A stretch of DNA of 34,181 bases from Akkermansiaceae bacterium (GTDB lineage: Bacteria; Verrucomicrobiota; Verrucomicrobiia; Verrucomicrobiales; Akkermansiaceae), in contig JANYFB010000280.1 of NCBI GenBank assembly GCA_025362955.1, positions 1 through 34,181 of the forward strand. The letters are read 5' to 3'. Below, one piece after another: positions 1 to 34,181 of the stretch. Under the pieces are notes generated by a model that was given only the letters and a program-made list of their open reading frames with translations, was not told the origin of the DNA and ran no database searches. Position 1 is the stretch's first letter. Every line of letters starts with the position of its first letter. Position numbers and translations under genes: made by a program.

Positions 1-2
1 GC

Positions 3-1880
3 TCAACCACGATTTCCGCAGGAACCCTGAAGATGGGCTCTGGAACAGCACTTCCAGCCAATACACTGGCCAGCGGCGCGAACCTGGTCATCAACACTGG
101 AGGCACGCTGGACCTCAGTGCCAACAGTATCGCGCTCGGCGTAGTTCCGACCGGCACTGGGGGCACGATCACCAACGGCTCCGCCACGAACAGCACCGCG
201 ACATTGACTTTCAACGGTGGCGGCACCCTGGCTCAAACGCTCACCGACAGCAACTCCACCTCGGCGGGAACCGGCAAGCTAGCGCTTTCCATCACGGGTG
301 GAGCGCTGACGATTAATACCACCAATACCTACACCGGAGGCACCTCGATCACCGGTGGCACGGTTACGGCAAACGGATCAAACCCTTTCGGCGCGAATGC
401 CTCGACGGCCACCGTTTCCGTCACCAGTCCCGGCACCTTGATTCTCGCATCACCCGGCAACTTTACCTACTCCAACACCTTCAGCGGCAGCGGCCTGCTA
501 AAGGTTACGTCCCCGAACGCCGGCAGCGATACTATCGTCAACAATTTCGGCGTCTTCAGCGGGACCCTCGAAGTTGCGACATCGGGTAACAACAAGTTGC
601 AGATCAATTCCAGCATTCCCACGAATCTTTCCAGCGCTACTTTGCTGATTGATAATGGGAGTCAGTATTTCACCGGAGGCAACGTGAACTTCGGCACCAT
701 CAACTTACAGGGAATCGGCAACGGTGAAAATCGCGGCGCCATCCGCCTCAATGGCAACGGTACCACGACTGGCGTTCTCGGGGGAAATCTTTCCCTCCAA
801 GGCAACACCACCATCGGCAGCGAAGGCGGCACGCTCACGGGCAGCATCTCCACCGGAGTGGCTGGGACGAGCACTCTGACCATGGGAACGAGCAATAGCA
901 GCGGCGCGGCCCTTCTTAGTGGTGCCCTCTCCAACGGCACCGGCACTCTCGCTCTGACGCAGTTCAACGGCACTACCACTCTTTCCAGTACCAACACCTA
1001 CACCGGCGTGACGACAATCACTGCCGGTACGCTCAAAGCAGGCTCTACCGGAGCATTCAGTGCCAACTCGGCGGTCACCTTGGCGAATACATCAAGCGCG
1101 ATCCTGGACACCACAGGCTTCAACACTTCCGTCGGTTCCCTGAGTGGTGGCGGGGCCAGCGGCGGTAACGTCACACTCGGCTCGGCCACTTTGACATCCG
1201 GCAGCGATGGCAGCAGCACATCCTACGCAGGAGTAATTTCCGGCACCAATGGAGCGTTTACGAAAACCGGCGGCGGCACCCAAACTCTAACCGGCACCAG
1301 CTCCTACACCGGTGCAACTACCATCAATGGGGGCAGGTTGCTGGTAAATGGGAATATCTCTACCAGTTTGCTAACAACCGTTGCCTCCGCCGGGACGCTC
1401 GGAGGGTCCGGCACCGTTGGCGCGGTGACTGTCTTGTCCGGAGGAACGATCGCTCCCGGCAATAGTCCTGGCATTCTTTCCACGGGTAGCGCAACGCTTG
1501 ATGTCGGCTCCTCCTTGGGCATCGAAATCAATGGAACCACCGTTGGCACCACTTATGACCAGCTCAATGTCACCGGTTTGGTTTCTCTAGCAGGAGCAAT
1601 TTCTGTTAGCACAGGCTACACTCCGACCAATAGCACCTTGTTTTTCATTATTGCCAATGACAGCACCGATGCGATCACCGGTACTTTCAGCAATGCTACA
1701 ATCAACGGTGCAACCTACACCCTCGGCGGGCAGGATTTCCAAATCAGTTATTTCGGAGACTCCACCGGCAACACTTTTACCGGCGGTAACGATGTCGTGC
1801 TGATGGCTGTCCCCGAACCCTCAGCTGCCGCATTGCTAGGAGCTGTGGGTGTCATTCTGCTGCTCCGCCGACGCCGCTGA
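3..1880 (+). CDS. Autotransporter-type beta-strand repeat protein with PEP-CTERM tail (5' partial)
   Basis: The frame is open to the left edge of the window; the ORF-track ATG at 33 is internal, because TISAGTL-like repeat sequence precedes it. The protein is Gly/Thr/Ser/Asn-rich and carries several autotransporter-associated beta-strand repeats of the form GTLTLTGTNTYTGGTTINGGTL, for example NTYTGGTSITGGTV and SSYTGATTINGGRL. These are expected to stack into a beta-helix passenger. The last 23 residues are a textbook PEP-CTERM sorting signal: VPEP, a hydrophobic helix, then RRRR. In this family the tail is processed by an exosortase; none is encoded in the window. I infer a secreted, surface-retained protein. 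Residues 121-440 (counted from the ATG at 33) are closely related to the C-terminal part of the next gene. The N-terminus and signal peptide lie outside the window. Confidence 0.9.
   Translation, partial: STTISAGTLKMGSGTALPANTLASGANLVINTGGTLDLSANSIALGVVPTGTGGTITNGSATNSTATLTFNGGGTLAQTLTDSNSTSAGTGKLALSITGGALTINTTNTYTGGTSITGGTVTANGSNPFGANASTATVSVTSPGTLILASPGNFTYSNTFSGSGLLKVTSPNAGSDTIVNNFGVFSGTLEVATSGNNKLQINSSIPTNLSSATLLIDNGSQYFTGGNVNFGTINLQGIGNGENRGAIRLNGNGTTTGVLGGNLSLQGNTTIGSEGGTLTGSISTGVAGTSTLTMGTSNSSGAALLSGALSNGTGTLALTQFNGTTTLSSTNTYTGVTTITAGTLKAGSTGAFSANSAVTLANTSSAILDTTGFNTSVGSLSGGGASGGNVTLGSATLTSGSDGSSTSYAGVISGTNGAFTKTGGGTQTLTGTSSYTGATTINGGRLLVNGNISTSLLTTVASAGTLGGSGTVGAVTVLSGGTIAPGNSPGILSTGSATLDVGSSLGIEINGTTVGTTYDQLNVTGLVSLAGAISVSTGYTPTNSTLFFIIANDSTDAITGTFSNATINGATYTLGGQDFQISYFGDSTGNTFTGGNDVVLMAVPEPSAAALLGAVGVILLLRRRR
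393..1352 (+). repeat. Duplicated 320-residue module, copy A
   Basis: This part of the first gene aligns throughout with 7366-8314 in the second gene. Shared runs include ENRGAIRLN, QYFTG, TIGSEGG, AGSTGAFS and SAVTLANT, in the same order with only short indels. Similarity is visible at DNA level too (for example accggagcattcag in both). It is too long and too ordered to be just the generic repeat, so a segmental duplication or recombination between neighbouring genes is the simplest reading. Confidence 0.85.
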
Positions 1881-1953
1881 TTTCCTTTCGATACTTTATT
1901 TTTTCATCTCTAAAATCTGCTCCATCTTTTCCATTACTAAACCATTTAAACCC

Positions 1954-4900
1954 ATGAAACTACATTCGTCTCACCGCGCTTTCCTCATCCTCGCTGGCTC
2001 CGCTACCGCATTCATTTTCACTCATTCGGCGCGGGCCGCGAATGCTGCTTGGTCCACCACTCCCGGTAGCATGTATTTCACCGGTAACAACTGGACGACC
2101 GGCGCCACTACCCCTGGAGCTCCTACCGGCACGATTGCTTCCGGCGATGGTCTCTATTTCGGCACCTCCAGCCTCACCACCCTTTATAACAACGAGACGG
2201 TCGGTTTTGCTGTAGGTGGCGGTGGCACCCCGGGATTTGTGTTCAATTCCGGCGCGGCAGCTTTCATCATCAATGGCAATTCGCTGGTTCTAAATGGCGA
2301 CATCACAAACAGCAGCACCAATCTTCAAACGATCAACACCCCGTTGACTTCTGGTTTCGCCCGCAATTTCACCACGTCAGCGGGTGGCGGCGATCTTACG
2401 TTTGGCGGTTCCCTCACGGCGACCGGCGGAGCAATCGCAAAAGCAGGGGCGGGTACGCTGACTCTCGGCGGCCCGACCAATACCTCGAACCAAGCGTTCA
2501 ATGTAAACGCCGGGACTTTGGATATCGGCGCCTATGGCATTACACTTTCCAACGGAACTCTTCTTCAAACAACCGGTAGCGGCACCGTTAATGCGACCGG
2601 GGGTGGGACGATCAAGCTAAATGTTGCCTTTGGTGACCTCGGGGTCTCAAGCGGCAGTGGAACGCTGACCATCAATGCGGTCATTGCCAATGGCTCGACA
2701 AACGGTATCGACCTCTATGGTGGAAGTGCGACGGGGACGGTCGTCTTGGGTGGGGCGAACACCCAAACCGGCAATAGCAATCTTCAACAAGGCAACCTGC
2801 GCCTTGCCAATAGTTTGGCACTACAGAATAGCACCCTCAACTTCAATGGCTTCGCAGCGAGTGGCACCAGCCTTACATTTGACTCATCCGTCGCCTCCAA
2901 CACATTTCTGTTAGGAGGACTCACGGCCAACGTATCTGGAGGAGCCTCCCGCGATTTCGCCCTGCAGAATACGGCTGCGGCACCCATTTCGCTAATTGTC
3001 GGTAATAACAACTCGGCCCAGACCTATGGCGGCATCATGAGCGGCGCGGGCAGCCTCACAAAAGTAGGGACAAACACACAGACACTAACAGGGGCCAATG
3101 CCTATACCGGCGGTACCGTTGTGACCTTGGGATTTCTGACCCTCGACTTCAACGCCGCTACGATTGCATCCAACATTCTCTACAATGGTGTAACGGCCGC
3201 CGGATTGACCTTGGGTGGAGCTTCTTCGGGAATGAACGGGGTTCCCGGCCAAGGTTTCCCGGGAGTAGCGACGCAAGCCAAAGCCAACACCGCTACCGTC
3301 CAGACTTTTGGTGGACTTACCTTAAATCCGAGTATGGATATCCTCACTGCCCGGGGAATCGGCACGGGTAACATGACGGTCACCCTCGGTGCCATCACGC
3401 ACAACCCAGGCGGGAGTATCAATTTCAGCCGTCTTAATGATGTGGTTGTCAGCACTGGTGCGGGCATCTTCGCTACCACCACTACTAACGGTGCAAGTGG
3501 TATCTTGGGAGCTTGGGCGGTGACAAATCCTGCCACAAGCCAAACCACCAATTTCGTAAATCCAACCGACTACGCAGCGGTCTCAGGGGGAAATATCGTA
3601 GCTTATACAGGCTACAACGTCGTGACAGGTGGAAGCACCCTTGCAAGTGTGGCGGCCAACAACAACCGCGTCACGGCGTCGGGAACCATCGCGCTGGCTG
3701 CAGCAGGCGTGGTCACCACGGACCTCAACACCCTCAGCCTCGCATCCACTGCCACGGGTGCGACTACCGTCACCATCGGCGCTTCCGGCACCCTCCGACT
3801 GGGTGCGAATGGCGGCATGTTCGACTCCAGTGGCGGCGGCAATATCACGGTCAGTGGCGGAACCCTAACCGCAGGTGGGACTCCCGATACAGCGGGTGAA
3901 ATCAACCTGATCGGCGGTGGTCCCAGCAATCCATTTACTTTAAATTCTGTCATCGCCAATAACGGCACGGGGGCTGTGGCTCTCTCGATCACCAGTTATG
4001 GAAATGGGAACATCACCATCGGGGGGACTAACACCTACACCGGCGGCACCTTCCTCAACAGCGGTCGCACGCAGGCAAATAGCAGCGCTGCGTTCGGCAC
4101 CGGGGCCGTCACAATCATGCCCTATGCACAGGCTTACTTGAATTCCTCAACCTTTGCCAATGACTTCAATATTTCCGGCAATGGCACGGGGAATACCGAC
4201 ACGCCCTCAGCCATTCGTTTTCAAGGACCCAACACAATCACCGGAAAAGTCACTTTGCTAAGTGATGCAGTGATCGGGATTCGCGGCGGTACGGGCAACT
4301 TCATCACCGGTAAAATCACCGGCAATTACAACTTGACCATCGGCGAGGGCACCGGCTTCGGCGACATCACCATCTCCAATACGGCCAACGACTTCGGTGG
4401 CAGGCTCAACATTAATAACGAGGCGGTGATTCTCGGAGCATCAGGAGTCATTCCCGATGCCAGCACCGTCAATTTCTCTAACGCGGCCTCAAAGCTGATC
4501 TTGAACGGGTTCAACGAAACCATCGGCGGGATACTCAACACCGGCGGCAACACCTCCGCGCTCTTCGAGGCTTCGGAAAGCGGCAGCAGCAAAGTCTCGG
4601 TCCTGACGGACAATCAGACGTTTAGCAGCACGTTCAACGGAATCCTCCGCAACTCCGCTAGTGGCTCGGGCAACCTCCTTTCGCTGGTCAAAACCGGTGC
4701 TGGGACTCTAACCCTGACCAACGCTGCGAATTTAAGCGGTTACACCGGCGGAACGACCATCAATGGGGGCGCGATTCAGTTAGGCGTAAGCAGCGGCGCC
4801 ACTTTCAGCGCCATCGGTTCCACTACTGGCGCATTGACCGTAAACACGGGCGGCACCTTGGACATGAATGGCTTCAATCAGACAGTCGGACCCCTGACTG

Positions 4901-7900
4901 GCACCGGCGGTCTTATTACTAGTAGCGCCGTCGGCACCCTGACTCTTACGACCGGGGATGTGACTAACACGACCTTCGCTGGTGCAATCCGGGATGGAAA
5001 CGCAACTTCGATCTCGCTGGTCAAACAAGGTGCCGGAACCCTCACACTCACCGGAATCAATACCTACTCAGGAACGACAACGGTCAATGTGGGCGCGCTT
5101 CAGATCGGAACGGGCGGCAGTATTGTCCCCGCCGCGGCGGTCACTCTATCAGGCACTGGAACCCTCATCGTTGGGGACGCGACAGGTCCCGTCGCGCAGA
5201 CTTTTAATAACCTTACTTCTGTCTCCGGATCGTCAATCGTCGGCGGTGCGGCCACTGCTTCGACACTAACCCTGAACGGAGCCGGTACTGTTACCTATCC
5301 AGCCTCCTTCGGCGGCGCGGGAACGAATCAGAACAATCTGAACCTGATCATCGCTGGCACGGCGTCGCCTGTTAGTATTCTTGGCGGCACCAGTACTTAT
5401 ACGGGAACGACCACGATCAACAGCGGCAGCAACCTGGCGCTCACGGGTAAATTGGGAACCACGGCCACCACCATCAATTCCGGCGGGACATTTTCCGGCT
5501 TCGGCAATGGCACCACCACAGGGGTCATCGGCGGAAATCTGACCGGCTCGGGCGGCGCTACCATTTCCCTTACAAACACCTCAGGCAGTCTAACGGCAGG
5601 CAACATCGCCCTTGGCAATGGCTCGGCCTATGGCGCAGGTAACTATTCGACTTTGACCTTCACCCTCGCAGCCGGAAATTTGGTGGAATCCTTGAACACG
5701 CCAGGCACGCTCAACATAAATAGTGGCGGTGCCTTCGTGAACGTGACCAACCCGGCGCAGAACGGCACCTTCGTTCTCGCCAATTACACCGGCGGACTTA
5801 CCGGCTCTGGTGGCTTCTCCCTCAGCAGCACGACTCCCAACGTCCTCACCCAAAACTCCGGGCGGAACGTCGAAACACTCACCGTAGGTTCTAACACGCT
5901 GACCCTCGTCATCAGCGGTGCGGGTGCTCCCGGAGTAGCCTACTTCAACGGCGGTGCTACGGTCGGAAGCAGGACCATTTGGAACAATCTTTCTGACCCG
6001 AGTTTCGTCAATTTCTCGACCGATCTAGCAGGATTGAATGACGGGGGAAATACAGTTGGCGCACTCAGCGATGTGATTCTCAATGCAAACAACGCCACGA
6101 CCAACGTAGGCAGTGCTTCGATCACCGAAACGCTCGGTGCCAGCACGATTATCAACAGCCTGCGGGTGAATGGTAACGGAACCACCACCATCGGTGCGGA
6201 TGGATCGATTCTTACAATCAATGCGTTGGGCGATGCCAATACCGATACCGGCGGCGGCTTCACCGGCAACCCCGCCGGTGTGGGTATCGTCATCGCCAGC
6301 AGTGCGAATGCCTTCACGGTGAACGTTCCTGTGGAATTGGGTAACGATCAATCCTGGACAAACAACTCCGGGAACTTGTTCACCAAATCAGGCACAGTGT
6401 CCGGGAAAGCCTTGGTTGCCTCTACCCTTGCCCTCAGCAACTCGAATTCCGGGGGCACCACCCTCCCAGGCATAATCGGAAACGGAGCGGGCGGCACGCT
6501 TGCTTTGGCCGTCAACAACACTGGCTCCGGGGTGACGACTCTAGGGGCAACGAATTCCTATAGTGGTGGTACCACTCTGAACGGCGGGACCTTAACCGCA
6601 ACCGTCAGCGGTGGTTTCGGCCTTGGAAACGTCACCGTTAATCCGACCAACACGACTGCCTCCGCAGCAGACGACAGCACCTTGAACACCAACGGAAGCA
6701 TCGCATCCACAGCCGCACTCACAGTAAATAGCGAAACGGGCGACGGCGGGTTCGGAATTGGCACAGTTAATTTCAACGGCGCTACCCCAGTGATCGGCAG
6801 TCTCTCTGGAAATGGTTTCGTCGTCCTCGATAATGCGGGCGGTACGGCATTCACCGTCGGCAGCACGAACAACCTTTCTTCAACATTCTCCGGTGTCATC
6901 TCAAACGGCCTGGGAACCGGCACCCTCATCAAGGCGGGCACGGGAACCCTGCTGCTCTCCGGGACTAACACCTTCACCGGCGGCACGATCCTGAACGCGG
7001 GAATCCTCCAAATCGGCAATGCAGGCGCCTTCGGCACCACCAGCCGGGCACTGGCATTCGGTGTGAATAGCACGGGCAAACTCCAACTGAACGGCACCAG
7101 CCTCTCCCTAACCGACCTCACCACCAACGCTACCGTCGGCACTCCCATCATCGAAAGCGGTTCGGCTTCTGCGGGAACTGATACACTAACCGTGACCACA
7201 GCCAGCACCGATGCCTATGCGGGCGTGCTGCAAAACGGTGGAACCCGTTTGCTTGGATTAACGAAGAGCGGTACGGGCACACTTACCTTAAGCGGAACCA
7301 ATACATTCAGCGGCAACATCGCGGTGACAGGTGGGACACTGGCAGTTGGCAACGTCGCCACTATTGGCGCCAATGTTTCAACCACTTCGGTAAATATCAC
7401 TAGCCCCGGCATCCTGGCAATCACTTCCACTGCCAACCAAACTTATGCAGACACGTTTACCGGAAATGGCAAAATTCTCTGCACTTTGAATACGGGAGGT
7501 TCGGACACGATTTTCACTAACTTCAATGCATTTACTGGCACTCTGGAGTTATCTGGACCCGGCGGAAACTCTAACAAGTTGCAAATCACGGGGAATATCA
7601 CCTCGAATCTTTCCACCGCTCAGTTGCAAGTGAATAACAATGCTCAGTATTTCACCGGCACAGGCACGGTGAACTTCGGTAACATCAGTATCATCGGCAA
7701 CGGCAACAACGAGAACCGCGGTGCCATCCGACTGAATACAGGTACGCTTGGCGGTAATATTTCGCTTGCTGGCAACTCTACAATCGGCAGCGAGGGTGGG
7801 GTGCTGACCGGCAACATCAGCAGCGGCATCGCCGGCAACAACACCCTCACGATGGGAACCGGCAATAGCACTGGCACAGCACTATTGAGTGGAAATGTCA

Positions 7901-9069
7901 GCAATGGCACCGGCACGCTTGCAATTACCCAAGCGAATGGAACCACCACCCTATCCGGCGCGAACAGCTACAGCGGTGCAACAACGATTAACTTCGGGGT
8001 CTTCAAGGCCGGTTCCACCGGAGCATTCAGCCCCGCCTCCGCAGTCACCTTGGCGAATACGAATGGCGCGACGCTCAATACCACCGGTTTCAACACCACC
8101 ATCGGCTCACTTGCTGGCGGTGGTGCCACCGGCGGGAACGTGGTCCTCGGCGCGGCCACCCTCACCACCGGTGCCATCGGCTCCACGACTTCATACGCCG
8201 GGGTGATTTCCGGCAGCGGAGGCGGACTCACGAAAACCGGAGCAGGCACCCAGACCCTCTCCGCCATCAATACCTACACCGGCGCAACTACCGTCAATGC
8301 CGGTATTTTAAAACTCGGCGCGGCAGGCTCCATCGCTGCCAGCTCGGGTGTTAGCTTGGCAACGGGAGCTGTGCTTGATACCACCGCACAATCATTCTCC
8401 ATGGCAGGCGGACAACCGTTCACCATTCACCTGGATGGCACAGGCGCTGGCTCCAGTGGGAAAATTTTGGCAGCAGGTCTTAACATCTCGAGTGGAGTCG
8501 TGAACCTCACCATCGACAACCCCCTCAACGACTCCGCCTATGTGATCGCCGATTACACCGGCACCGTTACCACAACCTTCGGCACGATCACTGGCATTCC
8601 CACCGGCTACACGATCAACTATGCTTACAACAGTGGCACTCAGATCGCAATCGTCCAATCTGGATATGACTCTTGGGCTTTAAGTTATGGACTTACCGGA
8701 GCGGATGCCCTCCCTAGCGCAGATCCAGATAACGATGGAATTAAAAATCTGTTGGAATATGTCCTCAGCGGTAATCCTACAGTTTCCTCTCAATCTATCC
8801 TACCTACCCAAGATAGTTCAGGTGCCAACCTCGTGTTCACCTTCACCCGCAGCGATGCTTCGGAAACGGACACCACCCAAATCTTCCAATATGGCACCGA
8901 TCTAACCGGATGGACGAATGTGTCTATCGGTGCCGCCAGTACTGGACCGGATGGAAATGGCGTCACCGTCGATATCGTTGAAAACCTCCTCGCCCCGGAC
9001 ACCGTCACCGTCACCGTTCCCAAGGGAGCCCACACGGTACTCTTCGGTCGCTTGGACGTGACCAAATAA
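1954..9069 (+). CDS. Giant secreted autotransporter-type beta-strand repeat protein, no PEP-CTERM
   Basis: The product is 2371 residues. The ATG at 1954 is preferred over the ORF-track start at 1849 because it gives a clean signal peptide (MKLHSSHRAF, a hydrophobic stretch, then ARA-A cleavage) and avoids overlap with the previous gene. About a dozen autotransporter-associated beta-strand repeats are visible, such as GTLTLTGINTYSGTTTVNVG and GTLLLSGTNTFTGGTILNAG, predicting a long beta-helix. No beta-barrel translocator is visible at the end, so classical type V secretion is unlikely. The last 140 residues form a separate domain starting near YDSWALSYGL and containing DPDNDGIKNLLEYVL, a calcium-loop-like motif common at the ends of verrucomicrobial exported proteins. 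No VPEP...RRR tail is present, unlike both neighbours. It is separated by 73 bp of AT-rich DNA from the gene upstream. Function is inferred as a surface or extracellular matrix protein; the ligand is unknown. Confidence 0.9.
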   Translation: MKLHSSHRAFLILAGSATAFIFTHSARAANAAWSTTPGSMYFTGNNWTTGATTPGAPTGTIASGDGLYFGTSSLTTLYNNETVGFAVGGGGTPGFVFNSGAAAFIINGNSLVLNGDITNSSTNLQTINTPLTSGFARNFTTSAGGGDLTFGGSLTATGGAIAKAGAGTLTLGGPTNTSNQAFNVNAGTLDIGAYGITLSNGTLLQTTGSGTVNATGGGTIKLNVAFGDLGVSSGSGTLTINAVIANGSTNGIDLYGGSATGTVVLGGANTQTGNSNLQQGNLRLANSLALQNSTLNFNGFAASGTSLTFDSSVASNTFLLGGLTANVSGGASRDFALQNTAAAPISLIVGNNNSAQTYGGIMSGAGSLTKVGTNTQTLTGANAYTGGTVVTLGFLTLDFNAATIASNILYNGVTAAGLTLGGASSGMNGVPGQGFPGVATQAKANTATVQTFGGLTLNPSMDILTARGIGTGNMTVTLGAITHNPGGSINFSRLNDVVVSTGAGIFATTTTNGASGILGAWAVTNPATSQTTNFVNPTDYAAVSGGNIVAYTGYNVVTGGSTLASVAANNNRVTASGTIALAAAGVVTTDLNTLSLASTATGATTVTIGASGTLRLGANGGMFDSSGGGNITVSGGTLTAGGTPDTAGEINLIGGGPSNPFTLNSVIANNGTGAVALSITSYGNGNITIGGTNTYTGGTFLNSGRTQANSSAAFGTGAVTIMPYAQAYLNSSTFANDFNISGNGTGNTDTPSAIRFQGPNTITGKVTLLSDAVIGIRGGTGNFITGKITGNYNLTIGEGTGFGDITISNTANDFGGRLNINNEAVILGASGVIPDASTVNFSNAASKLILNGFNETIGGILNTGGNTSALFEASESGSSKVSVLTDNQTFSSTFNGILRNSASGSGNLLSLVKTGAGTLTLTNAANLSGYTGGTTINGGAIQLGVSSGATFSAIGSTTGALTVNTGGTLDMNGFNQTVGPLTGTGGLITSSAVGTLTLTTGDVTNTTFAGAIRDGNATSISLVKQGAGTLTLTGINTYSGTTTVNVGALQIGTGGSIVPAAAVTLSGTGTLIVGDATGPVAQTFNNLTSVSGSSIVGGAATASTLTLNGAGTVTYPASFGGAGTNQNNLNLIIAGTASPVSILGGTSTYTGTTTINSGSNLALTGKLGTTATTINSGGTFSGFGNGTTTGVIGGNLTGSGGATISLTNTSGSLTAGNIALGNGSAYGAGNYSTLTFTLAAGNLVESLNTPGTLNINSGGAFVNVTNPAQNGTFVLANYTGGLTGSGGFSLSSTTPNVLTQNSGRNVETLTVGSNTLTLVISGAGAPGVAYFNGGATVGSRTIWNNLSDPSFVNFSTDLAGLNDGGNTVGALSDVILNANNATTNVGSASITETLGASTIINSLRVNGNGTTTIGADGSILTINALGDANTDTGGGFTGNPAGVGIVIASSANAFTVNVPVELGNDQSWTNNSGNLFTKSGTVSGKALVASTLALSNSNSGGTTLPGIIGNGAGGTLALAVNNTGSGVTTLGATNSYSGGTTLNGGTLTATVSGGFGLGNVTVNPTNTTASAADDSTLNTNGSIASTAALTVNSETGDGGFGIGTVNFNGATPVIGSLSGNGFVVLDNAGGTAFTVGSTNNLSSTFSGVISNGLGTGTLIKAGTGTLLLSGTNTFTGGTILNAGILQIGNAGAFGTTSRALAFGVNSTGKLQLNGTSLSLTDLTTNATVGTPIIESGSASAGTDTLTVTTASTDAYAGVLQNGGTRLLGLTKSGTGTLTLSGTNTFSGNIAVTGGTLAVGNVATIGANVSTTSVNITSPGILAITSTANQTYADTFTGNGKILCTLNTGGSDTIFTNFNAFTGTLELSGPGGNSNKLQITGNITSNLSTAQLQVNNNAQYFTGTGTVNFGNISIIGNGNNENRGAIRLNTGTLGGNISLAGNSTIGSEGGVLTGNISSGIAGNNTLTMGTGNSTGTALLSGNVSNGTGTLAITQANGTTTLSGANSYSGATTINFGVFKAGSTGAFSPASAVTLANTNGATLNTTGFNTTIGSLAGGGATGGNVVLGAATLTTGAIGSTTSYAGVISGSGGGLTKTGAGTQTLSAINTYTGATTVNAGILKLGAAGSIAASSGVSLATGAVLDTTAQSFSMAGGQPFTIHLDGTGAGSSGKILAAGLNISSGVVNLTIDNPLNDSAYVIADYTGTVTTTFGTITGIPTGYTINYAYNSGTQIAIVQSGYDSWALSYGLTGADALPSADPDNDGIKNLLEYVLSGNPTVSSQSILPTQDSSGANLVFTFTRSDASETDTTQIFQYGTDLTGWTNVSIGAASTGPDGNGVTVDIVENLLAPDTVTVTVPKGAHTVLFGRLDVTK
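7366..8314 (+). repeat. Duplicated 320-residue module, copy B
   Basis: This is the counterpart of copy A at 393-1352. After this block the two proteins diverge completely. Copy A continues into a PEP-CTERM end, while copy B continues into the DPDNDGIKNLLEYVL-type C-terminal domain. Confidence 0.85.
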
Positions 9070-9258
9070 AACTCATGGTACAAGTCTCAAAAATTCTGAC
9101 TGACGAGATTTCCAAGGTAACTTAATTTTTACTGCATCGCCTCATTGTCCGAACCAAATTCGCTCCCCTGCCCCTTGGTGAAAAGGGCAGGTCAAAAAGC
9201 TCGGCTGTCTTCAAACACGGGCGAGCGTTGCAAACCCAAAAACCCCTCAGCTGATCAA

Positions 9259-9558
9259 ATGAAATTCCGTGTTTTCGGGGGACTTCCCGTGCGTCTGCAA
9301 ACTCTCTCGATAGTTTGTCGGCTTGGCCTCACCGTCATGCTCCTCAGCTCATCGCAGATTGTAAGTGCAACACCTGAAGTGTTCACTTCGGAGATTACCC
9401 CGCCGCTGACCGGTCCCGTTAAATCTCGCGCCACGCTTCGCAGTGAAACTGCTGCCTCTTGGATGAAAGTTCCAGAACCATCGGGCGCGGCCTTGTTCGG
9501 TGGACTTGGTGCGCTGTTACTGCTCCGTCGCCGCCGCGAACCCAATCTCTCGCACTAA
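9259..9558 (+). CDS. Mini PEP-CTERM protein (99 aa)
   Basis: The ORF track starts at 9145, but the first 38 residues there look non-coding. The ATG at 9259 (MKFRVFGGLPVRLQTL) gives a signal peptide with a hydrophobic core (LGLTVMLLSSSQIVSA). About 35 residues with no recognisable fold follow, and then a PEP-CTERM tail VPEPSGAALFGGLGALLLLRRRR with six extra residues (EPNLSH). The mature region between the two targeting signals is therefore tiny. It sits 189 bp downstream of the giant repeat protein, which lacks such a tail. It may be a real small surface or decoy protein, or the relic of a larger PEP-CTERM gene whose passenger was deleted. I cannot choose between these from sequence alone. Confidence 0.6.
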   Translation: MKFRVFGGLPVRLQTLSIVCRLGLTVMLLSSSQIVSATPEVFTSEITPPLTGPVKSRATLRSETAASWMKVPEPSGAALFGGLGALLLLRRRREPNLSH

Positions 9559-9695
9559 TCCGTGGTGAGCGTGGCTGGAATAAGGTCGTGTGATCGGTTT
9601 GATGTGAATTGGTCGAAAGGTTAGAGACCTCGTGGCGTTATTGGTATGCACGTCCCGTCTGACCGGGTCGTTACGTCCCGCTTCCTAATCATTCT

Positions 9696-12308
9696 ATGAA
9701 TTCCACCCGCATTTTCGTCCTGCCTATTCTCACCTTTCTCTCTAACGCCTTCGCTGCGGATATCCCCGCATACCAGCCGGATTTCACCCCACAGCCGGCG
9801 ATCCCCGCGCTCTCGCCGGAAGAGGAATTGAAGACCATCCAGCTCCCGCCCGGCTACTCGCTAGAACTCGTGCTTAGCGAGCGGGACGGCATCCGCGAGC
9901 CGGTCAACATCACCTTCGATGGCAACGGTCGGATGTATCTCGCCGAGATGCGATCCTACATGCAGGACATCGACGCCAAGGACGAACACGAGGCCATCGG
10001 AGTCGTGTCCCGCCACGAAAGCAGCAAGGGTGATGGAAAATACGACAGGCACACAATTTTCGCCGATAAGCTTCTCCTCCCGCGTGAGGTGCTCCCCCTT
10101 GACGATCGCATTCTAATTAATGAAACGGACACGGAGGACATCGTTTCCTATCGCGACACCAATGGCGATGGCGTCGCGGATAAAAAGGAAACCGTCTTCC
10201 GGGGCGGTCCACGCGGCGGGAATCTCGAACACCAGCAAAGCGGGCTGATCTGGGCGCTCGACAACTGGATCTATCAAAGCACCGCCTCTTACCGGCTCCA
10301 CTGGAATCCCGCCGGGCAAATGATGTCCGAGAAATGCCCGAGCGGCGGCGGCCAGTGGGGACTCGCGCAAGACGACCACGGCAAACTGTGGTGGAGCAAT
10401 GCCGGGGGAGAAAAAGGTCTGTGGCATTTCCAAACCCCCGCGATTTATGGCTCCTACGACGCTCCCGGACAATTTCCGCCCGACTTCATGGAAGTGTGGC
10501 CCCTCGTCGGACTCGCGGATTTCCAAAGTGGTCCCGGTCGCGTGCGCCCATCCGACAAGACTCTCAACCACTTCAGCGCATCCTGCGGCCAAGAAGTCGT
10601 GCGCGGTGATCGGCTGCCTGCCGAGCTGCGCGGCGACGTCCTCATTTCCGAGCCCGTGGGACGACTCGTCCGGCGTGCGAAGGTGGAGATGAAAGACGGC
10701 ATCACCACCATCTCCAACCCTCATGGCCACAGTGAATTCATCCGCTCGACGGACCCAAATTTCCGCATCGTCCACATCGCTAACGGACCTGACGGCTGCA
10801 TCTATCTGGTAGATATGTATCGCGGCATCATCCAAGAAGGAAACTGGACCAAGCCCGGTTCATACCTCCGGCAAGTCCTTGAACAATACGGCATGGGAAA
10901 AATCGTAAGCCATGGCCGCATCTGGCGCCTGCGCCACAAGGATTTCCAACCCGGTCCCCAGCCGAAAATGCTGTCGGAATCCGCCTCCCAGCTCGTCGCC
11001 CATTTAGAACATCCGAACGGCTGGTGGCGTGATACCGCCCAGAAATTGCTCGTATTGAAAGGGGATCAATCGGTCGTGCCGGCGCTATTGAAGCTCGCCC
11101 GCGAGAGCAAGAGCCAACTCGGTCGCATCCATGCGCTTTGGACACTCGAAGGTCTCGGCTCATTTGACCCGGAGCTGATCCGCTCGATTCTCAAAGACCC
11201 GGACCCTCAACTTCGCGCACAAGGAATCCGCGTGGCGGAAAGGCTCATCGGCAAAGGCGATTCCACGCTTCTGCCAGACCTGCAAGCACTCTCGAAAGAC
11301 CCGGACCCCGGCGTCGTGCTTCAAGTCCTGATGACCGGAAAAGTGTTGAGTGCCGCCGGTGAAAAATTCTGGCCGGGCTATTCGAAATTTTCCCAACAGA
11401 CCATGCTCTTCTCACCTTCTGCCGGGGTGAAAACGCTCGGTACCATGCTCCTGACCGGCGCGGATAAAGTCGGCGGGCGGGAGTTTAGCCCTGCCGACAT
11501 CGCGGTGCTCGAAAAAGGCCGCACCATCTATCAGGAAGTGTGTTTCGCCTGCCATGGCTTCGATGGTCACGGGATGCCGATGGACGGGTTGCGTCCAGGC
11601 ACCACCATCGCGCCTGCTTTGGCAGGTTCACGCGACGTCACCAGCCATCCCAATGCCGTTCCCTACATCCTGATGAACGGCCTTTCCGGCCCCATCGAAG
11701 GCAAGACCTTCGACGCCCAGATGGTTTCCATGAATACCAATGATGATGCATGGGTTGCTGCGGTGGCTTCCTACGTCCGCAACTCCTTCGGCAATCACGG
11801 TGCCATGGTTGATCCTACGGAGGTGAAGCGTATCCGCATGGTCTCCAAAGATCGCAAGGAGCCTTGGACCGTCGAAACCTTGCAACAGCAGCTTCCGCAG
11901 AGGATTATCGCGAAAGGCTGGAAAATCACCGCAAGTCACGCTGCAGAAAGCGCATTGCTCGCCAACGACCAAAAGGCCGAAACGCATTGGTCCACACCCA
12001 CCAACCAAGTCGTCGGGCAGTGGATCCAAGTCGAACTGCCCCAAGAAACCACGATCAGCGGACTCCGGCTCGACCAATCCAAGGCTGCCAATGATTATCC
12101 CCAGTCCTACAAGCTCGAGCTTTCTCTGGACGGCGTTAAATGGACCAAAATTTCTCAAATCAACGGCATCCCCGGCACCAGTGAACAGTTTTTCGTCCCC
12201 GTTAGGACCAAGTTTGTCAAAGTCACTCTCACCGGAGCTCAGAAGGACAAACCCTGGTCGATCGCTGAGTTAGAACTTTTTGCTGAAGCCCCGCTCCTTA
12301 CTCGTTAG
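9696..12308 (+). CDS. PVC-type secreted dehydrogenase with HEAT, CxxCH haem and discoidin-like domains
   Basis: The product is 870 residues. It opens with a signal peptide (MNSTRIFVLPILTFLSNAFA). A beta-propeller related to membrane-bound sugar dehydrogenases begins near PPGYSLELVLSERDGIREP and runs to about residue 400. HEAT-like repeats follow (LGRIHALWTLEGLGSFDPELI, RAQGIRVAERLI). A cytochrome c domain has its haem motif CFACH at about residues 616-620. The last 130 residues resemble an F5/8-type (discoidin) carbohydrate-binding domain: GQWIQVELPQETTISGLRL through KPWSIAELELF. This architecture is typical of Planctomycetes and Verrucomicrobia. The likely role is periplasmic oxidation of a sugar or polysaccharide-derived substrate with electron transfer to the haem; the substrate is unknown. 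There is no Shine-Dalgarno site; cttcctaatcattct precedes the ATG. Confidence 0.9.
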   Translation: MNSTRIFVLPILTFLSNAFAADIPAYQPDFTPQPAIPALSPEEELKTIQLPPGYSLELVLSERDGIREPVNITFDGNGRMYLAEMRSYMQDIDAKDEHEAIGVVSRHESSKGDGKYDRHTIFADKLLLPREVLPLDDRILINETDTEDIVSYRDTNGDGVADKKETVFRGGPRGGNLEHQQSGLIWALDNWIYQSTASYRLHWNPAGQMMSEKCPSGGGQWGLAQDDHGKLWWSNAGGEKGLWHFQTPAIYGSYDAPGQFPPDFMEVWPLVGLADFQSGPGRVRPSDKTLNHFSASCGQEVVRGDRLPAELRGDVLISEPVGRLVRRAKVEMKDGITTISNPHGHSEFIRSTDPNFRIVHIANGPDGCIYLVDMYRGIIQEGNWTKPGSYLRQVLEQYGMGKIVSHGRIWRLRHKDFQPGPQPKMLSESASQLVAHLEHPNGWWRDTAQKLLVLKGDQSVVPALLKLARESKSQLGRIHALWTLEGLGSFDPELIRSILKDPDPQLRAQGIRVAERLIGKGDSTLLPDLQALSKDPDPGVVLQVLMTGKVLSAAGEKFWPGYSKFSQQTMLFSPSAGVKTLGTMLLTGADKVGGREFSPADIAVLEKGRTIYQEVCFACHGFDGHGMPMDGLRPGTTIAPALAGSRDVTSHPNAVPYILMNGLSGPIEGKTFDAQMVSMNTNDDAWVAAVASYVRNSFGNHGAMVDPTEVKRIRMVSKDRKEPWTVETLQQQLPQRIIAKGWKITASHAAESALLANDQKAETHWSTPTNQVVGQWIQVELPQETTISGLRLDQSKAANDYPQSYKLELSLDGVKWTKISQINGIPGTSEQFFVPVRTKFVKVTLTGAQKDKPWSIAELELFAEAPLLTR

Positions 12309-12309
12309 T

Positions 12310-12343
12310 CAATTGGGATACGAAATTCTTTTCGTGCGAATTG
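12310..12343. repeat. Imperfect inverted repeat between the haem protein gene and xerD
   Basis: CAATT, ACGAAA, loop TTCT, TTTCGT and AATTG form a stem interrupted by small internal loops. It starts 2 bp after the upstream stop codon and ends 7 bp before the xerD ATG. No T-tract follows, so it is not a standard intrinsic terminator. It could be a weak 3' end hairpin or a control site at the xerD start. Confidence 0.45.
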
Positions 12344-12349
12344 TTCTCA

Positions 12350-13234
12350 ATGGAAACTAACAGCGACCAATTCATTCGTTATCTCGCGACGGAACGCGGG
12401 CTGTCGGCCGCATATCAATTGTCGGTGCGGCAGACGCTGGATGCGCTCAGTGGTTGGATGAAATCGCGCGACATCAAGCTGCAAGATCTGGGCACGGATG
12501 AACTGGCGGCGTTCCTCAGCCAACGCAAAACGGATGGTCTCAATGCGGCTTCCCTGCGGATTACAACGGTGCATTTAAAGGTGTTTTTCCGCTGGCTCGT
12601 GACGAAGGGTCTGTTGGAGATGGACCCTGCGGAGCCGCTCTTGGCACCTCGACCGGACATGACACTGCCGGAGACTTTGCATGCTTCCGAATTAGTAAAA
12701 TTACTGGATTCCATCGACTCATCGGTGCCGTTAGGGCGGAGGGATTTGGCGATTCTGGAATTGTTTTATTCCTCGGGACTGCGGCTGTCCGAGTTGTGCA
12801 AGGCGCGGCTGGAAATGATGGATTTCGAGGAAGGATTTCTCCGGATTACAGGCAAGGGCGGGAAAACACGGATTGTCCGGGTAGGACACAAGGCATGTGA
12901 GGCCATCGCCGTTTATCTAACGAACGAACGGCCGGACCTGGTCACGAAGAAGACCTCGTCGCACATTTTCATCAGCGTGAGAGGCGGGCCATTATCGCCG
13001 GATCGGGTGCGGCAGATCGTGAAAGAGCGGGCGAAACTCGCGGGCATCGACCAGAATGTTTATCCGCATTTACTCAGGCATTCATTCGCCACGCATCTGC
13101 TAGAGGGCGGAGCGGACCTGCGGGTGATTCAGGAACTGCTAGGACACGCGGATATTTCCACGACCCAGATTTATACCCATGTGGACCGACAACGCTTGAA
13201 GGCAGTTCACAAAAAATTCCATCCACGCGGGTAA
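12350..13234 (+). CDS. xerD: Site-specific tyrosine recombinase XerD-like
   Basis: The product is 294 residues from the ATG at 12350; the track start at 12341 is a TTG three codons earlier. The N-terminal SAM-like DNA-binding domain spans about residues 5-90. The catalytic domain carries the full tyrosine-recombinase set: Arg in SSGLRLSEL, Lys in GKGGKTRIV, His-x-x-Arg in HLLRHSFATHLLEGGADLRV, His in LLGHADIS, and the nucleophile Tyr in TTQIYTHV. Length, the ISTTQIYTHV block and the FHPRG end resemble XerD more than integrases of mobile elements. The expected role is resolving chromosome dimers at dif with a XerC partner. No attachment site or phage gene lies nearby, so I regard it as a housekeeping gene. 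It converges on the next gene with 10 bp between the stops. Confidence 0.92.
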   Translation: METNSDQFIRYLATERGLSAAYQLSVRQTLDALSGWMKSRDIKLQDLGTDELAAFLSQRKTDGLNAASLRITTVHLKVFFRWLVTKGLLEMDPAEPLLAPRPDMTLPETLHASELVKLLDSIDSSVPLGRRDLAILELFYSSGLRLSELCKARLEMMDFEEGFLRITGKGGKTRIVRVGHKACEAIAVYLTNERPDLVTKKTSSHIFISVRGGPLSPDRVRQIVKERAKLAGIDQNVYPHLLRHSFATHLLEGGADLRVIQELLGHADISTTQIYTHVDRQRLKAVHKKFHPRG

Positions 13235-13244
13235 AGTCTATCGA

Positions 13245-14030
13245 TCAACCGTATGGCTTGATGTCCAACGGCGTTGGACTGGGGGCGGCGTCTTTGGGCT
13301 TCTGCGGCTGGACCGGAGCAGCCGGAGGAGGGGTGACAGCGGGTGTCACAGCCGGAGAAAGGGAGACGGGCGGCGGGATGATCGCGGGCGGAGTATCTGG
13401 AACCGAAGCAGGAGCTGGAATCGTGTTCACGCTCAAGGTGATAGAAGTGGATGGAGGTGGAGCGGCAGCCACGGGAAGAACCTGGACTCCATCGACACGG
13501 AGCGACTGATAGAGATGGTTGTAGTTGTGGCGCAAGGCCGCTGGGAATGAAACCCGGCCGGCTTCTACGATGTTTTCGCGAAGTAGTTTTGCCGAAAGGT
13601 TGGCAACCAGATCGGTGCCCACCTGCACGGCGACTTCGGGGCTGAGGATGGCCTTGGTGGCATCATTGCTGCCGAGGATCACATCGCTCTTGATGGATTG
13701 GCCTTGGATTGCGATAGTGGATTGGGCGGAAACGATGGCACCTTTGGCACCGACAGTGATTTCTAAAATGGCATGGTCGTCAGACGCGAGCCAACCGCGA
13801 ACGTGATCAATGCGGACGGAGATGAAAATGCCACCGTCCGGTGTGGGACTGGTCTCGGGCTTGTAGGTGCGGTAGTCTGCGCCGGAAAGCGGATACTCGG
13901 CAGTCGCTTTCTCGCGCTTTTTCCACCCACCGAGGCTTTTCCCGAACGCTTCATCGTCAATCGTAACCGCAGCGAAGGAGTGAATTACTAAGGACAAAAG
14001 AAAGGCGATGAACAGAAAGTTTGATTTCAT
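13245..14030 (-). CDS. Secreted protein of unknown function with proline-rich tail
   Basis: The product is 261 residues. A clear signal peptide (MKSNFLFIAFLLSLVIHSFAA) leads into about 165 residues with no family I recognise. Alternating hydrophobic stretches such as AILEITVGAKGAIVSAQSTI suggest a beta-rich fold. From about residue 190 the sequence turns into a Pro/Ala/Val/Thr tail (IIPPPVSLSPAVTPAVTPPP), probably an extended linker or wall-contact segment. No lipobox or transmembrane helix other than the signal is seen. It is followed on the same strand, upstream, by the DUF1232 gene (48 bp apart). I do not assign a function. Confidence 0.75.
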   Translation of the reverse strand: MKSNFLFIAFLLSLVIHSFAAVTIDDEAFGKSLGGWKKREKATAEYPLSGADYRTYKPETSPTPDGGIFISVRIDHVRGWLASDDHAILEITVGAKGAIVSAQSTIAIQGQSIKSDVILGSNDATKAILSPEVAVQVGTDLVANLSAKLLRENIVEAGRVSFPAALRHNYNHLYQSLRVDGVQVLPVAAAPPPSTSITLSVNTIPAPASVPDTPPAIIPPPVSLSPAVTPAVTPPPAAPVQPQKPKDAAPSPTPLDIKPYG

Positions 14031-14078
14031 AAGCGGAACAACGCGATGGCGCGGGATGATACGGATTTGCGGGGAAAA

Positions 14079-14474
14079 TTATTCGGAAAATTCCGGCGGT
14101 GGTGGTGGATTGGACGAGCCGAAAAGGCGTGCAACTTGCGCCCCGGCTTTGGACTTGTGCTCGTCCTTGATGTAAGCAGCAACCGTTCCGAGAGCAGCGA
14201 CGAGTGCGCCCCAGTCATCTCCATAGCCGATTCCCGGTATGACATCCGGGATCAAATCCGTGGGTAGAACCAAATAACCCAAGGCTCCCACGATGACACC
14301 CTTCGCCCATGTGGGGGTGTCGCGATCTTGGAGGCAGTAAAAAAGCGTAAGGGCGGTTAGGAGGGTTTTTCGCCCGGCACTCAAAGCGGCCTTGCATAAG
14401 GTCCGCCACAAGCGCGGGGCGGAATACCAGCTAGGAGCGGAAAGACGGGCAGGAAGTTGCGGAGGATCTGACAT
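14079..14474 (-). CDS. DUF1232 (YkvA-like) membrane-associated protein
   Basis: The product is 131 residues. The core WAKGVIVGALGYLVLPTDLIPDVIPGIGYGDDWGAL matches the DUF1232 pattern, in which a hydrophobic stretch is followed by the conserved P-x-DLIPD and a GY.DD turn. The hydrophobic part could be one membrane helix or hairpin. The C-terminus ends in a short SSNPPPPPEFSE tail. The biochemical role of the family is not known. It is on the minus strand and shares an upstream region with the plus-strand glycosylase gene. Confidence 0.8.
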   Translation of the reverse strand: MSDPPQLPARLSAPSWYSAPRLWRTLCKAALSAGRKTLLTALTLFYCLQDRDTPTWAKGVIVGALGYLVLPTDLIPDVIPGIGYGDDWGALVAALGTVAAYIKDEHKSKAGAQVARLFGSSNPPPPPEFSE

Positions 14475-14636
14475 GATGGCGGGATGTGTTTAAAAAACCT
14501 TGTCGCGCGTAAGTGCTCAAGAGGACAAGGCCGGAAGGTGGCTCAATTTCCCCCTCGGAGCAAGGAGAAGCGCCCAGCGGGTGGTTTGCTCAATTCTGCG
14601 ATTGCACCGGGCGCGGCATCTCGCGAGATTTGCAGA

Positions 14637-15485
14637 GTGATTCGTCCCGTCGATGTCCTCCTTGAATTTCTCGAAGCCGAACGGGCCCGTGGCATCACCC
14701 ATGTGCATCTAGACGAAGACGCACGCGAAGGCCTGCGTGGGCTGCAAAGCCGTACGAAGTTGAGAGCACCGACCTCAATTTTAGTAGAACCGCCCTCGCC
14801 CTCTGCTGAGATTTTTGTCCCCACAATTCAGGCTCCAACACTCTTGATTGAGGGTTCAACTCGGATCGAACAACTCGATTCGCTTCGTCGGCAGGCGGAA
14901 AACTGGGCACCGGCACGGTCCTTGGGATCGCTGCGTGAAACCATGGTTTTTGCTACGGGGAATCCCGAGGCTCGCGTGATGTTGGTCGGCGAAGCACCCG
15001 GCTATCAGGAGGAAAAAGAACGCGAACCTTTCGTCGGCCCCGCAGGACAAAAACTCAACGACATTCTGACAACAATGGGCATCTCGCGCGAGGAGGTCTA
15101 TCTTTCAAACATTGTCAAATTCCGTCCCTCAACCCCTCGCCAAACAACAAACAACCGCAAACCTACCCCTGAGGAAATGGAAGCGTGCATGCCATTTGTT
15201 CGGGCGGAGATTGGCATCGTAAAACCCGAATGCATCATCGCGCTGGGTGAAACCGCCGCGGAGGGTCTGCTTGGACTAACAGGGACTGTTATTTCGATGC
15301 GCGGGCCGTGGCACGATTTTGAAGGCACTCCGGTGCGAGTCACCCATCATCCCAGCAATTTACTCACGAGTGATAAGAGTAATCCAGTGAAACGCCAAGT
15401 GTGGGAAGACATGCTTACGGTCATGGAAAAACTCGGACTTCCCATCTCGGACAGGCAGCGCGGGTTTTTCTCCTCGAAATCGTGA
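14637..15485 (+). CDS. Family-4-like uracil-DNA glycosylase lacking most Fe-S cysteines
   Basis: The ORF track starts at an ATG at 14484, but the first 51 residues look non-coding. I prefer the GTG at 14637 (V-I-R-P-V-D-V-L-L-E-F-L), giving 282 residues. Motif 1 is GEAPGYQEEKEREPFVGPAG (about residues 118-137), the uracil-pocket motif of family 4 enzymes. The C-terminal motif is THHPSNLL. The expected reaction is removal of uracil from DNA to start base-excision repair. In canonical family 4 members two cysteines precede motif 1, a third sits in KCRPP and a fourth lies just after. Here the upstream pair is absent (NWAPARSLGSLRETMVF), KCRPP is KFRPS, and only the last cysteine (EACMPF) remains, so a 4Fe-4S cluster is unlikely. 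No repair gene is adjacent. Confidence 0.82.
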   Translation: MIRPVDVLLEFLEAERARGITHVHLDEDAREGLRGLQSRTKLRAPTSILVEPPSPSAEIFVPTIQAPTLLIEGSTRIEQLDSLRRQAENWAPARSLGSLRETMVFATGNPEARVMLVGEAPGYQEEKEREPFVGPAGQKLNDILTTMGISREEVYLSNIVKFRPSTPRQTTNNRKPTPEEMEACMPFVRAEIGIVKPECIIALGETAAEGLLGLTGTVISMRGPWHDFEGTPVRVTHHPSNLLTSDKSNPVKRQVWEDMLTVMEKLGLPISDRQRGFFSSKS

Positions 15486-15526
15486 TACAAGGAAGGGCTG
15501 CGGGTTCTTCGGCGGACACTCCTTTC

Positions 15527-16828
15527 TCAACCGAACAGCGCGGTGACTGGCGCTCCTTTATCCGCAATTTTAAACGGGCGCTTGGTGGGCGACATGATGA
15601 CAGTGTCATACGGCAACGATAGGGCGTGGGCGATGGTGGCGTTGAAATCTTGGACGCTCACGAGACCCTCTTTCACTTTTCCGCCGGATGGGTCGGTGGT
15701 GCCGTATTTCACTCCGCCCTTGATGCCGCCTCCAGCGAGGAGGCAGGAGAATGCTTCAGGATGGTGGTCACGCCCATCCTTGTGCTCGGCTTTGATCTCC
15801 GGAGTGCGGCCAAACTCGGTAGCAACGACCACGAGGGTGTCTTGAAGTTTCCCGCATTTTTCCAAGTCGGTAATGAGAGCGGCATAGGCTTGGTCAAACT
15901 CCTTGCACCGACCTTCGACGCCAGTGAAGTTGTCATAGTGAGTATCCCATCCACCAAGTTGGACTTCTACGAAACGCACGCCGTTCTGCACGAGGCGGCG
16001 GGCTAACAGACACCCTTGGGCGAAGCGGCCCGTGCCGTAGAGATTGCGGGTGGTTTCCGGTTCCTCCTTGAGATCGAAGGCTTTGAGGTCTTTGGAATTC
16101 ATGAGGGAAATCGCTTCCCGATAAAGTTCCTCATAAGCCTTCACATCCGCATTCGCATAACGCTCGTGGAACTGACGGTTCATTTTGTCCGCAAGGCTGA
16201 GGCGGCGATCAAAATCCTCCTGGGTCACCGAGTCGGAGCGATGAGAATCCTGAAGTCCATCGTTCGGGCTGCCGATCAAGGCAGCGGAAAATTTCGCCCC
16301 GAGGAATCCGCCGCCTGCGAACTCAGGAGAACTGTCCACAGCCACAAAGGCGGGCAGTTCCGGGTGAATACGCCCGCCCAGTTTCATGACCCATGCGCCA
16401 AGTGCGGGGTGCTTGATGGTGCCCCGCAGTGTGTAACTGGTGTGCAGGACATAGGAGCCTTGTTCGTGAGCTCCTTGGGTGGAGTTCATCGAGTTGATGA
16501 CGCAAACTTTGTCCATAACCTCAGCGGTTTTTTTGAGGTAATGGCCGACCATGACACCATCCGCCTTGGTGGCGATGGCCTCGGTTTTCCCCATGACGTC
16601 TTTCTTCTTGGGCTTGGGATCGAAGGTATCTACATGACTCATGCCGCCGGCCATGTAGAGATAGATGACGCTCTTGGCGGTACCCCCTTTGGCCGCCGCG
16701 ACGGGAGCGGCGGCGCTGGCCAAGGTGCCGCCTAACATGGGGAACAAATGGACGCCGAGGTAAGCGCGGGCTGCATTTGAAACGAACTGGCGGCGGGTCA
16801 GTTCGTCAGCTTTTGGGAACGGGTTCAT
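15527..16828 (-). CDS. DUF1501 secreted protein (sulfatase-like fold)
   Basis: The product is 433 residues from the ATG at 16828 (MNPFPKADELTRRQFVSNAARAYLGV). The 42 extra residues in the track are non-coding. The N-terminus is a Tat-type signal with TRRQF. The body shows DUF1501 landmarks: GMSHVDTFDPKPKKKD, SYVLHTSYTLRGTIKHPALGAW, FVEVQLGGWDTHYDN, and FGRTPEIKAEHKDGRDHHPEAFSCLLAGGGIKGG. The DUF1501 family is related to the alkaline phosphatase/sulfatase superfamily, with His/Asp residues that could hold metal. It lies 16 bp downstream of the DUF1549 gene on the same strand. That pair is a standard unit in Planctomycetes and Verrucomicrobia, probably working together in the periplasm. Substrate unknown. 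Confidence 0.92.
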   Translation of the reverse strand: MNPFPKADELTRRQFVSNAARAYLGVHLFPMLGGTLASAAAPVAAAKGGTAKSVIYLYMAGGMSHVDTFDPKPKKKDVMGKTEAIATKADGVMVGHYLKKTAEVMDKVCVINSMNSTQGAHEQGSYVLHTSYTLRGTIKHPALGAWVMKLGGRIHPELPAFVAVDSSPEFAGGGFLGAKFSAALIGSPNDGLQDSHRSDSVTQEDFDRRLSLADKMNRQFHERYANADVKAYEELYREAISLMNSKDLKAFDLKEEPETTRNLYGTGRFAQGCLLARRLVQNGVRFVEVQLGGWDTHYDNFTGVEGRCKEFDQAYAALITDLEKCGKLQDTLVVVATEFGRTPEIKAEHKDGRDHHPEAFSCLLAGGGIKGGVKYGTTDPSGGKVKEGLVSVQDFNATIAHALSLPYDTVIMSPTKRPFKIADKGAPVTALFG

Positions 16829-16844
16829 GGATGCTATGGGTTGG

Positions 16845-18767
16845 TTATTGAAGGAAGAGAAACTCAGAGGACATAACGAGGGCGGAGACAATGTTCCGGT
16901 AGCCGGCATCCCCTTGTTTTTTGACCTCTTCAAGCATCCAGGACATTTCCACATCGGTAGGAGGGCGGTTGAGAATGGCGATGTAAAGGCGGCGGATCTT
17001 TTCCTTGTCTGTCGTCGCCCCTTCCAAGGATTTGTAGAGGTGGGCGGAGGATTTGTTCACGAGTTCACGCTGCACGAAGCCATTCATCAGAGAAAGGATC
17101 TGGCCGACATTGGGTTCGCGGCTGGAAGCGTCCACAACCTCTCTATCAGAAGAACCAAACAAATAGAGGAAATGGTCGCGGGGCGCAGGTGACGGCAATT
17201 CCGAGGCGCGGACTTTCGCGTCTTTGTTGTAAGAGCGGACCTCGTTCATCGCCATCATCGAGTTGCTGTTGCTGCTGTCAGCACTCGAACTGCTGTTTTT
17301 CACATCGCTGACAAGTTGGGAAAAATAGGCACGGACTTCCTTGTCCGACTTGAGAGCGAGCACTTCTTTGGAGAGCTGGGTCATGGTTTTCTTGCCTATC
17401 AAAACGGGTTTACCTCCGACGAAGATGCGGTCGTCAAGCGAGCGGGCTGTCTGCTTATCGGGGTCTCCCGCAGCGAGAGTGATCAGTGAGTCCCAAATTT
17501 GTTCAGAGGAGAGCCGCTCGATTTTCCGGCCGTGGAAATCGTCGCCACCTTCGACGGACGAGGGATTCGGATTGGTTCCGAATTGGAAAGTGCGGGTCAG
17601 GAGAAGCACATGTTGAAAAGCCCGGAGGTCGTAATTGAGATCGATCATCAGTCTGCCAAGATAGGTGACCATATCCGGGCAGTTGGTTTTAGCGGCGGGG
17701 ATGAACTCATCAACCGGTTCGTAAACTCCCTTGCCCATGACCCGTTTCCACAAGCGGTTTGCGATGACCGTGGGAAACTGTTCGCCCGTTTTCGAGATGA
17801 TCCAGCCCGCCATTTTCTCGCGGCCGTTTGACTGGGCGCGCTTGTCAGACATCATGACTGCCTGTCCGAAAGGAGTTCGCGCCCCCACCACCTCGCCGGG
17901 CTTGCCATCATGATATTGGTAATCCGAAGGAAGTTCAATTTGTCCAGCACCTCCGCCGCTGAGGGACATGCCATAGACGCGGTCCCACATCACTTGCGCG
18001 ATCCCATATTCGGTGCCTTTTGTCTGACGTTGCTCCCCAAGCTCGTCCCATAGCGGTTTCATGTTTTCCTGGCCGACAGTTTCTTGGCCATGGGTGAATG
18101 CGGCGAGTCGGTAAAAATCATGGCGATCCGTGGTGCCGAATGGATCGTCGTGACACTGGGCACATTCCATCCGGGTCCCGAGGAAAACGCGCATGGTGTT
18201 GGAAAGATTATCAAGGGGCATCCCACGGTCCCGGGTATAATAACCGACGGCGGCGGTATTTTGGTCCCAACCATCGCCGGAGGAGGAAATCAAGTGGTTG
18301 GTAAACTCGTTCCACGGCATGTCATTGGTCATCGCATTACGGACCCAATAGCGGTATGGCTCGTTGCTCGCGGAGGTGCCGGAGCGGCCATCCGTGATTC
18401 TCAGAAGATCGAAGGCCCAGTTCGTCATGTGGCTGGAATAGCCCTTGGATTTGATGAGGTAGTCGATCAGGGCCTCCCGCTTGGTCGGGTCTTGGATTTC
18501 CAAGAACTCGAGCGCTTCTTCGGCAGTCGGGATCCGGCCAACGGCAACAAGGAAGGCTCGACGCAAGAATGTCGCATCGTCCGTCACTGCGGGGACATTC
18601 AGGTTTTTATTTCGGTAAAACGCTGCGATGTATTGGTCGATCTGAAGAGCCGCTTTTTTCAGATATTTGACATCATTCTGGGGCTTTAGGTTTGAAGAGT
18701 CTTGGGCGAAGACGCTCCCGGATGTAGCCACAATCAGCGATAACGTGAGTGCGAAGTAACGTTTCAT
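16845..18767 (-). CDS. DUF1549/DUF1553 secreted protein
   Basis: The product is 640 residues. It opens with a signal peptide (MKRYFALTLSLIVATSGSVFAQ). A DUF1549 domain covers about residues 35-230, with FLRRAFLVAVGRIPTAEEAL and the conserved MECAQCHDDPF, a CxxCH-type site that could bind haem or metal. A DUF1553 domain covers about residues 310-630, with EQFPTVIANRLWKRVMGKG and an end like RRLYIAILNRPPTDVEM. It is the first gene of a two-gene operon with DUF1501. No cytochrome PSCyt1 domain is fused at the N-terminus, as occurs in larger planctomycete relatives. The reaction is not established; a role in periplasmic breakdown of complex polysaccharides has been suggested for such pairs. Confidence 0.92.
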   Translation of the reverse strand: MKRYFALTLSLIVATSGSVFAQDSSNLKPQNDVKYLKKAALQIDQYIAAFYRNKNLNVPAVTDDATFLRRAFLVAVGRIPTAEEALEFLEIQDPTKREALIDYLIKSKGYSSHMTNWAFDLLRITDGRSGTSASNEPYRYWVRNAMTNDMPWNEFTNHLISSSGDGWDQNTAAVGYYTRDRGMPLDNLSNTMRVFLGTRMECAQCHDDPFGTTDRHDFYRLAAFTHGQETVGQENMKPLWDELGEQRQTKGTEYGIAQVMWDRVYGMSLSGGGAGQIELPSDYQYHDGKPGEVVGARTPFGQAVMMSDKRAQSNGREKMAGWIISKTGEQFPTVIANRLWKRVMGKGVYEPVDEFIPAAKTNCPDMVTYLGRLMIDLNYDLRAFQHVLLLTRTFQFGTNPNPSSVEGGDDFHGRKIERLSSEQIWDSLITLAAGDPDKQTARSLDDRIFVGGKPVLIGKKTMTQLSKEVLALKSDKEVRAYFSQLVSDVKNSSSSADSSNSNSMMAMNEVRSYNKDAKVRASELPSPAPRDHFLYLFGSSDREVVDASSREPNVGQILSLMNGFVQRELVNKSSAHLYKSLEGATTDKEKIRRLYIAILNRPPTDVEMSWMLEEVKKQGDAGYRNIVSALVMSSEFLFLQ

Positions 18768-18785
18768 GGGTTTAAAGTAATCTCG

Positions 18786-18814
18786 AAATTAGCCGATTGA
18801 GATACGAAGTCAAT
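18786..18814 (-). promoter_or_regulatory. Candidate sigma-70-type promoter for the DUF1549-DUF1501 operon
   Basis: On the minus strand TTGACT is followed after 17 bp by TAATTT, and the ATG lies 18 bp after that. The -35 matches the consensus at five of six positions, but the -10 matches poorly. It overlaps only the last few bases before the Nudix stop codon, so the operon would have its own start. Confidence 0.35.
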
Positions 18815-18816
18815 TT

Positions 18817-19209
18817 TCACTTTTTTACGGAATTCAAAAGTTCGCGTAGAATCGGTATATCCGCTGGTGCCCACGAAAGTTCGCTTAAACATTCCCGTGC
18901 ACACCACAGGAGCTTTTCATGTTCCAGAGCTTGCAAGTCACCACCAATAATTAGGCAGTGGAAGGGCAGCAAGCGAATCTCTGTTCCCTCGTAGCTCCAA
19001 ATGACCGGACACAACGGTGAGCCGACTTTAACCTCCACGGCGAGTTCTTCGCGCAACTCGCGGGTAAGCGCGGATTCGGGAGATTCGCCGGGATCGACCT
19101 TGCCGCCGGGCCATTCCCAAAGGCCACCGAGATGCTTGTGTGCCGGACGCAGGCAGGCGAGGAAATGTCCTTGGGAATTTGTTATTACGCCGCAGACGAC
19201 ATCCATCAT
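18817..19209 (-). CDS. mutT: MutT-type Nudix hydrolase
   Basis: The product is 130 residues from the ATG at 19209 (MMDVVCGVITNSQGHFLACL). The track extends the frame another 96 residues upstream, but that part runs out of frame through the repeat gene and its terminator and is a shadow. The Nudix box is complete: GGKVDPGESPESALTRELREEL, within the 23-residue pattern G-x5-E-x7-REUxEE. The preceding LWEWPGGK is typical of the 8-oxo-dGTP/CTP pyrophosphohydrolase group, which cleans oxidised nucleotides from the pool. Length is normal for MutT. The exact substrate is not certain. It ends 49 bp before the DUF1549 gene on the same strand. Confidence 0.85.
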   Translation of the reverse strand: MMDVVCGVITNSQGHFLACLRPAHKHLGGLWEWPGGKVDPGESPESALTRELREELAVEVKVGSPLCPVIWSYEGTEIRLLPFHCLIIGGDLQALEHEKLLWCARECLSELSWAPADIPILRELLNSVKK

Positions 19210-19267
19210 GGTTCGCCAAGCTGCCTGAACGACTCGGCTGCCGTCAACCGAGTCTTGATCGGCGCAC

Positions 19268-19301
19268 AAAAAAACCGCCAGAGAATATCCGGCGGTTTTT
19301 T
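19268..19301 (-). terminator. Intrinsic terminator behind the CxxC repeat peptide
   Basis: On the minus strand the sequence reads AAAAAA CCGCC, a 12-nt loop, GGCGG and a run of seven T. The stem extends through the A/T tracts, so it could stop transcription from both directions. It starts 23 bp after the stop codon of the 19325-19561 gene and lies before the Nudix gene, so it separates the two. It is the only clear intrinsic terminator I found in the window. Confidence 0.85.
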
Positions 19302-19324
19302 GAAATTGATGTTCTGCTAGGAAA

Positions 19325-19561
19325 TTAGGCGAGAGTGCCTTCTTCTTTCTTTTCCTCACCTTCGCCCTTTTTGCATTTGTCGCAAACAGCAAGGGTTCCT
19401 TCTTCTTTCTTTTCTTCGCCTTCGCCCTTTTTGCATTTATCGCAAACAGCGAGAGTGCCTTCTCCCTTTTTTTCTTCGCCTTTTTTGCACTTTTCACAAT
19501 CGCTTGCGAATGCAGGGAGAACCATGAACGAGGCGCAAAGCGCTGTGAGGAGTAGTTTCAT
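19325..19561 (-). CDS. Small secreted CxxC repeat peptide
   Basis: The product is 78 residues. A signal peptide (MKLLLTALCASFMVLPAFA) is followed by three units, each containing a CDKCKKGE or CEKCKKGE segment and a Lys/Glu-rich stretch ending in GTLAV or GTLA. The mature peptide thus has three CxxC pairs set in highly charged sequence, a pattern compatible with metal binding or disulfide exchange. No family is recognised. The gene has its own terminator, and an inverted repeat lies 43-103 bp upstream, so it looks like a stand-alone expressed unit. The other frames through this stretch are also open, which is a by-product of the repeat, but only this frame has a signal peptide and regular cysteines. 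Confidence 0.75.
   Translation of the reverse strand: MKLLLTALCASFMVLPAFASDCEKCKKGEEKKGEGTLAVCDKCKKGEGEEKKEEGTLAVCDKCKKGEGEEKKEEGTLA
19329..19508 (-). repeat. Three 60-bp coding tandem repeats
   Basis: Unit starts at 19329, 19389 and 19449 are exactly 60 bp apart (gcgagagtgccttctt, gcaagggttccttctt, gcgagagtgccttctc). Each unit encodes 20 residues. The two downstream units are nearly identical; the unit nearest the signal peptide has lost two codons. Copy number may vary between strains. Confidence 0.9.
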
Positions 19562-19603
19562 ATCAGTTGGTGTTTTGGTTTAAACGTTGTTGTAAAGTAT
19601 CCA

Positions 19604-19663
19604 ACCGTAAGAACCGCACCAGTGGAAATTATTCCAAAAAAATCACGATGCGGTTAAAACGGT
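19604..19663. promoter_or_regulatory. Nested symmetrical inverted repeat upstream of the CxxC peptide
   Basis: The outer arms are ACCGT-AAG-AACCGCA and TGCGGTT-AAA-ACGGT. The 12 paired bases are perfect, with a 3-nt internal loop in the same place on each side. Between them, 30 nt away from closure, lies a second dyad, TGGAA-ATTA-TTCCA. It sits between the peptide gene (minus strand) and tgt (plus strand). It could be a double operator or a structured leader of either transcript. Confidence 0.5.
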
Positions 19664-19792
19664 CAGGATCACATCATTAACTCCGCCGGAAGGGGAATGT
19701 TTCTGAAAAATTCAGTTTCCCTCCACTGCCGCGGGATTGGGTAATTGAGCTTGGCCCACGGGGCGTTACAGCCTATTCCCCGCCGCTCTTCC

Positions 19793-20926
19793 GTGTCCTT
19801 TACTGTTCTTTCCACCGATTCATCGACTTCCGCCCGGCGCGGGCGCTTGGTTTTGCCGCATGGCGTGGTTGAAACTCCGATTTTCATGCCTGTCGGCACC
19901 CAAGGTACGGTGAAAACCCTGCATCCCGCCGAATTAGAACTCCTCGGTGCCCAGATCATCTTGGGAAATACCTATCACCTCTGGCTGCGGCCGGGTCATG
20001 AACTGATCCGCAATCTAGGCGGCCTCCACGGTTTCAGCACATGGCAAAGGCCCATGCTCACGGATTCCGGAGGTTTTCAGGTGTGGTCCTTGGCAAAATT
20101 GCGCAAAATCACCGAAGAAGGAGTGCGTTTCCAAAACCACCTGGACGGCTCGAAAATGCTACTTACTCCCGAACGGAGTATGGAAATCCAAGGCGCGCTC
20201 GGCTCGGACATCGCGATGCTCTTCGACGAATGCCCGCCCTTTCCTTGCGACGAGGCTTACGCCGCAAAATCTCTCGCCCTCACCAGCCGCTGGGCCATGC
20301 GTTGCAAGGATTGGGTTGTGAAAAACGAGCCGCAGTCCGGTGCGGGACGACAGCAACATTTCGGCATTGTCCAAGGCTCCATTTTCGCCGATCTACGGGA
20401 ACAATCAGCTCGCGAGTTGGTTGAACTGGACTTCGACGGCTATGCAATTGGGGGCGTGTCCGTAGGCGAACCGGAGCATGAAATGTTTCGCGCCATCGAC
20501 AATGCGGTGCCCTTCCTCCCGCAAGACAAACCTCGATACGCCATGGGCCTGGGCACTCCGCCTCAGATCTTGGAAATGATTGCCCGTGGCGTGGACATGT
20601 TCGACTGTGTCATGCCCACGCGGATTGCCCGTCACGGGATGGCCATGACACTCGACGGGCCGATCAACATCAAGAATCTGATCCACGCAAAAGATCCGCG
20701 GCCGATTTGCGAGAGCGCCCATCCGCACGTCGCCGGATTTTCGAGGGCTTATTTGCGCCACCTTTTCCGGGCGGGCGAAATCCTCGGTTTGCGGTTGCTT
20801 TCCTTCCACAATCTGCATTTCTACCTCTCCCTCGTCGCCGGGGCAAGAGATGCCATCGCTGCGGGGAACTTCCCCACCTATCAAGATTCCTTCGTCCGAC
20901 GCTACACTCGATTAGATTCCTTATGA
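19793..20926 (+). CDS. tgt: Queuine tRNA-ribosyltransferase (tRNA-guanine transglycosylase)
   Basis: The product is 377 residues from a GTG at 19793 (V-S-F-T-V-L-S-T-D), which matches the usual start of the family; the track start is a TTG 16 codons earlier. The enzyme swaps guanine 34 of GUN-anticodon tRNAs for a queuosine precursor. Present are VVETPIFMPVGTQGTVK, the active-site DSGGFQVWSL (Asp about 91), DECPP, and the nucleophile Asp in DMFDCVMPTR (about 271). The zinc site is unusual. The standard CxCxxC before YSRAYLHHL is missing, and the sequence is CESAHPHVAGFSRAYLRHL, while the distal His (FHNLHFY) is kept. The gene leads the conserved tgt-yajC-secDF order and overlaps yajC by ATGA. 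Confidence 0.95.
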   Translation: MSFTVLSTDSSTSARRGRLVLPHGVVETPIFMPVGTQGTVKTLHPAELELLGAQIILGNTYHLWLRPGHELIRNLGGLHGFSTWQRPMLTDSGGFQVWSLAKLRKITEEGVRFQNHLDGSKMLLTPERSMEIQGALGSDIAMLFDECPPFPCDEAYAAKSLALTSRWAMRCKDWVVKNEPQSGAGRQQHFGIVQGSIFADLREQSARELVELDFDGYAIGGVSVGEPEHEMFRAIDNAVPFLPQDKPRYAMGLGTPPQILEMIARGVDMFDCVMPTRIARHGMAMTLDGPINIKNLIHAKDPRPICESAHPHVAGFSRAYLRHLFRAGEILGLRLLSFHNLHFYLSLVAGARDAIAAGNFPTYQDSFVRRYTRLDSL

Positions 20927-21270
20927 CACCGATCCACGTTCTTACCCATTTCATCATTGCGGAAACCCCAGCTGCACCCGGCGGACTTCAAGGCATTCTT
21001 GGCAACAGCGGACTTGTTTTCCCTTTGGTGATGGTGGTGATGTTCTATCTGTTTCTCATCCGTCCACAACAACTCCAGCGCAAGGAAATGGCAGCTCGCA
21101 TCGCCGCCCTTCAGACCAGCGACAAGGTGGTGACCACTTCGGGCATCCATGGCATTGTCCATAATGTGAAGGAGCATACCGTGATGATTAAAGTCGCGGA
21201 GGGCACCATGCTTGAGTTTGACAAGGCTGCTGTGGCAAGCGTCCAGAAAAAGGACGCCGCCGCTAAATAA
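20923..21270 (+). CDS. yajC: Preprotein translocase subunit YajC
   Basis: The product is 115 residues from the ATG at 20923, which shares the four bases ATGA with the tgt stop and implies translational coupling. The track start at 20707 lies inside tgt. One membrane helix (LVFPLVMVVMFYLFLI) is followed by the YajC signature RPQQLQRKEMAARIAALQTSDKVVTTSGIHG. A beta-barrel-like cytosolic end then follows (HTVMIKVAEGTMLEFDKAAVASV). YajC binds SecDF at the SecYEG translocon. A longer than usual N-terminal stretch precedes the helix. Confidence 0.95.
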   Translation: MTPIHVLTHFIIAETPAAPGGLQGILGNSGLVFPLVMVVMFYLFLIRPQQLQRKEMAARIAALQTSDKVVTTSGIHGIVHNVKEHTVMIKVAEGTMLEFDKAAVASVQKKDAAAK

Positions 21271-21284
21271 TCCATTTTTCCCAC

Positions 21285-23768
21285 ATGATTCCCGCCCTTT
21301 TCGGAGCCCAACCCGACTTCCACGCCATGCTTGCCGCCACCGCATTTTACGATGATCCCTTGACTCTTTTCATCACCGGGATGGTCCTGATGATTTTATT
21401 CATCTGGTACTTCGCGACCGAAATCGAACGGCGGAAACGCAATGTTGGAACCTTCCTAACGATAGGTATTTGCGCGCTTTGTATTGCTGCGGCAGTGCCA
21501 TTCAAAGATCGTCTCAAAGGCGGCATCGACATTCTCGGCGGCTCATCGTTCTCGCTGCACATCCAGCCGAAGACGGGTTCTGACGGCGAACAAATGCCGA
21601 TCACCCCCTCCCAAGTGGACAAAGCGATCGAGGTCATTGAGAAGCGCCTGAATGGCATGGGCACCGCCGAGCCGATCATCGCTCGCCAAGGGAACAATGG
21701 AATCCTGCTGCAAATGCCCGGCGTCGAGCCTGCGGAATCAGACCGGATCCGCGCTACCCTGCAAAAAGTGGCCAAACTCGAACTCCGCGAAGTGAGCCCA
21801 CGCAACGAGGAAGTCGGAGCGGATCGCAAGAATCTAGCAACCCGGGTCATGGAGCACACCGAGATCGTTCCCGGCTATCAAGCCTTCATTCACAAGAGAA
21901 AAGATGAGGACGGCAAAGAAATGAAAAGCCCGATCCTGCTCAATCGCCGTGCCGCCCTAGGTGGCTCGGACATCGCCCTTGCCACCCCTTCCCCGCAGCA
22001 AGCGGATGCCGTGGCCATTACGCTCAATGGCCCGGGCACGGATAAAATGATCGCCCTTACCCAGAACATGCGCAGCGGTGTGGACCGCATCGCCATCGTG
22101 CTCGACGGCGAGGTCATCAGCGCCCCCGTGGTCAACCAAGTGCCGCTGGGCAAACAATTCATTGTGGAAGGTCTCCACGAACCGGGCGAAGTGCAAAACC
22201 TTGCCAACTCGCTGATGAACCCGCTGGAAAATGCGTTAGTCGTCGATGAAATGAACAAGGTGTCCCCTACCCTCGGGGCGGCGGTCGTTAAACAAGGACT
22301 CATCGCGGGAGGCCTCGCGCTCTCCATGACTTTCCTTTTCGTGCTGCTTTACTATCACATTTCCGGCATTATCGCCATCGTCGGCCTCATTGTAAACACG
22401 GTCATGCTGTTTGGAATCATGGCTATGTTCGGCTTCACCTTCACCTTACCCGGCATCGCGGGGATGGTGCTTACCGTCGGTATGGCAGTGGATGCGAACG
22501 TGCTCATTTACGAACGTTTGCGTGAGGAAATCCGTGGCGGGAAATCCCTTAAAAACGCGATTGAAGCTTCCTACGACAAGGCATTCACCGCCATTTTCGA
22601 CTCTCACATCACTTCGCTCATCACCGCATGCATTCTCTTCTGGTTCGGCGGCAGCGCGATCAAGGGATTCGCAGTCACGCTCATTATCGGCGTCACCGCT
22701 TCCTTATTTTCCGCGATCCTCGTCACCCGCGTCATCTTCCGTTGGGGCATCGACTTCGGCCTTTTCAAGAAACTCACTTTCCTCGATCTCATCAAGTCCG
22801 CCCACTATGACTTTATGGGCAAACGCCGGCTTTGCATTGGGCTGGCAGTCGCTACGATTATCATTTCCATTGGTGCCTTCGCCGTCCGTGGCGAGCGCTC
22901 ACTGGGGATCGACTTTACTGGCGGAACTCTCATTAAGTTCCAACTCGGTAAGGACATCAAAGTCCCAATCGAAGATGTTAAAAAAGTCGTCACCGACATG
23001 AAAACCGCCGGGAAGCTTTCCAAAGAAGCTTACCCGCAACAAGAGAGCAATCTGGCGACCGGCACGATGCTCACCGTCCGTTGCGCCACTAAGGATTCGC
23101 AAGTCGTCACCGACACGCTGCGGGCTGAACTTCCCGCGCTGGGCCAGAAGAAAGCCAATTCCGGAGATTTCTTGATCGATGCCAGCCAAGATGAAGTCTC
23201 GTCGCTCATTGGCGGATCCTCTCGCACCCAGTCGCTAGTCGCCATTGGCCTTGGGCTGCTCGGCATTGTGATTTACATGACCTTCCGCTTCGAGTTTTCG
23301 TTCGCTCTGGGTGGCTTTGTCGCCATTTTCCACGATATCATTATCTGCCTCGGAGTGGTGGTTCTGATGGGCGGTGAGCTCTCGCTCATCCACGTTGGAG
23401 CCGTGCTCACCATCGCCGGATATTCCATCAGTGACACGATTATCGTCTTTGACCGCGTTCGGGAAATGCTTCTCTATCGAACCGATTCGGTCGAAAAAAT
23501 TATGAATGAAGCGGTCAATGCCACGCTCTCCCGGACTTTGCTGACCTCCGGCGCCACCCTCATCAGCGTGGCCATCCTTGCCTTCATGGGCGGCTCCGCG
23601 CTGCGCGACTTCGGGGTCATCATCTTTATCGGCATCATCGTCGGCACTTTCTCCTCGATCTTCATCGCCTCCCCGGTGGTGCTCTGGTGGAGTAACCGTA
23701 AAGGTGGCATCCGCGAAGCCGTCCTCGCAAGCGCCGCTAGGGCAGAGCACATGTCCGCTGCCCCTTGA
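21285..23768 (+). CDS. secDF: Fused SecD-SecF protein export membrane protein
   Basis: The product is 827 residues, with SecD and SecF in one chain. It uses the proton gradient to pull exported proteins across the membrane after SecA. The SecD part has the GIDILGGSSFSL motif at about residue 80 (counterpart of GLDLxGG), the periplasmic P1 region to about 320, then five helices with GMAVDANVLIYERLREE. The SecF part has LGIDFTGGTLIKF (about 545) and GYSISDTIIVFDRVRE. Before the usual first helix (residues 54-72) is an additional hydrophobic helix (about 27-44, LTLFITGMVLMILFIWYFA), so 13 rather than 12 membrane spans are predicted. It follows yajC by 14 bp. There is no terminator I can see behind it. 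Confidence 0.96.
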   Translation: MIPALFGAQPDFHAMLAATAFYDDPLTLFITGMVLMILFIWYFATEIERRKRNVGTFLTIGICALCIAAAVPFKDRLKGGIDILGGSSFSLHIQPKTGSDGEQMPITPSQVDKAIEVIEKRLNGMGTAEPIIARQGNNGILLQMPGVEPAESDRIRATLQKVAKLELREVSPRNEEVGADRKNLATRVMEHTEIVPGYQAFIHKRKDEDGKEMKSPILLNRRAALGGSDIALATPSPQQADAVAITLNGPGTDKMIALTQNMRSGVDRIAIVLDGEVISAPVVNQVPLGKQFIVEGLHEPGEVQNLANSLMNPLENALVVDEMNKVSPTLGAAVVKQGLIAGGLALSMTFLFVLLYYHISGIIAIVGLIVNTVMLFGIMAMFGFTFTLPGIAGMVLTVGMAVDANVLIYERLREEIRGGKSLKNAIEASYDKAFTAIFDSHITSLITACILFWFGGSAIKGFAVTLIIGVTASLFSAILVTRVIFRWGIDFGLFKKLTFLDLIKSAHYDFMGKRRLCIGLAVATIIISIGAFAVRGERSLGIDFTGGTLIKFQLGKDIKVPIEDVKKVVTDMKTAGKLSKEAYPQQESNLATGTMLTVRCATKDSQVVTDTLRAELPALGQKKANSGDFLIDASQDEVSSLIGGSSRTQSLVAIGLGLLGIVIYMTFRFEFSFALGGFVAIFHDIIICLGVVVLMGGELSLIHVGAVLTIAGYSISDTIIVFDRVREMLLYRTDSVEKIMNEAVNATLSRTLLTSGATLISVAILAFMGGSALRDFGVIIFIGIIVGTFSSIFIASPVVLWWSNRKGGIREAVLASAARAEHMSAAP

Positions 23769-23819
23769 GATCGCGAGCTTTCCGTAAAGGCCTAGGGGGC
23801 AGGAGTAGGTCTATGTGTC

Positions 23820-24596
23820 TTACTCGGCAGGTTTCGGTGGCGGTGGGAAATCCTCTGCGGAAATCTTGAGGTCGCCATTCCGGTCGAGCAGTTGGAAACG
23901 ATTTTCCTGCTCGTCTTCCGTTAGGTTTTTCACTGCTGGTCCTGCGCGGAATTCTTCGAAGGACAAGGCTCCGTCACCATTCGAATCGAGTTTATGGTTG
24001 ATGTGACCGGGCTCGTCTGGCTCCGCTTCTTTTTCAGGATGCTTGCCTTCAGGCCCGTCGTGGTGCGGCATTCCGTCAGGGCGTTTGAACGGGGGTTGCG
24101 GGTGGTCCTTGGGGGTGATCACCCCATCTCCATCAGAATCTAACCGATGAAACACCTCTTCCTGCCGCTCGGGGGGAAGTTTCATGAACAGCTGGCCTGC
24201 TTTGAATTCTTCAAAACTGACGCCACCGCTTTTGTCGGTATCCAGTTCCCACAAGCGCTGCATTTGCGGCCCCGGCCCGTCGTGCGGTTTCACAAAGTGA
24301 CCCAGTTCCTCGCGGCTCAGTTTACCATCGCCATCCTTGTCGAGGCGTTTGAAAAGATTCGCCCGCTTTTCCTCGGGCAGATTGCGAGGGCGAGGCATGG
24401 CATCGAATTCTGCTTGGGAAATGAATCCATCGTGATCCGAGTCCGTGAGTTTCCATGTTTCGAGGAACGGCGGCGGACCTCTGCGATCGCCTTTCTCATC
24501 CCCTGCCGGCGCCATTGGAGGCGCGGGTGGCTGGGCTAGGCAGACCGTGGGCAGCATCATTCCCGCAACAAGAAGGGAAACAGGGATTGTTTTCAT
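23820..24596 (-). CDS. Secreted six-EF-hand calcium-binding protein
   Basis: The product is 258 residues from the ATG at 24596; the track start is a TTG two codons upstream. A signal peptide (MKTIPVSLLVAGMMLPTVCLAQ) is followed by six EF-hand loops starting near residues 52, 86, 119, 153, 204 and 238. Examples are DSDHDGFISQAE, DKDGDGKLSREE, DSDGDGVITPKD and DSNGDGALSFEE. Loop 3 (DTDKSGGVSFEE) and loop 6 (DRNGDLKISAED) deviate slightly from the canonical pattern. A His/Pro/Asp/Glu-rich linker (GMPHHDGPEGKHPEKEAEPDEPGH) separates loops 4 and 5. Such exported EF-hand proteins are common in Planctomycetes and Verrucomicrobia; the partner is unknown. Confidence 0.88.
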   Translation of the reverse strand: MKTIPVSLLVAGMMLPTVCLAQPPAPPMAPAGDEKGDRRGPPPFLETWKLTDSDHDGFISQAEFDAMPRPRNLPEEKRANLFKRLDKDGDGKLSREELGHFVKPHDGPGPQMQRLWELDTDKSGGVSFEEFKAGQLFMKLPPERQEEVFHRLDSDGDGVITPKDHPQPPFKRPDGMPHHDGPEGKHPEKEAEPDEPGHINHKLDSNGDGALSFEEFRAGPAVKNLTEDEQENRFQLLDRNGDLKISAEDFPPPPKPAE

Positions 24597-24703
24597 AGGC
24601 AATTAACGCTTTTTTAGCCGCGTTCCGCAACGCTAACTCCCGAAGAAACTCCAAACCCTCGGAAAAGTTTCGCTTCACGCTGGTCTTCCCTTCACCCATT
24701 TTC

Positions 24704-25615
24704 ATGCACATCCGAGATATTTTAAACGATTCGAGCCCCTCGCTTTCCTTCGAATTTTTCCCGCCACGCAGCGCGGCGGCGTGGGAAGATCTATATCAGG
24801 CGATCCGTGAGTTGGAACCGCTCCAACCGACATTCGTTTCCGTGACCTATGGCGCAGGCGGAGGCACTCGCGAATTGACGCATGATCTGGTGGTCCGCAT
24901 CAAACAGACTACCTCCATCCCGCCGGTCCCGCATCTAACCTGCGTGGGACATTCCGAGCAAGAGGTGATGGGCATTCTTGAACGCTACGCGGCTGCCGGT
25001 GTCAGCAACATCCTCGCCCTGCGTGGCGATCCGCCGAAAGATCAGCCGGACTATGATTGGACGGAAAGCGGATTCCGGCATGCCGCTGACCTTGTGCGTT
25101 TCATCCGCAAATTTAACGAATCCGGTGCCCATCCCGATTCGCGTGGCTTCGGCATTGGCGTGGCTGGATTTCCAGAAGGCCATCCCGGCACGCCTAACCG
25201 AGTGGATGAACTCGATTTCCTCAAAGCCAAAGTGGACGCAGGCGCAGACTACATTTGCACCCAGCTTTTTTTCGATAACCACGATTTCCTGGATTTCCGG
25301 GATCGTTGTGATTTGGCGGGAATCCAGGTTCCGATCATCGCCGGTGTGATGCCGGTGACTTCTCTATCAGGAATGAAGCGCATGGCGGAGCTTGCCGCCG
25401 GAGCCCGATACCCGGCCAAACTACTGCGTGCGCTGGAGCGGGCGAAATCCAGCGCGGAAGGCGTTGAGCGCGTAGGCATCCATTACGCCGCAGAACAATG
25501 TGCCGGCCTTCTCAACGAGGGTGTGGACGGCATCCATTTCTACACGCTCAACAAAAGCCGGGCAACCCGTGAAATCTATCACAGCCTGGGCCTCTCGCCT
25601 GCCCGCGATCACTGA
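24704..25615 (+). CDS. metF: Methylenetetrahydrofolate reductase
   Basis: The product is 303 residues. It is an FAD-dependent enzyme reducing 5,10-methylene-THF to 5-methyl-THF for methionine synthesis. Visible signatures are SFEFFPPRSAAAWEDL with the catalytic Glu, VSVTYGAGGGTRELTHDL, HLTCVGHSEQEV, NILALRGDPP, GADYICTQLFFDNHDFLDF and PIIAGVMPVTSLSGMKRM. Length is normal for bacterial MetF, without a regulatory C-terminal domain. The ATG at 24704 is the only sensible start; pyrimidine-rich sequence, not a Shine-Dalgarno site, precedes it. The end overlaps the opposite-strand gene tail by 7 bp. I checked the 107 bp upstream and see no SAM or SAH riboswitch. Confidence 0.96.
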   Translation: MHIRDILNDSSPSLSFEFFPPRSAAAWEDLYQAIRELEPLQPTFVSVTYGAGGGTRELTHDLVVRIKQTTSIPPVPHLTCVGHSEQEVMGILERYAAAGVSNILALRGDPPKDQPDYDWTESGFRHAADLVRFIRKFNESGAHPDSRGFGIGVAGFPEGHPGTPNRVDELDFLKAKVDAGADYICTQLFFDNHDFLDFRDRCDLAGIQVPIIAGVMPVTSLSGMKRMAELAAGARYPAKLLRALERAKSSAEGVERVGIHYAAEQCAGLLNEGVDGIHFYTLNKSRATREIYHSLGLSPARDH

Positions 25616-27255
25616 CGGCGGCCTTGCTGATAGAGATCCTCGGCCTGCTTCAGCGTAATTTCATATAAACTGCCTTCGATGGGCACCATCAGCGGGATTC
25701 TGCCCGATTTCGGATCTACCGGGAACTGGGCGGCGAGTTTTGGCGCACGCTCAAAGGCATCTGCCGGCACCGTGGCCCGGAAAGAACCTTCGTAAAGCAG
25801 AGTCCGGGACATGCGCTCGGATGCCTGTTCCTCAAGACGGCGCATTTCAAGGCTGAGGCCGAGACGATCAAACAACGAACCCGTTCCCTCCCCAGGATTT
25901 CGCTCTTTCGCCCGTTTGGCTTCTTCCGCGGCGCGGCGCAGTGTGAACTCGGAATCCTCGACCTTCGGGCCGGTGGTATCAGGCTCAGGTTCGTCGCCAT
26001 TAAAAAGCGGTGCTCCGCCAGCCCGCGCGCTTTTCTCGACGGCGGCCTTGGCCTCCTCAGGCGTCGGCAACCTCACGCGCAGCTTCCCTTCGAGAGTAAA
26101 AAGCTCTTCCGCTTTCAATTTTAAATCCGAGATTTCCATCCCTCCGCCGGTGGTTTTCATATTGAACGTACCCTCACGGAAATCCACGCGGTGGTAGCCT
26201 CGGACATAATCCACGGTGGACAACGCCTTGAGTAGATGGATCCGGTCACGCAGGGTGATTATGTCTTGACCATCAAGGTTGACTTGGCCCGTGAAGCCGA
26301 TTCCATCCGAGGAATTGGTAGATCCAGTCACTTTGAAATCCCCGGAAATCGTCCCTTCAATAAAGGTTCTCAGCGGCGCTGGGACCACGCCCTCCAAATC
26401 AAGTTTATGGATTTTCGCCACGCCTTCGATGATAGGCCGTTCCCCGCCGATCAGCTTCAGCCCGGAAAAATCAACCGTCCCCTGCCCTTGCCGCAACTCG
26501 GCCTTTTCAAACACCAAGCCATTCAAATCACAGGAAACCACCATATCGACAATTTCGATTTTTCTCAGCCAATTCTGTGAAAACGTGCCTCCCTTAAAAC
26601 TCAGCCTCAAGCCGTTATCCAAGCACTGGATTTTCAAGACACTATTCTCGATAGCCCCTCGGGTCCGCTCAGAATATCCCCAACGCAATGAGGCATCGGC
26701 CACTTCCAAGGTTTTAATCGTGACCGACTGGGATTTTTTGTAAATCGCTTTGGCAAACATCTGTGCCGATTGGGCATCGTCTGCCCCGGCACGAAGTTCC
26801 ACATCGAGCCGTGAAAGCGAAACGGTCCCGGGCTCCCATTTCCCTCTTAGACCATCAAGTAATCCCATTTTACAACGGATATTCCTGACCACCATCGAGT
26901 TGTAAAAAGTATTATTCCCGCCGTCCAACGAGAGGCGGTTGATGTTGAGTTCGCCTTGGATTTTGGAAAACCCGCGCATTTCCACATCGGAGCCGGAAAG
27001 TCCGGATTGGAGGGATGCCACCAGTCCGTCAGTGAACTTTCTGGATTTAGTCCGCTGCACTAGAAAATACATGCCCGCAGCCGCCACCACGAGCAGAAAT
27101 ACCAATATCCGGGAACTTAAACGCAACAAATGATACATCGCCGTGCCTTTGGTGCCGCTGCCGGTCAGAGAGTAGCGGATCTGGAACCAAAAGCCCTGAT
27201 TTGCCACCCATTGGCTCAGGCGTTCATTAAAATTTTGCGATTGCTCGGATTCCAT
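25609..27255 (-). CDS. AsmA-like single-pass membrane protein of unknown function
   Basis: The product is 548 residues. About 47 N-terminal residues (NERLSQWVANQGFWFQIRYSL) precede one membrane helix at about 48-66 (RILVFLLVVAAAGMYFLV). The body is beta-rich with the flavour of AsmA/TamB-type proteins: GFSKIQGELNINRLSLDGG, TVSLSRLDVELRAG, IKTLEVADASLRWG and ISGDFKVTGSTNS. It then has a charged segment around 420-470 (EEAKRAKERNPGEG) and a more compact end. AsmA-like proteins are tied to lipid transport or envelope assembly; the assignment here is by pattern only. The far N-terminus is basic and could interact with the membrane. The start overlaps nothing, but the track's scpA extension runs over it on the other strand. 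Confidence 0.75.
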   Translation of the reverse strand: MESEQSQNFNERLSQWVANQGFWFQIRYSLTGSGTKGTAMYHLLRLSSRILVFLLVVAAAGMYFLVQRTKSRKFTDGLVASLQSGLSGSDVEMRGFSKIQGELNINRLSLDGGNNTFYNSMVVRNIRCKMGLLDGLRGKWEPGTVSLSRLDVELRAGADDAQSAQMFAKAIYKKSQSVTIKTLEVADASLRWGYSERTRGAIENSVLKIQCLDNGLRLSFKGGTFSQNWLRKIEIVDMVVSCDLNGLVFEKAELRQGQGTVDFSGLKLIGGERPIIEGVAKIHKLDLEGVVPAPLRTFIEGTISGDFKVTGSTNSSDGIGFTGQVNLDGQDIITLRDRIHLLKALSTVDYVRGYHRVDFREGTFNMKTTGGGMEISDLKLKAEELFTLEGKLRVRLPTPEEAKAAVEKSARAGGAPLFNGDEPEPDTTGPKVEDSEFTLRRAAEEAKRAKERNPGEGTGSLFDRLGLSLEMRRLEEQASERMSRTLLYEGSFRATVPADAFERAPKLAAQFPVDPKSGRIPLMVPIEGSLYEITLKQAEDLYQQGRRQ

Positions 27256-27357
27256 AATTCAACTCGCCTGAAGGCGCGGCGAGTAAAACCACCCTCCGCA
27301 CATCAAGCGAGGGAAATTTACCTCGCACCGCCGCCAATCATTCCTTACCTCCGACCC

Positions 27358-28137
27358 GTGGAAGCTAACGACTACAAAGTCCGCCTTGAAATTTTTGAGG
27401 GCCCTCTTGATCTCCTGCTCTATCTAATCAAAAAGGATGAGATGGACATTCATTTGATCTCCATTGAGCGCATCACCCGCCAATATCTTGACTACATCAA
27501 CACTTTCAAATTGCTGAATATCGACCTCGCGTCCGAGTTTATCGTCATGGCGGCAAATCTGATGTATCTGAAAAGCCGCACCTTGCTTCCACGCGTCGAC
27601 CAGCCGCCTGAAGAAGATGCCGAGGAGGACGATCCGCGGTGGGAACTCATCCGCCAGCTCATCGAATATAAAAAATTCAAAGATGCCGCCGGATTTCTCT
27701 GCCTTCGTGAACAAGAGCAGGAAGGGCGTTTCGCCCATCAGCCGGATGCTTCGGACCAGCCCGCCGAGGAACCGGTTGCTCTAGCGGAGGTTTCTATTTT
27801 TGATCTGATCCGCGCCTTTCAGAACGTCCTCAAACGCTTCGAGGAATCCCACGATTTCGGTGACATCATCGACGACCGCTACACAGTTTCGGATAAAATT
27901 GAGCTGCTTCTCGGACAATTCACGCCGGGAGAGTCACGTCGTTTTGAGACCTTGTTCCAAACCGCCACCACCAAGGCGGAGGTAATCGTCACCTTTCTTG
28001 CACTGCTGGAATTGATGAAGCTCAACCAATTCATCGTCCGTCAGAACGAACTGCTAGGCGACATCGTGATCGAGAGACGGGGCAATGCGGCCTTAGCGGC
28101 GCTTGAGGTTGCTGAGTTCGCGTCCGCCTTGGAATGA
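27358..28137 (+). CDS. scpA: Segregation and condensation protein A
   Basis: The product is 259 residues from a GTG at 27358 (V-E-A-N-D-Y-K-V-R-L-E-I-F-E-G-P-L-D-L-L-L). The track start at 27130 lies inside the opposite-strand gene and is not used. The ScpA kleisin N-domain is clear: EIFEGPLDLLLYLIKKDEMDI, then ITRQYLDYI and ASEFIVMAANLMYLKSRTLLP. The C-terminal winged helix appears in VIVTFLALLELMKLNQF. ScpA bridges the SMC heads and works with ScpB in chromosome condensation; no scpB or smc is adjacent here. The stop lies 2 bp from the stop of the convergent infA. Confidence 0.94.
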   Translation: MEANDYKVRLEIFEGPLDLLLYLIKKDEMDIHLISIERITRQYLDYINTFKLLNIDLASEFIVMAANLMYLKSRTLLPRVDQPPEEDAEEDDPRWELIRQLIEYKKFKDAAGFLCLREQEQEGRFAHQPDASDQPAEEPVALAEVSIFDLIRAFQNVLKRFEESHDFGDIIDDRYTVSDKIELLLGQFTPGESRRFETLFQTATTKAEVIVTFLALLELMKLNQFIVRQNELLGDIVIERRGNAALAALEVAEFASALE

Positions 28138-28139
28138 TT

Positions 28140-28433
28140 CTAGCTTAAGCGGAATACGATCCGCGCTTTCGTTAGATCATATGGAGACATCTCCATTTTG
28201 ACCTTGTCGCCCACCACCAGGCGGATGAAACGCTTGCGCATTTTCCCCGAAATGTGGGCAAGCACTTCATGCCCGCTCTCCAGCTTCACCCGGAACATCG
28301 TCCCAGCAAGAACTGATGAAATTTCCCCATCCACCTCCACGGCTTTTTCTTCTTCGTCTTTCGTGGAGCGCTTCGGTGGGCCATAACGATTGCGATTGTT
28401 ACGACGTCCGGAATTCTTGGGGCGGGGAGGCAT
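28140..28433 (-). CDS. infA: Translation initiation factor IF-1 with N-terminal extension
   Basis: The product is 97 residues from the ATG at 28433; the 47 extra residues in the track are not coding. The OB-fold core is intact: [62 protein letters not shown], closely matching IF-1, which binds the ribosomal A site during initiation. Normal IF-1 is about 72 residues. Here about 25 residues are added at the front, rich in Arg/Asn/Pro ([20 protein letters not shown]) and then acidic/Lys (DEEEKAVE). The extension looks like an RNA-binding tail. No ribosomal protein gene is adjacent. Confidence 0.93.
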
Positions 28434-28453
28434 ATGGGAGTGAGATAATACAA

Positions 28454-28476
28454 ACGGCGGGATGAAAATCCGCCGT
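28454..28476 (-). promoter_or_regulatory. Perfect 7-bp hairpin in the infA leader
   Basis: On the minus strand ACGGCGG, a 9-nt loop and CCGCCGT end 20 bp before the infA ATG. No T-tract follows, so it is not a terminator; a TATTAT sequence lies between it and the ATG. It may be a leader structure or operator. Confidence 0.4.
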
Positions 28477-28653
28477 GCGGCGTGTCGGTAACTCATCCCC
28501 GCCAGCGCATCAATGCCAAAAAACGCGCCATGCTCGCATTCTCTTGCTTTTCTCCCTAAGCCCGTGCTTGCCAAGCCGTGTCCCGCGCTTCAGTTTTCAT
28601 GCCGTCACCCTCGCAAGTGGCATTCCTTAAAAACCGCACTATCGTCTATTGCT

Positions 28654-30042
28654 ATGCCTGAGATCACCGAAAAAGAACTGCCGTCGAACCTCAAACCCCT
28701 TTGGCTTAAAGCGCTCAGTGCTGTTCAAACCGCCCAGCTCCCCTACGGCGTCAGCCTTCTCCAGGCGGTGCTCAAAGACAGCCCGGGATTTGTGGAAGGC
28801 CGTAAAATGCTCCGTAAGTGCGAGCTTCAGCTTACGGGAAATACCAAGAAAAAAGGCGGCTTCCTTGGTATCCAGACCGGCGGTATGGGCATGATGAAAC
28901 TCCAAAATCAGGCCAAGAAGGATCCCGAGGCCACCCTTCCCCTGATTGAAAAAGAGTTGGAAAAAGATCCACTCAACGATCAAGCAAACGACCTGCTTTT
29001 CGACATTTGCATCAAACTGGAGATGTTTGAAACCGCCGCATTCGCCTTGGAAACCGTCCGCAAAGGCAGTCCTGAAAACGCGAAACTCATTCACAAGCTG
29101 GCGGAGTTTTACATCAACCAGGATCAACCCCACATTGCTGCGGAGGTGTACAACGACATCATCAAGCACCACCCCACCGACGGGGCGGCCATCAAGGGTT
29201 CCAAGGACGCCTCCGCTCGCGCGTCCATGAAGAAACAAAAGTGGGATGAAAACGCCGACATGCGTTCGCTCATGCGGAATTCCGCAGAGAACGAGGAACT
29301 TGAAAAAGCTGCCCGCACCGGCCTCACCCGTGAGCAACTTGAAGAACGCCGCGATAAAATCATCGAGAAATACAATATCGACCCCAACGTTCTATCGACG
29401 GTCAAGGACCTAGCTGCTATCTACGAATTGCTGGAAGACTGGCATAACGCCACCGCCTTTTTTACTTGGGCACACACCCTCAGCAAAGGCGACGTCGCCC
29501 TAGCGACTAAGGCCGCCGCCATGAAAGACCGCTCGGAAGAGTCTGACATGAAGAACCTTGAAATCGCTGCCGCAGCCGATCCTGACAACGCAGAGCTTAA
29601 GGCAGCCCTCGAAGTTCGTAAGGCCGACCGCCTTGCCGAGCAAGTCCAAGAAGCTCAGAAGCGGGTCGATTACAACCCCACCGATCCTCAACTTCGCTTC
29701 GAACTCGGTTCCGCTCTCTACCGCTCAGGGGATTTCAGCGCTGCAATTCCCCACCTCCAGCAAGCAACGCGTAACCCGCACATCCGCACCCGGGTTCTCC
29801 TCCTGCTAGGCCGCACCTTCCGCGCCAAGGGCATGTTCGACCTTTCTATCAAACAGCTTACGGACGCTCTTGCCGACCTTGTCGCGATGGACAACACCAA
29901 GAAGGAAGTTCTCTACGAAAAAGGCCTCATTCACTGGGAGATGGGCGACAAACCCTCCGCCCTCGATTGCTTCAAGCAAATCTACGAGGTCGATTACGGC
30001 TATCGCGACGTCGCTAACCGGGTGGAATCATCCTACTCCTGA
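28654..30042 (+). CDS. TPR-repeat protein
   Basis: The product is 462 residues from the ATG at 28654 (MPEITEKELPSNLKPLWLKAL); the 47 residues added in the track are not coding. Helix-pair repeats of TPR type are visible, for example AFALETVRKGSPENAKLIHKLAEFYINQDQPHIAAEVYNDIIKHHP, YELLEDWHNATAFFTWAHTL, and RFELGSALYRSGDFSAAIPHLQQA. The end is LIHWEMGDKPSALDCFKQIY. There is no signal peptide or membrane helix, so it is probably a cytosolic scaffold. A charged Lys/Glu stretch around residues 195-240 may be a coiled coil. The partner is unknown. Divergent from infA with 220 bp between the starts, which holds the hairpin at 28454-28476 and nothing else I can identify. Confidence 0.85.
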   Translation: MPEITEKELPSNLKPLWLKALSAVQTAQLPYGVSLLQAVLKDSPGFVEGRKMLRKCELQLTGNTKKKGGFLGIQTGGMGMMKLQNQAKKDPEATLPLIEKELEKDPLNDQANDLLFDICIKLEMFETAAFALETVRKGSPENAKLIHKLAEFYINQDQPHIAAEVYNDIIKHHPTDGAAIKGSKDASARASMKKQKWDENADMRSLMRNSAENEELEKAARTGLTREQLEERRDKIIEKYNIDPNVLSTVKDLAAIYELLEDWHNATAFFTWAHTLSKGDVALATKAAAMKDRSEESDMKNLEIAAAADPDNAELKAALEVRKADRLAEQVQEAQKRVDYNPTDPQLRFELGSALYRSGDFSAAIPHLQQATRNPHIRTRVLLLLGRTFRAKGMFDLSIKQLTDALADLVAMDNTKKEVLYEKGLIHWEMGDKPSALDCFKQIYEVDYGYRDVANRVESSYS

Positions 30043-30155
30043 TTTCCGAAGGACGGCAGTTTTTAAACTGGGCTTGGCTGTTTCCCCAAGAAATGACCGG
30101 GAAAATTCTGGTTTCTTCACTGGCAAGGTGCCGGGTTCCCTGTTGTTTTTCCGCC

Positions 30156-31946
30156 ATGTTCGCCGTCACGAATATCTCGACCTACCGCTTCGCCGAACTC
30201 ACCGGCTTGAAGGACTTGCGGGAGGATCTTATCACCGCATGTCGGGCGTGGGATCTCAAGGGGACAATCCTTCTCAGCACGGAAGGCATCAACTTATTTG
30301 TGGCGGGAGCGGCGGAGTCGATAGAGTTGCTGTTGGAAAAACTCAGGAAAATTCCCGGCCTTGAAGATCTGGAGCCGAAGGTCAGCGTCAGCGAGAAGCA
30401 ACCTTTCAACCGGATGTTAGTAAGGGTAAAAAAGGAAATCATTGCTTTCGGCATGGAGAGTATCCGCCCAGCCAATTATACCTCGCCTAAAATCGCAGCG
30501 TCCGAGCTGAAACGATGGCTGGATGAAGGCAAGTCGATCACCTTGCTCGATACCCGCAATGATTACGAAGTGCAGCTCGGCACTTTCAAAGGCGCGCTCA
30601 TTCCTCATATCAACACGTTCCGTGAATTTCCAGACGCGATTCGAAAATTTCCGGAATCACTCAAGAGTCAGCCGGTCGTGATGTTCTGCACTGGTGGTAT
30701 CCGATGTGAAAAAGCCGGACCGTTCATGGAACAGGAAGGTTTCAGCAATATCTATCAACTCGACGGCGGCATCCTCAAATATTTCGAGGAATGCGGAGGC
30801 GATCATTACGAAGGTGAATGCTTCGTCTTCGACCAGCGCGTGGGCGTGGACCCCGGGCTGCGCGAGACGGATTATGCAATCTGCTTCGCCTGCCAAGCAC
30901 CGTTGGATGCTGCCGATCAAGAAGACCCCCGGCATGTGGAAGGCGTGAGTTGTCCGCATTGTTTCGTCAGTGCGCCGGAACGCATGAGCCAGCGGATTGC
31001 TGAACTGCATCTCGCAATTTTTAAAGTTACTCATCCCTTGCCAGGTTCAGTCGCTTTGGAAAACCGCCGTCCCATCAATGTCCCCGCCTCGCAGGATGGA
31101 AAAACTTTGTTAGAAGCATTGATTGCCATTTTTCCACAGATTCCGCCCACGGAATGGGAGGCGAGATGTGATGCGGGCCGCTTCGAGAATTACGGCGGAA
31201 CTGTTAGATGGAAAAATCATCGGGTGCGCGGTGGCGAGCGGGTAAATCAGGTTTTTGCGCCCGCCGTCGAGCCGCCGGTATCAGCGGACATTCGCGTGGT
31301 GTATGAAGACGAAGCGGTCCTCGTGATTCACAAACCCGCGCCGCTGCCGATGCACGCAAGTGGGCGATTTCATCGCAACACGCTGCAAGCCATTCTGAAT
31401 CAGGTGTATGCTCCCAAGTATCCCAGACCTGTGCATCGTCTTGACGCAAATACTACCGGCCTCGTGGTGTTCGCGCGCACCCGCCATTTCTGCCGTGTGC
31501 TCCAGCGTCAGTTTCTCGGAGGGACGGTGGAAAAGCGATATCTTGTGCGAGTGCTGGGACAACCCGAGCAAGATACATTTTTCTCCGACGCTCCGATTTC
31601 CGCCGAACCGGATGTGATGGGGATGCGGCTTATAGACCCGCTTGATGGACTGCCCTCGCGAACGGATTTTCATGTGTTAGAGCGTTGCTCCGATGGAACT
31701 ACTCTGCTAGAGGCCAAGCTGGCAACTGGCAGGACCAATCAAATCCGTGCCCATCTTTGGCAACTTGGTCATCCAGTTGCAGGAGATCCTACTTATCTTC
31801 CGTTTCACCAAATCGGCGAAACGCAGACGCTCGATCCCGACTCCCCACCACTCCAACTTCATGCATGGAAACTTTCGTTTTCCCATCCTTTAAGCGGGGC
31901 AGTGATGGCGTTCGAAACCGAGCGTCCGAAATGGTCCGGAGTGTGA
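30156..31946 (+). CDS. Fusion of tRNA uridine hydroxylase TrhO and RluA-type pseudouridine synthase
   Basis: The product is 596 residues from the ATG at 30156. Residues 1-285 are a full TrhO (YceA): an N-terminal acylphosphatase-like part (GTILLSTEGINLFVAG), a rhodanese domain with LDTRNDYEVQLGTFKGA and the active loop CTGGIRCEKA (Cys about 178), and a Cys-rich part (ECFVFDQRVG, ICFAC, CPHCF). TrhO makes 5-hydroxyuridine at tRNA position 34. Residues 315-370 look S4-like. Residues 380-590 are an RluA-family pseudouridine synthase, with catalytic Asp in PVHRLDANTTGLVVFAR (about 430) and the RTNQIRAHLWQLGHPVAGDPTY motif. TrhO alone is normally about 350 residues. The frame is continuous with no frameshift sign. 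The RNA target of the second half cannot be told from sequence. Confidence 0.92.
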   Translation: MFAVTNISTYRFAELTGLKDLREDLITACRAWDLKGTILLSTEGINLFVAGAAESIELLLEKLRKIPGLEDLEPKVSVSEKQPFNRMLVRVKKEIIAFGMESIRPANYTSPKIAASELKRWLDEGKSITLLDTRNDYEVQLGTFKGALIPHINTFREFPDAIRKFPESLKSQPVVMFCTGGIRCEKAGPFMEQEGFSNIYQLDGGILKYFEECGGDHYEGECFVFDQRVGVDPGLRETDYAICFACQAPLDAADQEDPRHVEGVSCPHCFVSAPERMSQRIAELHLAIFKVTHPLPGSVALENRRPINVPASQDGKTLLEALIAIFPQIPPTEWEARCDAGRFENYGGTVRWKNHRVRGGERVNQVFAPAVEPPVSADIRVVYEDEAVLVIHKPAPLPMHASGRFHRNTLQAILNQVYAPKYPRPVHRLDANTTGLVVFARTRHFCRVLQRQFLGGTVEKRYLVRVLGQPEQDTFFSDAPISAEPDVMGMRLIDPLDGLPSRTDFHVLERCSDGTTLLEAKLATGRTNQIRAHLWQLGHPVAGDPTYLPFHQIGETQTLDPDSPPLQLHAWKLSFSHPLSGAVMAFETERPKWSGV

Positions 31947-31972
31947 AATGAGGGTAGAAGCGTTCGGAATCT

Positions 31973-32437
31973 TTATTTAATGATATTAATTGAAGATACA
32001 CGCTCAACTCCATCACGCTCGGCAACGATTACCGTTAGAATCCCGTTTGGCGTATCCGCCGCAACTTCAGTCTTCTGTTTATCATGAAGCGAGACGCGCC
32101 AATTGGTGAATTTTTCGAGGTTTCCGCCGCTCTCGCGGAAGGACGATGCGAATTGGGTGATGAAACCTGTGATGAATTTTTCCTTCTCAACTCCAGAAGT
32201 CAGAGCAACGTAAGATCTACCAAGATTTTCACCCAGCGATGTGAACACAGGCCAATCAATTTTGTCGGAAACTGATGACTCGCCACGGGCCAGCGATTCA
32301 AAGGCGTTGCGGGCAAAAGTCACATCGCCGAGTGTAGCGGCTTGTTGTTTAGCAACGGCCACTTGGTGTTTGGCTTCCCGACAATTTGATAGAACGAAAA
32401 CTGAGGCAGCGATCAAGGGTATATGGAGGATTTTCAT
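31973..32437 (-). CDS. Putative lipoprotein of unknown function
   Basis: The product is 154 residues from the ATG at 32437 (MKILHIPLIAASVFVLSNCREAKHQ). The signal ends in a lipobox-like LSNC, so the mature protein probably starts with a lipid-modified Cys. The rest is a mixed alpha/beta sequence with no recognised family (VFTSLGENLGRSYVALTSG, GILTVIVAERDGVERVSSI). The track start at 32476 overlaps the neighbour and lacks the signal. It is the last of four same-strand genes, 35 bp behind the previous one, and converges on the TrhO-RluA gene. Confidence 0.7.
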   Translation of the reverse strand: MKILHIPLIAASVFVLSNCREAKHQVAVAKQQAATLGDVTFARNAFESLARGESSVSDKIDWPVFTSLGENLGRSYVALTSGVEKEKFITGFITQFASSFRESGGNLEKFTNWRVSLHDKQKTEVAADTPNGILTVIVAERDGVERVSSINIIK

Positions 32438-32472
32438 GGAATGTGATATATGGGGTTGATTCGATCTGGCAA

Positions 32473-32841
32473 TCATTCGGTGACTTCATCATCGAGTTCA
32501 TACTCGCCAGAATTGGCGACTCGCTTCGCCTGGCAGGCACTCCGGCATAGCGCGAAAACTCCGTAGGCTAGCAATCCCGCAACTACCGCGCCGCCGATCC
32601 AACCTGCAGATTGGCGATTGGGTTGGCCCCGGAAATCCCTCAAACGGGAGGCAGCATAAGCACCACCGGCAGCAAGCTGATGCCTTGCTTGGTCGGCAAG
32701 TTCACGCGCACCGTTAGGCAATGTTTGTTTGGTCGTATGGGTCAAAAGGCTCCCGATGTCATCACGCAGATGGGTTACATCCTCGCGGACACGATTTAGC
32801 AAACCAGTTGCTCGGCGATCTTGGAATAAAGATGAGTTCAT
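32473..32841 (-). CDS. Small membrane protein resembling ElaB/YqjD/DUF883
   Basis: The product is 122 residues. The first 80 are a charged helical region (LLNRVREDVTHLRDDIGSLLTHTTKQ, GARELADQARHQLAAGGAYAASRL). One membrane helix near the C-terminus follows (SAGWIGGAVVAGLLAYGVFAL). An amphipathic helix plus C-terminal anchor is the arrangement of the ElaB/YqjD/DUF883 ribosome-associated inner-membrane proteins, which are expressed under stress; sequence similarity is only general. It lies 30 bp behind the DUF1328 gene. Confidence 0.65.
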   Translation of the reverse strand: MNSSLFQDRRATGLLNRVREDVTHLRDDIGSLLTHTTKQTLPNGARELADQARHQLAAGGAYAASRLRDFRGQPNRQSAGWIGGAVVAGLLAYGVFALCRSACQAKRVANSGEYELDDEVTE

Positions 32842-32871
32842 AAAGTTTCGTGGGTGAAATGCTTTTGATAA

Positions 32872-33042
32872 TTATGGATTTTTGCCGCGCATCGCTCTTG
32901 AGAGGGCGGAAACTATCAATAATACCAAGAATACGAAAAAGAGGATTTTCGCGATCCCGGCGGAAGCGACCGCGATCCCACTGAAGCCAAAAACGGCTGC
33001 AATGAGAGCGAGGACGAGAAATGTGAGTGACCAACTTAACAT
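32872..33042 (-). CDS. DUF1328 (YtjA-like) small membrane protein, too short for the ORF track
   Basis: The product is 56 residues, found by translating the gap by hand. It begins [22 protein letters not shown] and continues through [22 protein letters not shown] to end in a basic SRAMRGKNP. The pattern W..TFLV.ALIAA..GF.G.A..A.G.AK..F is the DUF1328/YtjA family, with two membrane helices. The track lists out-of-frame ORFs here (32762-33034) that are shadows. Members are small inner-membrane proteins of unknown biochemistry, often near stress genes. It sits between the DUF2383 and ElaB/YqjD-like genes. Confidence 0.88.
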
Positions 33043-33119
33043 ATATTTATTTTTCTGTGCCGGAGGTTGTTTCTAACTGTCTGGAATCCGGCGATCCAGA
33101 AAGTGTTCGGTGAAAATCG

Positions 33120-33572
33120 TTATTCAATAACTGACTCAAAAGTATGGATGGTTTCTTTCAACTCGGCTCCCACTTCTCTAACAATCGCCGCATGGTTCAC
33201 AGCAAGATTGCCATGATCGAGAGCATTCTGGACGGTACGGGCGAGTTCTTTTTCACCATGCACACACTCCACAAGTGTCGCCTTGAATTCCTCTTCCGTC
33301 ATCCCGGCCTTGACTCGGATCCACCAGCGGTGGATCGCTGCCTCGGGGCTGCCAGCGATGTCCGGTTTCCCGCCTTGCTGCACAATGAGTGTCGCGACAT
33401 TCTCAACAATGCTTTTCCGACGGGCGGCGATCTCCAGAAAAGCGGCAGCGAGTCCCTGCGATCCCACAACCTCAGCTGCCTGGGTATATCCATCGAAGGA
33501 ATCCACATAGCGGGTGAGGACGTTCTGCAACTCGGCGGAGTCGGCGGTCTGGGCATCCTGGGTGGTGAGCAT
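33120..33572 (-). CDS. DUF2383 (PA2169-type) ferritin-like four-helix protein
   Basis: The product is 150 residues, all helical. Its pattern LQNVLTRYVDSFDGYTQAAEVV, then AAAFLEIAARRKSIVENVATLI, HRWWIRVKAGM, and VHGEKELARTVQNAL is that of DUF2383/PA2169 proteins, which have a ferritin-like four-helix bundle. No clear metal-binding EXXH set is visible in the conserved positions, so iron storage is not claimed. It is the first gene of the set of four small stress-type genes and is preceded by a 140-bp region rich in inverted repeats. Confidence 0.82.
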   Translation of the reverse strand: MLTTQDAQTADSAELQNVLTRYVDSFDGYTQAAEVVGSQGLAAAFLEIAARRKSIVENVATLIVQQGGKPDIAGSPEAAIHRWWIRVKAGMTEEEFKATLVECVHGEKELARTVQNALDHGNLAVNHAAIVREVGAELKETIHTFESVIE

Positions 33573-33614
33573 GGGGACTTTTTCGCAGGAAGAATACCAA
33601 CAAAACAGTTCGAT

Positions 33615-33666
33615 ATAAGCCGCTTGAAATCAGCGTTAAACGGCTTATTGGGTATGTTAATACCCA
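33615..33666. promoter_or_regulatory. Two adjacent inverted repeats between tmk and the DUF2383 gene
   Basis: ATAAGCCG (33615-33622) pairs with CGGCTTAT (33641-33648) across 18 nt. Immediately next, TGGGTAT (33649-33655) pairs with ATACCCA (33660-33666) across GTTA. Both stems are perfect. Neither is followed by a T-tract. They lie 43-94 bp before the DUF2383 ATG and may control the small-gene operon, or end the tmk transcript. Confidence 0.4.
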
Positions 33667-33712
33667 CCCACCCCATTGCAGATCGCGACACTAAGTGCAA
33701 AACGCACGACTG

Positions 33713-34181
33713 CTAAATCAATCTCGTTCCGATCACATCGCGGACATGCTCTGCCACTTCTTCGGGCGTGCCCATCGTGTTGATCACCCGCACAAATGCC
33801 TCATTCTGAAGTGAGAGAAAAATATCCCGGCAGCGTTGAAGATTTTCTCGCTTTTCAAATTCGTTAGCGGTGTCACCCCGCGTGCCGATGCGTTTGAGGG
33901 CAGAATCCACATCAATGTCCATGATGAGCAACAAATCGGGGACTGGAGCGAATGCCTCGTTTTTGCGACGGATTTCCATTGGGTCGAAACCACGCGTGCC
34001 CTGATAGGCCATGGTGGAAAAATAGTATCGATCCAAGATCACGACTTTCCCCGCCGCTAACGATGGTGCAATCAATTCCGTGACATGCTGGCGTCGGTCA
34101 TTGAGGAAATACTCAAGTTCCTCCTCTGGTGATAGACGTCCGGTGGCGGCGGACTCACGGACTTTTTTTCCCCAAGGCCCA
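33713..34181 (-). CDS. tmk: dTMP kinase (5' partial, runs off the window)
   Basis: The frame stays open past the ORF-track start at 34075 to the window edge; translation of that part gives WGKKVRESAATGRLSPEEELEYFLNDRRQHV. The enzyme phosphorylates dTMP to dTDP for DNA synthesis. Visible are the DRYYFSTMAYQG block (thymidylate-binding DRY motif and following Ser), VPDLLLIMDIDVDSALKRI, and an end like VAEHVRDVIGTRLI. The P-loop and the first 60 or so residues lie outside the window. It is on the same strand as the small-gene set behind it. Confidence 0.92.
   Translation of the reverse strand, partial: GPWGKKVRESAATGRLSPEEELEYFLNDRRQHVTELIAPSLAAGKVVILDRYYFSTMAYQGTRGFDPMEIRRKNEAFAPVPDLLLIMDIDVDSALKRIGTRGDTANEFEKRENLQRCRDIFLSLQNEAFVRVINTMGTPEEVAEHVRDVIGTRLI

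Follow-up and report, generated by a model that had tools for sequence, protein, structure and literature searches.

The wobble-hydroxylation enzyme TrhO (YceA in Escherichia coli, YbfQ in Bacillus subtilis, Lpg2838 in Legionella) and the RluA-family pseudouridine synthases (RluA, RluC, RluD and TruC) are the closest described relatives of the two halves of the protein analyzed here. Sakai et al. (2019, PMC6599085) reported fusions of TrhO with TrmR in the eukaryotes Phytophthora and Phaeodactylum. The present protein resembles these in that TrhO is joined to another RNA-modifying enzyme, but TrmR acts on the TrhO product at the same base, which a pseudouridine synthase cannot plausibly do. 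Yeast Rib2/Pus8 likewise combines an RluA-type synthase with an enzyme of a different function, unlike the present case a riboflavin-pathway deaminase, and shows that substrates are not necessarily coupled in fusions of this kind.

The window, that is, the entire 34,181-nucleotide draft contig of an Akkermansiaceae bacterium analyzed here, encodes TrhO and an RluA-type synthase in a single chain. The N-terminal half shares with TrhO the UPF0176_N and rhodanese domains, the CTGGIRC loop, a basic residue pair (90/92) and the fold; it differs in carrying a 320-residue synthase extension, in scoring best with the PRK05320 model and in occurring in a genome where CmoA, CmoB and TrmR were not found. 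The C-terminal half shares the PF00849 core and the HRLD and GRTNQIR motifs with the RluA family, and apparently an S4-like N-terminal domain with RluC and RluD, but forms a separate clade, scores below every equivalog cut-off and is preceded by TrhO. The literature searched, which did not include subscription papers or domain-architecture databases, yielded no description of a TrhO-RluA fusion.

Architecture and conservation of the fusion protein

As the first-pass annotation had proposed, a TrhO and an RluA-type synthase, both complete, occupy one 596-residue frame, with the matches to UPF0176_N, Rhodanese and PseudoU_synth_2 each exceeding the Pfam cut-off (Table 1). The open frame (30093..31946, forward strand) contains no stop, and ATG 30156 is the likely start because relatives begin aligning at residue 3.

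Table 1. Features of the fusion gene and its product (window coordinates)
Feature	Coordinates	Strand	Residues	Basis or detail
trhO-psuS fusion gene	30156..31946	+	596 aa	ORF and relatives
UPF0176_N acylphosphatase-like domain	30168..30440	+	5-95	Pfam PF17773, 83 bits
Rhodanese domain	30498..30785	+	115-210	Pfam PF00581, 39 bits
Active-site loop CTGGIRCEKA	30687..30716	+	178-187	
Four-cysteine tail of TrhO half	30882..30962	+	C243, C246, C266, C269	
Linker helix and conserved PLPG	30972..31046	+	helix about 273-292; PLPG 294-297	predicted structure; P296 invariant
S4-like domain	31056..31265	+	about 301-370	TIGR00005 alignment and model-to-RluD alignment
PseudoU_synth_2 catalytic core	31317..31757	+	388-534	Pfam PF00849, 95.5 bits
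HRLDANTTG with catalytic Asp430	31434..31460	+	427-435	
GRTNQIR motif	31728..31748	+	525-531	

The S4-like linker noted in the first pass is recovered in outline: the region is spanned by TIGR00005, a model that takes in the N-terminal domain of the RluA subfamily and aligns from residue 313, and by the alignment of the predicted structure with full-length E. coli RluD (307 columns), whereas Pfam S4 (PF01479) was not detected in the window protein. In the AlphaFold2 model (mean pLDDT 89), the halves are well modeled, and their relative placement is unreliable because the pTM is 0.57. In Foldseek comparisons, the N-terminal half matched the UPF0176 structure 4f67 with a target-normalized TM-score of 0.81 and TrhO of B. 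subtilis in complex with tRNA (9j5o) with a score of 0.70. The best fold match of the C-terminal half by this score was RluA (2i82, 0.87), and this half also matched full-length RluD (2ist). Purifying selection acts on both halves: dN is 0.08-0.17 for TrhO and 0.09-0.28 for the synthase, and dS is above 1.5 wherever estimable.

The N-terminal half is recognized by the NCBIfam TrhO equivalog NF001133 (246.9 bits, cut-off 170) and misses the PRK05320 cut-off by 2 bits; in the tree, it groups with the PRK05320 'sulfurtransferase' proteins and is distant from E. coli TrhO. The essential residues of the E. coli enzyme, C200, T201, G203 and R205 (Sakai et al. 2019, PMC6599085), align with C178, T179, G181 and R183 of the fusion. 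In an alignment of 90 distinct fusions plus the query (91 sequences), C178, T179, G180, G181, I182, R183 and C184 are invariant, as are the four tail cysteines. Pfam Rhodanese_C (PF12368) has no match in the window protein and scores below the cut-off in a relative (L026). The basic surface residues K112/R114 of E. coli TrhO align with R90/K92, a conservative swap.

In the synthase half, D430 and R531 are invariant in all 91 sequences and R428 and R526 in 90, with K460 and Y462 varying in single sequences only. TIGR00005 (RluA subfamily) gives 185.8 bits against a cut-off of 192.7, which is passed by two relatives (L040, 204.7; L233, 195). The equivalogs of RluA, RluC, RluD and TruC yield 98.7, 91.6, 84.9 and 63.4 bits against cut-offs of 286, 378, 351 and 328, respectively, so that none of these models is decisive, and in the tree the synthase half belongs to a distinct RluA-type clade that contains none of the four E. 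coli enzymes. One planctomycete fusion (L226 in genome G558, 1453-3330) has HPPD in place of HRLD and EHPHSIR in place of GRTNQIR with an intact TrhO loop, which suggests decay of the synthase half alone.

Distribution, origin and loss

The search for the same two-domain order elsewhere, which the first-pass annotation had called for, recovered the full fusion across Verrucomicrobiota and Planctomycetota. It is present in 24 of 36 genomes of the same genus, four others containing fragments, mostly at contig ends. Of the genomes sampled from the two phyla, 18 of 289 from Verrucomicrobiota (completeness at least 90%, window genome counted) and 24 of 294 from Planctomycetota carry it. The relatives from the same genus are 58-83% identical to the window protein end to end, and those from Planctomycetes 50-56%, so that a frameshift, misjoin or chance reading does not account for the frame. 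Although the window is a draft contig from a genome in 352 contigs, a misassembly or overlooked frameshift joining two genes can be set aside as extremely improbable, given the uninterrupted fusion in cultured strains such as Luteolibacter pohnpeiensis and Haloferula rosea, and in closed chromosomes including that of Limnoglobus roseus.

A single-pass scan of genome contigs used peptide patterns taken only from the window protein, a design that reaches close relatives only. It found fusions exclusively in Verrucomicrobiota and Planctomycetota records, and proteins with TrhO alone in Opitutae and Oxalobacteraceae. Neither half was found in about 20 genomes of another genus of the same family, presumably Akkermansia. 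Over the 1.5-5 kb of flanking sequence compared, hardly any genes are common to the fusion loci.

TrhO-like domains also occur in other combinations. In genome G046, which holds the full fusion as well, a further protein (L095, contig C4, 3105-5165, reverse strand) carries at its N terminus a UPF0176_N domain that shares 64% identity with that of the window protein, followed by some 560 residues that have no Pfam match. In G352 (L201, contig C4, 736-2334, reverse strand), TrhO and a PAP2-superfamily domain share one frame of 533 residues from stop to stop.

The fusion is old and probably arose from neighboring genes by one early event in this clade. Overlapping neighboring genes are the usual precursor of a fusion, and in G197, from a different class of Verrucomicrobiota, separate trhO and synthase genes lie on one strand, with a 17-base overlap if the first ATG is used. 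The G197 synthase is sister to all fused synthases (branch support 96); its TrhO is placed, in the TrhO tree, among fusions of Planctomycetes on a long branch, and the pair may be a split of an older fusion. The TrhO halves of all fusions belong to one clade (support 99), which also contains proteins with TrhO alone from Opitutae and other groups, and a single fusion clade was not rejected by AU tests on this half.

Loss of either half is apparent. Six genomes of the same genus (86-97% complete) have the synthase and no TrhO, and their synthases nest among the fusions (SH-aLRT support 99). Four of the six retain the linker helix, and one (L086) retains a relic of the TrhO tail, SCPHIFKSQARLMAERM, which scores 26 bits, whereas the highest-scoring of 1800 shuffles reached 7.0. 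Because the AU test does not reject all fused synthases as one clade (p 0.28), the nested position rests on the SH-aLRT support and the relic, and the relic tail is firmer evidence for TrhO loss than the tree. By the tree (support 97), a second lineage (G310 and G313) lost the fused TrhO separately, and Opitutae have TrhO without an orthologous synthase half.

Another protein appears where the fused TrhO is missing. A U32-family protein of about 450 amino acids (L250-L255) is present in all six synthase-only genomes of the genus and in none of the 24 with the full fusion, and because these six genomes form one clade, the swap counts as few independent events. The lineage-specific proteins retain E162, C170 and C177, residues that TrhP requires and that RlhA-type paralogs share, and score 188-203 bits (164 for one truncated at a contig end), the TrhP cut-off being 534. 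In the second lineage, G310 encodes a true TrhP (662 bits), as only one other of the 289 Verrucomicrobiota genomes does, and G313 has a separate, distant TrhO. This pattern fits the replacement of one U34 hydroxylase by another, which would support the assignment of the N-terminal half to TrhO.

Function of the two halves

The fusion is probably a bifunctional RNA-modifying enzyme, a ho5U34 hydroxylase combined with a pseudouridine synthase for a different uridine. The N-terminal half would catalyze O2-dependent hydroxylation of U34 in four-box tRNAs, producing ho5U34, and the C-terminal half, with its S4-like RNA-binding domain, would isomerize another uridine, most likely in a tRNA; we infer both activities, and the tRNA target, from sequence and fold. 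After a fusion of neighboring trhO and psuS genes, probably a single event early in the clade, the benefit probably consists of co-expression and shared RNA binding rather than dependence of one reaction on the other. Against this interpretation stand the PRK05320 placement of the N-terminal half, the lack of detected CmoB and CmoA, and the scores of the swapped U32-family proteins, well below the TrhP cut-off.

The first-pass annotation had suggested that the two modifications are coupled, at the same or a neighboring tRNA position. A functional link is indeed suggested by the conservation of the single chain in two phyla and by the overlapping genes of G197. Mutual dependence is not supported, given synthases without the fused TrhO in two lineages and TrhO without the synthase in Opitutae and others, and halves that can be lost argue against a tight link between the two activities. 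The same-position version fails on chemistry: TrhO hydroxylates C5 of uracil, and in pseudouridine C5 becomes the glycosidic carbon, so that action on the same uridine is implausible because both reactions use this atom.

An equally possible substrate of the synthase is 23S rRNA. The window genome encodes only two further RluA-type synthases, one RluD-like and the other a 270-aa protein, so that some 23S rRNA and tRNA sites are left without an assigned enzyme, and both the S4-like domain, which occurs in RluC and RluD too, and the dispensability of either half in some lineages are compatible with two unrelated jobs: modification of an RluC- or RluA-like site in 23S rRNA by the synthase and a fusion that is neutral or only co-regulatory. 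Retention of the fusion across two phyla and the adjacent genes of the split relative G197 speak against this alternative, which is unlikely but deserves to be kept in view.

A stricter version of the bifunctional interpretation is true coupling within one anticodon loop, whereby the synthase acts near U34, for example at position 32, on the same tRNAs as TrhO, and linkage raises efficiency or sets the order of the reactions. The best fold match of the synthase half is to RluA, a position-32 enzyme, but the half is no RluA equivalog by score; the overlapping pair in G197 and the long persistence of the fusion agree with coupling, but the survival of either half alone does not. Among the recovered U34 four-box tRNAs whose E. 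coli counterparts are known TrhO/TrhP substrates, U32 is present in Leu-UAG, Pro-UGG and Thr-UGU, and C32 in Ser-UGA and Val-UAC. This gives three of five, compared with 18 of 38 tRNAs overall (Ala-UGC was not recovered in the draft), with no clear enrichment of U32, so that position 32 as the neighboring target receives no special support. A two-site editor of this kind, in which one binding event would lead both to U34 hydroxylation and to a pseudouridine elsewhere in the same loop, thus seems doubtful; if real, it would be the first case of wobble hydroxylation and pseudouridylation combined in one enzyme.

Under the bifunctional interpretation, the fate of ho5U34 becomes relevant. No CmoB scored above the cut-off in 59 relatives, CmoA was not found in the window genome, and neither was TrmR, the single PF01596 match adjoining a glycosyltransferase-like gene. 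It follows that ho5U would be left bare, and bare ho5U34 may be the end product, with the reservation that this genome is only 90% complete.

Another position-34 enzyme, queuine tRNA-ribosyltransferase (TGT), is encoded in the window at 19745-20926 (forward strand), beside secDF and about 9 kb upstream of the fusion; this proximity is probably a coincidence. The window further encodes two large proteins with passenger-associated-transport repeats (PATR), of 2406 aa (1849-9069) and 615 aa (33-1880), both on the forward strand.

To our knowledge, neither TrhO nor an RluA-type synthase of this clade has been studied in Verrucomicrobiota or Planctomycetota. The fusion connects an uncharacterized RluA-type clade with TrhO in both phyla, and genomes with TrhO and no detectable CmoAB or TrmR raise the question of bare ho5U34 as a final product. 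Relatives with fused genes, overlapping neighbors, TrhO only or the synthase only, with fused and synthase-only forms within one genus, are natural controls, so that the role of the linkage and the target of the synthase are directly testable by comparative RNA mass spectrometry.
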